From assembly GCA_949317995.1 (NCBI GenBank), contig OX439040.1, forward strand, positions 77,101,972 to 77,165,971: a stretch of DNA of 64,000 nucleotides, written 5' to 3'. Shown here in pieces: positions 1 to 64,000 of the stretch. Made by a program: the position numbers and the translations under genes. The stretch's first letter is position 1. Each line of letters starts with the position of its first letter. The stretch comes from Acholoe squamosa (taxonomy: Eukaryota > Annelida > Polychaeta > Phyllodocida > Polynoidae). The notes beneath the pieces were generated by a model. That model made no database searches. It had not been told where the DNA came from and saw nothing but the letters and a program-made list of their open reading frames with translations.

Positions 1-56
1 GTTATCATATCTCCTTATGACCGGTTGTAAACATTACCTGCTTCTGAAACACCCCA
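1..56 (+). mobile_element. MITE family A, 3' end only
   Basis: The first 56 bases match the right end of the complete family A elements at 130-370 and 4942-5175, including the terminal GCTTCTGAAACACCCCA. The element runs off the window start. It is followed by CTG at 57-59, as expected for the 3-bp duplication seen at the other copies. Confidence 0.8.
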
Positions 57-91
57 CTGGGAACAGTGATTGGCATAATAGCTTTCAACCC

Positions 92-129
92 CTGTACTGG
101 CACTGACGTTCACGTCAGTGCCAGTACAG
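92..129. repeat. perfect 17-bp inverted repeat, 4-nt loop
   Basis: Arms 92-108 and 113-129 are exact reverse complements around the loop TTCA. The right arm ends in the CAG that serves as the left target duplication of the family A element at 130, and the left arm begins with CTG. It could be a cruciform-forming insertion target, or a remnant of an older element. Confidence 0.85.
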
Positions 130-370
130 TGGGGTGTTTCAGAAGCCGGACATGATAATGAACATTAAATATATGTTTCTAAAACTGTTAGATTTTAAAC
201 TTACAACTGCAACCATTATCATCTCTCACCAGTCATATAGTTATAGACACAGTGAGATAATGGTAATGCTTTAGAAACACATGCAGTTATAAGCTTACAA
301 TCACTATTAAAACTGCTATCATATCTCCCCATGACCGGTTGTAAACATTACCTGCTTCTGAAACACCCCA
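130..370 (+). mobile_element. MITE family A, complete, CAG duplication
   Basis: A 241-bp non-coding element with 17-bp terminal inverted repeats (TGGGGTGTTTCAGAAGC and its complement). CAG occurs at 127-129 and again at 371-373. The body is nearly identical to 4942-5175. No reading frame of interest lies inside. The CWG-type duplication suggests mobilisation by a NuwaI-like (PHIS superfamily) transposase; this class assignment is inference from duplication sequence and length. Confidence 0.85.
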
Positions 371-718
371 CAGGGGTGACGCTATGTGACCCGGTATGTG
401 ACCCGGTAAAGCCCTATGGTATATCATACTTTTGGACTGTTGCTATCTATTAAAGTTGGAGTTGTGTCCTATATGTGTTGTGCACCTTATAAGTGGGGCT
501 TTATAGTATCTAGTAGAAGGCCAACTCTGCACATGGATTGGGGTAAAAGGAAAATAGCAGGCAGAGGGAAAGGATGAAGGTGTAAATTACATTAACGGCC
601 TAACGTACTGGGCCACACTCATCCCACCACTACATTAGATGGGAAGAGGCCATAGAAGGCTAATGACAACTTATAAAGGGCACAACCATCTCCCAGTGCT
701 GGCCGAGGGCAGGGATTA
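371..718. other. no gene seen
   Basis: Apart from a short tandem duplication of TATGTGACCCGG near 383-405, nothing recognisable was seen here. Confidence 0.5.
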
Positions 719-870
719 GTCGTGTAGAGGTATTATATTATAACCATATGTACGGGTACCGTCTGGCGTGGCGGGTGAGTCCAGTCGCTGGGTGTTCCTG
801 AGGTTCCGGATCGGTGGCCTCCGGGGACATCTGGCCTCCGGGGACATTTTGTGACGAACACCAAGGTCCA

Positions 871-879
871 TATATAAAG
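871..879 (+). promoter_or_regulatory. TATA box of the solo LTR
   Basis: TATATAAAG lies in a CpG-containing context within the LTR at 723-1091, about 120 bp ahead of the AATAAA signal at 996-1001. The pairing gives the expected direction of LTR transcription (plus strand). Confidence 0.6.
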
Positions 880-995
880 ACAGGGGCTCAGCCGCTACGT
901 CAGAGGCCTCCAGGCCTCCGAGCAAATAGACCTAGATATCAATCCATGTTAGCTGCCCCATCACCACCTTCCGGGTAGCCGCTAAGTGTCTTTTC

Positions 996-1001
996 AATAA
1001 A
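996..1001 (+). promoter_or_regulatory. polyadenylation signal of the solo LTR
   Basis: AATAAA follows the TATA box of the same LTR by about 120 bp. Confidence 0.55.
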
Positions 1002-1095
1002 ACCATTGGCATACACTTGAATTACTGCCTTACTCTTTCTTTCCTAATCCGTAAGGCCCGAACCACCAAACTGGTAAAACAAACCATTACAGTCG

Positions 1096-3085
1096 TTTAA
1101 ACCTTTAAGGGTGGCTAATGGATTCATGTATTATGCCCATTGACCTCCTTGGCGTATTGCTAATTTTTATAATCACAAAATATCTAGTCAATTTTTTATA
1201 AATCATAGAAAGAAATTGGTGACTCACTAGTTTTTGTTTAGAAAAGATGATCCCACCAAATTTTGGAGCACTCTAAAAAAATATTTCCCAACAAAACCAG
1301 CTGGTCGTAATAGGCAGATTCCACAAAAATACTTTTACAAGTAAAATAAGTGAAAAACATGTCAAACCTGTACATAGCATACATGGTTGGAAGCGTATAT
1401 AATTCCCAAATTGATTTCCTTCCATTTTGTAACATTGTGTTTTCTATGGGATGAAAATGGAACAAAAATGTTCTTTTTTTGCTTCTTTTGCTTTGAGCAG
1501 CATTATTGGATAGAAATGTGTTATAGATTTTTCTTCTATTAATTTTAGATCAATTTTGTAGTGATTTCGGAGGGCACTGTATTTACTTCTTTTTGTATTC
1601 CAATTAAGCTCTACAGAGCTCTTCAAATTGCATAGTTATTAAAAATCCGTTATTTTCCCCTGTTTTCACCCATTTCACCCTAAAAATCCCATTTTTTATT
1701 ACAACATTCATATCTCATCTCATCTCATTACCTCCCCCCACCCCTGAGTTGTTTAAAGTTGTGCTAGAATTTAGGTTACTGAATGGCTTAATATGAACAC
1801 TATCAACTGGAGGTCGTCATTCCTATATATTGTCTCTGTATATGTAAATTGGTACAACTACATGCCATTTAATGGGACCTAGCTTAAGAACCTTAATGCA
1901 AGGTTGCTAGGTGCGGGACAATTTCTTAGTTCTTCTAGACCCAATTAAACACTTAAACACCGGGTCTGCTTTTTTTTTTTTTTTTAAAAATGTGAATATA
2001 GCAGACCTGGTAGGTACATTGACAGGGCTACATCCAGGCATCCCTCTGACAAAATGCAGGTCCTACAGAATGACATACTGAGACCGCGTGAAGGAATCCG
2101 AGATCATCGGGAAGTGAGAGTGGCAGATCTACATGCAACTATGTATGACCATATACAACTAGCAGACAATGTAATTGTAACGGGGAGAGATCTGCATGGG
2201 AACAGAAAGATTCAACCAAAATTGCCGAGATCTCGAAGGAGAATCTTTGATAAGAGTCCTCTGATGCGTGGCAAACAACTCTGGTCGACATTGGATACAA
2301 ATGTAGAACACTCACAAACAAAAGATGTGTTCTACAGACAACTATGATGATACCTAGCACATGATTATGATATTGGAATTACCACAGGTGGTTTATCTCT
2401 GGGATAAAGGAGACTGGAGGATGCTTTTCTTCCAGTTTGGACTAAGTATTATAAGGCATACGGCTGTGCATGCACCCATGGGGACACACACTGAAATAAG
2501 AACATATAATGGTTTTATTATTTTTTATACATTTCATAAAGCTTAAATGTAACTGGCCTTATTGAAGCAACTCACATATACCTTTGAAATATTTATGGCC
2601 AATGAACAAAAAAAAAACAACTCTGAAAGAAACAGTCCTAATGGGTCCATAGATATGATGAACTATAGTAGTCCTATAGTGCTCACTATATTACTATGCT
2701 AACATACGTTTGCTAAGAGCCAGCCTGCAGCGTTTAAAGGGTCTGTCGAGGCCATAGAAGGGAGAAGTAGCAGCTGTAACAGCACATCTTTTTTATATGG
2801 CTACTGATCAAAACGATGACACTAGACTTGCTCAAGATTGTAATATAAGTGAATCAAATTAAAACTGAACTAACATTCTAAACGGGAAAGTTTAAAGGAC
2901 CTTTAGTGAACCTAGGCAGCCTGGAGAAGTACTGCAGGAGAGGGGCCAGAGCTTATATTAGGGACTGCACACAGTCTGCTATGATGCTACATGGGGACGA
3001 TGGGGAGGGAAACATAATAACCCATAGGATATTAGCTTAGCATAGTGAGAGATGAATATAGGGCCGTGTTCTATTACCTATTCCT
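1096..3085. other. AT-rich non-coding stretch
   Basis: Holds a run of T at about 1971-1985. Open frames are short. The longest (2054-2347, plus, 97 codons) has no recognisable domain and no relative in the window, so no gene is called. Confidence 0.5.
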
Positions 3086-3087
3086 GG

Positions 3088-3260
3088 CATTATAGATTGG
3101 GTAGGGTAAGAGACATGTAAATGACATGTCTGGGGGCTGAAGGTCTATTTAGGATGTAAGCCATACAGGGAGATGGAGAGACATTAGAGGCTCAAGGTGC
3201 TGGGTCAGACCAATCACTACCTCTACACTGGCAGTCAGCACCTGGGGACCATGCAGACAT
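3088..3260 (+). repeat. dispersed repeat J, copy 1
   Basis: Shares a core (GGTGCTGGGTCAGAC) and upstream text with 6605-6960, 22225-22430 and, more weakly, 63760-63960. The upstream part contains a 'tagggtaagagacat' stretch matching the 6.6-kb copy. No coding capacity and no clear ends were seen. Confidence 0.5.
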
Positions 3261-3991
3261 TCACTGTACCTGGGTCTGAGGGAAGCAGTCCCCCAAGGAT
3301 CATCAATATGACCAATTGTAGTGCTGCAGCGCAGTCTTGTGCAATACTTTTACCTTTTAGAATTCATACCAGATTTATCTTACTTCTAGAAGCTCTTCTT
3401 CACAGGGAGTTATAATGTGATAAAGTTTACGGATTGGTTTGACAACTGAAATGAAAAGAATGTAAAAGATGTACTAAAGGCCTTCTGATTACCAGGTACC
3501 CGGACAGACATGAAAGTCATTAAATAAATGACTAGTTTTTTTTTCTAGGCTAGGCAATATTCCATAAGATTGAGCTTTGAATCTTCCTCAACTATAGTTG
3601 AGCAGAAACAGAAAACATTTTTCCATGTAGAGTAGTAATTCTGGAACAGCTCTATTAATAAAATGGCCCCGGCACATTGCTGAGATTTCTCTATGCTTCC
3701 AGCCATAATTATCTTGCTCAGAGTCATCATGTAAGCCCTGTCAGTCATTGGTATCCCCCCTGAGGTGAGAAAAGACGAGATTTATCAAGGAAGTTTGAAA
3801 CGTTCTCTTAAATACCAGCTACCTCAAGCAGAATTCAGAGGCAGGGCGGTTGCATGTTCTGCTATGTGACTCCATTGGGCATTCATAATGAGCGTCAGTC
3901 TAATTAGCAGTTGGCATGTGTAGTCAGCCCGTCTAATTGCCACTGACACTTAACGATACCATACTAAGCATAAGGTCTTGGCCCTGCCCAG

Positions 3992-4020
3992 GGTGGCATT
4001 TCTCAAGATGATACGACCTC
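3992..4020. mobile_element. family D terminal remnant between two CAGs
   Basis: Twenty-nine bases matching the family D end (GGCATTTCTCAAGATG, then TACGACCTC) sit between CAG at 3989-3991 and CAG at 4021-4023. This looks like an element collapsed to little more than its inverted repeat. Confidence 0.5.
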
Positions 4021-4070
4021 CAGGGGGTGCAGCTCTGGATTCTACATAACACATAACACCTTTTTGGTCT

Positions 4071-4279
4071 TTATTTCACGTTGGGAACAGTGGAATACAA
4101 ACGCCCCATATAGATTTAACCTTGCAGCCCCGTATCTCACACCCCTATGAGATAATCCATCCTCGTATCTCACGGCCAATAAAACCACCCAAAATGATCA
4201 TAAAACATGCAAATGTTTATCTTTTTTGTGCAATTTCAAAAGAGTTTTGAACATTTCTGATTCAGATTACATGAAATAA
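4071..4279. mobile_element. MITE-like repeat K, copy 1
   Basis: Bounded by inverted TTATTTCACGT (4071-4081) and ACATGAAATAA (4269-4279), a one-mismatch inverted repeat. Inside the left end is a degenerate 'GAATA..AACGCCCCAT' block that also occurs near 4381, 4720 and 5955. Target duplications were not resolved. Confidence 0.4.
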
Positions 4280-4639
4280 ATACAAATGTTCACAAGTAGT
4301 GGGCCTGACTGAGGGTCCGCCTCATGAGATAACCCTCAGCTAGACCAACTAGTTGTGAACCTTTTCTATTTATGTCAAGGTGAATATCGATGCCCCATTG
4401 ACAATGCACTAGCCTCCCGTATTGAACCCCTGCGTTAAATAACCAGCGCCAAATCCACACGACCACGTCATAGGTCCATTGCGCATGCGCAGCCCTTTTG
4501 AAACGAAAACATCCAAGATGGCGGCGGTCAGCATTTCGCGATGACAACGGGTAAATAAGAGTTAATTTTGAAGGATATTGAAGAAATATCTATTGATTTT
4601 CCACTCAAACACCTTGACATAAATGTAAAGATGAACTCT

Positions 4640-4690
4640 GATCAGTTTGAGCTTCCTGCATCTTCCTGCAACGGTCAGCTCAAACTGATC
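4640..4690. repeat. inverted repeat, 14-bp perfect arms
   Basis: GATCAGTTTGAGCT (4640-4653) pairs with AGCTCAAACTGATC (4677-4690). The match continues imperfectly outward to about 4622 and 4710, giving roughly 33-bp imperfect arms. It abuts repeat K copy 2 and may be part of that element. Confidence 0.7.
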
Positions 4691-4709
4691 ATCGTTCACC
4701 TTTACCATT

Positions 4710-4858
4710 TTATTTCATGTGAATAACAACGGCCCCATAATTGAAGGGCTGTACGCCACCCCCTCCCAGTGGTGTAATATATCTCGGTCTACACTGCTGG
4801 TCACGTGACTTATTTCCATGTTCATTTCATTGAATTTAATCACTAAAACATGAAATAA
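4710..4858. mobile_element. MITE-like repeat K, copy 2
   Basis: Exact 11-bp inverted ends TTATTTCATGT (4710-4720) and ACATGAAATAA (4848-4858), with the same GAATAACAACGGCCCCAT-type block as copy 1. Non-coding. Confidence 0.45.
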
Positions 4859-4941
4859 ATATGGAACTAATTTTCCTCAATCTACCCCTCAGGGAGGTGC
4901 CTCTCTATTGGGCTTCGCTGTCTGGGGAGAGACCATTCCTG

Positions 4942-5175
4942 TGGGGTGTTTCAGAAGCCGGACATGATAATGAACATTAAATATCTGTTTCTAAAACTGT
5001 TAGATTCTAAACTGCAACCATTATCATCTCTCACCAGTCATATAGTTATAGACACAGTAAGGTAATGGTAATACTTTAGAAACACATGCAGTTATAAGCC
5101 TACAATCACTATTAAAACTGCTATCATATCTCCTTATGACCGGTTGTAAACATTACCTGCTTCTGAAACACCCCA
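4942..5175 (+). mobile_element. MITE family A, complete, CTG duplication
   Basis: A 234-bp element with the same TGGGGTGTTTCAGAAGC inverted ends as 130-370 and a nearly identical body. CTG is duplicated at 4939-4941 and 5176-5178. With the CAG at the other copy, this shows that the middle base of the duplicated triplet is free (A or T). Confidence 0.87.
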
Positions 5176-5647
5176 CTGGGAGGGGGGGTAGACCATAAAG
5201 TACACCATAGTTGTTTAGTTTAAAAATTAAATCAAAAGAAAAGGAAAAAAATAAACAATAACACAGAAAGTTCACAATAAACAACCTTGACCAAGGGCTG
5301 TAGATAGAATGGTTGCATGTTCCATGCTGTAGTTGCATTAGATTAGATCCAGACATGAATTTGCATTTGGTGCAGGTTTTGGGATCTTGCCAAATTGCCA
5401 CAGTTGTACCACCCTACCTGGCTATTCAATACTTTTGGTCAATATATTTCATTCCAAGTTAAATGATATTGAATAGTACCACTTAAAGCCTCTGAAAAAA
5501 TACATATTATGTCATCATTCATGTTGTAGATGAATTTAAGGGGGTGCTTGCTTCTATGATTTGAAATTGTGCTGTCACAGAATAATGTGAAACAAGAAAA
5601 ATGTGACAAGGGCCACGGATAGGAGTTGCCAATCTGCGGCCGACGTG

Positions 5648-5688
5648 TGACGTCACAGCCGACATATGACGTCACAAATTGCGTCACA
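5648..5688 (+). promoter_or_regulatory. cluster of CRE-like sites (two full TGACGTCA)
   Basis: Full TGACGTCA palindromes occur at 5648-5655 and 5667-5674, 19 bp apart, followed by a half site (GCGTCA) near 5681 and TGATGTCA near 5699. This is the core bound by CREB/ATF bZIP factors. No gene start is evident nearby, so function is inference. Confidence 0.45.
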
Positions 5689-5728
5689 AGGTGACCGTGA
5701 TGTCACTGAAAAACCGAAAAACATAATG

Positions 5729-5776
5729 GAGTTGCTACGGTCGCTGCGCTCCCGGCCGCTACGCAGCAAGCAACTC
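5729..5776. repeat. GC-rich imperfect hairpin
   Basis: GAGTTGCT (5729-5736) pairs with AGCAACTC (5769-5776), and an inner GCTGCG pairs with CGCAGC. This CpG-rich island immediately follows the CRE-like cluster. Confidence 0.55.
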
Positions 5777-5779
5777 AAA

Positions 5780-6600
5780 AAAACCTTGTGAGATTGAAGG
5801 AAGGCAGATATAAGGAAACTATAATCTAAGCTATATATGTCATGAGTCAACCAAAGTCAACGTCTCTATTATTTCATAGCACTGTGGCACCATTAGTCTT
5901 TTGTGCTCAGAACTATTCTGGGCATCTAGTGGTGCCTTCTATTTCATTTTATGGGAATAATGACGGCCCATATGTATAACATTGAACTGCCGACCACCAC
6001 TCCCACAGTAACATAAGTACACTCCCGGTGCAGGTGCAGGTGAACAGGTCATAGGCAATGATAAGGTTAACAGTGTAATTCATTTTTATCTTTTTAAACC
6101 TTTTAATGCATAAAGTATCAATAAATACAGAACTACACTAGCTGGGATACATTTTCATGGATATGTCCCCTTCAGATTGATGAAAATGTATCATTCTAGT
6201 TATGTATTGCACCAATCTACATCCTTGATGTCTTATAGTGTGCTCCTTTACATCAGAAAGGTGCCTTTTAGTACAGGTAGAGTCTGTTATTGGTTGCCCC
6301 CAGCTGGCCAGCTGCCTCTATGAAAAGCAATCTAAGATATCCTGCGCTCCTGGGCTGTTTTCTTTCTTCTATGAAGCTACAATGGAGGGAGGGGGGGGAG
6401 TGAAACTAGAGAAACCATTTGGAACGTTCAACACCGGTATTTAGGTAGTTTTGAGGACCACCCCACCCCTTTGTCACTGTTTTTGTATGGAACATATAGA
6501 GGAACCCATAGACCCCGCCACACCCTAAGCAGTGACGTAATTCTTGAACGTTCCCATAGAATGTTAGGTCCTGTCATAGAAACAAATATATTGCGTGTGT
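5780..6600. other. no gene seen
   Basis: Contains one more degenerate repeat K block near 5941-5975. Nothing coding is recognised. Confidence 0.45.
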
Positions 6601-6604
6601 CACA

Positions 6605-6960
6605 TCTCTGACACCTTATATATAGGGTAGGGCGAGAGGCATCTAAAATAAATGTATGCGGGTGAAGGCATATATAGGATGACAGTCATGCAGGGAGATG
6701 GTGTAAAATATATCAGGAGTCAATTTCTTAACAGCCTCCGACTACACCCTTCAAGTCGTACCCAAATCCCCATAGGAATAGCATTGGCATTTTGAAGTCG
6801 TAGGGCTGTGAGTGGTCGTAGTACCATAAGAACTGACCTCCTGCGGCTCAAGGTGCTGGGTCAGACCCGTTACTACTTCTAGGCACTGATTGGGCAGTAA
6901 CACTGTATGGAAGTAGCTTAGGGCAGGGTTTAGTGGTTTAAAGGTGGTGCATAGAATCAT
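6605..6960 (+). repeat. dispersed repeat J, copy 2, split by a small MITE
   Basis: Text on either side of 6717-6840 (tagggtagggcgagaggcat upstream, GGTGCTGGGTCAGAC downstream) matches the copy at 3088-3260, which has no insertion at that point. Confidence 0.5.
6717..6840. mobile_element. 124-bp MITE related to family D
   Basis: Imperfect inverted ends (GAGTCAATTTCTTAA and TAAGAACTGACCTC) resemble family D ends, and GTCGTA blocks recur inside. The flanks are CAG (6714-6716) and CTG (6841-6843), so the duplication is of CWG form but not identical. It interrupts repeat J. Confidence 0.55.
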
Positions 6961-7870
6961 AGGATCACCATATGGCGTACCAAGCCCTAATTAGATACTC
7001 AGCAGTGCTATATTCTTGCATCATAACGTCTAATGGTGTGATGCATTCCCTGCCACTGTTCGGGCCAAACATATAAAAAAGGGCACGTCTGCAAACAAAT
7101 GTGAAAAGTAGCGAGTAATATTGTGTGTAGACATCGGAGACCTTGTTATATCTCGAAATGATGAGGAAATATATAGCTGGCTTCTACTCAAAAATACCTC
7201 ATGTTTAGTTAATTTCTGAAACTGTCCCCAGTCTATATCTATTGGAGTAAGCATGCCTCTGCGCACAACACTATATTGTATTTGCCCACTGAAATAAAAA
7301 AGAAATATGAAGAATCAAGATACCTCCTTATCACCAGCTATACCTAGACCAGACAGAATCACAGTGGCTGGTCCAATGGTGCCATGAATCACTGTGCCAC
7401 TACACGACTATCGTGACAGATGTACATATATGTCACGATATCCCACCTGAAAGACTGACATGTTTGATTTTTTCAAACGATTTGGTACCAATGTAGGTAC
7501 CGACAGCTGTACTAGGGAGGTACCCCACCCCCACCAACACACTCACAGACACCCACAGCCCCATTCTGATTGGTACCGATGGTCGTTCTGGCTTAATATT
7601 GCCTAGTGGAGAAAGACCCTCAGGGCTAGCTAGACCAAACATGAGGTGCCTGTCTGTGGTGGGTCAAATTGCCACACTTGTAGCAACCTGCCATGCTGCT
7701 GAGGAGCCCTTGATATGCATGGGACAAGATTCAACACACTTCAGGAGGTGATGTTTATGACTTGGTCTGGACGCTTTGCCACAATGGCTTGCGATTGCAC
7801 GTTTCTGAAGACATTATACATATCAGTATCTTTTGACTGTATGTTTTGAAGCCATACTTCCTTGTCTACA

Positions 7871-8696
7871 GGCATTTCTCTAGATGGTACGACTACACTC
7901 CCTTCAAATCGTACTGGGATCCCTCACCTTAATGCCATAACAGCCATGTACCTGGTGGTCACTAATTATTACACTGGTACGACTGCCCTACCCCAGCGAT
8001 CTTAGCGTAGGCACATATCATAAGACCTAGCCAGTCTACCCTATCTAATGCAGTGGTTACAGGCCAGTCAGGCACAGCAAGTCCTGAGATCCCTTCACTA
8101 TTCCTTTTCCAGCTGTAAGATCACTGCAATCTTAGTGAAATAATTACATTATGATTTCACCTGAATGCAAGAGCACTAACAGGGAACATTCCTACTCCCA
8201 AGAGTGAATGTCCCTGCTGTAGACATATAGAGGGGAGAGAGGACATTTGCTGAGAGTCCTTGAGGGCTCTTCAGGCTACTCAGGCATGAAGTGTACTTGA
8301 ATACTGTACAAGGTCAACTGCACCCTATACTCTATAAGTAGCTCATATGGGGGGGGGGAACGCTTGTGTAACTCTTGTGAGAAGGAGTGTTTCCACTGCT
8401 ATTTTTTCACTATGGGCCTCTTGCCCCTGTGCACAGTGTGTTCTACTTGGAATGGTGTAGGAGGGCTGAGGCTAAGATCACTGCGATCTTAGTGCTGGCT
8501 GTGAAAAGGCAAGAAAGTCTAATCTTAAGATCGCTTAATTGGATAAGGCAGAATAATTCCTAAGATCACTGAGGTAGCGATCCCAGGACCTTTTGAATTA
8601 ACCTGCAGAGCAGTCATAGTGCATAACTTACAATCACCCACTCTAATTCTGAGGGTTTCAAATCGTAGTAGTCATTCCATCTTGAGAAATGCCTTC
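7871..8696. mobile_element. family D element carrying a nested family B element
   Basis: The left end (GGCATTTCTCTAGATGGTAC, with the outermost bases lost) and right end (CCATCTTGAGAAATGCCTTC, followed by CAG at 8697-8699) are the inverted ends of family D. Near both ends lies TTCAAATCGTA. The centre is occupied by a minus-oriented family B copy. Confidence 0.65.
7990..8602 (-). mobile_element. family B element, minus orientation, nested
   Basis: Matches the reverse complement of the complete copies at 54712-55456 and 59390-60122, including the paired 'GATCACTGCGATCTTAGTG' palindrome. The outer left end (about 30 bp of terminal repeat) is missing. The right end reads CCTTTTGAATTAAC, close to the family terminal repeat. 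Confidence 0.7.
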
Positions 8697-8741
8697 CAGA
8701 CATACAAATGGCATCATGCATATAATTTGAAACATCAAGAT

Positions 8742-8897
8742 CATTGCTTTATTTAGATATTTATGTGGGCATAGCAAATGAATTAAAACTTTCCCAGGAC
8801 ATATACCTTCTTACAGTTTCATTGCTATATCTAGATATTTATGTGGGCATAGCAAATGAATTAAAACTTTCCCAGGACATATACCTCCTTACAGTTT
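8742..8897 (+). repeat. tandem duplication, 78-bp unit, 2 copies
   Basis: Positions 8742-8819 and 8820-8897 are nearly identical. The repeated peptide readable here is only a translation of the duplication. Confidence 0.85.
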
Positions 8898-9195
8898 TTT
8901 TTATTTGTCTTTGGATGACAGGTTTACTTTTGGTAGAATAAATGGAATGTATGTTTTTGCAAACCTATAAGAAGTAACTGACTTCCAGGATAATTTGAAG
9001 GAGTGTTTTAGGAGAACATTCTGAAATAGTCTACTTAGAAGGGAGGCATGCATATAGAGAGAGACTGTAATAAGCAATTTTCTGTGTCAACGGCAGTCAG
9101 TGTCCCAGAAACGTAGTACCATAAGTAAATTATACTGCATACTATAATCTTCAGCATCTAGTGGCACTCTTCATCATAAGCCGTTTTATATCACA

Positions 9196-9317
9196 ATATT
9201 GCCAGGACTTTTCAGGGCATTAACTGGGGGTTAATGACGTTTAATGCAGGAGAGGAATATTGCCAGGACTTTTCAGGGCATTAACTGGAGGTTAATGACG
9301 TTTAATGCAGGAGAGGA
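9196..9317 (+). repeat. tandem duplication, 61-bp unit, 2 copies
   Basis: GCCAGGACTTTTCAGGGCAT recurs at 9201 and 9262 with the rest of the unit. It lies just ahead of the DIRS-type gag start and could be part of its 5' terminal repeat, but no matching copy was found after the recombinase gene. Confidence 0.75.
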
Positions 9318-9461
9318 CTGTTGTGGTTAGGCCCTCCAGGGGGGCATGGGTGTATGAGACACTGTCACCATGCAGGAGCAGCTCAGTCTGCACTGAGCAC
9401 ACAAAGGAATAGCTGTCTAAGCTGGAGGAAGGGGGGGGGGCTAACCCTACAAGGATCTACA

Positions 9462-10319
9462 ATGTCAGATCAGGAAGAAGCAGTACCATTTGATATGATG
9501 GCATGGGCCAACAAATGGGGACTAAAGAGGAAGACAACAGGTGTGTTGAATAAGGAGGACTTTAACACAGAGGTAGTGCTTATTAATGCCACTGTGTCAG
9601 ACATTGCAGGTCTGGAGGTGACTGTAGGACAGGCTAGAGCCTTAAAGAAGCTGGGCCTGGTTGCACTAGGGAACAAGGCCTTTATGGAGGCTCCAAGGGA
9701 TCAAAAGGAGGAAGGGCACATAACTACACCTGAGGCAGAGGTCAGCATGGAGACATCTACAGGTGACCGAGCTCAGGATATGAGGGAGACCTCCACACAA
9801 CAAGACAGTAATCAGCATATACTGGAGGCTAATGAAATCTATGGGATATTAGGAAGGAGTGACATAATATGTCTATGTGAAACCTGGCTGAAGCCTGCCT
9901 CACCAGATGGCCTGATTAATAGAGAGGAAAGGTTACTGTATAGGAATGATAGAATTGGTAAAAATTGTGGAGGAGTTGGCCTAAGTGTGAAGGCTGGCCT
10001 AGGGCAGTATATTAGAGTTGTAAATGACTTTACCATACAGACCATCAATTATGAAAGTATTGCTATTATGTTAAACCTTCCTGGTGAAAAGGATTTATTG
10101 ATTGTCTCTATCTATAGAATCCCAAATACAAATGTACCAAATTTTATTAATTTCTTACGATCCATCACTGGTTACGAATATAACAACAATCATGGTAGGC
10201 ATGAGACTTGGATCTTAGGTGATATTAATCTCAATATGTATGATGAAAATGATGCAGGGTGTGAAAATTTCAGAAATGTGTGCAAGGATATTGGATGGAG
10301 ATTTTTTAGAATCATGTGA
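9462..10319 (+). pseudogene. chimeric frame: DIRS-type gag N-terminus joined to LINE endonuclease
   Basis: One open frame (ATG at 9462; the frame opens upstream at 9321) encodes two unrelated parts. Codons 1 to about 125 (SDQEEAVPFDMMAWANKWG onward) form a small helical SAM-like segment followed by an acidic linker, as seen at the start of DIRS-type gag proteins. From about 9835 on it is an apurinic-type endonuclease of a CR1/Jockey-group LINE, with SDIICLCETWL, a GGVGLSV block and WILGDINLNM. The endonuclease lacks its C-terminal SDH region: after GCENFRNVCKDIGW the frame ends, and the downstream RT linker follows in another frame. The fusion is most simply a LINE insertion into gag that happens to stay in frame. 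It is not expected to make an active nuclease. Confidence 0.75.
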
Positions 10320-12345
10320 CTGGAAACCCTATTATAATATTACTGATGATCCTGATATATTATGGGATATGTTATTGACTCCGTTAATTAAGTATTTGTA
10401 CACTTTTCACCCTCATGTTGAACGATACATTAAAAAAAGTAGGAGATCATGGATTGATGATGAAGTTATGGATTTAGTATTTGAAGGAGAAGGATGGTTA
10501 CGTCTCTATAGTGCCAATAAAAGTGCTCAGGAAAAGCAAGCTATAAAGGATTGTCAAATAGAAATTAGAAAGAAAACTAAAGCAAATCAAATTGGTGGTG
10601 TCATGCAAGAGTTGCAAGTAAGTTATGGTAATCCCAAAAAATTCTGGAAACACATAAATAACTTGTTTAAAAATTCGAATTCTATTGTGTATCCAGACAT
10701 GAGACATCATATAACTGGTGCTGATGTAACTTCTGATGATGTTTGTGAATATGTAAATGACTATTTTTGTAATATTGGTAAGGATCTGCATATTGCTGCT
10801 GTTGGAACTGATCAATATCTTGTGGATAATAATCTAGATATAGATGAACTATTGGCAAATGAAAACTTCTTAGATCAGAATATTAAGGTTAATAAGTGGG
10901 ATGTCCATTTTGCTCTAAAAGAAATTGATAAAAATAAGTCATCAGGCATAGACGGAATAAGGGGAGATATACTACATTGTGCATTATTGTTGTTGATAAA
11001 TCAATTCACTCATCTGATACAAATTAGTTTGGACAGGGTTATTTTTTCAAAATGTTTGGCAATGGCAGTTGTAAGACCATTACCTAAGGATGGGGATTTG
11101 GCAATGGTAAAAAATTGGCGACCCATATCAATACTACCAATGCCGTCTAAAGTCATTAAGAAAATTATGTATTATTACTTATGTGAAAGTATGAAGAAAA
11201 ATGGTACTTTTTGTGAAAACCAAAATGGTTACAAAAAAGGGACAGGTACTGGTGATGCCACTTTTGACTTTGTTAATGAGCTTTATGAATGTAGAAACAA
11301 TGGTCTGATAACAGGGGCTCTATTTATAGACTTCACTAAAGCATTCGACAGTGTATTACATTCAAAATTGCTAATTAAATTCAGTAAACTTGGTTTGAGT
11401 AAATCTAATTTTCTATGGTTTAAAAGTTACCTGTTGTTTGTCCTATATATTGATGGTGTTGTTAAGGTCTTAAAAAAATGCAAGATTAAACTGTATGCTG
11501 ATGACATTGTGATTTATAGTTCTAACAAAGATGTAGACTTGGTTAATGAGAATTTGAATGAAGATGTAATTAACTTTAAGCGTTGGGTTATCGAAAACAG
11601 ACTAACAGTAAATCCAACTAAAACAAAATTTATGTGGTTTTGTAGTGCTCATAAATTAAAAAGATGTCCGGATTCTACTATAGACTTCAATGGCAGCACT
11701 GTGCAAACTGTCACCTTCTTTCCATATCTAGGTGTACATATTAACAGTAAACTTAGTTTTGATAAACAGATTAAAATCATTAAAAGAAATGTATGCAATA
11801 AACTATTTAGGTTTGCTAAGTTAAGAAAGTTTTTAACACAAGAGCAAAGTGTAAAGATATACTGTTGTACAATCAGACCAATTATAGAATATTGTTCATT
11901 TATAAGTACTAGTTGTAATGAGGATGGTCTTGCGGCATTACAACGACTGCAAAATAGAGCTCTTAGAGTTTGTCTGAAATGCAATATTAGACGGTATAGT
12001 GTGAAGGAGTTGCATGAAATTTGTAAGGTTCCAGTGTTAGAGAAAAGATTTGACATGCTATTATTATGCTTAATGTATAAGAAATCAAAGACTGTGTTAA
12101 ATAGACCACAATCTTATAATACAAGGTCTCAAAAGAAGATTGTTTTTGAACTACCTAGGGTTATTACTAGACACTATAAAAGATCGCTATGGTACAGAAT
12201 AATTGATAATGAGAAGCAGGTGTGGAAACTGCGCTGCTTCATATTCATATTCATACTCACATTCATATCCTTTTTCATGTTTACATCCATATTGATATTG
12301 CTGATGTTCCCATATGCATATAACAGCATATACTACCAACTCTAA
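10219..12345 (+). CDS. LINE reverse transcriptase, open but missing a palm motif
   Basis: A 708-codon frame; the first ATG is arbitrary, and recognisable LINE sequence begins near residue 31. Residues 31-230 are the EN-RT linker. The RT follows: KNWRPISILP (298-307), the catalytic FIDFTKAFDSV (369-379), and YADD (426-429). Between SYL (405) and FVLYIDG (about 407) the roughly 30-35 residues that normally carry GVPQGS..GPLLF are absent, with the frame kept. The thumb and C-terminal 'LFRFAKLR...RALRVCLK' region, typical of CR1/Jockey-group proteins, continues to about residue 655. The last 50 residues are hydrophobic and come from an ATTCAT-type simple repeat near 12238-12275. Polymerase activity is very unlikely without the lost motif. 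The protein resembles the minus-strand fragment at 16891-18310 closely enough to be the same clade. Confidence 0.82.
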   Translation: MILISICMMKMMQGVKISEMCARILDGDFLESCDWKPYYNITDDPDILWDMLLTPLIKYLYTFHPHVERYIKKSRRSWIDDEVMDLVFEGEGWLRLYSANKSAQEKQAIKDCQIEIRKKTKANQIGGVMQELQVSYGNPKKFWKHINNLFKNSNSIVYPDMRHHITGADVTSDDVCEYVNDYFCNIGKDLHIAAVGTDQYLVDNNLDIDELLANENFLDQNIKVNKWDVHFALKEIDKNKSSGIDGIRGDILHCALLLLINQFTHLIQISLDRVIFSKCLAMAVVRPLPKDGDLAMVKNWRPISILPMPSKVIKKIMYYYLCESMKKNGTFCENQNGYKKGTGTGDATFDFVNELYECRNNGLITGALFIDFTKAFDSVLHSKLLIKFSKLGLSKSNFLWFKSYLLFVLYIDGVVKVLKKCKIKLYADDIVIYSSNKDVDLVNENLNEDVINFKRWVIENRLTVNPTKTKFMWFCSAHKLKRCPDSTIDFNGSTVQTVTFFPYLGVHINSKLSFDKQIKIIKRNVCNKLFRFAKLRKFLTQEQSVKIYCCTIRPIIEYCSFISTSCNEDGLAALQRLQNRALRVCLKCNIRRYSVKELHEICKVPVLEKRFDMLLLCLMYKKSKTVLNRPQSYNTRSQKKIVFELPRVITRHYKRSLWYRIIDNEKQVWKLRCFIFIFILTFISFFMFTSILILLMFPYAYNSIYYQL
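12238..12275 (+). repeat. ATTCAT-type simple repeat
   Basis: A degenerate run of TTCATA/TTCATT units that gives the LINE frame its hydrophobic tail. Confidence 0.6.
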
Positions 12346-12673
12346 TTATCACTTATTTGAACTAAAGACAAGGTGTATTTAGCTGTAATCATGATGTACT
12401 GAAATAATGTGTAGACACACAAATCTCTATGTATGACATATTATTTACTATCTATCTCTTTTTACTTTTAATTTGTTTGTCTGTACTTTCTATGTTAATA
12501 ACCTATTGAGTGAATATTGCCAGTCCCTATTTTTCCATCTGCTGATTGTGTTCATATTGACATTTGTCAAGATCCATGAAGTTATTGTACTGTTTCATTT
12601 GTGACTTTCCTTTGAAAAATCAATAAAACTTGGTCTGCTCTATAGCATTATTTAAATGAACATAGCAGTTCAT

Positions 12674-13415
12674 TAATGCAATGAGCAAGTCCAAAAAGAA
12701 AAAAAAGCTGGTGCTCAGCTGGACAGTATGTGGAAGAACCTGACTGCAGGAGAGGTGCTTGCTACCACAGGAGGGAGAGCAGAGGGAGGGTATGTAGCAC
12801 CTGAGGAGGAAGGGGCAGGAGAAAAAGAGGTACCCTTCCATGCATCAATGGTGTTGACTGTTAAAGCTACTAAGAAAAAGGCAGAGCAAGTAGTGAACTT
12901 TGTGACAGAAGCAGTAAAAGTGAAGTTGGCCAAGAAAACGCAGAGAGACAGTGAGATGGAAGGAGGATGGTCATGGAGGGATCTCTTTAAATACAGAGGA
13001 ACAGGTGGCTCCACAACTCACTTTGGCAGAGTGGGAAGCAGCAAATATGAGGCTGATGTATCACTTGCTTAAGAAGGGGGAGCTAAAGAGGAACAAGGTG
13101 GGGGATTACATGGCCTATACATGCAACATATTTGACTTTATAACAATGTACACATGGCCTTCCATTCTGGAATATGATGTGAGGTATAGAAAGCTCCAGG
13201 CAGAGTATGGATTTAAGTGGGGAGCAGGGAGCCAGCATATTGAAAAACTCCTACTCATACCAAGACCACAGGCTCCTCCTGGGGGGTCTGGAGGAGGAGG
13301 ATATCTAGGGGGCAACAAGAAGAGATATGCAGAAGACATCTGTGAGCAGTATCACAGAACTGGGATCTGTCACTATGGGTCAAAGTGCAAGTTCAGGCAT
13401 GTGGGGAAAGAATAG
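12674..13415 (+). pseudogene. DIRS-type gag, central and C-terminal part with CCCH knuckle
   Basis: Resumes after the LINE with a lysine-rich stretch and MWKNLTAGEVLATTGG (12728 onward), then an alanine/lysine-rich segment. A frameshift near 13000 leads into the frame that ends at 13415. That part has LTLAEWEAANMRLMYHLL, DYMAYTCNIFDFI and EYDVRYRKLQAEYGFKWG, a pattern typical of DIRS/Ngaro gag. A C-terminal CCCH zinc knuckle follows: C-x8-C-x5-C-x3-H in ICEQYHRTGICHYGSKCKFR plus H. It ends in TAG, after which the same frame continues directly into reverse transcriptase sequence. The role in the live family would be nucleic-acid binding and particle assembly. Here it is broken by the LINE and the frameshift. 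Confidence 0.75.
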
Positions 13416-13427
13416 GGGCCTGTCCCA

Positions 13428-14296
13428 GTGCCAAGGGATGGAGCCCTGCATCCTGAGGCATGGGACACTTTGTTACCAGACCTAGATGTTGACAGGCAAT
13501 CTATTATGGCTGGGGTCAGGGAGGGCTTTAGAGTGACTCATCTAGACACTGGAGGTGCTGGGGCCTATCAGAGGAACCACCAGTCAGCCACCAGCCATGA
13601 AAATAGAGACAGGGTAGAGGCTCTTATCAAGGAGGAGTTGGAGAATGGTAGATATGTTATAGTGAAAGAAAGGCCTGATAGAGGTATTAAGGGAGTTGGG
13701 GTTCGCCATTAGCTATAACAAACTGGTGCCACCAACAAGGTGTCTCACATACCTGGGAGTGGAGTTTGATACAGAGAACTATGTGCTAGGTCTCCCCCAT
13801 GCAAAATTGAGTGAATTAAAAAAGGCGTTGCTCTGGTTCAGGGGGAGAAGGTCAGTGACTAAGAGACAATTGCAGCAATTAACAGGCCGGTTGAATTGGG
13901 CCTCACAGGTGATAATTGGAGGAAGGACCTTTATGAGGTGGTTACTTGACCGCCAGAAGGCCCTGAAGTATCAGGGGCATAAAACTAGGATTACAACAGA
14001 AATGACAGCTGACATTCACTGGTGGTTGGACTACCTGGATCAATCAGGCTGCGGTTGGCATGATTAACAAGGGATCCACGCAGCACCATGTTATTATGCG
14101 TTCACTAAGGGCAGTGTTTTGGCTTAAAGTGGAATTAAATCTTAAGATAAAGGCAATTTATTACCCAGGTAGCAGAAATCAGTTGGCTGATAGAGCAAGC
14201 AGGCTATCAGAGCCAGGTGGGTGGGAAAAATTGCTAGCAGCCCAGCGTGCTGCATGCTGCGCAGGCAACCAGGAGGTGGGAGCGGTATGTCTGTAA
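13428..14296 (+). pseudogene. DIRS-type RT and RNase H remnants, catalytic cores deleted
   Basis: Three pieces in order. 13428-13712 is the RT N-terminus (GVREGFRVTH, QRNHQSATSHENRDRVEALI, KEELENGRYVIV) and lies in the same frame as gag, separated by one TAG. 13696-14067 jumps to the RT C-terminus and connection (LVPPTRCLTYLGVEFDT, LQQLTGRLNWASQ, GRTFMRWLL, WWLDYL). 14060-14296 is the RNase H C-terminus (INKGS, YYPGSRNQLADRASRL). The RT palm with its DD pair is missing between the first two pieces, and the RNase H middle is missing between the last two, so both enzymes are dead. Confidence 0.78.
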
Positions 14297-14313
14297 TGAT
14301 GGAACTTGACTGA

Positions 14314-15304
14314 TTGGTAGCGGTATACCAGTCGGAGGCCTTTGCCTCTAGCACAGTTAAGGCTTATGGAGTGCACATCCTTTTGTGCAGTAATGGGCGT
14401 GCGTCCAGTGCCAGCACAGCCCAGTCAGTTGTGCAGATATGTGGCACATCTTACGCGGAGACTAAAATATTCATCTATAAAACAGTATTTATCAGTGATA
14501 GGTCACATGCATCAGGAGCGAGGTTGGCCTAGCCCTTTGGATAGTAATTACCCTCTTAAGTTAACCCTTCGGGGTGTGCGGAGGGTGCTGGGTGATGCGG
14601 TTATACGGAAGCAGCCAGTGACGCCTGAGATGTTATTTGCACTGCTACAGGGTTTGGATGTTACGACCCCTAAAGGTTCAGCAGTGTGGGCGAGTGCACT
14701 GCTCATGTTCTTTGGGCTATTACGGAGATCAAATGTCCTAGGTGTTGGGGGGACCCCATTCAACCCCTCTCACCATCTCAGGAGGCAGGACTTGGGGCTG
14801 ACTCCACAGGGACTACAGGTGACAATACGCTGGTCTAAGACTGACCAGGTTCCTGCTAGGACACGGGTGATACCCTACCCGCGGATTAAGGGCTACCCTC
14901 TGTGTCCTACTCAGGCTGTGTTCAATGCTATGCGTCTAACTAAGCAGGCACCACTTGTGGAGGGGGACAAGGCAGCTCCACCCTTAACACCAGAATTTTT
15001 CTCAAAAACAGTGCTTCAGATTTTTAAGCAAGCGGGCCATGATAGAAGGGATTATGGTTCTCACAGCTTCCGCCGTGGAGGCGCCAGTTTTCTGTGGTGT
15101 GTGACTGGAGTGGACCCTGAAGCAATTAAGGCCCTGGGGGATTGGACTTTCAGTGCCTGGAAGCTGTATGCTGTCAGTGACCCGCCTGCTTTGGCGCGTA
15201 CAACTGCTGCGATGGCTGCTGCCATGACTACTTTCTACCTCCATTTGGGAGTTTGGGGGAAGCGAGCAATATATATAATTAGCTTTGTACTGTACTCATT
15301 ATAA
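14314..15304 (+). pseudogene. DIRS-type tyrosine recombinase, near full length
   Basis: The N-terminal core-binding part starts in one frame near 14320 (SEAFASSTVKAYG) and shifts near 14375 into the long frame 14342-15304 (320 codons). The catalytic set is visible in that frame: Arg in FFGLLRRSN (R128), Lys in IRWSKTDQ (K166), HSFRR (H241, R244), Trp in LGDW (W268) and the nucleophile Tyr in WKLYAV (Y276). In living relatives this enzyme inserts the circular cDNA. Apart from the N-terminal frameshift the catalytic domain looks intact. It is the best preserved part of the element, and downstream of it no terminal repeat was recognised. Confidence 0.85.
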
Positions 15305-15309
15305 CTAGT

Positions 15310-15725
15310 AACTTTGGTTATCAGGTCATCCTAATTAATTATACTCATTAGTGCTAATTGGATAATTGGATATTTGGATATGCTATAATGGGTGTTTACT
15401 CAGGTAAACAGGAGCTTTTAGACGTCAATAAACTTGACCTTTCTCCAGTTGGTGTCCTCGTATATTTAATTAGTGCTACAGCTTGGTGGCCAAAGCTGTC
15501 ATCTCAAAAAGTGATTTACTATTCCTGTACTCTCAGGTTGATCTCTATAGCCAGGATTCATGGGGAGGAGGAAGCCATAGATTTGCGGGTCCCTGTCATA
15601 GTATTGTGGCAGTGTCGTTATAGATAGAGTATTGTAGAACACAAGAAATACAAAAGACAAAAGGACAAATGAAATGGGACATGAAAACATACATAGCTCT
15701 GTCTCATATAAGTGATGCAAATATA
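15310..15725. other. no gene seen
   Basis: AT-rich sequence after the recombinase. No copy of the 61-bp upstream duplication and no inverted repeat of the gag leader were found here. Confidence 0.4.
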
Positions 15726-15732
15726 AAATGAA

Positions 15733-18700
15733 GGTTTCTAACCGGCTGCTATATTTGGCTGTAGTTTGAATTCTGTCACAGAAAAGTATATATTTTTTAG
15801 ATGCTCTAAGTCTGTACATGCATTACCTTACCCCCCTGTACCGTTTTAGACCAATTTTCTCTCAAAGATATGGCAGTAGGCAGGCAGATGGACTGATACC
15901 CCAGTATTTTCTATCAACTTTTTATTCCATGTCCTAATTAGCCTAATAGACAATAAATTATCCAGTGGACAAAACCATTTATTTATGAAACATTTGGCTA
16001 TCTTTTGTCTCAGAAATGGAGGTTTCTGACTGGAGGTTTCTGGCCGGCTGTCAATAAATCCCATCCTCCTGATCAACTATAGCATGTTATTGTATATATA
16101 TTTTAAATCATGGTAAACCTCATCTATTTCTATCAATAAGGCAAGTTGAATAGTAAAACTATGGCAGCAGTAAACAGATTTATCTCTGGCCACTCAAGCT
16201 GGTCAGAAACCTTCATTTTTTTTTTTTTTTTAACTAAGAAGTGTTTATTAACTACTCCACTACTCGAGGAGGTGATAATAATGTAGTTAACATATTCAGT
16301 TACACCAGATTAAATGATAATTAATGGGTATTAACAGATGAAATATGAAAATTCTCTAGTTGTATGCTAGACTAATTGTCCGCATATTTCATCCAAGGGA
16401 CATGACAAGCTTGTTTGCTAGCGACTAAATCCCAAAAGTTGTGAAAATTAGAAAAAAACCCAAAGAAACACAGTACAGACAAATACAAGTATAAACAAAC
16501 ACACAAATGAATTTCTAAGATTAACTTCCAACCATGATGGAAAGAAGTCATAAATTAGCGATCTTGTTCTATACTTGTAATATTGATATTAAGTGTTAAG
16601 CAGTTAGATAGACAATCAGAACAATTATCAGGTCTGTCATAGATCTGATTAAGGGTTTGTAATAGAGTTCACTGACCTTCAGAGAAACCAATCCCAGGAA
16701 TGACCCCCAATTGGGGACAGCCTACAGTATGATTGAAACATTTATCATTATTGATGCCGATGTTATACATTCATCATTGCATCACTACCTTTCATCATAT
16801 TCAATGTCGCTTTCATCTTCAGTATCACAAAGTAATAAGCTCCTGTCGAGGATAGACGTTTCTCTAGGTTTTTCACTCTTCTTGTGGAGGTCATAAATTC
16901 TCTTGATAACAGTCATTTTCAGTGTCTCTTACATAGTCACCCCGCTTTGCATACTTGTACATACATACTAGTAACATTTCATCATATCGGCTTTCTAGCT
17001 TCATGACGTCACATGATTCATGTAGTTCATCCACAGACATACCTCTAACACTGGTGCGCATGCAGATTCTAAGTCCACAGTTTTGAAATCGCTGTAATTT
17101 TGTATTTAGCAAGTAAATTGCACCTGAGTGCAAAAAACAAGCATAATCAAACTGGCTCATGATCATGGTTTTGTACATCATGATAGCTGCCTTTTTCATC
17201 AAATCACAGCGCAGTTTGGCGAATTTGAATAATTTCTGGTTGACTTTCTTAGTGAGATCTTTCATAGCAGGTTCTAAGGTCATACCCTCATCAAATTTTA
17301 TGCCGAGAGAGGGATAGTGTTTTACGCTCTCTAATGGTATACTGTCGATCATTGGCAGGTTTTCAAGTACAATTTTGAGTTTTTCCTTACTGGCACTTAG
17401 CATGTATTTTGTTTTCTTGCTGTTGATAGTTAGGCGTAGCTCCTCACACCTCTCTACAACCTTGTTTAGGTCATTTTGTAATAGAGAAACCGCTAATTGT
17501 GGGTCCTTGTTACAAGTATAGAAGAACAGATCATCAGTATAGAGTATGCTTTTACAGTGTGCAAGATTATTACCTATACTATCTATATATTAAATGAATA
17601 GGAGCGGCCCCAAGACCAAGCCCTGTGGGACTCCGTAGCCAACAGGGGCTAGTTCCGACTCACAATTCCAATTATAGCTATCTTTATCGAGTTTTAATTA
17701 CTTCAGCTTGTGTAGAAGGTACAAGTGATTTACTGAATGAAATGCTTTTTTCAAGTCTACATAACGAAGCGCGCTTATTATACCATTATCCCTGTTGTGT
17801 ACATGAGCAATTTTCTCTGCGACTTTGGAAGCCACTGACAATTGTGTTAGGTGGACTAATGTCATTTTCAAGAACTCTTTCATGAATTTTGCACTAACCT
17901 GTTCCATTCCAGAGGTTTTACTGATATTAATATCATCTAGAAGATATTACACTTCCTCTGGTATCACTTTGATGGGGGGAAAAATATCGTCCTCATCAAC
18001 CACAGGATCATAATCTGGACTAAGGTCAGCTAATTGCAGTCCTTTCTCAGTAAGATCATCTGACAATTTCTCTTCTATACCTGCAAAGAAATTGTTCATA
18101 TACTCTACTGATTCCAAATCAGATTTTAGGACTCCATCCTCTCCTTTAAGTATAGGTGGCAGGGATTTACCAGTAGGCTGGAAGATGCCATTTAAAATGT
18201 GCCAAATAGTCTTTGGATTGTTGCTATTTTCATCGATAGCATTCTTTGAACTGTTTGACCTAGCATACTTAGTTTTGCGATACTGCAATGAACCCTTTTT
18301 GCCTCTGTGTTGAAAGAAAATAAAATACCAAATGGCATGGCTACCACTATTATTTTTGAGAGAATTTTTCAGGATTAAACACAGCCCATTATAATTTCTT
18401 TGCTAAAACCTTGTGATATCATACAAAAGCTAACAGGAAAAAGGGAAATTAATGTTAGCTGGTCAGAAACCTCAATCTCTTGGACAATTAATACCCTATT
18501 GTTCAATAAATAGACAGTGTGCAAAATAGAACTTAATTGGATGATTGAGGCATGGTGTGTGCACACCTAAATACCTGCAAAAGATACACCTTACTCTGAT
18601 GAAATTCAGAGTACATGCTAATCTTATTCCTGATGCAGGTTTCTGACTGGGGAGGTTTCTGAACGGCAGTTATAAAAACATCTATTGACCTGTAGTTTGA

Positions 18701-19193
18701 ATTCCAGCACAGAAAGGCATAGTTTTTTGAGTCAACATGGGATTGATCCTTTCCTGACTTTATTTCTTTTATGAAGGTTTCTGACCAGAGCCACAAGTGA
18801 AGGTTTCTGACTGAGGAGGTTTCTGACCGACAGTTAGGAAAATGTTTATTATTCTGTAGTTTGAATTCCATGACAGAAAGGTATAGTTTGTTCAGTCAAC
18901 ATATCTTTTATTCTATCTTGACTCTATTTTTCAATGAGAAATTTCTTCCTTCACCTTTTATCAATGGCAGAATTGACCTTCTTATTTCTGATTAAGGTTT
19001 CTAACCGTGAAGGTTTCTGGCCAGCAGTTATCAAAATATATATTGACCTGTAGTTCGAATTCCTTCACAGAATGTTTTTGGTCAACATAGGTTTAATTAT
19101 ATCTTGACTCCATCCCTTTGTGAACATTCTTTTCCCACACCTTTCATTCATGGTACAATTAGCCATCTTGGTGCTACTGGATGTTTCTGATCA
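15733..19193. repeat. field of 13 copies of GGTTTCTGACCGG-type motif
   Basis: Plus-strand copies start at 15733, 16021, 16035, 18638, 18654, 18776, 18802, 18818, 18996, 19012 and 19181. Minus-strand copies are at 16199-16211 and 18459-18471. Four pairs are doublets at 14 or 16 bp. On the right side the motif is embedded in a repeat of roughly 165-195 bp (starts 18638, 18802, 18996) that also contains GTAGTTTGAATTCC. The left group (15733) shares that same text. The LINE fragment at 16891-18310 lies between the two groups, as if inserted into one repeat-rich element. Confidence 0.7.
16891..18310 (-). pseudogene. CR1/Jockey-group LINE reverse transcriptase fragment
   Basis: Reads right to left in a single frame. 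Linker KTIWHILNGIFQ (about 18200) is followed by ISKTSGMEQVSAKFMKEF, catalytic YVDLKKAFHSVNH (about 17735-17770), YGVPQGLVLGPLLFI (about 17600-17650), YTDD (about 17550), then the C-terminal LFKFAKLR...LRICMR region ending at 16891. Three in-frame stops interrupt it, near 17945, 17697 and 17590, and the segment between the catalytic block and GVPQG is shortened. The endonuclease half is absent, as in 5'-truncated LINE copies. The C-terminal region closely resembles that of the LINE at 9830-12640. Confidence 0.82.
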
Positions 19194-19199
19194 AAGCCA

Positions 19200-19750
19200 C
19201 ATTACATAAGAAAATGGGGTAGCCTCCTATATGTGAGCTGAGGGGGTACCTGAGACATTTATCACTAGGGAGTATGTATCTTTGCCCTCATACCACAAAA
19301 GGGGAGCATGTGACAACAACTGGAATTCAAGAAACTGTAAAGGTCTCTTTTATCTATTTTTTGTGTTTTTCATATATAAAACAAGAAAGAGAGACATGAA
19401 AGAAGAAGAGATAAGATTGAATTAATATTTCCATAGTTAGAGGAATTTGTTTCCAGTAACAAGATAGATGTTCAGGGATTGTATATAATATTAATATTTG
19501 CTGGGGCAAGTCCCAGTTATCCTTTTATGACAGTTGACTAAGGGTATGATATAGAAGGTGTCACAGGCGAAAGAAGTTATTTTCACCTATCTTCCAGAAT
19601 GAAACTGCTGTAAATCTGGTTCTTATTTTTAGCATGGTAGACTGTGTGTACATAGTTAATCGGAAGGCTTATAGGGGTGAAGGGATTAGGGACCGGTCCC
19701 CTGCCTCATCAAGTATTATCTAAACAATCCATGTTGATGCAACATTTACT
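19200..19750. other. no gene seen
   Basis: AT-rich, no recognised element. Confidence 0.4.
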
Positions 19751-19755
19751 AAACT

Positions 19756-19850
19756 TTTTCTACCCAATAACCCCAGGATCCTCCAATTTATGGCTTCTGG
19801 AGTCACTTGGTAGAAAATGTGGATGGCTCTTGGGGTTATTTGGTAGAAAA
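19756..19850. repeat. inverted repeat, 20-bp arms with one mismatch
   Basis: Positions 19756-19775 pair with 19831-19850 (core TCTACC.AATAACCCCA). A third partial copy, TTGGTAGAAAA, lies between them at about 19807. Confidence 0.7.
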
Positions 19851-20068
19851 CTCAGACCAAAGGTACTCATGCAGTGTACCAGGGTTGCCAGTAAAATTGA
19901 AGGCTAGAACGTCTCAAATAAGAAGGACTCAATAAGAAGACAATTACTGTAACAGAGTTTCTACTCAATTCATTTTGTTTTATTAGAAATATACACAAGT
20001 TTACATGTTTTTGTTTTTTATTCAGGAACAATGCCATATTGTGCCAATCTTCAGTAAATTTACCAATT

Positions 20069-20270
20069 TGACCTCTTTTGACCCGATTTGACCCATTTCA
20101 TCCAACTTGGCCAAAGTTGGGCTAATCCTGGGTCAACTGGTCCATCTTGGCAAATTTAACTTTTTTGACACAATTTGCCCAACACGGGTCAGACTCAGTG
20201 TTGCCCAATCTCTGGCTATTTGACCCATCTTGACCAAGAGAGACCTGTTCTGACCCAATTTCCCAAAACA
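20069..20270. repeat. degenerate TTGACCC-type short repeat
   Basis: TTTGACCC, TTGACCAA and TTGGCCAA-like blocks recur about every 10-25 bases. This resembles a decayed minisatellite. Confidence 0.45.
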
Positions 20271-20279
20271 AGAATGATC

Positions 20280-22220
20280 GGTATTTTTCCGAGTCCATTT
20301 TTCCACTGTCTGAGTGTCTCCCAATGTCACTGGGATCCATGAAATGCAACACAAATCTGAGAAAAATGTGTTCCTTTGAGAAACCGATTCCATCTTTTAG
20401 ACAAAAGATTTAGCTAACCAATTTTTCCACAAAAATGTGTCATGGCTATGTCAGCACTTCAATTTTGGATTTCAAAACAATAAAATATATTATGTCTAGA
20501 ATATCTCCTAGAACAACATGAAAAAACACAGCTACTATTCAGGATATTTACTGGCTATATCTACACATGTCCAATGGCCGTTAATGGGAATCCTTATTCA
20601 GGGAGAACACCCTAGAGAGTATGCAAACAGAGAGTGCAGCAGAGATTCCTCTATGGGACCTACATGTCACATTTTAATTGGCGCTGATTAGAATATGGCA
20701 GAATACTCTCTATGGGATACAACCAACGACCATCCTGTGTACATAGAGATAATCCTTTAATTACATCTCCAAACACATTCAACCAGAAGACCCTCCTCCT
20801 CTGATGCAGAGTAAGACGTCATAAGAGGCCAGATGCATCAGGTGCTGTATTGTTTGAGCAAGGAGGGTGTTACAAAATATGTCTTTAATGGTAAGGTAAA
20901 GTGTACTACAACCTTTCATTATGCAGGGTAATCCAATGGGACTGTTTTATTGCTAGTAATATGAAAGGAAATGTGGAAGCAGGATTTGAGGACATATGTA
21001 AGCACCGTTTGTATGGAGAGAGACATACTGTGCAGTCAATAATGGGCTGCATCTGGTCTCCTGTGACATCATACTCTGAATTAGAGAGGTCTCCCTCTTG
21101 CCCTTATGATAGCAGATGTGTTAAGAAGTAACACTGAATCTTTTTATTCAATGAAAATACTATTAAAATAAGTCATCATGAAAATAGGGTTGTCTTTTCC
21201 TTTAAGCATATAAATCGTTTGGTGCATATTGGCCAGCAGTCTAGTATATAGTATTCTGTGCTTTTTTCTTTAGTTGTCTTTTGATATTATCCTGTCCAAT
21301 TATTAAAAGACTTCATTGGCCCACGACCAAAAGTATTGACCTACATCCAGAAGCTGTACCCCCGCCAGTTATTAAAGACCTGTGCTCATATAAAGACCTA
21401 GTGCTTAAACGTGCAACTATGTTAGTTTCCTGACATGATAGGGCCAAATAAAAAAAGGTTTGTTTCAAGTTACACGACCGACCCTAACAAAACAGGGCCA
21501 AAAAAGATTTTTTTTTTATTTTGAAGGATTTTGTCTCATTATTTTTCATATCTTAAAGAAAGTTTTATTACATTTATTTCATCCATTTCATGTATCCTTT
21601 TCGTGTTCTTCCCCTCTGTCACAGTTGTCATTCTCCGGTCATTATTTTACAATGAAATCAAAGAATTTGATACATCCTTTGAAATGTACCCTAACAGTTC
21701 CTATATTTAATTGAAAATAAAAATTGAGAAAAAAAGTCCGACCGACCGACCTTTCCTTTTCAAGTTATGGAAGTGGAAACACATTTCTATTTTTTTTTGG
21801 CCTAGTCTTAGTGATGATAAAGTGTGCATGTCTAGACATAAAGTGGAACTTGATGTATTACATATTCTCCCTGCTGCATAGCTAGGAATTATCACTAAGG
21901 CCCAGGCTCTGTAAAAAACCAGCTTCAGCATGCGGATACTGTCATGTAATAGGAAGGAAGGGATGAGTGGTGAGTATGGTCGGCAATGTACATTTGGCCT
22001 AATTTATTGACTATCTTTGGATACCATTTGTCATTCATCAAAGCTGCCTACCCTAACACTTGTTTTGACATGTCACTGCTCTGGCACTGTGGTATTGTTA
22101 ATGATTTGTACTGACATAAAATCAGTGGAGTTTTACATCCCAATATCCTGTGGCCTACGGTACTACAATGGCAAGTGACCTACCTTACCCTAGGCCAATC
22201 CTATTATTACGCCTCATTCC
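20280..22220. other. no gene seen
   Basis: Open frames are short and unrelated to known domains. A T-rich stretch lies near 21509-21521. No element ends were recognised. Confidence 0.4.
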
Positions 22221-22224
22221 AATG

Positions 22225-22430
22225 AGAATCCGACAAGCAATAGGACTCCTGTTCTCTGTCCTTGTAATTGATAAATGGGGACTGAGAGGCGATGTTAATG
22301 AATTGGAGTCTCAACACAATAACAGGAGATGTAGGAAGGTATAAAACACAACAATGGCTGGAAAAGGTGCTGGGTCAGACGCATCCCTTTTACTACACTG
22401 GACAGACCTGGGGTCTGTTACTCAGAAGTA
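22225..22430 (+). repeat. dispersed repeat J, copy 3
   Basis: CTTGTAATTGATAAATG.GGAC and GGTGCTGGGTCAGAC are shared with 63760-63960 and with the copies at 3.1 and 6.8 kb respectively. Confidence 0.5.
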
Positions 22431-22520
22431 CCTAAAATATTTAGGTACCTGCACCATCTGTTCTGTGATCGTAGGGGATCTGCTTTGCACTTAGGTGATC
22501 TTCCAGTGATACTCTTTGGT

Positions 22521-22790
22521 GATCTTACTGGATTGATGAGAGCAAGATTGGTGCTCTTAGATTGATCTTATAGGGCTGATGAAAGCAAGATTGGTGCTCT
22601 TAGGTGATATTGGAGGGCTGATGAGAGCAAGATTGGTGCTCTTAGATTGATCTTACACTACAGAGCTGATGAGAGCAAGAGCGGTGCTCTTAGGTGATCT
22701 TAGAGGGCTGATGAGAGCAAGATTGGTGCACTTAGGTGATCTTACACAGCTGATGAGAGCAAGATTGATGCTCTTAGGGGATCTTACAGG
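22521..22790 (+). repeat. minisatellite, about 42-bp unit, 6 copies
   Basis: The core GATGAGAGCAAGATTGGTGC starts at 22535, 22578, 22620, 22668, 22710 and 22752 (spacings 43, 42, 48, 42, 42). Each unit holds a small inverted repeat, GAGC...GCTC. Confidence 0.85.
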
Positions 22791-22799
22791 GATCATGAG

Positions 22800-24235
22800 A
22801 CCATGAATACCTAGATGCTTGGTCCCATTCATGATCCCACTTGATTCTTGGTCTTATCTGTAATCTCAACTTTTTTTTTGCACTCAGGGTGAAGGATTAT
22901 GTTTACCTGGGAACATCAAGCAAGGCCCACACAGAGTTCCAAATTCATTTTGTGTGCATGATCAGGGTTTGAGTAACAAACCCCAGGGCCCTTAGAAGAC
23001 TGATGTATGGCCATGACCATCTAGGTCTAGTAGCTGAAACCGAGTGTTAGTGGTTTAAGGTGTCCATAAACTTTGTAGTAATGTCACCCTTTACATGCCA
23101 CCAGTGCTATAATGCACCCTACCATCCTCATAATGCAGTCTATGCAAGTGATTATTCACCTGGGGTTTATCTCAATACCCCTGTTGACAGCATGGTAACC
23201 TTATTAGGCTTATTAAGCCTATATTTATATCATCAGAGACATTGATACAAGTCCAATGTCTATATTATTGCATCATAAACAGCCTGTAGGCCTATCATAA
23301 TCCAAGAGGGTGATGCAACAGTTAATAATTGCTTAAAGAATTAATGCATGATGCCTTCTGGTTGGTATGAATGCAGTCCATAACCATTGCTGTATTCATG
23401 CATCAAGCAGATTGATGCACTCCTGTAGCATCAATATAATGCAGTTCTGCAAGGTTTTCCACCAGTACTGCATTGGTCCATAACAATGAACCTATAATGT
23501 GACCCCTAGAGGGTAACCACCCTGTAAACCTGATGAAGTGTTGAAGTGCAGCTGGAATGTGGAGGGGAAGGTAATGATTGTAACAGAGTTTAGTGTTAAG
23601 GCATGTACGTGCTCAGCTTAGGACTGTCTGACTCAATCTCCAGCAGTCTCACCAAGGATAGTACAGTATAAGCTTCTTGGTCTCACCCCTTAAGGCTGCT
23701 GCTGAAACATACCCATCCTTTTGGCTGGCTATTTTCTACACTCTCAGTCCGAATTGTAAAGCTACTGTAAAGACCACTGTACTGCAAAACCCTTGGCCTA
23801 GTCTAACAGTCTACTGTTGTAATATATTTTCCCCAGTATTCCTCGCTCAGGAAAAAAGTGCTGCATCCATGCATAGTTCTTGCCCTGAGCGAATAATTCC
23901 CTTACATCAACACTTTGAAGGAACCATCATGCCATGAGCACCAGACCATCTTCCCTGTGTTTATGTAAAAAGGAAACTCCATATTATAGGAGAAGCCCTG
24001 TATATGACCAGCAAATTTGATGTGAAGAAACCTCTAATATAATGGACGACCATGATTTGAGATTCATAATTGTAATGCACATGTAGGTTCAAAAGAGTAC
24101 TCAAACAAACCCCCATCTAGTGATGCGGTCAGTTATATATGGGGAATTTTATACTCTTACTGAAATTTCAGTCGAGCCCAATAGTCTCAAATTAGTAATC
24201 GTAGAGCATAACTTGATGCCCTGTAAGATACATGT
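22800..24235. other. no gene seen
   Basis: Several GATGCATCA-like words occur. No coding signal or element ends were recognised. Confidence 0.4.
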
Positions 24236-24238
24236 CTG

Positions 24239-24482
24239 CAGGGCATTTCAAAACAATATTTATAGCTATGGTTTTGAATTGCCCTCCTGGCATACAAGAT
24301 TAAGTGCTCAGAAAATTCCAGCAATTTCTATTCCTGCAGCAAGACACATTCCAGTATTTTCACCACTAACTGGATATGAATCGCTGAACATGGCGGGATT
24401 GCTGAACAAAGTGGTAATGGCACTTAACTGAGTTACAACAACTTGAAGGGGATCTAGTCGTACCACCTTGAGAAATGCCTTC
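24239..24482. mobile_element. family D element, possible 244-bp copy
   Basis: The right end is clear (GATCTAGTCGTACCACCTTG, AGAAATGCCTTC) and is followed by CTG at 24483-24485. A weak left end (GGGCATTTC) follows CTG at 24236-24238. The right half is firm; the left boundary is tentative. Confidence 0.5.
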
Positions 24483-24489
24483 CTGATGC

Positions 24490-26415
24490 ACCCTATAACA
24501 AGGCACAACTATCTATGCATCCAGCAAGCGTGCCAATTACCATCAGCTATCTGCAGTCACATCAATGAGAATAGGCCGGAATAGGGCAAAGTGCTTACTA
24601 TCAGACTGCAATTCATTGTAAGTGTAATCTATCCCACCTTCACCAAAGCTGAGCAGTTCCTGATTTGAAAATCATACGCCCAGTTAATGGGATAAGTAGT
24701 GTACTGTGCCAAGAAATATGGGCTCTGCTACCAGTACCTAAGGGGCATTACTGAGGTTCTATCCTAGAAATGTAAGGAGCCTTTATTCTATCCCCCTTCA
24801 GCATGAGTTATCTGGATATGGGTAGAGATAGAGGGAATGCAGATATCAGCAGATATTACAAGATGTAAGTTGGTAAATACTGTAGACATTGATCATATCA
24901 TGGACATATTTGCAAGTTTATTACTTACACTTGGCAACTAGCAATACTCTGCATTCTGTTATATTAATGTCTCATTGATTTTCTCCTAATCTCAATTCAT
25001 AGACAGAAGTCCCTGTGTTTATGAATCGGTGTAGCTGTCCCGCATTCAACTGGGTCTATAAGGCCTCATTGAATCCGGGACAGCTACACCTTGGAGAATA
25101 CGATGCAAAATTATTCACTAATCGTTGACATTTGCTTATATACTCATACATAGGGCATGTATATGTCATATAGGGGTTACGTATATCACAATAATACACT
25201 AATGTATATACCCATTTGTTGTCATCATCAGAACGATGTCCTTAGGGTGACAACAGCCCGTTACTGCCATATGATGCTTTTATATCCTTGTTCCTTTTTC
25301 ATTATTACTGTGTGACTACTGGTGAGTACCCACTGTCGTTCATTTTAGGAACCATCTTATAAATATGTGCTTGACAATTAAAGGTATGGCACCCCTGTTA
25401 TACACCACCCAACCCCGAGCATCAGGCCCACAGGTAAGTCTAAAATGATTTAAAAAATCTAACACTAGCAGGTTTACTCATTACTAGATTAGGACTGTCT
25501 TAATGAGTAAACCATTAATCCTATACATCCCTCACATGGTTAAAGGCCACAGCGAGGAGAAAAAAATAAGTTTAATATCCTAGGTTACATGCTCCACTGC
25601 AGGGAGCATAGTTGTTGCTTGTTATAGAATGCCCCCTGCCCCTGGGTAAGTGAGGTAGAACGAGGCTGGGAAGGCGTGGAGGAATTTTTACACACTGCAG
25701 GTATTGGACTGATGCCATTGCAATACTGATCTAGATTCTAGATAGGTTGCTACATAGGCTTCCATAATAGCTAGCTGACAGACACCAGGGACCTTTTTCT
25801 ATTCTGATAAAGAATTCTTAATGTATGATTATTAGTGTTTTTATAGTCTCAAATGAATTTTTGGTTGTGCAAAGGAATGTGTATTTGTCTGGTGTAAATT
25901 GTCAAAAGGCCATTTGTGTTTTGGAGGAAGAAGATGATCAAATAATGTGACGATTTTTTACGATAGGAATGCATTGTTGTCATCATAAGCATGAATTCAT
26001 TGATGATTCTTTTTTTTTTTACATTTAATGATCAAATAAAATAGCTGTATAAATATTCTAAACACACCATGTATACGATTTGGGCATTTTGAGTGCCTTT
26101 TTGGTGACAACCACAATGCGTTATGTAGCTATACCCATACTCGTTTCACTGACAGTAAGATTCAGCGACACTTTGTACATTTCCTATATACATATGACAG
26201 CTCATTTGAATTCATCTCCATAGTACATACATGGGTTGAAACCAAGGAATATGGTATTGCTTGGGGTGGACTCGATCACTGAAATTTGGGATCCAAAGTC
26301 CTGCATGCTGTCAACTATCCCATGGGAGCAGACGCTGGTGGTGGTCATATAAAACAGCCATGGTAATCCTTCATTGGGCCATAGCTGGACAATCCCACTG
26401 CAAGCAGCATTATAA
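24490..26415. other. mostly unassigned, one hairpin
   Basis: Apart from the inverted repeat at 25029-25089, nothing is recognised. Confidence 0.4.
25029..25089. repeat. 21-bp hairpin, one mismatch, 19-nt loop
   Basis: Arm 25029-25049 (GTGTAGCTGTCCCG..) pairs with 25069-25089 (..CGGGACAGCTACAC), with one internal mismatch. The flanks do not extend the stem. It could be a tiny MITE core or a small-RNA hairpin; the stem is short for an animal pre-miRNA. Confidence 0.75.
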
Positions 26416-26420
26416 TTCTG

Positions 26421-26779
26421 GAGGGTGTTGCTCCAATTGTAAAAGGAAGAGCTGGCTAAAAATGCCCTTGTTTCCAGTCCTTTCTTTTCATGTAGGTATA
26501 ACTTGTCCCTTTTTTGTTTACAAGTGGACATTTAAGTATGGTGCTCAAAAAGAGGGATTTGAGTAGGTACCTAGTTGGGAGAAGTCAGTCAGTATAATAT
26601 ACTATAGAGTGTGTGACATAAGTAGGTACCTGATAGTGCAGCTCTCTCTGTTTTAAACAAGGCAGGTGACTTTTCAGACTAATGTGGTGAGTGCAAGTTG
26701 AATGGTGAAGCAGAGCATGACTTCTTCTGAAAAGAGTGTACCTACTGGCAGCTCTTTTTACCATAGGAGCAACACGCTC
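26421..26779 (+). mobile_element. family C element, complete, CTG duplication
   Basis: A 359-bp element with inverted ends GAGGGTGTTGCTCC and GAGCGTGTTGCTCC, extending imperfectly through GTAAAAGGAAGAGCTG. CTG is duplicated at 26418-26420 and 26780-26782. The body matches 46483-46855 closely and 61508-61800 partly. The terminal repeat is itself partly self-complementary (GGAG...CTCC). Non-coding. Confidence 0.85.
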
Positions 26780-26784
26780 CTGGA

Positions 26785-28100
26785 CACTGTCAGGCCCAAC
26801 CCTATTGGTACACTAGGTAGGGAGTTGCGCCGAGCAAGGTCACGGTCTGGACGGCCGACCATTTTGCAGGTCCAGTCCCCACTCACAGTGAACATAGTGT
26901 TTTCAACTCAATTCTTATTGATGTCTGAGGGGCAAATCATGGTATAAACGCACTAAAGTATGACTACCTTTGGGGAGACCATTGTTCTAATGAAAAAAAA
27001 ACTTCCTCAAGGGCATTGCTTCTACTTCTTTGATCTCTGTCTATCACATCAAACTTATTCATACTCATCAAGATACTAATATGTAAGGGATATGGTGCAT
27101 AAAGCTAGACTAATCAAAGCTCCCTCGTGTCCTCGTGTCTCACTATTGAATTCACAAAAGGTCTAATGAGAATTTTAAGACGCCTTGAGGATTCAACCTT
27201 AAAAGGAAATATCCAAAACTGCTTTGATACAGTACTCAAAAGGTGACTCTTTAGCCACTCCCCCTTCAACAACACACAGGCTGGAAGGAAAAGAAAGACT
27301 GCTTGATATTAATATTGAAATCGATGTTGAATAAGACTATAGATAACTATGAATAGACACAATGTCACCACAAAGGCATTCAATATATTGTTTTTAACAA
27401 TACCAGTGTTGCTGTCTCATTGCATTCACTAGCCAACAAAATGAGTACTCACCCAATAGAACAATTCCTTCAATTCTGATGTTTCATGTTCTTGCCTTCT
27501 CCATATGTCATAACCAAGTTAGGGTGAAACCCATCCCTTATGCTTTGATGTTATTTTTACTCAGATATCCCTTTGATGTCCATGGCGCTCCATAATTTTC
27601 AGCAATAGATAAACTGTGACATTAACCATTTAAAGGCTGCCTGTTTCATTCCAGCATTTTGACTATTTGGCGTTATGATGCAAAAATATGTGACACGATC
27701 CGCAAAAAATGGATTTAGTGCAGAGGGTTCTAAGACCCTTTCTCCCAGTACATGTCACATATAGAGCTCAATTCGTAATGCAGCAATTTCTGTGAAACTG
27801 GTTAATATAAATACTGCAAACTCAGCAAATAATTAGGTGAAGGGAAGGGAGTGAAAGGGGAAGGAGGAAGGAATAAGAACTCAACCCATGCTTTAGGAAC
27901 AAAATCTGGATTTCAGTGACAAAAACCATGTCTTAGCTCCTAGAACCCCATTTTTGGTAGCAAACACTGAGTTCATGCACCAAAAACTGGGTTTTGTATG
28001 CTAAAGCTGAAACTTTGGAAGCAAAAACTGGGTTTTGGATACAGGGCATGAAATCGGTAACCAAATCCAGGTTTTTGTTACAAAACTGGGTTTTTGTATG
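26785..28100. other. no gene; degenerate CAAAAACTGGGTTTTG repeats at the end
   Basis: Between about 27955 and 28100 the quasi-palindrome CAAAAACTGGGTTTTG recurs in several degenerate copies. The rest is unassigned. Confidence 0.45.
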
Positions 28101-28108
28101 CTAAACCA

Positions 28109-29236
28109 CACTGAAAAACTGAGAGACACGAAACTAGTCAGTGCAGACGACTTTAAGTCCTCAGGTTGACGATACCTAAAACTACAGCTTTAGGTCATCA
28201 AAGTGACGACTTCAGGTTGTCACCCTGACCACCTAAGTCGTCAGTATGATGACTTTCTATTGTCAGTATGACGAGTTTAGGTGGTCATTTGACCTTGACT
28301 ACACTGCAAAAATGGTGTTTAGATCCTAAACACAATTCTAAACATATTCTTGCAACGTTTTTGTAATCACATTAATTTCCTAAACATGTTTAGCCAAACA
28401 ATGTGCTTAGCTCAAGTGTTTAGAAATCTAGGTGTTTAGGTTCAAAATTTGTGTTTAGATATGGATGAAATTTTGCGTTTAGATGTTTATGAATTTTTGT
28501 GTTTAGATGTCTAAGTGATTTGGTGGGAAGTAAGGGTTTGCAGACATTGTATCCATTAAAAAAATAGAGGAATATCTTTTGTTTGTTTTCTCATTTACTG
28601 GAGGACATCAGCATGTATTTACACTGCAAAGTCTCCAAAGATGTCAGCCACAGCTATATACATATATGTACATACTGCATTAGAATAGGAGACTTGAGGA
28701 AGTACAACAGGTTGGCAAGAAGGACATTGCTTTATACTTTACAAAATAACATGACATAGGTGTAAGTCATGGAGCTCATTGATAATTCTATGGTAATGAT
28801 GGTGGTGTAAGTTGAATTTAGTTAATTTTCTATTGTTGTGTCTATTTATATAACATTTAATGAAATGACACTATGATGAACAAGACGTTTGAGGACATTT
28901 GTCACAACAATTGATTATAGCTGTGTCCATTCAGAGGTAGTGCTGCTACCTGGTGTGGATTTGACATCCAAGTATCTAAACATATTGATGTTTGAATCTA
29001 AACACCTAATATTCAACTGTTTAAACTCTAAACATCTGAACATGTTTAGCAAAAATGTTTATGTATTTAGAATGAAAGCGTTATTTTCCTAAATCGATGA
29101 TACACCTAACTGATGTATATGTTTAGGTTTTAAACATGTTTAGACCTGAACATGTTTAAAATCTAAACACCATTTTTGCAGTGTACCCTAAACTCCTCTG
29201 TTTTGATGAGTTTTAGGCGGCGGCATGTTTTCTGTG
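28109..29236 (+). mobile_element. family G CACTG-ended element, split by family H
   Basis: Ends CACTGAAAAACTG and (complement) CACAGAAAACATGCCGCCGC, with CA at 28107-28108 and 29237-29238. Removing the nested H element leaves about 246 bp full of TGACGAC-like subterminal words. The shorter copy at 33879-33982 shares both ends. CACTR ends with 2-3-bp duplications and subterminal repeats fit CACTA/EnSpm elements. Confidence 0.7.
28302..29183 (+). mobile_element. family H CACTG-ended element, TA duplication
   Basis: An 882-bp element with inverted ends CACTGCAAAAATGGTGTTTA and TA at 28300-28301 and 29184-29185. Both ends carry many TGTTTAG/CTAAACA words, the subterminal repeats expected of CACTA-type elements. 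It sits inside family G. A second copy, inverted, lies at 39861-40741. Its short open frames are translations of these words. Confidence 0.85.
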
Positions 29237-29239
29237 CAG

Positions 29240-30515
29240 GCATATATCTACTCCAATGTAACTGCGTCACTCTATCATGCCATCTTCATACCCATAATCA
29301 ACCCATAACAGGATATAGATAGGCCGATGTAAAGGTGAGAGTTGACAACATGTTTTCTATGAATAATTCATGTCTTCTCTAACATTGTTCTTTCCAGCTT
29401 CCCAGCTTTCCCAATTCCACATTCCAAAGACGGACTTCACTCTGCATAAACCCTTTAAAGGCTGTGTAGGCAGGAGCGCATGCTATAGCAAAGGACTACT
29501 GGTTATGCTGACTAGCACTTCATTTGTGCATCATTCTGACACTCCCTCTAGGAGTGTATCAATACTGCAGGGTTAGCCTGATGCTTAAAGGAGTTTCAAG
29601 ATGCGCTATCGCCCCTTAAATTACCACATTACACACATATAAAAAAAGCCTATTCTCAAGGATTACATTTGCACATCTTGTCAAGGCAATGTGTTAACAA
29701 ACTCTTATATTCAGTGTGACATAGGAATATATATGAGACCGGAAATTTATCCATCTATGAAGACAACCCATTGGCATAACTGAATGATTAGGGAATGTAG
29801 AGAGATACATTAATCGATTGGCCTATAGGGAAAAAAAAACAGGAAAGGACTGCACCTTCAAGCTTAACAGCATGATACAGCAATGTTCTACATTATAACC
29901 TGAATTGAGTAGTCTAAGTTGGTTAGGCTTAAGGTTATTATTGGACACAAGGAAACCAATGGTCAGCTTAAGTTGGTAAAATGCCAACCAGATTGTGCAT
30001 CTATTTTGCTCCTCTTTCTGTTTTGTTCTGCACCGTATCAATTTAGCTTTCCCTCTAAATGTTTTATTTCTTCTTTGCACCAAATAGAAAACATCTTCCT
30101 GAACAGTTTTTCTTTGCATACAGTCTCTAACCTTGAAGCCAGGTTAGAAGACTAGTGAGGATTCGAATAAATAAAAAGAGATGGTCAAGACCTGCTCTAT
30201 GCAAAGTGCGTCCCGTGCACCCAACATAGTGAAGAAGTAAATCAATGTACAGTCAACTCTCGATATATACGCCTTCAATAAGTCGGTTGATTCACTTATC
30301 AGCCGATTTTTCTCAATGTACACATTTAATTACAGCCATTGAATTCTATAGTAACACTGCTTCAGAGAACCGGCTGATTCAATAACCAGCCAATTTTAGT
30401 CTGAAATGGAGGTGGCCGATTTAAAGAGACATGACTGTACCATTGTACCTCGGGGGATGCTCTCTTTGTAATGTGTACACATATGTGAGGCTGGCAACGG
30501 TACATTTTCAAGGAA
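29240..30515. other. no gene seen
   Basis: No recognised coding region or element. Confidence 0.4.
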
Positions 30516-30519
30516 AAGT

Positions 30520-30812
30520 CCCTAGCAAGCCTCCTGTTTCAGCCACAAATGTCCTTAGCAAGGGTCTACGTTTGAGCAAAATATCCCTAGCAAGGGTCAA
30601 CATTCAGCAAAATACCCGGATTCACACAGAAAATTCAGAAAATATTTTCTGAGTTTTCATGAAAATAGCATGAACAAAACACAAATGTTCTCCCAAACAA
30701 GGTCAGTTTACAAAGATATTCTGAGCAAAATCTAAGACTATTATGTCAAAAGTTCCCTAGCAAGGTTAGGGTTTTGAAGAAAAACTCTGCGAACGGTTGC
30801 CCTAGCAAGAGT
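30520..30812 (+). repeat. five copies of CCCTAGCAAGGGT-like word
   Basis: Copies start at about 30520, 30552, 30585, 30755 and 30800. The word is quasi-palindromic (CCCT..AGGG). The copies are separated by unrelated text, so this is not a simple tandem array. Confidence 0.6.
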
Positions 30813-30982
30813 AAGGGTAGTCGGGGGTTCAGCCACACACGAGTATAAACAGAAACAACAAAAGAATTACCTCCCCCTTGCATTGTACATTAGTGCTAAG
30901 AGTTGGAGGTTAGACGTGGTATGCACTCTATAAGGAGGGACAACAGTCATCCCTACCAGTGAGCATACAAAACCACCACCAG

Positions 30983-31680
30983 GAGGCTATTGCGAAAAGA
31001 ATCTGATGCGGATTCTCACTGTCATAACTCACCTTCCAGTTCCTGGCTGTTCTGCTGCTCTGGAGGCTGTTGCAAAAGGATTTGGAATTCAATTCTCACT
31101 GTAACTAATGCATCTTCCAGTTCCTCCCGATTCTCCACCCAGGGAGACCAATTCCCACCTTATACTGTAATGGAATTGACTTACTCTGAATTAGACTGCA
31201 TTGCAAAAAGTTGAGGAACTGGTTCCATGATTAATTCCACCTGAATGCTTCCAATAGTCGAAAGGCCAGGCAATCAGCGAAAGGAACTGGCTGGGAACTG
31301 GTTCCCGATTAGGAAGCATTCACCAGTTCCTGACCACTCCTAAACTACTTCTATGACCAATTATCTTTTGGCAACCCAACAGGGAATTGATTCCCTGAGG
31401 TCAGTCAGTTCCATTTTGGGAATACCACCTCCGACAAAATCGTTTCCAAATCTTTTTGCAACAGCCTGCAGAACCAACTTCTCACCTTACACACAGAATC
31501 AATCCTCTTTGTGAGTCATACTGGGAAGCATTCCCAAACTCATGAAAACTTAAGAATCAATTCCATTACCTATTACCTTGCTGCAAAACAGGGGAGAAGT
31601 CATTGCCTGAGGGTAGTCAGTTCCCATTTGGGAATAGCACCCCCGACAGAATTGAATTCCTGTCCTTTCGCAACACCCTC
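30983..31680. mobile_element. family E element, CAG duplication
   Basis: A 698-bp element with ends GAGGCTATTGCGAAAAG and (complement) GAGGGTGTTGCGAAAGG. CAG occurs at 30980-30982 and 31681-31683. The interior contains repeated CCAGTTCCTG words and a nested relative at 31063-31468. Non-coding. Confidence 0.82.
31063..31468. mobile_element. family E-like element nested in family E
   Basis: Ends GAGGCTGTTGCAAAAGG and (complement) AGGCTGTTGCAAAAAG. Preceded by CTG (31060-31062) and followed by CAG (31470-31472 region), so the duplication is of CWG form but imperfect. An alternative is an internal duplication of the parent element's ends. Confidence 0.55.
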
Positions 31681-31942
31681 CAGTCTACAGTAACCCAAGA
31701 GGACTCACTGCAAGAAGGCTACATTGTAAAACTGAACCCTAGACTGCTAGAGATCCATACCCCACACTGATGACAACCACTACAGGCAGAAGCATTTTTA
31801 TAATATTGGCCTGTGAAGGGTGAAGGGTTAAACACTAGTAGGTAATCTCAACTCTCAAAATCTGTTAAGGACTGCTGCATCCTGTATGGTCCTTGTTGTG
31901 CATTCGACATTAGCTCGACATTAGCTCACAATAAATAAAAAT

Positions 31943-31990
31943 AAATTAGGAATAAAACCATCACATAAATTAGGAATAAAACCATCACAT
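31943..31990 (+). repeat. 24-bp tandem duplication
   Basis: ATAAATTAGGAATAAAACCA followed by TCAC occurs twice in a row. Confidence 0.75.
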
Positions 31991-32549
31991 TCTAAAGCAT
32001 GTTTGGGACATTATTCAAAGTGAATGAGTAAATCAATTTTATAGATGTACATCAGTTCTAGAAGTTGAAGGTTAGAGGTGAGATGCAGCCCTTAACAAAG
32101 TACAACACTCAATGCTACCAGGGAGTGTAGATTATAGCCTCACCGTTGGATTAAGTATACGTCTAAGAGCTAAGAAAGTCCCCTAGAACACAATACTCCA
32201 AAACACACTTCCTACAATCATAGGTTAAAGGGTATGTGTCCTTTTCAGAAAACTGATTCACAAATCCACCCACAAGAAATATAGAAATATTAAGAATTTA
32301 TAAGATTTCCCGAATCTTAAGCACGTTCTTTTATACCAGGTAACTTGAAGGAGTTAATCAATGTTACCAAGGTACAGTGGTGCAAACAGTTGTAGGTTAG
32401 AGGTGTGAAAAACCCTGTCACACTCTACAATGATCAACACTATCAGTAAGCATACAAACCCATCACCAGTCTACAGTAGCCAAAGAGGAGGCTTAAGGCT
32501 TTATTGCAAAGCTGAACCACTCAAATACACAACTGCCATACATGGCGCC

Positions 32550-33545
32550 ATAGTTTTGCAAATTGCCTTACTTCAGGACAGTAATTTATTTGAATATAAG
32601 CACCTCTTTCATAAAAAAAACACTAATGACAATGAGGAACCAGCAACGCTAAGCCTTCCTATGTGCTTTATATCAATTATAATACATAAATTCTATACAG
32701 CTGTTGTGAAGAAGTAGCTCTTGTACAGCCATTGAAGCTCTTACTATGGCCTGGCTATTCTATAGCCCTCACAAAAAGGCATCTGAATCTACCTAAATCA
32801 TTGATAATGGGGGAAATTCATTATGGTACGAACCATACATGAACAAAGGACGGCCATCACGATTTATTTCATCCCAGTACAGTGTCAATTCATGGACAGA
32901 CATTTGACAATGAAAGGAAAGTAAGACTGCTTGTTATTACAGACATTGTGATTTACTGGTAAGGACCATCACAAAGACACAAATAGATTCTATCTTTTAC
33001 CCTGAACATTTTTATTGCTATTGTCCTCTGTTATTCACCACCTTTATGATACTTCTCTCTTTCTGTATGATAATTCCAGCTATATCTGTATAACTCCTTT
33101 AGCCTTTGATGTTCCTGTATACCCTAAAGGTAGCCAATCCCTCAATTATCATGTTACATGAGCAGACCTTTTCTTTTTCCTATGCCACCCCACAAGGCAG
33201 CCTATAACCACCCAACACATCCGTTAGGCTTCATGTAGTCTTTTTTCAGGTATTCCTTTGTTCTCTAGAACACTCAGAAGAAGGTCCTCCATATCTGTAG
33301 CTGTTTCAGGTCACATACTGTATTGAGGTACCTTATTAACAAATTTCAGTATAGATGTAACCCTGGCCCTTAATTGAATTGAATACTGTTTTGAGTGCTT
33401 AAAATATTTTCCATATCTCCTTACCACTGGCACTTATAATTATGAGACCTGGAGGTTAATTCTGCGATGGTAGCGAATTTTCTGCCTTATTCCTTACAGC
33501 GATGGTAAGGTGAGATTTCCTTCCTTTCTCATAGCAAGCCCTATC
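32550..33545. other. no gene seen
   Basis: Nothing recognised. Confidence 0.4.
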
Positions 33546-33552
33546 TTGTCAG

Positions 33553-34037
33553 TGGTGTAAGCCTCGGCCCTGCATACACTATTCCAAGCAGAACACACTG
33601 TGCACAGGGGCAAGAGGCCCACAGTGAAAGAATAGCAGTGGAAACACTCCTTCTAACAAGAGTGATTACACAAGCATTCCACTTCCCTGTATGAGCTACG
33701 TATAGAGTGTAGGGTGCAGTTGACCCCATACAGTATTCAAAGGCACTTAACGCATAAGTAGCCTCAAGAGCCCTCAAGGACTCTCAGCAGGAACATTCAC
33801 TCTTAAGAGGAGCAGTGTCCCCCACTTGCACTAGGGGAAACCATTACTCCGTTCTTCCGGTAACATCAGGTGATGGTACACTGAAAAACTGAGAGGCACT
33901 AGTCAGTGCAGACGAATTTAAGTCATTTCACTGTGTCACTCGTCTGTATTGACGAGTTTTAGGCGGCGGCATGTTTTCTGTGTAGGGCTGGAACAGGAAT
34001 AGTGAAAGACTAGGGCAGGACCTTTTGAATAGACCTC
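33553..34037 (+). mobile_element. family B element, 5'-shortened, carrying family G
   Basis: The body matches family B from its 'CTCAGCCC..ACACTATTCCAAG' part on. The right end reads CCTTTTGAATAGACCTC followed by CAG (34038-34040), and CAG also occurs at 33550-33552, ahead of the shortened left part. A 104-bp family G copy is inserted at 33879. Confidence 0.65.
33879..33982 (+). mobile_element. family G element, 104 bp, TA duplication
   Basis: Ends CACTGAAAAACTGAGAGGCA and CGGCATGTTTTCTGTG, with TA at 33877-33878 and 33983-33984. An internally deleted form of the family G copy at 28109-29236. Confidence 0.75.
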
Positions 34038-34040
34038 CAG

Positions 34041-34855
34041 CACATATCTAAGATTTTGACAGTTAGAGTGGGCCCACACTCACTGCTACCACTGGTTTAT
34101 CAGCCTTCACTGGGTGGGTACCCAGTGCAGGCTTATTTGCTGGTGGTGGCTTATCAGCCCAGGCTATCACCAGCTTAAATGCCGGTGGTTGCATAATCAC
34201 CTGTGCTGTCTTATTATCAGCATTTTCCATGCCTGGTATTGTATTATACCTATTTTGACCATGATGCAAAATTCCAGAAAAAGAGAGTTATACTCGAGGA
34301 CACTATTCATGATTGCAGCATGGCAGTCCTTTAGATTTGTTTGAGCAGCATCATGCATTGTGCTGTTGAATATGTCTGATCTTTCATTTCACTGTGTCAC
34401 ATTCAAATAGATGTCTATAGCATCTCTTACTTATAACATATGTTGATAGCAAACATAAATAGCAATAGCATTGGTTGTTTCACTTTGTTGTTCATAGCTT
34501 CATTTTTCTAAATCATATTTTAGAACCATCTAGTATACATTGATCCCTTCATCAAATTATAGTTCTAATGTTAACCTAAATGCACGTCATAATTGTTTTC
34601 TTATTCTTATATATTGTTTATTGTATTGTGGGTTTCATCTCATTTTGTATATCCATCTGCATTCATAATACGTGACGAAAATTTGATCAGGAAATTAAGA
34701 ACACTCAAGGCATCATCTTATTGTCTGCAACCACTTTTCTGTACATTGTGATTAGACAATAAAGTAATTTTTCCACCTTAGAAAAAAAAGGATGCACAGC
34801 TGTCTGTTCATGCACGAATGGATCAGATACCATAGTTGGAGAGGAGTTATCTGAT
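34041..34855. other. no gene seen
   Basis: Nothing recognised before the microsatellites. Confidence 0.4.
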
Positions 34856-34857
34856 TC

Positions 34858-34913
34858 TGTCTCTGTCTGTCTATGTCTGTCTCTGTCTCTCTGTTTCTGT
34901 CTCTGTCTCTGTC

Positions 34914-34944
<31 letters not shown>

Positions 34945-34981
34945 GTCTCTCTGTCTCTGTCTCTGTCTCTCTGTCTCTCTG

Positions 34982-35064
<83 letters not shown>
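34858..35064 (+). repeat. microsatellite: TCTCTG/TC then TA
   Basis: Interrupted CTCTGT and CT repeats (34858-35023) run directly into a TA repeat (35024-35064). Long open frames across it on both strands are simple-repeat translations. Confidence 0.95.
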
Positions 35065-35068
<4 letters not shown>

Positions 35069-35225
35069 GATCTGAATGGAAATTGATGGATGAAAGATAG
35101 GTGATGTCATCTATCAAGGTTATCAATGGTATCTGACATAAACAGAATGTTTGGCTTGGTGATTTCATCAGCCTGCAATGTGACTGTAGGGATCTTACCA
35201 TGGTATTGATAAAAATGCATAACCC

Positions 35226-35227
<2 letters not shown>

Positions 35228-35280
<53 letters not shown>

Positions 35281-35292
35281 TATATATATATA

Positions 35293-35348
<56 letters not shown>
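35228..35348 (+). repeat. microsatellite: AAT then TA
   Basis: An AAT repeat (35228-35279) is followed by a TA repeat (to about 35346) that abuts the left end of the 3.6-kb TIR element. Confidence 0.95.
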
Positions 35349-35350
<2 letters not shown>

Positions 35351-37253
35351 GGGTCATTCCAGGTTTTACTGGTCAGGTGGCTTCTTGGGCATATAATAGC
35401 AAGGGAAACACTTCTACACCACCAATAATATTTTTATATGGTTTGGGTGGGTCTTGGGGCATAATTTATCTTCTATATGCATTTAATTATAAATTTTCAC
35501 GTGGGGTACGTTAATGATAGAGCCTATCTAACCTGGTTAGGGAATATTATCAGTGTTCTTATTATATGCAATTAAGAGGTACCCTTATTTTTTCATGTAC
35601 TCCGGGAATTACCCTTGCCAGGCACATATGAGTGATTTTCAATGCACACCGCGATCATTAACGTACCCTGGGCTTTTGCCTCTAAATAGAATAAAATAAA
35701 CCAAATACATACAATTCCCACAGTCTATGGCCACTTTTAGAGTAAATACATCATGCCTGAACAAGAATTGTGGCCAAATACAGTCTGGTTTGGCTGTATG
35801 GGGGGTCCCTTTGTAAGCGGGGTACGTTAATGATCGGCGGCGGGAAAAACAGCACGGGAAGAGAAAAACGACTTCCTGTTGCCCGGCGGAAGTGGCCTGC
35901 ATCCGGGTACTGTGGTTCAGCTCAGAGGAGGTCACAGCTTGTTTATAGCTACCCCTAGGCAGAGTTCTACTGCAAAAGGAACCCCAAATTCGCAAAAAAT
36001 GTAAGGAAATTCCACGAAATTCCATGAAATTGCGATGAATATTGTTGGAGATGTCTGTGGGGGGCCGTAGATCGCTTTTTGTATAACGAAACGATGTATT
36101 TTGGATGCTAGGGGGTAAAATGTGTTGCCGGGTGAGGCCTGCGATGCAGCCTGGGGCCCCAGGGTGAAGCTTTGGCCACCCCGGGCTGTATTTTCAAAAT
36201 TGGGGTACGTTAATGATTTTTCGCTCAGCAAGCAGAATTTGGCCTCTCCTGGCCGAGATGATGTACCCTTGGGTCTAAATTGTTGATAATCCTTAAGAAT
36301 AGGACCCCCTACGTATGTAAGATGCATTTTGGGCCATGTTTGGGTTTTTTGAGATGACCCCCCCACCCCAATTTGGGCTTGAATGGCCAAATTTCTGCCT
36401 CGTCGTGAACCTTTAGGCCCCCTCACGGCCAAAATTGTGCTTATCCCATGTTTTTTGGGGTTATATTCCTTCTCCTACCTCTATTTGGGCATTTTGGTGT
36501 GTTAATCCTCCGGTGGGATCGAAAGCATAGCCATAGTGGCCAAATTTAGGGAGATAGTGCTCGTCGGTCATTAACGTACCCCGGTGGCAAGATGCCTGCC
36601 TACTGGTCGCCATCTTGGATTCAGGGGAATGTTTTATGGTGGGTATGTTAGACATGTCCCCCCTCTGTTGTGTTGACCAGGTAAGCTCACCCTTGCACAA
36701 AGCCCCCACTGCTGAGTGGTTATAAACCTTTGCGATCATTAACATACCCCCCCTTCTTATTCTGTATTTTCCACACAAGTGGCACTTCCAGTGCACATAG
36801 CTCCATCATATTTCACCATGACATGCCCCTATGGTACCTCTCACACAAGTGCCATTAGTTAGATACTGAATACTTTTTTCCAAAGAATTTTTGGGGTGGC
36901 TATATTTCAGCATTTTTCTTATATTTTGTCAGTATAAATTTCCATATTAGCAATTAATCAGCTGATTGAACTTCCGGGGTTACTGTACATCATTTGTAAG
37001 CATATAGGAACATGATGAATATTTTTTTCCTATTTATTTATGTATATCTTATCAGTATTCAAACACTAAAAAATTCCTTATTATCTTAAAATCTACTGAT
37101 TTCCTCACTATGAATTACCAGATCAGCATAAAAACATCTGATAAAATCTTTGGCGTTGTTGTACATCCTTTGTCAGCATATAGGAACTTGTTTAATCACT
37201 ATTTACCTTTTTATTTAATGTATTTCTTCTCATTCTTTGATAGGTTAAAGACC

Positions 37254-38390
37254 GGGGTACGTTAATGACGGTACGAGGATTACGAGATGAACAAAGTTAC
37301 AATTATATTTTTTCAACCTGTGACCTAATATGGTTTTTGTATCATTTCTATTCAATAGTAGTGATGTTTCGTTTATTATAAAAGAGTATCTGAGGTATTT
37401 AGAGGCATATTACTTTACGCCATGGCATGCACGCGTTACGAGAAGTGTAGAAATTTTGTGATTTTTAATTTCCAAAGTGATATTAAACACCCAAGATGGG
37501 CCTTATCAATGGTTAAATGACTCTATATATGTATTATGATCTCATTTACCCTCAGGAAAGAGTATTTAAGGTATATAAGTGTATATTTTTGTACTGTGCT
37601 GCAAGCGAAGGCCGCGAGAAGTGTTGAAAAAGTTGTGATTTTAATTTTCAAAGTGATATTGAACACCCAAGATGGGCCTTATGTATGTTTAAATGACTCT
37701 AGATAGGTAGTACAACCTCTTTACGGGCCTCACTAGCCCACTTAAAAGGGTCTATTTCTTTTCTTTCCTATCCCCTCGGGATGTGTGTGGTGCACATATG
37801 CGCGGGCACCGACATATTCCTCTGTGAATTTGTGTAATATAGTTCTCGCCATGAATATGACCTTAGCTGTCGAAATGGCGTTAAACATCTATTACTCACT
37901 CACTCACTCACAACCTCTTTACTCATTATGTGTGTGATGCCAATGGTATATGATAGTGTATAGGTGAGCTGTGGCCATTCTTTGATAGGTTAGCAAATGG
38001 GGTACGTTAATGACCGGTAGGAGGATTTTGAGATGGTTAAAGTTCTATTGTTATAGTGCCAGCCTATCATCTTGTATGGTGTTTCTATTATTTGTATTCA
38101 ATCATAGACATGTTTGGCTTATGAGAAAATACTATTTGGTGTATATAAAGATGCATTTTAGCACCCCATGGCATGGATGCTTTGCGAGAAGTGTAGAAAT
38201 TTTGTGATTTTTAATTTTCAAAGTGATATTAAACACCCAAGATGGGCCTTATGCAGGGTTAAATGACTCTAGATAGGTAGTACAACCTCTCTTGTGATGG
38301 TGTATGTGATAACAATGGCATATGATGATGTATAGATGAGCTGTGGCCATTCTTTGAGAGGTTAACAAATAGGGTACGTTAATGATAATA
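37254..38390 (+). repeat. tandem units (about 372 and 176 bp) inside the 3.6-kb element
   Basis: The block GAGAAGTGTAGAAATTTTGT onward through CACCCAAGATGGGCCTTA occurs at 37440, 37616 and 38186. The block CATTCTTTGATAGGTTA with the 15-bp motif occurs before 37254, 37999 and (slightly changed) 38371. Allowing for the SINE, the spacings are 176 and about 372 bp. Confidence 0.85.
37725..37909 (+). mobile_element. SINE with 13-bp target duplication
   Basis: ACAACCTCTTTAC occurs at 37712-37724 and 37910-37922. Between them are 185 bp ending in ATGGCGTTAAACATCTATTA and a short TCAC repeat tail. A GGCGTTAAA 3' end with a simple-repeat tail is common in invertebrate SINEs. A Pol III box A/B pair was not clearly recognised, so the head class is open. 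The sister units at 37440 and 38186 lack the insertion. Confidence 0.75.
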
Positions 38391-38937
38391 TGTGTAATAT
38401 AATGGCCTCTACGCAAGCACCAACTATGAAGTATAGGTATGATATATCAGGCCAATTCTAATTATTATGTACAGTAGGTCTACTAGAGACAATGGACAGT
38501 TAATATAGTCATTGTATGAAGGATTTTGAATGAGCTAGGCTAAAGTTAAAAAATGGTAAAATAAATTCACAAATTTTCACATTTTCCAATTTATCCACCT
38601 ATGCATAACTTCAAGAGTTTTCAGGCCTCACTTTAGCTTTTTGGTATACATAAAGTCATGTATTGTACCAGTCTGGCCACAATATTTGGTGTTTCCAGGC
38701 CTCTTATTAGTGGTGTTATTCATGTTTGATTGATTACGATCATTAACGTACCCCCTTTTTAGAAGGTTTTACGGCATCTGTGATAAAAACTGACCCCCTA
38801 GGAGTTGGATCCTTAAATGAAACTTTTTAATAAGCCAAGATATAGGGCTATCAATAAAATATAATGTTATTAAGAAATACTGAGTTTGTAGATTCTTGAT
38901 CCAAGCCCCCCCAGACCAGTAAAACTTGGAATGACCC

Positions 38938-38969
<32 letters not shown>

Positions 38970-38977
38970 ATATATAT
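38938..38977 (+). repeat. TA microsatellite
   Basis: A TA/TATG repeat directly abuts the right end of the 3.6-kb element. Confidence 0.9.
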
Positions 38978-38979
38978 GA

Positions 38980-39855
38980 AAACCCTTGCTACTGATAACT
39001 GTATTCTTTATTTTAGCAATAGTCATTTGTATCTATGGTTATTGGGTAGCCAGAAGAATGAATAGCTGACACTATAAAGACAACAGCACTTTAATGCCTA
39101 TTGCTTTTTGGTCATGATATATAAATGTTACCTTTCAGTAATTTACCTGGGCTATATTTACACAATGCATCAATGTAAAGAATGTGTAAGATACATTGGC
39201 TAATCATGGGGGGGCATAATCATGCATTCCGTAAGAATCTTTAATCTCCTGTTATTTTTGATATTATTCGAGACTTACCTGAAGTTGAGGTATGATTAAA
39301 ATTATACCAAGGGAACCAAGTGGTTCAGGGAATATACGAGAATTGACTGTTGTTTACCACATGAAATCCTGAACTGACTGCGCATGCGTGAATCCACCTC
39401 TCATAGATCTCTGGAAACGCTTAAGTTTCCGAGGGATAATTGAGGTTCAACCCTTTAAAGGGTGCAGATGCTGGAGTGCATCATAACCATTGGTTGGCTC
39501 TGTTAATGAGTCTGTCATCAATGCTACATTTATGCATCATAATGTCCAATGAACATCCAGCTATCAGCCTTTTAAAGGGTAACACGAGTCATAATGCTTC
39601 GAACAGTTAAACAAAATGATATATAACACGTTGAATACTTTACCAGCGCTGCAGCCATGCATCATTATTCTTTCCCTACAGGATTTGTCCACCATCACAG
39701 TCACATAATGCATCAGCATGAGGAGGGAATCTACTACTGCACCATATCACTGGCCCAGGTTTAGTCATGCAAAATAACAAGATCTTGCCCTACATAAGAA
39801 ATACTCTCTATATAGTGCATTGTGGATATATACAACTGATGCTTCTAGCTGTGGA
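38980..39855. other. no gene seen
   Basis: Nothing recognised. Confidence 0.4.
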
Positions 39856-39860
39856 TGCTA

Positions 39861-40741
39861 CACTGCAAAAATGGTGTTTAGATTTTAAACATGTTTAGGT
39901 CTAAACACGTTTAAAACCTAAACATATAGGTCAGTTAGGTGTCTCATCAACTACACATTTAGGAAATGAACACTTTTATTCTAACTACATAAACATTTAC
40001 GCTAAACATGTTTAGATGTTTAGAGTTGAGACAGTTGAATAATAGGTGTTTAGATTTAAACCTCAATATGTTTAGATACTTGGATGTTGAATCCACACCA
40101 GGTAGCAGCACTACCTTTGACTGGACTATCTGCAACCAGTTATAATCAATTGTTGTGAAAAGTGTCCCCAAATCCCATGTGTAGCATGGTTTCATTTCAT
40201 AGAATGTCATGTGAATAGAAAGGGCAATAGAAAATTGGCTAGATTCACCTCATGCCACCATCATTACCATAACATAATCGATAAACTCCAGACTGACACC
40301 TATTTGATGTTATTCTGGAATAGATAAGGCAATGTCCTTCCTGCCAAGCTGTTGTACTTTCTCAAGTCTCTCATTCTGATGCAGTGTGTAATATTTGTAC
40401 ATGTAAAGCTGTGGCTGACATCTTTAGAGACTTTGACAAGTAAATACCTGCTGATGTCCCCCCAGTAAATGAGAAAAAAAAATATATCTCTGTTTTTTAA
40501 AGCATACATGTCTGCAAACCTTAACTCTCCATCAAATCATTTAAACGTCTAAACACAAAAATTCATAAACACCTAAACACAAAAATTCATATATCTAAAG
40601 ACAAAGTTTTAACATAAACACCTACATTTGAGCTAAGCACATTGTTTGGCTAAACATGTTTAGGAAATTAATGTGATTACAAAAACGTTGCAAGAATATG
40701 TTTAGAATTGTGTTTAGGATCTAAACACCATTTTTGCAGTA
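39861..40741 (-). mobile_element. family H CACTG-ended element, second copy, inverted
   Basis: An 881-bp copy, opposite in orientation to 28302-29183. The left end is CACTGCAAAAATGGTGTTTA. The right end has CAGTA in place of CAGTG. TA is duplicated at 39859-39860 and 40742-40743. The frame at 39959-40210 matches a frame in the other copy only because the DNA matches. Confidence 0.85.
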
Positions 40742-40989
40742 TACTGTCCTAAAAAAACAAGAACAGCTGTTCTGTTTTATTGGTCACTCTGATGATATCG
40801 CTCTGACAAAATATATATCTATAAATAACACAAGTGAAGTATCGGTACTAGGTTTAATGATCTGTATTCAACATGTGCAACTGGCCACTGTCTAATCATG
40901 ATGCAATTACATAAGTGTAAATGTAGAGTGTAGAGTCCACCTCATTTGAAATGTTCAACAATTATTTCAACCACCAACAATACCCATCT

Positions 40990-42018
40990 TCATATAGAAG
41001 ATTGTGTAGAATTGACTGTCGACTGACTAGATCTATCCCTGTTTGTTCTCTTAAACAACTTCAGGACGTCCCGTCTGTAGGATGGCAGAACACACAGGTA
41101 CACCATAGGGTTGGAACATACATTTACTAATGAGATCAAGATGTTGATCTTCCACAGCATGGAATTCGGTGAATATTCTACGAGTCCTTGATTACCGAGT
41201 AGTACATTCAGTAAAGTAGGACCCATAGTGAGAGTGAATATTGTTGTTATTATAGCGGCTGATTTTGTCAGTTGTTTTGTGGCAGCATCAATCACTGTAG
41301 ATTGGCCTAAATTCCCAGCATCTTGGTTCCTTCTCCTTAGACAAACCACAATCTTTCCATACAGAATGATAATCAAAGCAGTTGGGGCAAAATAATCTGA
41401 GCCACATAAGAATACATTATAATACCACAGAAATTCTAACAATGATTTATCGGAAATATTTTTGAATTCACACTGTTCATTATTAAACTCTACATTTAAG
41501 ATAGCAGGAATCCTACTTACAAAGTTCCATATGTAGATAACAATGATATATCTTATCACCCTGCACTTTGTCATGTTCATGTAGACGAGTGGTTTGCAAA
41601 CAGCCAGAAACCTGTCAAATGCCATCAAAACAAGACTCCATAGAGAAAGGATGTAGCACATCCAATGGAGGATATTAGAGTGCCAAACATAACACACTAT
41701 GACATCAAATACATGTACTCCCGAACTCCACAATGGTGACTGTTCTGTGACGATAGCTAGGGAGATGCATACCAATAAGTCTAGCATGGCTTGATGCTTC
41801 ATTAAAAACAAAACCATTGCATTTAGGGAAGCCGATTGGTGTAGAGCCACAAAAGTAAAAAAGTTCATCATAGCCCCAGTAATGGCCAGAATAAGAAGAA
41901 TCTTGTTGAAAACTATGACCCACACTTGGAAAACCTCACCATAGCTGGCACTAGTTGTATTGGTGATAGTGTGTGTCTGAAACAGCCCGTCGCCAGTCGT
42001 TAGTCCGTCTAATCCCAT
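40990..42018 (-). CDS. rhodopsin-class G protein-coupled receptor, intact, intronless
   Basis: A 342-residue seven-transmembrane receptor of the plasma membrane. The ligand is unknown. The extracellular N-terminus (1-31) has an N-glycosylation sequon at N20 (NTT). Helices: TM1 about 32-58 with N52; TM2 about 67-90 with D80; TM3 about 105-132 opening with C109 and ending in DRF (135-137, the E/DRY position); TM4 about 155-173 with W164; C183 in the second extracellular loop, which should pair with C109; TM5 about 206-226; TM6 about 252-275, lacking the usual CWxP; TM7 about 288-311 with NPMVY (303-307). A basic helix 8, YRRDVLKLFKR, follows. The loop between TM5 and TM6 is short and basic. Length and single exon fit a family of lineage-expanded class A receptors. 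It is closely related to 51926-52957 and to the broken copies beside that gene. A role in chemical sensing or peptide signalling is inference. No promoter elements are assigned. Confidence 0.93.
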   Translation of the reverse strand: MGLDGLTTGDGLFQTHTITNTTSASYGEVFQVWVIVFNKILLILAITGAMMNFFTFVALHQSASLNAMVLFLMKHQAMLDLLVCISLAIVTEQSPLWSSGVHVFDVIVCYVWHSNILHWMCYILSLWSLVLMAFDRFLAVCKPLVYMNMTKCRVIRYIIVIYIWNFVSRIPAILNVEFNNEQCEFKNISDKSLLEFLWYYNVFLCGSDYFAPTALIIILYGKIVVCLRRRNQDAGNLGQSTVIDAATKQLTKSAAIITTIFTLTMGPTLLNVLLGNQGLVEYSPNSMLWKINILISLVNVCSNPMVYLCVLPSYRRDVLKLFKRTNRDRSSQSTVNSTQSSI

Positions 42019-42204
42019 GTTGTACAGGTGAAGTGATGCTAGTACTCTGTCTCAGTGCTGGCTGTGTCTATACCTCAGCTTTTGTACAACATTCTGTTAA
42101 CCACCAGCTAATGTTTCATGTACATGTCCATTAGCCATATTGATGAGTAAATAGTGATATTAACCATTCAGAGTTTATGTATCGAAGTGAGTTAATGCAT
42201 TATA

Positions 42205-42426
42205 CACTGTTGAAAAAAATGTCATTGAAATAATCCAAATTTGCCAGAGATCCTTTGCTATTTTCTAAAGAGATGTCGTTATTTTCATAAAGATTCCTTG
42301 TACCACCACACTGCCACTGTGAGTTTCTTGTAAAAACTACACTGGTCCCCTGTTATCTAATTACTGTGGTTCACTGTTCAGTTTTATAAGGATCCCTCGT
42401 AGATTCAACAGTTATTTTTTACAGTG
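42205..42426. mobile_element. family I CACTG-ended MITE, TA duplication
   Basis: A 222-bp element with CACTGT...AAAAAA ends (imperfect inverted repeat) and TA at 42203-42204 and 42427-42428. It lies about 190 bp upstream of the receptor start at 42018, in its presumed promoter region. A longer relative is at 47479-48003. Confidence 0.65.
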
Positions 42427-42468
42427 TACCTTAAAATGTGTCCACATGAGTGCATTAGTGACACTTTA

Positions 42469-42622
42469 AGCAGAAAACAAACATAGCGCGTTTTCCGAAG
42501 CGTCAACGTGAGCGTTGACGAGTGAGATAACCCCTACTAGGGGATTTCTGATGCCCTTCCGCATACGTTGGCATGGTAACGGCCCTCCGCATGGACGGGA
42601 CGCGCTATGTTTGTTTTCCGCC
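42469..42622. mobile_element. PIF/Harbinger-like MITE, TTA duplication
   Basis: A 154-bp element whose ends AGCAGAAAACAAACATAGCG and (complement) GGCGGAAAACAAACATAGCG form a long inverted repeat with two mismatches. TTA is duplicated at 42466-42468 and 42623-42625, the duplication typical of PIF/Harbinger. An internal CGTCAACG...CGTTGACG hairpin is present. Confidence 0.8.
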
Positions 42623-42629
42623 TTATATA

Positions 42630-43490
42630 CTCATAATATCTGTTTGCCTTTACATGTTTCCCTTGCCGATTGCCATTAGGCTTTTTGGTGAAGCAGTGGT
42701 CAACCTTAACATTACATTAACTCTCTAGAGCATCTCAAGTCATTCGGGTGAAAGGGGAGCAGGCATTATCAAGTTGCAATCCATATGTTGAAATACCCTT
42801 TTCTAACGTCTATCTCAGATAATTCTATAGATTTGTATATCTTAAATCAAGTGTGATTCTTTCTTGTAAAAGGTGCCCTTTAATGCATACAGCTAAGGAC
42901 CCAGTTCTAAGCTGGTCTCCTACATTTTGATAGAAAAAATCACCACTCAGCAAAGCAGTTTAGACTAATCTCCTTTAATATTACTGATACCCAATGCAGC
43001 AAAGTTGACTTGCATTTTCAAATGTGCTGCTTTGGGATTGGTTGATGGCTGTGTATCTCTATAGTCCAGGCAATGTAGGGTTTTGCCATAAACTATCTGC
43101 AATACAAACGATTTTACCACCATGCATTTCTTTGGTGGCCCTATAAAGACATACTTAAAGTCCTCACCTGTACCGATGGTGGAAATATGGTTAATTTGTA
43201 TAATGTGGTAGGATCCTGTCCAGTCAAGTGATAGACAAGTATATTGTGGTAATGGTGGTAATGATCAACACTTATGGCCAAATTAAAAGCTTAAGTAATT
43301 CCTCTGGATATTGACAATAACTCTGTGTGATATTCATGTGAAGTGATATATAAGGTTGCTAATTTGCATATAATTACCTTATAAAATGTATATATATATA
43401 AGTAAGCAGTCTCACAATAAAGTGATTGTTTAATTTCATATTTAAAAGTTGGTAAATTTACTACCCATGTCATTATTAATATCAGTCCCT
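42630..43490. other. no gene seen
   Basis: Nothing recognised; a short TA run lies near 43390. Confidence 0.4.
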
Positions 43491-43493
43491 TAT

Positions 43494-43667
43494 CAGGGGC
43501 AGATCCAAAGGGGGCCTAGGGGGCCCATGCCCCCCGTAGACCACATGAAAGTGGGCCTCGCTATAACTCATAACTATAGGAAATCAGGTGAGGGTCGCCA
43601 GCTATGCCCCCTGACCCAATTTTCCTGGCTGTGCCCCCCTAGACCACCCCTTATGGATCCACCCCTT
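43494..43667. mobile_element. hAT-like MITE (CAGGGGCAGATCC end)
   Basis: A 174-bp GC-rich element. The left end CAGGGGCAGATCCAAAGGGG matches the complement of the right end AAGGGGTGGATCCATAAGGG imperfectly. CAGGGGCGGATCC-type ends are common in animal hAT MITEs. An 8-bp target duplication could not be read cleanly. Confidence 0.6.
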
Positions 43668-43669
43668 CT

Positions 43670-44710
43670 TATATCATAAACCAATACTGTACTTTTGAAA
43701 TAATTCATTAAAACACAAATACTCATAGTTGCAGGTTTATTACATACAATCTCTTTTACCTTTAAGGTTGCTGCTGCCCCAGGCACATCTGAAATGCCCT
43801 GAAATGTTGCTGCTGCCTCAGGGCAGCATAATTGAAATACTAAAAAGACAGCACTACCATATTGCTTGCAGCCCTATATATAAGAAAAATCATTATTCTT
43901 TTACCAACATAACAGCGTTTCTATATGAATACACATAAATTCTACTTACAAAAGTAAAAAAACCCATAGTAACTTATTTTCTTTCTTCACCCAGTCTGCT
44001 GGCCATGGGCAAAGGGCCAGGAGTTAAAGGTCAGATCACCATTGTGAGGGCTGGCAGTTAATGGCTAAACTAATGTTTGCAAGATTATCATGCAAAGCTA
44101 GATTTAAGTTTCATAGAGATCGCATTATCAGAAGATTCTGTAGCAAGAGGTGGGTGGCAGAGATATGGTTAATACCTATTATGTAAAAGGAATAGGAATT
44201 TGATGATACCAATTGGAAAAGGGTTAATTAGGAGTTTTCATAAGAATTCAATTCTTTCCTGTAATCATTTCTATGGAGGAATCAGTCAGCAATGACCAAT
44301 GCCTCTTTCTCCCATCTAGCAGCATTTATGACCTGTGCATAGATTGTGCACCAAGTGTTGCATGAGACGCCTTAGTTTCCTAATGACTTGTTTGTCAGAA
44401 CCTTATCTCTTTCCTTCAATATCACACACTCTGAAAAAAAGTAACAAACATTTACTAGTATACTAGAACTGAAAGTCTGCACAAGTCAATGCATTTGATA
44501 AGAACAAAGGTTAAGAACAAGATACAGATTGCCATCATCAAAGCTATCATCTCTGATGGAGCCACTGTACATCAATTTGCACCTGTATGCCTTGAATCCT
44601 TACGCCTGGAGCCATATAATTTTAACTGAGCACTCCTCTATGATTATGTGGTGGTTTCTCAAGTCAACAAAAGATAGTACGGGTGTATGCTAACAGGATA
44701 TATTTGACAC
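43670..44710. other. no gene seen
   Basis: Nothing recognised. Confidence 0.4.
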
Positions 44711-44714
44711 ACAA

Positions 44715-44955
44715 TGAGCGGCTACCCGGAGGTAGTGGAAAGCGTCCTCATCATAAACCCGCATGCTTTTGGTAGCTTTGTGTATGTGTACCTAGAGACG
44801 GCGGAGCCAACTCTGATGTGGCAACTGAGCCCTGTCCCTCTTATAGGTAGGAGCAGTGGCGCTACCCTCTCACCTCCCGGATCGGTGCTGCCACCTATCC
44901 GACAAGTGGAGGGCGGAACCCGGCTGGCTAACTCACCCACTGCGCCAAAGAACCA
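44715..44955 (-). mobile_element. possible tRNA-derived SINE
   Basis: On the minus strand TGGCGCAGTGGGTGAGTTAG (from about 44953) fits an internal Pol III box A, and GGGTTCCGCC, about 26 bases after its start, resembles a degenerate box B, closer than usual. The GC-rich body then runs to a region ending CCGGGTAGCCGCT, a word also found in the solo LTR near 971. No target duplication was found. Confidence 0.35.
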
Positions 44956-44959
44956 TAAT

Positions 44960-46378
44960 ACATACAGGATATACCTTACCTCTACAATTATTTCCAACTT
45001 TGGATTATAAGAACTAAATAAGAGGTCATGCAAGTCTTGCCAGTTTTTAATGTGTTAAACATCCATTTCTTGTCTTATCATTATAGTTTCCATATATAGG
45101 CCTCTTACCATAGTGCAATGTCACAAGTCATTTTATGCTCTGATGCTTCCCTTGGGAGCTTACTCAATTTCTTACATCTCAAAGGAAGACTAGTCTAAAA
45201 GCATGATACTCATGAAATCATTGAAATAATGATATACTGTTAGAAGAGGTCTCACATTGCAGGAATGAACATTGAATTAGAAAGTCCTTAGTTAAAACTC
45301 CCATTAGGGGAAACAGAAAAAAAACAAGGCTTTTATTAAATTTACATCTAGAATATCACATAATAGGAGAGAAAAGATATTGTAAACTTTGATTTCAAAA
45401 CCGCCAATAATTGGTTTACACAGGCTCATGGTAAAATTATTGCAACTGTGATTCTCTGTACATTTATGGTCACCTTTTATAGTGTAGCATTGATAAGTGT
45501 TGTAAGGGACTTCAATCAAGGTCCATGATCACTTTTGCATGGTATTGCTCACTCTTCTCACTGGGATTATGCAAATTAGTTGAAAAATAGATTTATATGA
45601 TAACATTATGGAATAGTAATTGTAATATTGTATTGTCTGTGAACCACAGAATGATTTTGAAAATGGACGTTTCTGCTCATCCAAGTCACTTGTATAACTG
45701 AATTCCTGTCTATGTAACAGTGAATCGGCCATTTCATCTCCCCATGCACAGCGCAGATTTTGGGGACATTAAGGAAAAGCATTGTAATGAGAGAAATTGT
45801 ATTGCAGTCAGTTTGAGCTAAGGCCTATTTTTGAGCCACATTGCCTGGACTACTATGGAAGGACAATATCACACTGACTAAGGGCCTGTTCTGGAATGGG
45901 TACTAAGTCACAATCAATTGGAAGTGTCCTATTCCCTAAAATTAAACCATTAGACACAGAGCACTGGATGCTTCTTATAGCATCATTTCTAGCTTGGGGC
46001 CCATGTTATACAATAGTTGACAAATAATCAATTTAAAAAAAAACATTAGTGCTTTACGCACATTACTCCTTATGATGCACAAATGCAGGGTTGGCCAGTA
46101 TTGCGTTGGTGTGTCATGCCAATCTTGCATGCCCACTCTCTGTGAATGTATCAACTCTGTATTGTTGGCATGATGCATAAAGGCAACCCTCACAAAGTCT
46201 GCATTCAGGTATCATTCTGACCAATGGGCATGATGCATTTATACACTGTTGGCATTTAAAAGGTTACAGGATTAAATGGTTGCTAAATAAATTGCTACCA
46301 GCTCCTTAGCATGAGATTTCAAACTTGTCACTCTGACAGCCATTCACTTGCTCCAGGTGCTCTCACCTGTCAGCAGCT
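44960..46378. other. no gene seen
   Basis: Nothing recognised. Confidence 0.4.
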
Positions 46379-46381
46379 CAG

Positions 46382-47020
46382 GAAGGCATTTCTCAAGATG
46401 GTACAACTGAACATAGCCACTACAATTTGAAACCCACTAAGTTAGAGACAGCGACCATAGGTAATGCGCTATGACAGCTCTGGAGGGTGTTGCTCCTATA
46501 GTAAAAGGAAGAGCTGGCTAAAAATGCCCTCATTTCCAGTCCTTTCTTTTCATGTAGCTATAACTTGTCCCTTTTGTTGCTCACAAGTGGTCATTCAAGT
46601 ATGGTGCTCAAAAAGGGGGATTTGAGTAGGTACCCTGTTGGGAGAAGTCAGTCAGTACTATAAACTATAAATAAACTATAGAGCGTGTGACATGAGTAGG
46701 TACCTGGTAGTGCAGCTCTCTCTCTATTTTAAACAAGGCAGGTGACTTTTCAGACTAATGTGGTGAGTGCAAGTACTTAGGTGAAGCAGTGCACGACTTG
46801 TTTAGAAAAAGAGGGCACATACTCACAGCTCCTTTTACAATAGGAGCAACAGCCTACAGTATGATCAGCACTTAGTGCAGTATTTGCATAGGTGTTGGTA
46901 GGGCAGTCATACCAGTGCAATCCTAAGTCACCAGTAGATGCAGAGCTGTATTGTCATTAGACTAAGGGATTCCACTATGATTTGATGGGGTCTAGTCGTA
47001 CCATCTTGAGAAACGACCTC
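46382..47020. mobile_element. family D element, complete ends, CAG duplication, carrying family C
   Basis: A 639-bp element. The left end GAAGGCATTTCTCAAGATGG matches the complement of the right end (GAGGTCGTTTCTCAAGATGG). CAG is duplicated at 46379-46381 and 47021-47023. TTTGAAACCC lies near the left end, and the GTCTAGTCGTACCATC block at the right end. A family C copy fills the middle. Confidence 0.85.
46483..46855 (+). mobile_element. family C element nested in family D
   Basis: Nearly identical to 26421-26779 over most of its length, beginning GAGGGTGTTGCTCC after CTG (46480-46482) and ending near GGAGCAACAGCCT. The right flank has diverged, so the duplication is not exact. Confidence 0.75.
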
Positions 47021-47478
47021 CAGGTGGTGTTTTTGTTTTTGCTGTGTCAGTTCCTGGGTGTAGAATGTAAGATAGAAGACAGCAGACAGACAGAACTGGG
47101 TTAACAAGGTTAGAGTGGGAGGAGGGGGAACAACTTGGGATGCATGTCAGCTCCTGGCCTTAAAAGACACCACCATCAACATTTATTGCAGAGATTACAA
47201 AAAGAGAGTACTGTGTAGCCACATGTTGCTAGGGAAGGGGGGATTTCCATCTTAATATTTTCTTAGCATTTGGTATTCAGGGGATCTTTATTCATGGCTT
47301 TCCCATGGATGTTCTGAAATTGTTTCTTTTTCTTAAACAAGAATTGGAGCACATTTCAAAATTCTTATCACTGTACTGGCACATTTATATCAACCATGGC
47401 GACTGATAGATGCCCTGCTGGTAAGTAATTCAATATTGCTGCCATTGTGTATCATGCTGACACTATAGGGCTGATACA

Positions 47479-48003
47479 CACTGTAAAAGAAGTGTTGTCA
47501 AATAACAGTGGAATCCTAGTTCCAACATTGTCAGAGATCCACTGTTATTTCCAAAGAGATTCCTTGTACTGCGCTGCTTTTTATTACTAGGGCTTCTTTG
47601 TAGAAAGGCCCAGTCCTATGAACATGTCCTTACCACCATAGCATCTAATCTAACAGGCAATAGCATGTACCCTAAGCATCGTTATCCATATATGGGCAAA
47701 TGAAGTGTCTAAAAGCTTGGGAAGCTGATACCAGTGGGTAAAAAAACACAGATAAGTTTAACTTCAAGTTCTGATCCAAACAGAAAACACAATATAGTTT
47801 AATTATTTTTGCTTAGTAGGATAAGTCTATTAATATTTTGATTAGGCCATCCTTAGTAGGTGCCTGCAACCTAAGTAGGTCGTTATACTCCAGCTAGGGC
47901 CTTATAAGGAAGTGTAGAAAATACACTGTTTCACTGCATCATATTTCATTGGTTCATAGTTTTATGAGCAGGCCTGGTAGATTCAAAAGTTATTTCTAAA
48001 GCA
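47479..48003. mobile_element. family I-like element with an internal insertion
   Basis: Starts CACTGTAAAAGAAGTG and shares GATTCCTTGTAC and GTAGATTCAA.AGTTATTT text with 42205-42426, but about 300 bp of other sequence separates the two halves. The right end is degraded. Confidence 0.5.
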
Positions 48004-48450
48004 CACACCAAAACAGTTCAAGTGGTTCAAATAGAGAGAGAACCATGTGAGCTATTTGAGATACTGTACTCTGAATGATAATGTACCTTATCTTCTTTCA
48101 CTTTGATGCCCAAAAACCTGTGTGCCTACACTCACTGTGTGTCTTGTATAACCCTAGAATTGCCACCTAATGCCCAGGCTCCTGTGCATGATAGAAGGCA
48201 CTAATGTGAATCTTGCAAATACCATATTGACACATCATGCAGACCCTGTGTATTGAGAAGTTGATTGACCGCATGATATAACCATGAACCAGCACTGTTT
48301 TATAGGCGTTGCTAGAGCTGCATTCCAGCATCATGATGACCAATCAATGCATTAACGGCCCTAAATGGTTAAGACAGCAGGATCCCTTTGTGTACATAAG
48401 AACCATTTAAACCATGGTCCGCTTGTTTACTTCAGTCAAACAAAGTACCG

Positions 48451-48676
48451 TAATACCTGACATAAAAGGCACACATCGCTTATGAAAGAGGGGCACCCGA
48501 GGCTGATGGAAATGCTACAGGGTGCATTATCAAACTATGTATTTTGAATAGTTTGATATTTATTTTATACATTTAGGACCAAACAATCAGGCATATCCTT
48601 ACTTTCGGAAGGTTTCTTTAGGGTACTCTAATGGTCCAGTCTTATTTATAAGCTGCACCTTATATGTGAGGCATTA
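48451..48676. mobile_element. MITE-like element with 23-bp imperfect inverted ends
   Basis: TAATACCTGACATAAAAGGC at the left pairs imperfectly with the complement of the right end, TAATGCCTCACATATAAGG. Related 'AAGGCGCACAGG' and 'GTGCCTTTTATGTGGG' text occurs again near 49110-49150. No target duplication was resolved. Confidence 0.45.
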
Positions 48677-48679
48677 TGT

Positions 48680-50375
48680 TACCTACCAGATCGCTATACT
48701 TGTATCTGTAACTTTTATCTGTGTGAAGTTATATCAAAGTGAAGGTCATCTGTGGGCAGAGGGAGAGAACTGAGAGGAGACCTCCACATCCAAGGAAGTT
48801 CACAGTCACAGAGTAATCTTTGTTAGTTTGCACCTCACCTCTGCCCTGGTTAATAAGGTAACAGCTATTCCGGGATAGCCATTGCTCGATCTGATACCAG
48901 AGAGATAAACATTGTTAACAGCAAGCGTGAAGGGGATAGTTGTTATGATATGTACCCTAAAAAGGAGTGAATGAAGGGAATCATTTCATTGGCCAATAAA
49001 CTATCCCAGTAGGTTGATATAAGGTGATGCTGCATGGGTGCTTTTGCTTTATCGTATGATAGGCCTATCCCCACCTAAAGGCACAGCCAAAATTTGGGCA
49101 AACCTATAAGGCGCACAGGGTCGTAAAAGCTGTGCCTTTTATGTGGGATGTTGGCCCTTTAACGACGATACAACAATGAAATGCTGGCAGGACTGCTCAC
49201 CAGCACTTTATGGAGCAAATCATATCAAGAGACAACAAGTGCACCCTCACCCTCTTTTTTCTTCACCTTTGCATTTAGGGTGAAAATAATAGCATAAAAC
49301 CTTTCTCAGATTGATTGATGGAGTGCATCTATGGAAAGATAACAATGGGAATCTATAACTAAAGATAACATCAAAGCACAAGGAATTTATTACAGTGCAT
49401 CGCCTTATAGATAGAGAAGTCAAAGGAAATATTTGATTGAATGAGTGGCTCCATTTTGTTCAGGGTGTATTGAAGGATACAGGTAATATAAAATGACGCA
49501 ACATTTGAATGAGTAACAATGGAACAGTAACAGAGAATAGTGAACCAAAGACGACGGCAATAGTCAACTGTTCAGAGCAATAAATAGGATGTCATTGTTA
49601 TGATATTGCCTCTATACACAGTTCTACATAGTCTTATCCTGCCTCAGTTTCAGAGCCTCAAAGCCCCTCATTCTCTTTTGTACCTTTAGCTCCATCCATG
49701 AATTTAGATTGACTGAAGATCCCAGTGAGGTCAAATTCATGGTGAGAACACTACATTGACAGATAATTGTGTCACTCCTGTGAGTGAACCAGACAAAGAG
49801 TGGACGGAAGTGATGAGGTAGACTCTTTTTATGTGGGCTAGGGTGGCAGAGACACTGGAGTCTTCCACTGGGTAGGGATAAATGCATGTAGTAGAGGATG
49901 GGGGAGTCCTTTTTGTACAGGGTCATCCGTTAAGTACTCTATAAGAAGAATATAAAGATTTGGGTATTCCCCCTTAGGTTTGAACCCTAAAAGTCCCATT
50001 AGGCCTATTGTAACGGTCCAAATAGTGAGTCCATGCCAATTATACAATAGCCCTCAGCAAGGACACAGTAACCCAAGTATTACTCAGAGGATTTCAAAGC
50101 CTACAACATCTATTTGTAGTTGACCTTTAACACTTGAGAGATTGAAGGTATCCTTCAGCATAATGTTTGTCAGTTCAGGGAAACCAACTAGGCATTAACA
50201 TTGAAAGCATTAACATGTCAAATATTCTAGCCATTAATTGCTTAATCAATAAGCCTAATGAACCTATGTAGTACTTGTTGTATAATATGGAATATATGGA
50301 GTTATTGCACACTGATGTTGACACATCACAGTAAGAGGGAATACTAGCATCATCCAAGGATTTCTTAGGTCTACT
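48680..50375. other. no gene seen
   Basis: Apart from the element-like ends near 49083-49150, nothing is recognised. Confidence 0.4.
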
Positions 50376-50383
50376 TGTGCAAC

Positions 50384-51406
50384 ATGGTGCTGGCTGAACT
50401 AACCACTGATAATGGACTGTTTGAGACAAATACTACACAGAATTTGACAATTACATGCAATGGGGATGTTCTACCAGCATGGGTTATTGTGTTCAACAAA
50501 ATCCTTCTCATCTTTGGCATTACAGGAGCACTGATGAATATTTCTACCTTTGTTGCTCTACACAAGAATACTTCCCTCAACACAATTGTAAAATTTCTTA
50601 TGAAGCATCAGACTTTCCTGGACCTTTTTGTATGCATCTTTGGATCTCTCATGACAAAATCGCCTGTGCTCTGTGATTTGGGGAATAGGAATTATTGATA
50701 TTGTGGTTTGCTATATATGACACACTAAACTGTTGTACTGGTGGTGTTTCCTGAACTCTGTATGGGGCCTTGTTGTACTTGCCTTTGACAGGTGTTTGGC
50801 GATATGTATACCTTTCACCTATTTGCATATGACAAAATACAAGATGATGAAATACACAATTTCAATATCTGTATGGAATTTGATCATGAACATTCCTTAC
50901 TTCATGTTTGTACAGTTTGACAAAGGACACTGTGAATATGCATTCATTACCGTGAGATCAATGTTAGATTTCCTCTGGTATCATGACATATTTTATATTG
51001 TCATTGGAAATCTTGCACCATGTGCTTTGATCATTATTCTATATGGATAGGTAATGATTTTTCTTTGCCGGAGGCAGCAAGATAGACAAAATTTAGTTCG
51101 ATCTGCAGTGATTCTGCCACAAAACAATTGACAAAATCAGCAGCTATAGTAACCACAATATTTATCCTAACGCTAGGTCCATCTGAAGTCATTCTACAGC
51201 TTGCTAATCAAAGAATTATCTAATTTTCACCAAGTTCCATTGAGCAAAAGAGCATGGAGTTCCTCATGTTAGTGAACGTATGTTCCAACCCTGTGGTGTA
51301 CCTGTGTGTTCTGCCATCCTACCGGCGAGACATCCTTAAATTGTTTCAGAGAACAAAAAGGGAGAGTCATAACAACTTTGACTCTACAGAAACAGCAAAT
51401 ATATGA
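50384..51406 (+). pseudogene. rhodopsin-class receptor pseudogene
   Basis: Start ATG at 50384 (MVLAELTTDNGLFETN). Homologous to the intact receptors from TM1 (VIVFNKILLIFGITGALMN) through VLAFDRCLAICIPF (TM3 end), W in TM4, TM5, NPVVYLCVLPSYRRDILKLF (TM7 and helix 8) and the C-terminal tail ending at TGA 51404-51406. Lesions seen by comparison with 51926-52957: a frameshift near 50672 after TM2; TGA near 50717 at a TM3 codon that is Trp in the relatives; TAG at about 51048 after TM5; a 4-bp loss near 51112 in the TM5-TM6 loop; TAA near 51220. The damage is spread over the gene, so it is a settled pseudogene. It lies 520 bp upstream of the intact copy in the same orientation. Confidence 0.88.
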
Positions 51407-51876
51407 GCCAAACATACTGTTTGCATATTAATTGCAATTAGTAATCCTGTGGAGTAATATATTTTTATGAGGCCCCTGGTAGTCTCAATGTTATTTACGT
51501 CACAAACTGTCAATTTAGACCATACAAAAAGACTTTCAATAAAGGACACCATCAGGATAGGGCCTGCTTTGATTTAATGTCATTGGACACCATCAGAATA
51601 GGGCCTGCTTTGATTTAATTTCATTGGAAACTGAACCTAACCACATTGGTTACTTTTCAATGTATTATCCAAACCAGCAATAGGATCAATGATGGGCTCA
51701 GGAGGCCATTTCTTAAGGAACTACGATTGCAACCATCACTACGACTGCAAAATGCCAAAGCTATTCCTATGAGAATATTGGTGCGACTAGGAGGGTGAAG
51801 CATGTTAAGACACACTGACACACTGATACTCATGATTTACCAACAACTCTCAGCCAGACGGGTTTGCTAACAGATA

Positions 51877-51920
51877 TATAAGGGATATATAATTTTTTAT
51901 ATATATTTATATATATACAC
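51877..51920 (+). promoter_or_regulatory. TA-rich tract just upstream of receptor start
   Basis: Several TATATA runs end a few bases before the ATG at 51926. It may provide a TATA element, but its closeness to the start codon means the transcription start would have to lie further upstream or the leader be very short. Confidence 0.3.
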
Positions 51921-51925
51921 ACATT

Positions 51926-52957
51926 ATGGAGCTCACTGAATCAACCACTGACACTAACGTTTTGTTTGTGACAAGCGCAATGGATAATGCCACCACTATG
52001 GTTAATGATGATATGCTACCAGCTTGGACCACCTTCATCAACAAGGTTCTTCTTGCCCTAGCCATTACTGGAGTTCTAATGAACTTTTCTACTTTTATGG
52101 CTCTACACAAGAGCGCATCCCTTAATACTATAGTTTCATTTTTGATGAAACATCAAGCCATGCTTGACATGTTCGTCTGCATCTTTCAAGCTATCACAAT
52201 AGAGCAGTCACCACTGTGGAATTCTGGAATCTATTTAATTGATGTTGTAGTGTGCTATGTTTGGCACTCTAGTATGCTCCACTGGATGTTGTACATGCTT
52301 TCTCTATGGAGTCTTGTCTTGATGGCCTTCGATAGGTTTCTGGCTGTTTGTAAACCACTGGTCTATATGAATATGACAAGACATGGGATGATAAAGTACA
52401 TGATTGGTATCTACATATGGAACATTGTAATTAGGATTCCTGCTTTCCTCTATATGCATTTCAATGATGGACAGTGTGACTTCAATATTTTTTCTAATCA
52501 ATTGATGGTAGAATTAATGCGGTTTTATCCCCTATTTTTTACTCTCTCTGAATATATCGCACCTTGTGCCTTCATTATAAGTCTCTATTCTAAGATCATG
52601 CTTTCTCTGAGGAGGAGGAACCAAAATGGAGGGATGTTAGGTCGTTCTGCAGTAATTGATGCTGCCACAAAACAACTGACAAAATCAGCAGCTATAACAT
52701 TGACAATTTTCATTCTCACTCTGGGTGCAACTTCAGTGGTCATACTGCTCGTGAATCTAACACGTATAGACTATTCACCTTACTCCTATGCAAGAAAGAG
52801 TGTTGAGTTCCTAATGTTGCTGAACTCATGCGCTAACCCTGTGGTGTACCTGTGTGTTCTGCCATCCTACAGACGGGACATACTTAAATTGTTTCAAAGA
52901 AGGAGGGAGAGTAACTATATTCTGGAGGCTACACAAACCTCATTCATATTAGCTTGA
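51926..52957 (+). CDS. rhodopsin-class G protein-coupled receptor, intact, intronless
   Basis: A 343-residue seven-transmembrane receptor, ligand unknown. The N-terminus has a glycosylation sequon at N21 (NAT). TM1 about 33-60 with N53; TM2 about 68-91 with D81; TM3 opening at C110 and ending DRF (136-138); TM4 with W165; loop cysteine C184, the expected partner of C110; TM5 about 207-227; basic SLRRRNQ loop; TM6 about 253-276 without CWxP; TM7 about 290-312 with NPVVY (304-308); helix 8 YRRDILKLFQRRR. Much of the sequence is shared word for word with 40990-42018, for example WSLVLMAFDRFLAVCKPLVY and IDAATKQLTKSAA, although that gene lies 10 kb away on the other strand. The ATG at 51926 is chosen because the related genes all begin about 30 residues before TM1. 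Flanked by broken copies on both sides, so this is a tandem cluster. Confidence 0.93.
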   Translation: MELTESTTDTNVLFVTSAMDNATTMVNDDMLPAWTTFINKVLLALAITGVLMNFSTFMALHKSASLNTIVSFLMKHQAMLDMFVCIFQAITIEQSPLWNSGIYLIDVVVCYVWHSSMLHWMLYMLSLWSLVLMAFDRFLAVCKPLVYMNMTRHGMIKYMIGIYIWNIVIRIPAFLYMHFNDGQCDFNIFSNQLMVELMRFYPLFFTLSEYIAPCAFIISLYSKIMLSLRRRNQNGGMLGRSAVIDAATKQLTKSAAITLTIFILTLGATSVVILLVNLTRIDYSPYSYARKSVEFLMLLNSCANPVVYLCVLPSYRRDILKLFQRRRESNYILEATQTSFILA

Positions 52958-53913
52958 CCTTTCCACAGTGCTGAAACATTTCATTGATCAAAGGGCTCAG
53001 TTCTGTATCGCATGCATGAGTCTATTTTTGCAACAAAATCAATTACTTGCAAATGAGTCAGGACACCTTTTTTGTTGACTAGTCATTTAATTTCTGAGTG
53101 GAACAGATGCTATATGTAAGATGGTCATGCAATCAGTTTCTTTTTTTATTTCATTATACATGTATATAGATTATTGATATGTATTAGTGGCCATGTTTTC
53201 GTATTAATATTATTGCCGACCCGGTGAATCATGCTATAAGAAGCTACATGTAGAATAATGATGCAATAAACTTTGCAGTGTCTGTATGTTGATGTACTAG
53301 AAGAAAGACCTCATTTTATATGAGGGTACTCTTTACTGACTGTCAATACATTTACCCAATGCTCTATTCCTTTTATCAATTCATTTTAATGGACTACTTA
53401 TTTCCTCAGAATTCGGGTTTCTGTGTAACAATACCATGTCAAGAATTTGTCAGCATCGCATGACATACCATACAACCTAACAACCGATTGGGAATGTATC
53501 AACTCCATGTGGGTGGAATGATGCATGATTTCAGTTAGTCCAAGTCTACATTCACTGTAAAGGGCAACCCCAGTGGGACCAAATGATGAATATATGTTGA
53601 AAACGGGTTGATTAACCATATTCCTATATTGAATCATTGTTGATAACTAGTTTTCAGCAGTGATTCAACTCAGTGGTGCCAGTGGAAATAGTGAGGATAA
53701 AAGTACTATTAAGCCCTTGGAGGGTTATCTTATCAAATGCCATAATTATTGTTACCTTCATTAAGAATTGTTAATGGACTCACTGCAGGAAACAGTTATA
53801 TGACAACAGCTATAGCATTACACAGAGTGCTCTGTGGGGGGCACTAATGCACTGATGTAGACACAGTTGATGTAATATAGCGGGACTTGCAACACCTTGA
53901 ACACTAGTACAAA

Positions 53914-54195
53914 ATGGCGCTGTATGAACTAACTACTGATAATGGACTGTTTGAGACAACCACAATGGCTAAATAACTAGTAAAGGTGATTGGGACATGC
54001 TACCAGTGTGGGTAGTGACAACCATAGCTAATATAATGGGTACTGTTGATGATGAGATGCTACAATGGGGTAATGTCATTCAATAAGATTCTTCTCACCA
54101 TGACCATTTCTGGAGCTCTGATGAATCTTTTTACATTTGTCGCTCTACACAAGACTGCTTCTATAAATACAATAGTTTCATTTCTAATAAAGCAT
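53914..54195 (+). pseudogene. rhodopsin-class receptor pseudogene, N-terminal part
   Basis: Begins MALYELTTDNGLFETTTMAK then stop. After further breaks it resumes as VMSFNKILLTMTISGALMNL, FTFVALHKTASINTIVSFLI and KH (TM1 to start of TM2), then loses similarity. The N-terminus is almost that of 50384-51406. Nothing from TM3 onward is present. Confidence 0.8.
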
Positions 54196-54284
54196 ACATG
54201 CCATTTCTTTCAACTTAGGGTGTGTCTTATAATATGAGGGGTGTGCATTATATGGAAGGTAGTACACTAATATGGTTATTACAG

Positions 54285-54420
54285 GCAACAAAGATGCTAC
54301 CTATGAGTGTCATTGTATTCATCAATTTCTGCTCATCATTAGTAGGCCTAATACAGAGGTTGCTACTTTATAAAATGGCTCTACACAAGACCATATTTGA
54401 TGTAAAATCAAGTAATGTTA
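54285..54420 (+). pseudogene. second short receptor fragment
   Basis: MLPMSVIVFINFC followed shortly by MALHKT matches the N-terminus-TM1 region of the receptors (MLPAW..FINKVLL, MALHKS) at low quality. It suggests another dead copy, or a duplicated piece of the one just upstream. Confidence 0.5.
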
Positions 54421-54670
54421 TACTTGTTTATTTGCAGCACTGGAGCCATCTACACAGAGTAGCTATTTCTCTGTGGTCGTGTAATAAATACATTATAGTG
54501 GGATATGTTTTACGCACTAGAGTTCTACATTCTGTGCATCAGGAAGGGCGAGGAACTTGCAAGTCCCTAGATCAGATTGCTAGGAGGTTTTTTTTTTCTG
54601 AGAGCAGTGGTAGCCAAAAAAAGGTGAGAGAACACCATACCATGAACATTTGAGGCCTTCGGGATTTAGC

Positions 54671-55780
54671 TATCCATGTGGATTGAATAGCAAGCAGGTA
54701 TTGTGGTACTGGAGCTTAATTCGAAACATCCTGGGATCAAGACCACAGCGATCTTAGGAATAAATCAGCCTTATCCTATTAAGCGATCGTAAGAGTTGAC
54801 TGGGTTCCCATATCCTAGCCAGCACTAAGATCGCATCGATCTTAGCCTCAGCCCTCCTACACTATTCCAAGAAGAACTGACTAGGCACAGGGGTAAGAGT
54901 CCCAAAATAAAGGAATAGCTGTGGAGTCACTCTTCTTCACAAGAGTGCTTATACCACCGTTCCCTGTCCCCATATGGGCTAACAAAAGAGCACAGGGTGC
55001 AGTTGACCCCCGTACCGTATTCAAGAGTTGTTCCCATGAATGTATGATTTATGCTTGCCTATTAGAAGCATTGTGCCCTCCCCCCAGGACAAAGAGAGAG
55101 AAGGGAAGAATTACCTTACAGTGCACTTAACGCATGAGTAGCCCTAAGAGCTCTCAAGGACACTCAGCAAATGTCCTCCCTCCCCTCTTTATGTAGGCAA
55201 CAGGCTATTCACTCTTTCGATCAGGAGTGTTCCCTGTAAGTGCTCTTGTACTCAGGTGAAACCACTATGCATTTCTTTCACTAAGATTGCAGTGATCTTA
55301 GTGGTGGAAATGGAATAGTGAAGTGATCCCAGGACTAGCTATTCTGGACAGGCCTGCAACCACTGCATTACAAAGGGTAAACCAGCCAGGTCTTATGATA
55401 TGTGCCTACACTAAGATCGCTGGGGTTGGGATCCCAGGATCTTTTGAATTAAGCTCCTGAGGTATTGTGTGCTGACCTCGACATCTGTCAACAATAGTCA
55501 CTATCATGTATTGCCTCTAACGGGAGAAGTTTTGACTAGGTCACAATCAGCCCTGATTTGTCCCCTTTCATTTCATACAAAACTTTCCTTCATATATGAA
55601 ATAGTTATATTTGAATAATCATTAGCACTGCAAAAAAGGGTTTGTATCCAATTTATGTTTTATTTTGATTCCTTCAAAGAGACTAAGCATACATGATAGT
55701 GACTATTGTTGACAGATGTCGAGGTCAGCACACAATACCTCAGTACCACAATACCTGCTTGCTATTCAATCCGCATGGTA
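54671..55780. repeat. inverted duplication, left arm split by family B
   Basis: Left arm 54671-54711 plus 55457-55510; right arm about 55691-55776 as reverse complement, with a spacer of about 180 bp. The right arm reads straight through the point where family B sits in the left arm (CAG at 55741-55743). Confidence 0.85.
54712..55456 (+). mobile_element. family B element, complete, CTG duplication
   Basis: A 745-bp element with ends GAGCTTAATTCGAAACATCC and (complement) GAGCTTAATTCAAAAGATCC. CTG is duplicated at 54709-54711 and 55457-55459. It carries two internal palindromes built on CTAAGATCGC..GCGATCTTAG, near each end. No gene; a short frame at 54921-55130 recurs in other copies only through DNA identity. 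Confidence 0.9.
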
Positions 55781-56680
55781 TGAGTCCCAAAATAAAGGAA
55801 TAGCTGTGGAGTCACTCTTCTTCACAAGAGTGCTTATACCATCGTTCCCCGTCCCCATATGGGCTAAGAAATATATTAGATTCCATCTGTAAATGAGGTA
55901 ACTTTAATGCAAATGTTCAACCAGGATAAAATAAAAATATCTTACCTCAATAGAGAAGGAAGAATTACCTTAGAGTGCCCTTAAAGCATGAGTAGGCCTA
56001 AGGGCCCTCAAGGACTCTCCTGTTTATGTATATGCAGCAGGCTATTCACTCTTTCAATCAGAAGTGTTCCCTGTAAGTGCTCTTGTACTCAGGTGAAACC
56101 ACCCAAGCGATCTTAGTGTAGGCACATATCATAAGACCTGGCTGGTCTACCCTATGTAATGCAGTGGTTGCAGGCCTGTCCAGAATAGCTAGTCCTGGGA
56201 TCACTTCACTAGTCCATTTCCACCACTAAGATCACTGCGATCCTAGTGAAAGAAATGCATAGTGGTTTCACCTGAGTACAAGAGCACTTACAGGGAACAC
56301 TCCTGATCGAAAGAGTGAATAGCCTGCTGCATACATAAAGAGGGGAGGGAGGACATTTGCTGAGTGTCCTTGAGGGCTCTTAGGGCTACTGATGCGTTAA
56401 GTGCACTATAAGGTAATTCTTCCCTTCTCTCTCTTTGTCCTGGGGGGAGGGCACAATGCTTCTAATAGGCAAGCATAAATCATACATTCATGGGAACAAC
56501 TCTTGAATACTGTACGGGGGTCAACTGCACCCTGTGCTCTTTTGTTAGCCCACATGGGGACGGGGAACGATGGTATAAGCACTCTTGTGAAGAAGAGTGA
56601 CTCCACAGCTATTCCTTTATTTTGGGACTCTTACCCCTATGCCTAGTCAGTTCTTCTTGGAATAGTGTAGGAGGGCCTGA
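55777..56680. mobile_element. family B composite: plus-strand pieces then an inverted copy
   Basis: Plus-oriented family B text at about 55777-55868 is followed by about 80 bp of foreign sequence, then plus-oriented family B text to about 56100, then an abrupt switch to minus-oriented family B text that runs to about 56680. Neither copy has its outer terminal repeats. This looks like a fold-back rearrangement. Confidence 0.7.
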
Positions 56681-56689
56681 TTAGACCTG

Positions 56690-59385
56690 ATTCCTGTCGG
56701 CTCTATTCCGACTACCCTTCACCTTTCGTCAGTTCATTATATTGGTCTACATGGAGGAGTGATATCTAAATCGTATTGGACCGTTGTATCCTGTAATGGA
56801 GTTTTTATGAGGTGATTATAATCAGTGATAAATCTAGTCTTTTTTTTTATCTGGGATCAGTGCTTATCATATTCAGTGGTATTTCCTGGAGTATTTCTCC
56901 ATGATAGGCCCATAGTCTTTAAACTCAAAAGGGAAGTATTTGCATGTTTTGAGTGATGAAATGATATCTAAATAGCTCTGTACAAATCAAAAGATTCGCC
57001 AAGACAAGACTACTAGACTACATTAAGACAAGGCCAGACTGATGTTACTTTGTTACAACCATATCATGCCCTGTAGATTCAAACTGCCCTCCAACAGTTC
57101 ATCAGGTTTATGTTTTTATAGGTCTGTAGGGACTACAGGATAGCTCAGGGCTCATTGTTATGGGCCAATGCAGCACCGGTAAATAAATAAGCAGAACTGC
57201 ATCGGGTCAACCCAACAGAAGTGCATCAATATGCATGATGCATGAATGCAGCAATGGTGCAGGAGTCAACATGGGCTTCATTCCATTGGAACCAAAACAA
57301 GGTGTTAACTCTTAAAGGGGGGCTAATGCAGGAGTACATCATGGCCACTTTTTGGCATGGTGCATCATCTTAAAGGGGGGCTAGCGCCGCAAACTAACAA
57401 CTTGGGTACCGATTGAAAGAGTGATCATAAAATCGTGGGAACCAGTGGAAAAAACGTGGCGCCCTGATTGGTCAAGGAGTGGTCACGTTACTTTTTAATG
57501 CTGGCATGCATTACAATGCCAGGGCCCCTTTAACAATACTTTATTGGTGCATCCTACCAAGCCTCTGGGGTTGCGGTAAATTTTCAGGCAGCACACGATG
57601 CATCAAGATCAGATTCTGGTAAGTTACTCACCAGGGCTGCATCGTGAGGCATGCATAAGTGGCATGGAAAGAGTAAGATCACTTCATGGTCCATAAAACC
57701 ACTAACCATCGGCTTGGCTACTAGTGCCAGCTTGTCGTGACCATACATCAGTGCTGATTGCCTCCATCTATCGTAGTAATAGGGATGAGCCTGGCCCTAC
57801 ATTTTGAGCTGTTGATATGTTTTACACCTTCCCCTCACCACCTAAGGGTATTATACCAAGAATTCAATTCATCAACATGGCTGCCATTCCAGCTCTCTGT
57901 CTCCATTTATCAATCAGTATGACAGAGAACAGGAACCGTATTGCTTATCTTGTTTGCCATAAGCATGATAATAGGATTGGCCTGGGATTAAAGGGTGGAG
58001 TAGATCACTTACCAAGGTGGTTCCATGAACTACCAGTCACAGGTTATATAAAATCCCATAGAAATACTGAACTCAGCTGATTCTCTCTCAGTACAAATCA
58101 TTAACAATATTACAATACCAGAGGCGAGACTTGTCAAGACAAATGAGGGTACAGGCAGGTTTAACGATCATTTGCTTTAGCATCATGTCTATTTTAAATC
58201 TGATCTATGTTGTATCTGCAAGTTTCTCTTGTAGACAGAGCTGGCCCTAGAGGGCTAATTGGGAGACCTGACAATAATGTTAGTCAAAGAGGCATTATGT
58301 TTAGATACTTGGATGTCATTACATGTATTTTCAATCAGGTGTTTCACCTATTCATACAGCCTAAAAGGTAAATGTATTTCAGGCCTCATCATTTCGTTCA
58401 TCTACCGGCAGCATTGTATCAAGTACCACCATAGATCAGTTGGTAAATGCACATGAATTTAAATTACAATTAATTGACAAAGTGAATGGATGGGTTATAA
58501 TCAGGAACTTCGGTACTACTCCTTGCCACAACTGATGAACCAAATTTCCATATAAATGAAAATGGTATTGATGCACAGTTTTCTTCTACTCCCTCCATCC
58601 TTCATCATGTGACTCTGGGCATTGAAGGGGTCCAAAAATGATCGTCTTTCCACATTTGCAAGTTCAGACCTTGTTTCTTTTCTATCTTAAGCATTATCCT
58701 TGTTTTTTCTCTTTCCACCCGCCCCAGCATGCTATTGTAAGCACCTTATTATGTCACCTTTCAAAATGGGTTTAGCCTTAGACATTGTATCGACAGATCT
58801 ACATTCTGGTATGAAGTTATACACACATTTTAATGAGATGAACTATTTAACTTCTATTTGAATATTCAGGTCAAGTCAGTAATTCGATTTGTGAACATTC
58901 TTTGTATCTTGATAATGCATTTTACAATACACTCTAAGAATCTACCAGGGGTCCTCGTAAAATTGAGCAGTAAAGTGCAATGATGAATCTCACCAAACAC
59001 CTCGAGCCTTTAATGTCTTTTACCTCCCAGCAAGGTTCCATCTCAAATAGGCCATCATCCCCCAGACATGTGATTTACATTCTCCCACCCTACTCTTATG
59101 TATGCTGTCAGGAATTGGTGATATGTGACGTACTCAGATCATCTTTCACTATAGCATGAACCAAACAGCTTCGCTAGTTTCCCTCCACTTCTTTTTTAAT
59201 CAGCCTCATATAACAGGGATCAGCCTAAAGGTCACATTGGCAGCTGGTCCCATTCTCAAGATTTTATGACTAGACCACTTCAGAATCATCTTATACCAAG
59301 GTAGCGGATTGTCCTATGGGCACGGCTGAAGCTGACTACCAGCAGTTATCACTGAGAAGAGCTATCAGATGGGTACCAACTGCCC
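56690..59385. other. no gene seen
   Basis: Two AAAGGGGGGCTA blocks near 57315 and 57373 are the only repeats noticed. Confidence 0.4.
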
Positions 59386-59389
59386 CCTG

Positions 59390-60122
59390 GAGCTTATTTC
59401 AAAACATCCTGGGATCACGACCCCAGCGAGGAAAGCCTTATCCTATTAAGCGATCTTAAGAGTTGACTGGGTTCACATATCCTAGCCAGCACTAAGATCG
59501 CATCGATCTTAGCCTCAGCCCATCTACACTATTCCAAGGAGAACTGACTAGCCACAGGGGTAAGAGTCCCAAAATAAAGGAATAGCTGTGGAGTCACTCT
59601 TCTTCACAAGAGTGCTTATACCATCGTTCCCCGTCCCCATATGGGCTAACAAAAGAGCATAGGGTGCAGTTGACCCCCGTACAGTATTCAAGAGTTGTTC
59701 CCATGAATGTATGATTTATGCTTGCCTATTAGAAGCATTGTGCCCTCCCCCCAGGACAAAGAGAGAGAAGGGAAGAATTACCTTACAGTGCACTTAACGC
59801 ATGAGTAGCCCTAAGAGCCCTCAAGGACACTCAGCAAACGTCCTCCCTTCCCTCTTTATGTATGCAGCAGGCTATTCACTCTTTCGATCAGGAGTGTTCC
59901 CTGTAAGTGCTCTTGTACTCAGGTGAAACCACTATGCATTTCTTTCACTAAGATCGCAGTGATCTTAGTGGTGGAAATGGAATAGTGAAGTGATCCCAGG
60001 ACCAGCTATTCTGGACAGGCCTGCAACCACTGCATTACATAGGGTAGACCAGCCAGGTCTTATGATATGTGCCTACACTAAGATTGCTGGGGTTGGGATC
60101 CAGGATGTTTTGAATTAAGCTC
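59390..60122 (+). mobile_element. family B element, complete, CTG duplication
   Basis: A 733-bp copy very close to 54712-55456. Ends GAGCTTATTTCAAAACATCC and (complement) GAGCTTAATTCAAAACATCC, with CTG at 59387-59389 and 60123-60125. Confidence 0.9.
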
Positions 60123-60129
60123 CTGAGAG

Positions 60130-61350
60130 GACCACAGAAAATAGATGGGTATTGGAATCCCTTACTCTAATGCCACCCCCCCCCCCTGTATCTAGTGATC
60201 TGTAAGTATTGCCCTACCACAACTCTCTAAACAAACTATATATAATTACTCATTAAGTGCCGATTACACATGTTAATTTGAGGGTTTCAGGATGTGTGGG
60301 GAAAAATGCCTCCCAGTTCATGCAATGAACATATGCATGATATAAATCAAATTCTATCATGCCAATAGTACCCATATACAGTCATCACATATCAATGTCA
60401 ATTCATGATTCCCGGCCAAATCAGACAACGCTGGTGGCCGTCAAAGCTGAGATAAGGATTATGAAATTAATGACATATCACACAAATTGCAAGAGAAAGT
60501 GTCACTTGGTGCCAAAAATAGTGCTCGCTATAAATGACTAATTGCATCACAGTACCAGAAATACTGATGGTGTTTGACACACACCACATTGATCATGACA
60601 GTCTCATAGTACCTCATCTATCTATTCTACAAGATTCCCAGACAGCACACATTAAAATAATACCAGATACCATTCATTTCTTACAGGTCCTGTAAAAAAA
60701 AAGACCTAAACTAAGGAAGAGCCTCCAGGTCTAGCTAGCTATAATACAGATATTTCAACTTTCTTGATATACTTACATTTCAGCAGGTAAACATCCTATT
60801 TTGTCAGGGTACTCCTAGACCATGTAAATCATGAACCAATCACATTTTACTTTAATTTCAGTGGAAAAACCCACACAACATCACTCTGTATTAGGCACAG
60901 CTTCAGGCATCTGAATCATAGCTGAGTCGCAGGTGGTACAAAAGTGTCCTTAGGCATATAAGGAGTCTATCCTCACGGCTAACCCCTCCCTTATATTATA
61001 GGATTTCTCTCTATAGCTGTCGACCCCTAGACTGGCGGCAGTCCCTGAGCTCTACTCCCAACACGACTTTACCCTACATCTCTCTCTCCTCTCTCTGCTG
61101 CGCTCAGTTCACTAGAGGTATTCTTAATCTTTCTGTTTAAAACTTTAATTCATTTCAATTTTCATTTCAATTCTCTCGCATTAAATGCCGGACATTAACT
61201 GCCAGACATGTCTTTTGCATATATCTCTCGCCATGCCCCATTAATGATATCAGCACTTGGTGAACTGAACTAGAACCATTTATCTCTTATCATAGCAGCG
61301 ACCAAAAACTCTCTACCTTGTCTACTTGTCCTTCCTATCTAGCAGAATAA
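60130..61350. other. no gene seen
   Basis: A C run lies near 60177-60186. Otherwise nothing is recognised. Confidence 0.4.
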
Positions 61351-61355
61351 GCCAG

Positions 61356-61891
61356 GAAGGTATTTCGCAAGATGGTGTGACTAGACCCCCACAAATCATA
61401 GTGGCATCCCGCGCGCTTATGTCATTATAGCCCTGCATCAAATTACCACTACGGATTACACTGGTACAAAGCCCATGTAATTACTGCATTAAGGGCTGAT
61501 CATTCAGGAGGGTGTTGCTCCTATCGGAAAAGGTGGTTTTGCATAAGAAGTGCCTCGACTGCAGCAGTTTCACTTTTTTTTGTGCTGCACACAAGTGGCC
61601 AACACAAGGGCACTTGAAAGTGTGTGTGACCAAAATATGTGTCTTACAGTGCAACACACATTAATATTAAGCAAGGCAGGTGCCTTTTCAGACTTATAAA
61701 TATGGTGAGTGGAATTTGAATGGTGAAGCAGAGCATAACTTCTTTGGGAAAGAGTGCAGATGTCTACTCCCAGCTCTATTTAGCATACAAGCAATAGCAG
61801 TTGTAAATTATTTCCTACAATTGACCATTCAAATCTTGAGGGTTTCAAATCGTAGGGGTGTGTGCAGTCAAACCATCTTGAGGAATCCCTC
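61356..61891. mobile_element. family D element carrying a decayed family C element
   Basis: The left end GAAGGTATTTCGCAAGATGG follows CAG (61353-61355). The right end CCATCTTGAGGAATCCCTC is followed by TTG, a diverged triplet. GGTTTCAAATCGTAG near the right end is shared with 8648-8668. The middle is a family C copy. Confidence 0.7.
61508..61800 (+). mobile_element. family C element, decayed, nested in family D
   Basis: Starts GAGGGTGTTGCTCCTATCGG after CAG (61505-61507) and shares GCAAGGCAGGTG.CTTTTCAG and AATGGTGAAGCAGAGCATAA text with the other copies. The right end is too diverged to fix exactly. Confidence 0.6.
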
Positions 61892-62099
61892 TTGAAGGCC
61901 CCTGGGATCATGGTGTCTCCACGATAGAATCTCCAACCTCAAGGTTGAGGGAAAGGAAGTTCTAATACAGTATGCTGACCCTGGCAGGGCAAGGCTGTAG
62001 AGTAGGCATGGTACGATAGCAAAAGTGCTCCAAGCGCCAACTGCCACTTCATGCCTAGACTGGATACTATTATAAATGACCCAAGGCACCACCTATCAG

Positions 62100-62250
62100 A
62101 AGGGTCTTGCCAAAAGGTAATGAGGAAGAACGAGCATGGCCTAACTCGTGTCATAGTATTGACAAAAGAATTACAGCAGAATTCCTTTGTTAATAAAAAC
62201 ACTTGCATGCTTTCTTTGTTGGTTCCCATTTCCTTTTTGGCAAAACCCTC
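62100..62250. mobile_element. family F MITE, CAG duplication
   Basis: A 151-bp element. Ends AAGGGTCTTGCCAAAAGGTA and (complement) GAGGGTTTTGCCAAAAAGGA, with CAG at 62097-62099 and 62251-62253. The ends resemble families C and E (GAGGGTGTTGC). Confidence 0.8.
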
Positions 62251-62254
62251 CAGG

Positions 62255-63590
62255 ACACATTAGATCTACCAGTAATACAGGGAGGGGGGCTAAAGTGGCA
62301 AGGGTCATAGATAACAGTTTTTATATCTACACTTCAGGAAATAAGTAGAAAGATTATTCAAGCTTAATTCACAATATTCTACATTCATAGCTTACAGCTT
62401 CAAACCAGACTACAACTACAGGTGACTGGTGACTGATGACACAGGAAATGGACCCGATGCTGCGTCCAATCAAATTAGGTGCTGCATACGTCATGAAGGA
62501 AATATTACTGGTTACTGATCCTTTTACTACATTTTCATGAACAGCATTGTTATTCGATTCGATTGCATGTATAATTTACGAGCATAACACCAACGTTTTC
62601 CTGTACTGCTATCATGGTAGAGTAATGGTGAAAAATGAATAATTAGTCTGTGGAAGTGTTTTATGCAAGTGGGTAGTAGAGTAATATTTAGAGGATGAGA
62701 GAATGAAATATCGGTTCTTATATGTAACACTTATATAGGTATATGTTTTGTTACCATCTGAAGCCGGCCCAGCAATAGTGTGAGTGTATGTTATACTTTA
62801 TATCATGTGGTATAACGTTTACGCTGGTTCCCTGCAGGTATTGTGGACATATAACTGCAGGCCATGCACGATTGCCTTTTTCACCAGATTCTGGGGAACA
62901 GTTCATTTGAGCTCAACTAGATAGCAGTTCTAGATCTTCAATACCGGTCTATATTCCAAACATCTGTATAGGATAGGCCGGCCATCATACATTTCCCCAA
63001 TATTCAGGAGGTAGCCACCCAGGTTAACTACAGTTAAAAAAAGAAATATCAAGAAGCTGCAATTCCCCAATTACCAGCTTGCCTAGATCAGACAAGACAG
63101 TCATGACAGGATAGTCATAGTGATGACCAATCTACACTACAGTCTAGACTACTAACTGAAATGTCTTAATAAAGCATTTATTTGGAAGTTTAAATGACTG
63201 TTGATAAACAGAAATTACTGATTTACTTTATATTTTAGGAGGCATTTGAGATCTTATATTAGACCAAAGTTGTGATATATGTTTCTGGTGTATATGAAGG
63301 TGGTTGTCACAGAATCTAGAGAAATGACTTTGTGAGGTACCAGGACAACAGGTATAAAAGAGACCGTAGTAAACACTAGCTGTCTTAGACATGTGACACT
63401 TGTCAAACCACAACGCCCGACAGTGAATACTCTATGATCTATATACCACAGTTATCCATGTCATGTTTTGTCCCATACATGCAGCTAATATAATACGGTA
63501 TATCATATCTGTCATACTAGTTGTAGCAATGGACAGTGAAACCCAGCCAAATAGGATAAGGCTGATTGTCATCAGGGCTAAGCTAAGTAT
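62255..63590. other. no gene seen
   Basis: Text near 63045-63130 (AGAAATAT.AAGAA, CCTAGA.CAGACA) resembles 7305-7400 and may belong to repeat J or a linked repeat. No gene is recognised. Confidence 0.4.
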
Positions 63591-63759
63591 CTTAAAACAA
63601 ATGGCATACCACACAAAAAGAAAGTGTGTCACTAGATGGTAAGAACAATGCTCAGTATAAGGAACATATAGTAATCTCAGCTCTACATGTCCTAAATTGC
63701 CAGTCCTGTTTTTATGCTTCATGGCAAAGCTAACAAGACAATCAATAGAAATTCTGGTC

Positions 63760-63960
63760 TATGTCATTGTAATTGATAAATGAGGACAGAGAGATGAGGA
63801 CCTACATGAAATGGCAGCCATGTTGATGAATTGAAGTCTCGGCATAATACCCTTAGGTGGTGCGGGGAAGGTGTAAAACATATCAACAGCTCAAAATGTC
63901 GGGCCAGGCTCACCCCGGTTACAAAACTGAATGCATAGAGGCCAGAGAAGACTGATATAA
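63760..63960 (+). repeat. dispersed repeat J, copy 4
   Basis: Shares GTAATTGATAAATG.GGAC with 22265 and GTGTAAAACATATCA..CAGCTCAA with the flanks of the MITE at 6717, giving the likely pre-insertion text there. Confidence 0.5.
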
Positions 63961-64000
63961 GGTCATAACCTTTTAGTTCTAGCACCAGTAGTTGAAGCCA

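Follow-up and report, generated by a model that had tools for sequence, protein, structure and literature searches.

A 15-bp word carried many times by a TIR transposon family of Acholoe squamosa and different at the homologous sites of a sister family

The locus studied here raises the question of why a TIR element that contains no gene carries one 15-bp word ten times, and what might read this word. The window, namely the whole 64-kb stretch of Acholoe squamosa DNA that was analysed, contains 12 matches to GGGGTACGTTAATGA at up to 3 mismatches, and 10 of them lie inside the element at 35349-38939 with at most 1 mismatch each, while the two outside have 3 mismatches each. The shuffled window gave a mean of 1.40 and a maximum of 5 matches at the same threshold.

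The window element and family A

The preliminary description had reported ten copies of the word in a gene-less TIR element, and both observations were confirmed. Seven copies are exact and the rest have 1 mismatch, with six on the plus strand and four on the minus strand. TIRs are found at both ends with TA repeats outside them, the left TA run being interrupted by TTT beside the TIR. Aligned to E1, a long copy of the same family, the window copy lacks both the ORF and the upstream exons of long copies; in reversed order it corresponds to E1 1-1030, 1018-1511, 8916-10755 and 10777-10865. The TIR DNA transposon family from which the window element descends by deletion, with loss of its genes, is termed family A in this study. 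Its features are as follows.

35349..38939, no strand: family A TIR element, non-autonomous deletion derivative, in reversed order relative to E1
35349..35380, plus: TIR corresponding to the E1 right end (the 32 bp length is taken from E1)
35503..35517, plus: word, exact
35655..35669, minus: word, 1 mismatch
35819..35833, plus: word, exact
36202..36216, plus: word, exact
36568..36582, minus: word, exact
36736..36750, minus: word, 1 mismatch (C to T at CpG)
37254..37268, plus: word, exact, inside a 373-bp-type unit
37725..37909, no strand: insertion (about 185 bp) nested in the element, flanked by a 13-bp target duplication at 37712-37724 and 37910-37922
37999..38013, plus: word, exact, inside a 373-bp-type unit
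38371..38385, plus: word, 1 mismatch, inside a 373-bp-type unit
38740..38754, minus: word, exact, 186 bp from the element end
38908..38939, minus: TIR corresponding to the E1 left end

The start-to-start spacings of the words in the element range from 152 to 745 bp, so that the lower limit of 80 bp given earlier is too small. Between 37254 and 37999 the spacing is 745 bp, which is accounted for by the 547 bp found in E1 and 198 bp of nested insertion, 13-bp target duplication included. This insertion has what we take to be the look of a SINE, and a related stretch at 78% identity was found in another locus (L017). The word-bearing units of about 372 bp that had been noticed are indeed present, one running from 37999 to 38371.

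Other features were observed elsewhere in the window. A 708-aa ORF at 10219-12345 (plus strand) contains a reverse transcriptase domain (RVT_1, E 4.9e-24) and is presumably a non-LTR retrotransposon remnant. The 320-aa ORF at 14342-15304 (plus strand), which includes SHSFRRGGAS, had no Pfam match at E 0.001; we take it to resemble a tyrosine recombinase. Two related single-exon rhodopsin-type receptors are located at 40990-42018 (minus strand; 7tm_1, E 3.7e-20) and 51926-52957 (plus strand; 7tm_1, E 1.3e-18).

A genome-wide count of the 15-mer, as had been proposed, placed the exact word far above its reversed control, with 1194 + 1194 occurrences on the two strands against 3 + 2 in the 1.48 Gb and 63 contigs searched. 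Among the matches listed, the places with the exact word were mostly clustered. Seventeen stretches fetched from such places represented 13 loci, and at least one TIR was found at all 13 and in the window, although 4 of the 13 have one element end only in the stretch fetched. Copies lacking the motif had been named as the case that would speak against the earlier reading; all 13 loci combine the word with a TIR, but they were picked by the word, so that they place the word in TIR elements and word-less copies could not appear among them.

The exact TIR with its TATAT prefix was counted 176 + 173 times genome-wide (control 0), and the 33 elements paired by eye from the 100 TIR places listed were 2.58 to 12.0 kb long, with no shorter form there. 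The termini of family A are (T)ATGGGTCATTCC. At the loci, which were chosen by the word and not by the TA prefix, 24 of 26 element ends adjoin TA runs of at least 8 bp, the two exceptions being a 6-bp TA run in L020 and the TTT break in the window. The four long copies (E1-E4) measure 9266-11285 bp and carry 13-18 words each. Six short copies, among them the window copy, were read at both ends; they are internally deleted derivatives and keep 9-11 words. The word was also considered as a recombination site, and this was rejected: the six short-copy junctions lie 18-909 bp from the nearest E1 word, and none falls within a word.

Concerning coding capacity, E1 contains an ORF at 2599-5163 on its minus strand, with 830 codons from ATG and 855 from stop to stop. 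The ORF had no Pfam match up to E 10, and its best match among PDB sequences reached only E 0.17; DFAENW, SDSPSSQYRN and EAGHGKGPCDG may be read as a DDE/D-type catalytic series, by which the ORF would be a transposase. The codon pattern of GHGKGPCDG was counted 345 + 355 times genome-wide in many codon versions (control 0), and these approximately 700 copies indicate that related lineages are numerous in the genome. The sequences sharing this motif form a large transposase group, and the single ORF tested from it had no Pfam match. When 54 of 1769 candidates were scored for relatives of the ORF, 57 rows matched and 50 of these were near full length at 98-100% identity, 44 of the 50 having no stop. 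This high identity, together with the stop-free ORFs, indicates that family A is young; it is a young DNA transposon located in TA repeats.

The word within E1 and in sister family B

E1 is 10,865 bp long and has TIRs of 32 bp that are identical at 31 of 32 positions. Of its 17 words, 10 lie in 373-bp-type units, one word per unit, which form two inverted arrays on either side of the ORF (E1 554-2530 and 5584-7998; L009/L010), the number of units differing among copies; the other 7 lie outside the repeated unit. The right part of E1 holds six words. When nine representative E1 sites were compared, flanks with more than 26 of 60 bases alike were found only between the two sites in 373-bp-type units, so that the word stands in eight unrelated contexts in E1. 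No word was found in the E1 ORF and upstream exons at up to 2 mismatches.

The comparison of the motif with its flanks, another check that had been proposed, gave a mixed outcome. In ten 373-bp units of E1, 1 of the 15 word columns is variable, compared with 142 of 258 around it (Fisher p 0.0002), and 12 other 15-column windows of these units are as constant as the word. For the young A copies, eight sites taken together (two left-end and six right-end) gave 11/1379 differences within the word compared with 184/16363 in its surroundings, and an excess of conservation over the flanks is not clear. This result is expected if source elements, rather than every dead copy, are under selection, and by itself it gives no support for function. 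An overall contrast of 24/6914 against 3033/82114 was dropped as proof of conservation since it mixes unit paralogues. The 13 spacings from one layout gave an R of 0.856 near 171 bp, a value reached by 0 of 2000 jittered sets, and this periodicity should be taken as a hint only because the spacings were chosen post hoc.

A second element, starting at 2525 in L024 and ending in L056, is bounded by related TIRs and likewise embedded in TA repeats. Identity to E1 is 89% over its left 175 bp and 70% over a 1.2-kb alignment of its right part. It represents a sister family, family B, and has RTGAGGCNWGAGTGAA in place of the word of family A at all six right-hand homologous sites; word columns 2, 4, 5, 6, 10 and 12 are altered alike at 6 of 6 sites. 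Reading through one B copy, we counted 40 mismatches to A in 84 positions within the word and 388 in 1457 outside it. The spacings of the six sites are 168, 366, 384, 164 and 173 in A and 168, 375, 373, 164 and 181 in B. The decisive finding is that A and B have homologous DNA and one layout, whereas the word is different.

The word of family B was counted 363 + 403 = 766 times genome-wide, against 0 + 0 for the control. A long B element on contig C2 carries it at 70401750 (plus), 70402118 (minus) and 70402490 (minus), with more from 70415749 onward, and the catalytic motif at 70403842 (minus); the spacings of 368 and 372 compare with 369 and 372 in A. Among 40 of 2316 candidates scored, long relatives of the L024 element showed 88-93% identity to it, and from this identity family B looks older than family A.

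A candidate reader of the word

Three G+C-rich exons, A-C, with GT-AG borders in phase, lie at 7.2-8.9 kb of E1 on its minus strand, and the upstream gene would be spliced through them. In exon A, an ATG immediately follows the acceptor, and a C run varies in length (10, 8, 9 and 11 in E1-E4); E2 and E4 have this exon in frame and free of stops, in E1 and E3 it is out of frame, and E3 has further deletions in exons A and C. All four long copies have an open exon B. Exon A was also found upstream of the transposase ORF, on the same strand and 2.6-4.3 kb away, in 49 of the 50 near-full-length ORF copies. Against Pfam, the upstream protein gave only a sub-threshold match to HIND (15.5 against a cut-off of 25). 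Neither a contiguous fusion of exon C with the transposase nor a spliced copy of the upstream exons was found among the 150 of 518 candidates scored. A contiguous exon A-B match at C8:82972636-82972917 was rejected as a spliced copy, as its TGA and TAA fit the first codons of the intron.

Family B shows the same order at the expected place, from the last part of exon A through the intron into the beginning of exon B, with a stop in exon A of the single, short upstream stretch that was read. A and B share 19 of 45 residues (42%) in the basic domain of exon A and 26 of 53 at the start of exon B; the alignment of the domain is real, with a score of 109.5 where the highest of 1000 shuffles reached 61.5. 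At the DNA level, the exon A part matches at 65/142 = 0.458, which is the shuffle level (0.425-0.513 in eight shuffles), while the intron reaches 112/177 = 0.633 and exon B 115/173 = 0.665. The transposase, compared over the start of the protein only (about 74 residues), is 83% identical to that of A in this B element; at C18, where the upstream exons are of the B type, the value is 88%. With the domain at 19/45, the transposase start at 83-88% and six word columns altered, the basic domain is what changed most at the protein level, and the word is what changed in step at the DNA level.

Further, the B peptide matches a third group, in which 46 of 68 rows show 48-64% identity (150 of 183 candidates scored), and the domain of B is nearer to this group than to that of A. 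Over the range that was covered in full (C1 to C3 at 42.8 Mb), 6 of 8 rows of the third group are followed on the same strand by a catalytic motif 3.0-3.2 kb away.

These data suggest that the word is probably a cis site of the transposon, read by a predicted sequence-specific DNA-binding protein that the autonomous element would encode and that would have changed together with it. Judged by divergence, the likeliest reader would be the basic-domain protein of exons A-C, possibly fused to the transposase. This protein would bind 13-18 sites across the noncoding DNA of a long copy, and its binding would cause DNA with the word of its family to be mobilised, to be kept from silencing, or both. 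The short derivatives retain approximately 1 kb at the left and 2 kb at the right, with nine or more words, and so could stay substrates. When the domain of the reader changes, the words would change too, resulting in sister families with separate addresses. An exchange of the exon by recombination would look much like such a divergence of the domain.

The preliminary description had suggested protein-binding sites in several versions. Sites owned by the transposon are favoured by the eight unrelated contexts in E1, none of them coding, and by the concerted replacement in B. The versions with a host factor, a satellite seed or a replication platform fit less well, since the word is family-specific and 7 of the 17 E1 words lie outside the repeated unit.

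Transposases often bind repeated sites close to their ends, and the 830-aa ORF has an N-terminal part ahead of its putative catalytic region, so that the transposase itself could read the word while the upstream exons serve another purpose. We consider this unlikely: A and B-type loci agree at 83-88% over the start of the ORF, whereas the basic domain is at 42% and the word changed at six columns. It is quite improbable that the word is the site of a host factor, namely a transcription factor or a silencing protein, recruited by the element or harming it. The word is present in all family A copies and gene-less derivatives examined, at loci chosen by the word, and its TTAATGA presumably resembles homeodomain sites; however, a host factor would be expected to meet the same word in the sister family, yet B differs at the homologous sites. 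That the word is passive and functionless, spread by duplication of the 373-bp unit and gene conversion, agrees with the 10 of 17 E1 words in related units of two inverted arrays around the ORF and with the lack of clear extra conservation at eight sites of young copies, but is very improbable given the seven E1 words whose contexts share the word alone and the six scattered B sites that were altered alike while their flanks are still 73% alike.

Relation to known transposon systems

The reading of the word as a cis site with a protein of the element has close counterparts in plants. In the VANDAL transposons of Arabidopsis, the transposon-encoded VANC binds a short motif that has accumulated in the tandem repeats and other noncoding DNA of the family to which it belongs, and related VANC proteins have different motifs and different targets (PMC5735166, PMC10398659). 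VANDAL elements are plant MULEs with motifs of 8-9 bases, and the turnover of these motifs is attributed there to tandem repeat formation (PMC5735166, PMC10398659). In the two families compared here, too, noncoding DNA carries a motif that is specific to the family and not the same in its relative. Unlike in VANDAL, the word is 15-16 bases long and its changes lie at scattered sites that are not in tandem, and neither a MULE transposase nor a VANC-type protein was recognized, the ORF having no Pfam match and HIND being sub-threshold.

The CACTA/EnSpm elements, with TnpA and soybean Tgm as examples, combine a conserved transposase with a divergent DNA-binding protein in the account consulted (PMC2613891). 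In Tgm, a repeated motif in both orientations is needed in cis, and two subfamilies differ at 6 motif nucleotides; according to the same portion of this account, the motifs are packed close to the ends, over some hundreds of bases (159 and 732 bp in Tgmt*; PMC2613891). The word studied here also occurs in both orientations, and a second gene with a basic domain is predicted. It differs in extending over most of a 9-11 kb element, and in place of CACTA..TAGTG termini and a tnp2-type transposase, family A has the ends (T)ATGGGTCATTCC and an ORF without a Pfam match up to E 10. Family A belongs to neither CACTA nor VANDAL.

IS3EU elements are described, in the excerpts cited, as having TAYGG..CCRTA termini, TIRs over 30 bp and a 6-bp TSD, with transposases related to IS3/IS481 and integrase-like enzymes (PMC12730594, PMC10045372). 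The ends of family A fit with TATGGG, the first TA being inseparable from the TA flank, and the 32-bp TIRs of E1, with 31 identical positions, have the corresponding length. The TSD is unreadable within the TA repeats that adjoin 24 of the 26 ends, and an integrase-like transposase was not recognized, as judged at the Pfam level only (no match up to E 10). Insertions within TA microsatellites are shared with MuTAnT of Medicago, which has a Mutator-like plant transposase and for which a word of this kind is not mentioned in the part of the source cited (PMC4486113). No relatives were found in viral contigs or in phages. The word had 0 occurrences in the literature searched, where nothing closer than the systems cited above was found.

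A broader proposal can be made tentatively. Families A and B may belong to a DNA transposon superfamily, nameless in Pfam and present here in a non-plant genome, with a swappable address code, in which each family would have its own fast-changing basic domain and a 15-16-bp word placed across its noncoding DNA at multiples of approximately 170-185 bp. The protein might then hold the element open, nucleosome-phased or anti-silenced, as a counterpart of VANC.

Joint change of a transposon DNA-binding protein and its many sites has already been described for plant CACTA and VANDAL, as a proposal for TnpA and as a demonstrated case for VANC of Arabidopsis. In this genome, A and B are alignable sister families that show the joint change site by site, since six scattered sites shifted in step and their surroundings did not. 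With two proteins and two words, the A/B pair therefore makes a change of specificity that involves one protein and many sites directly testable.
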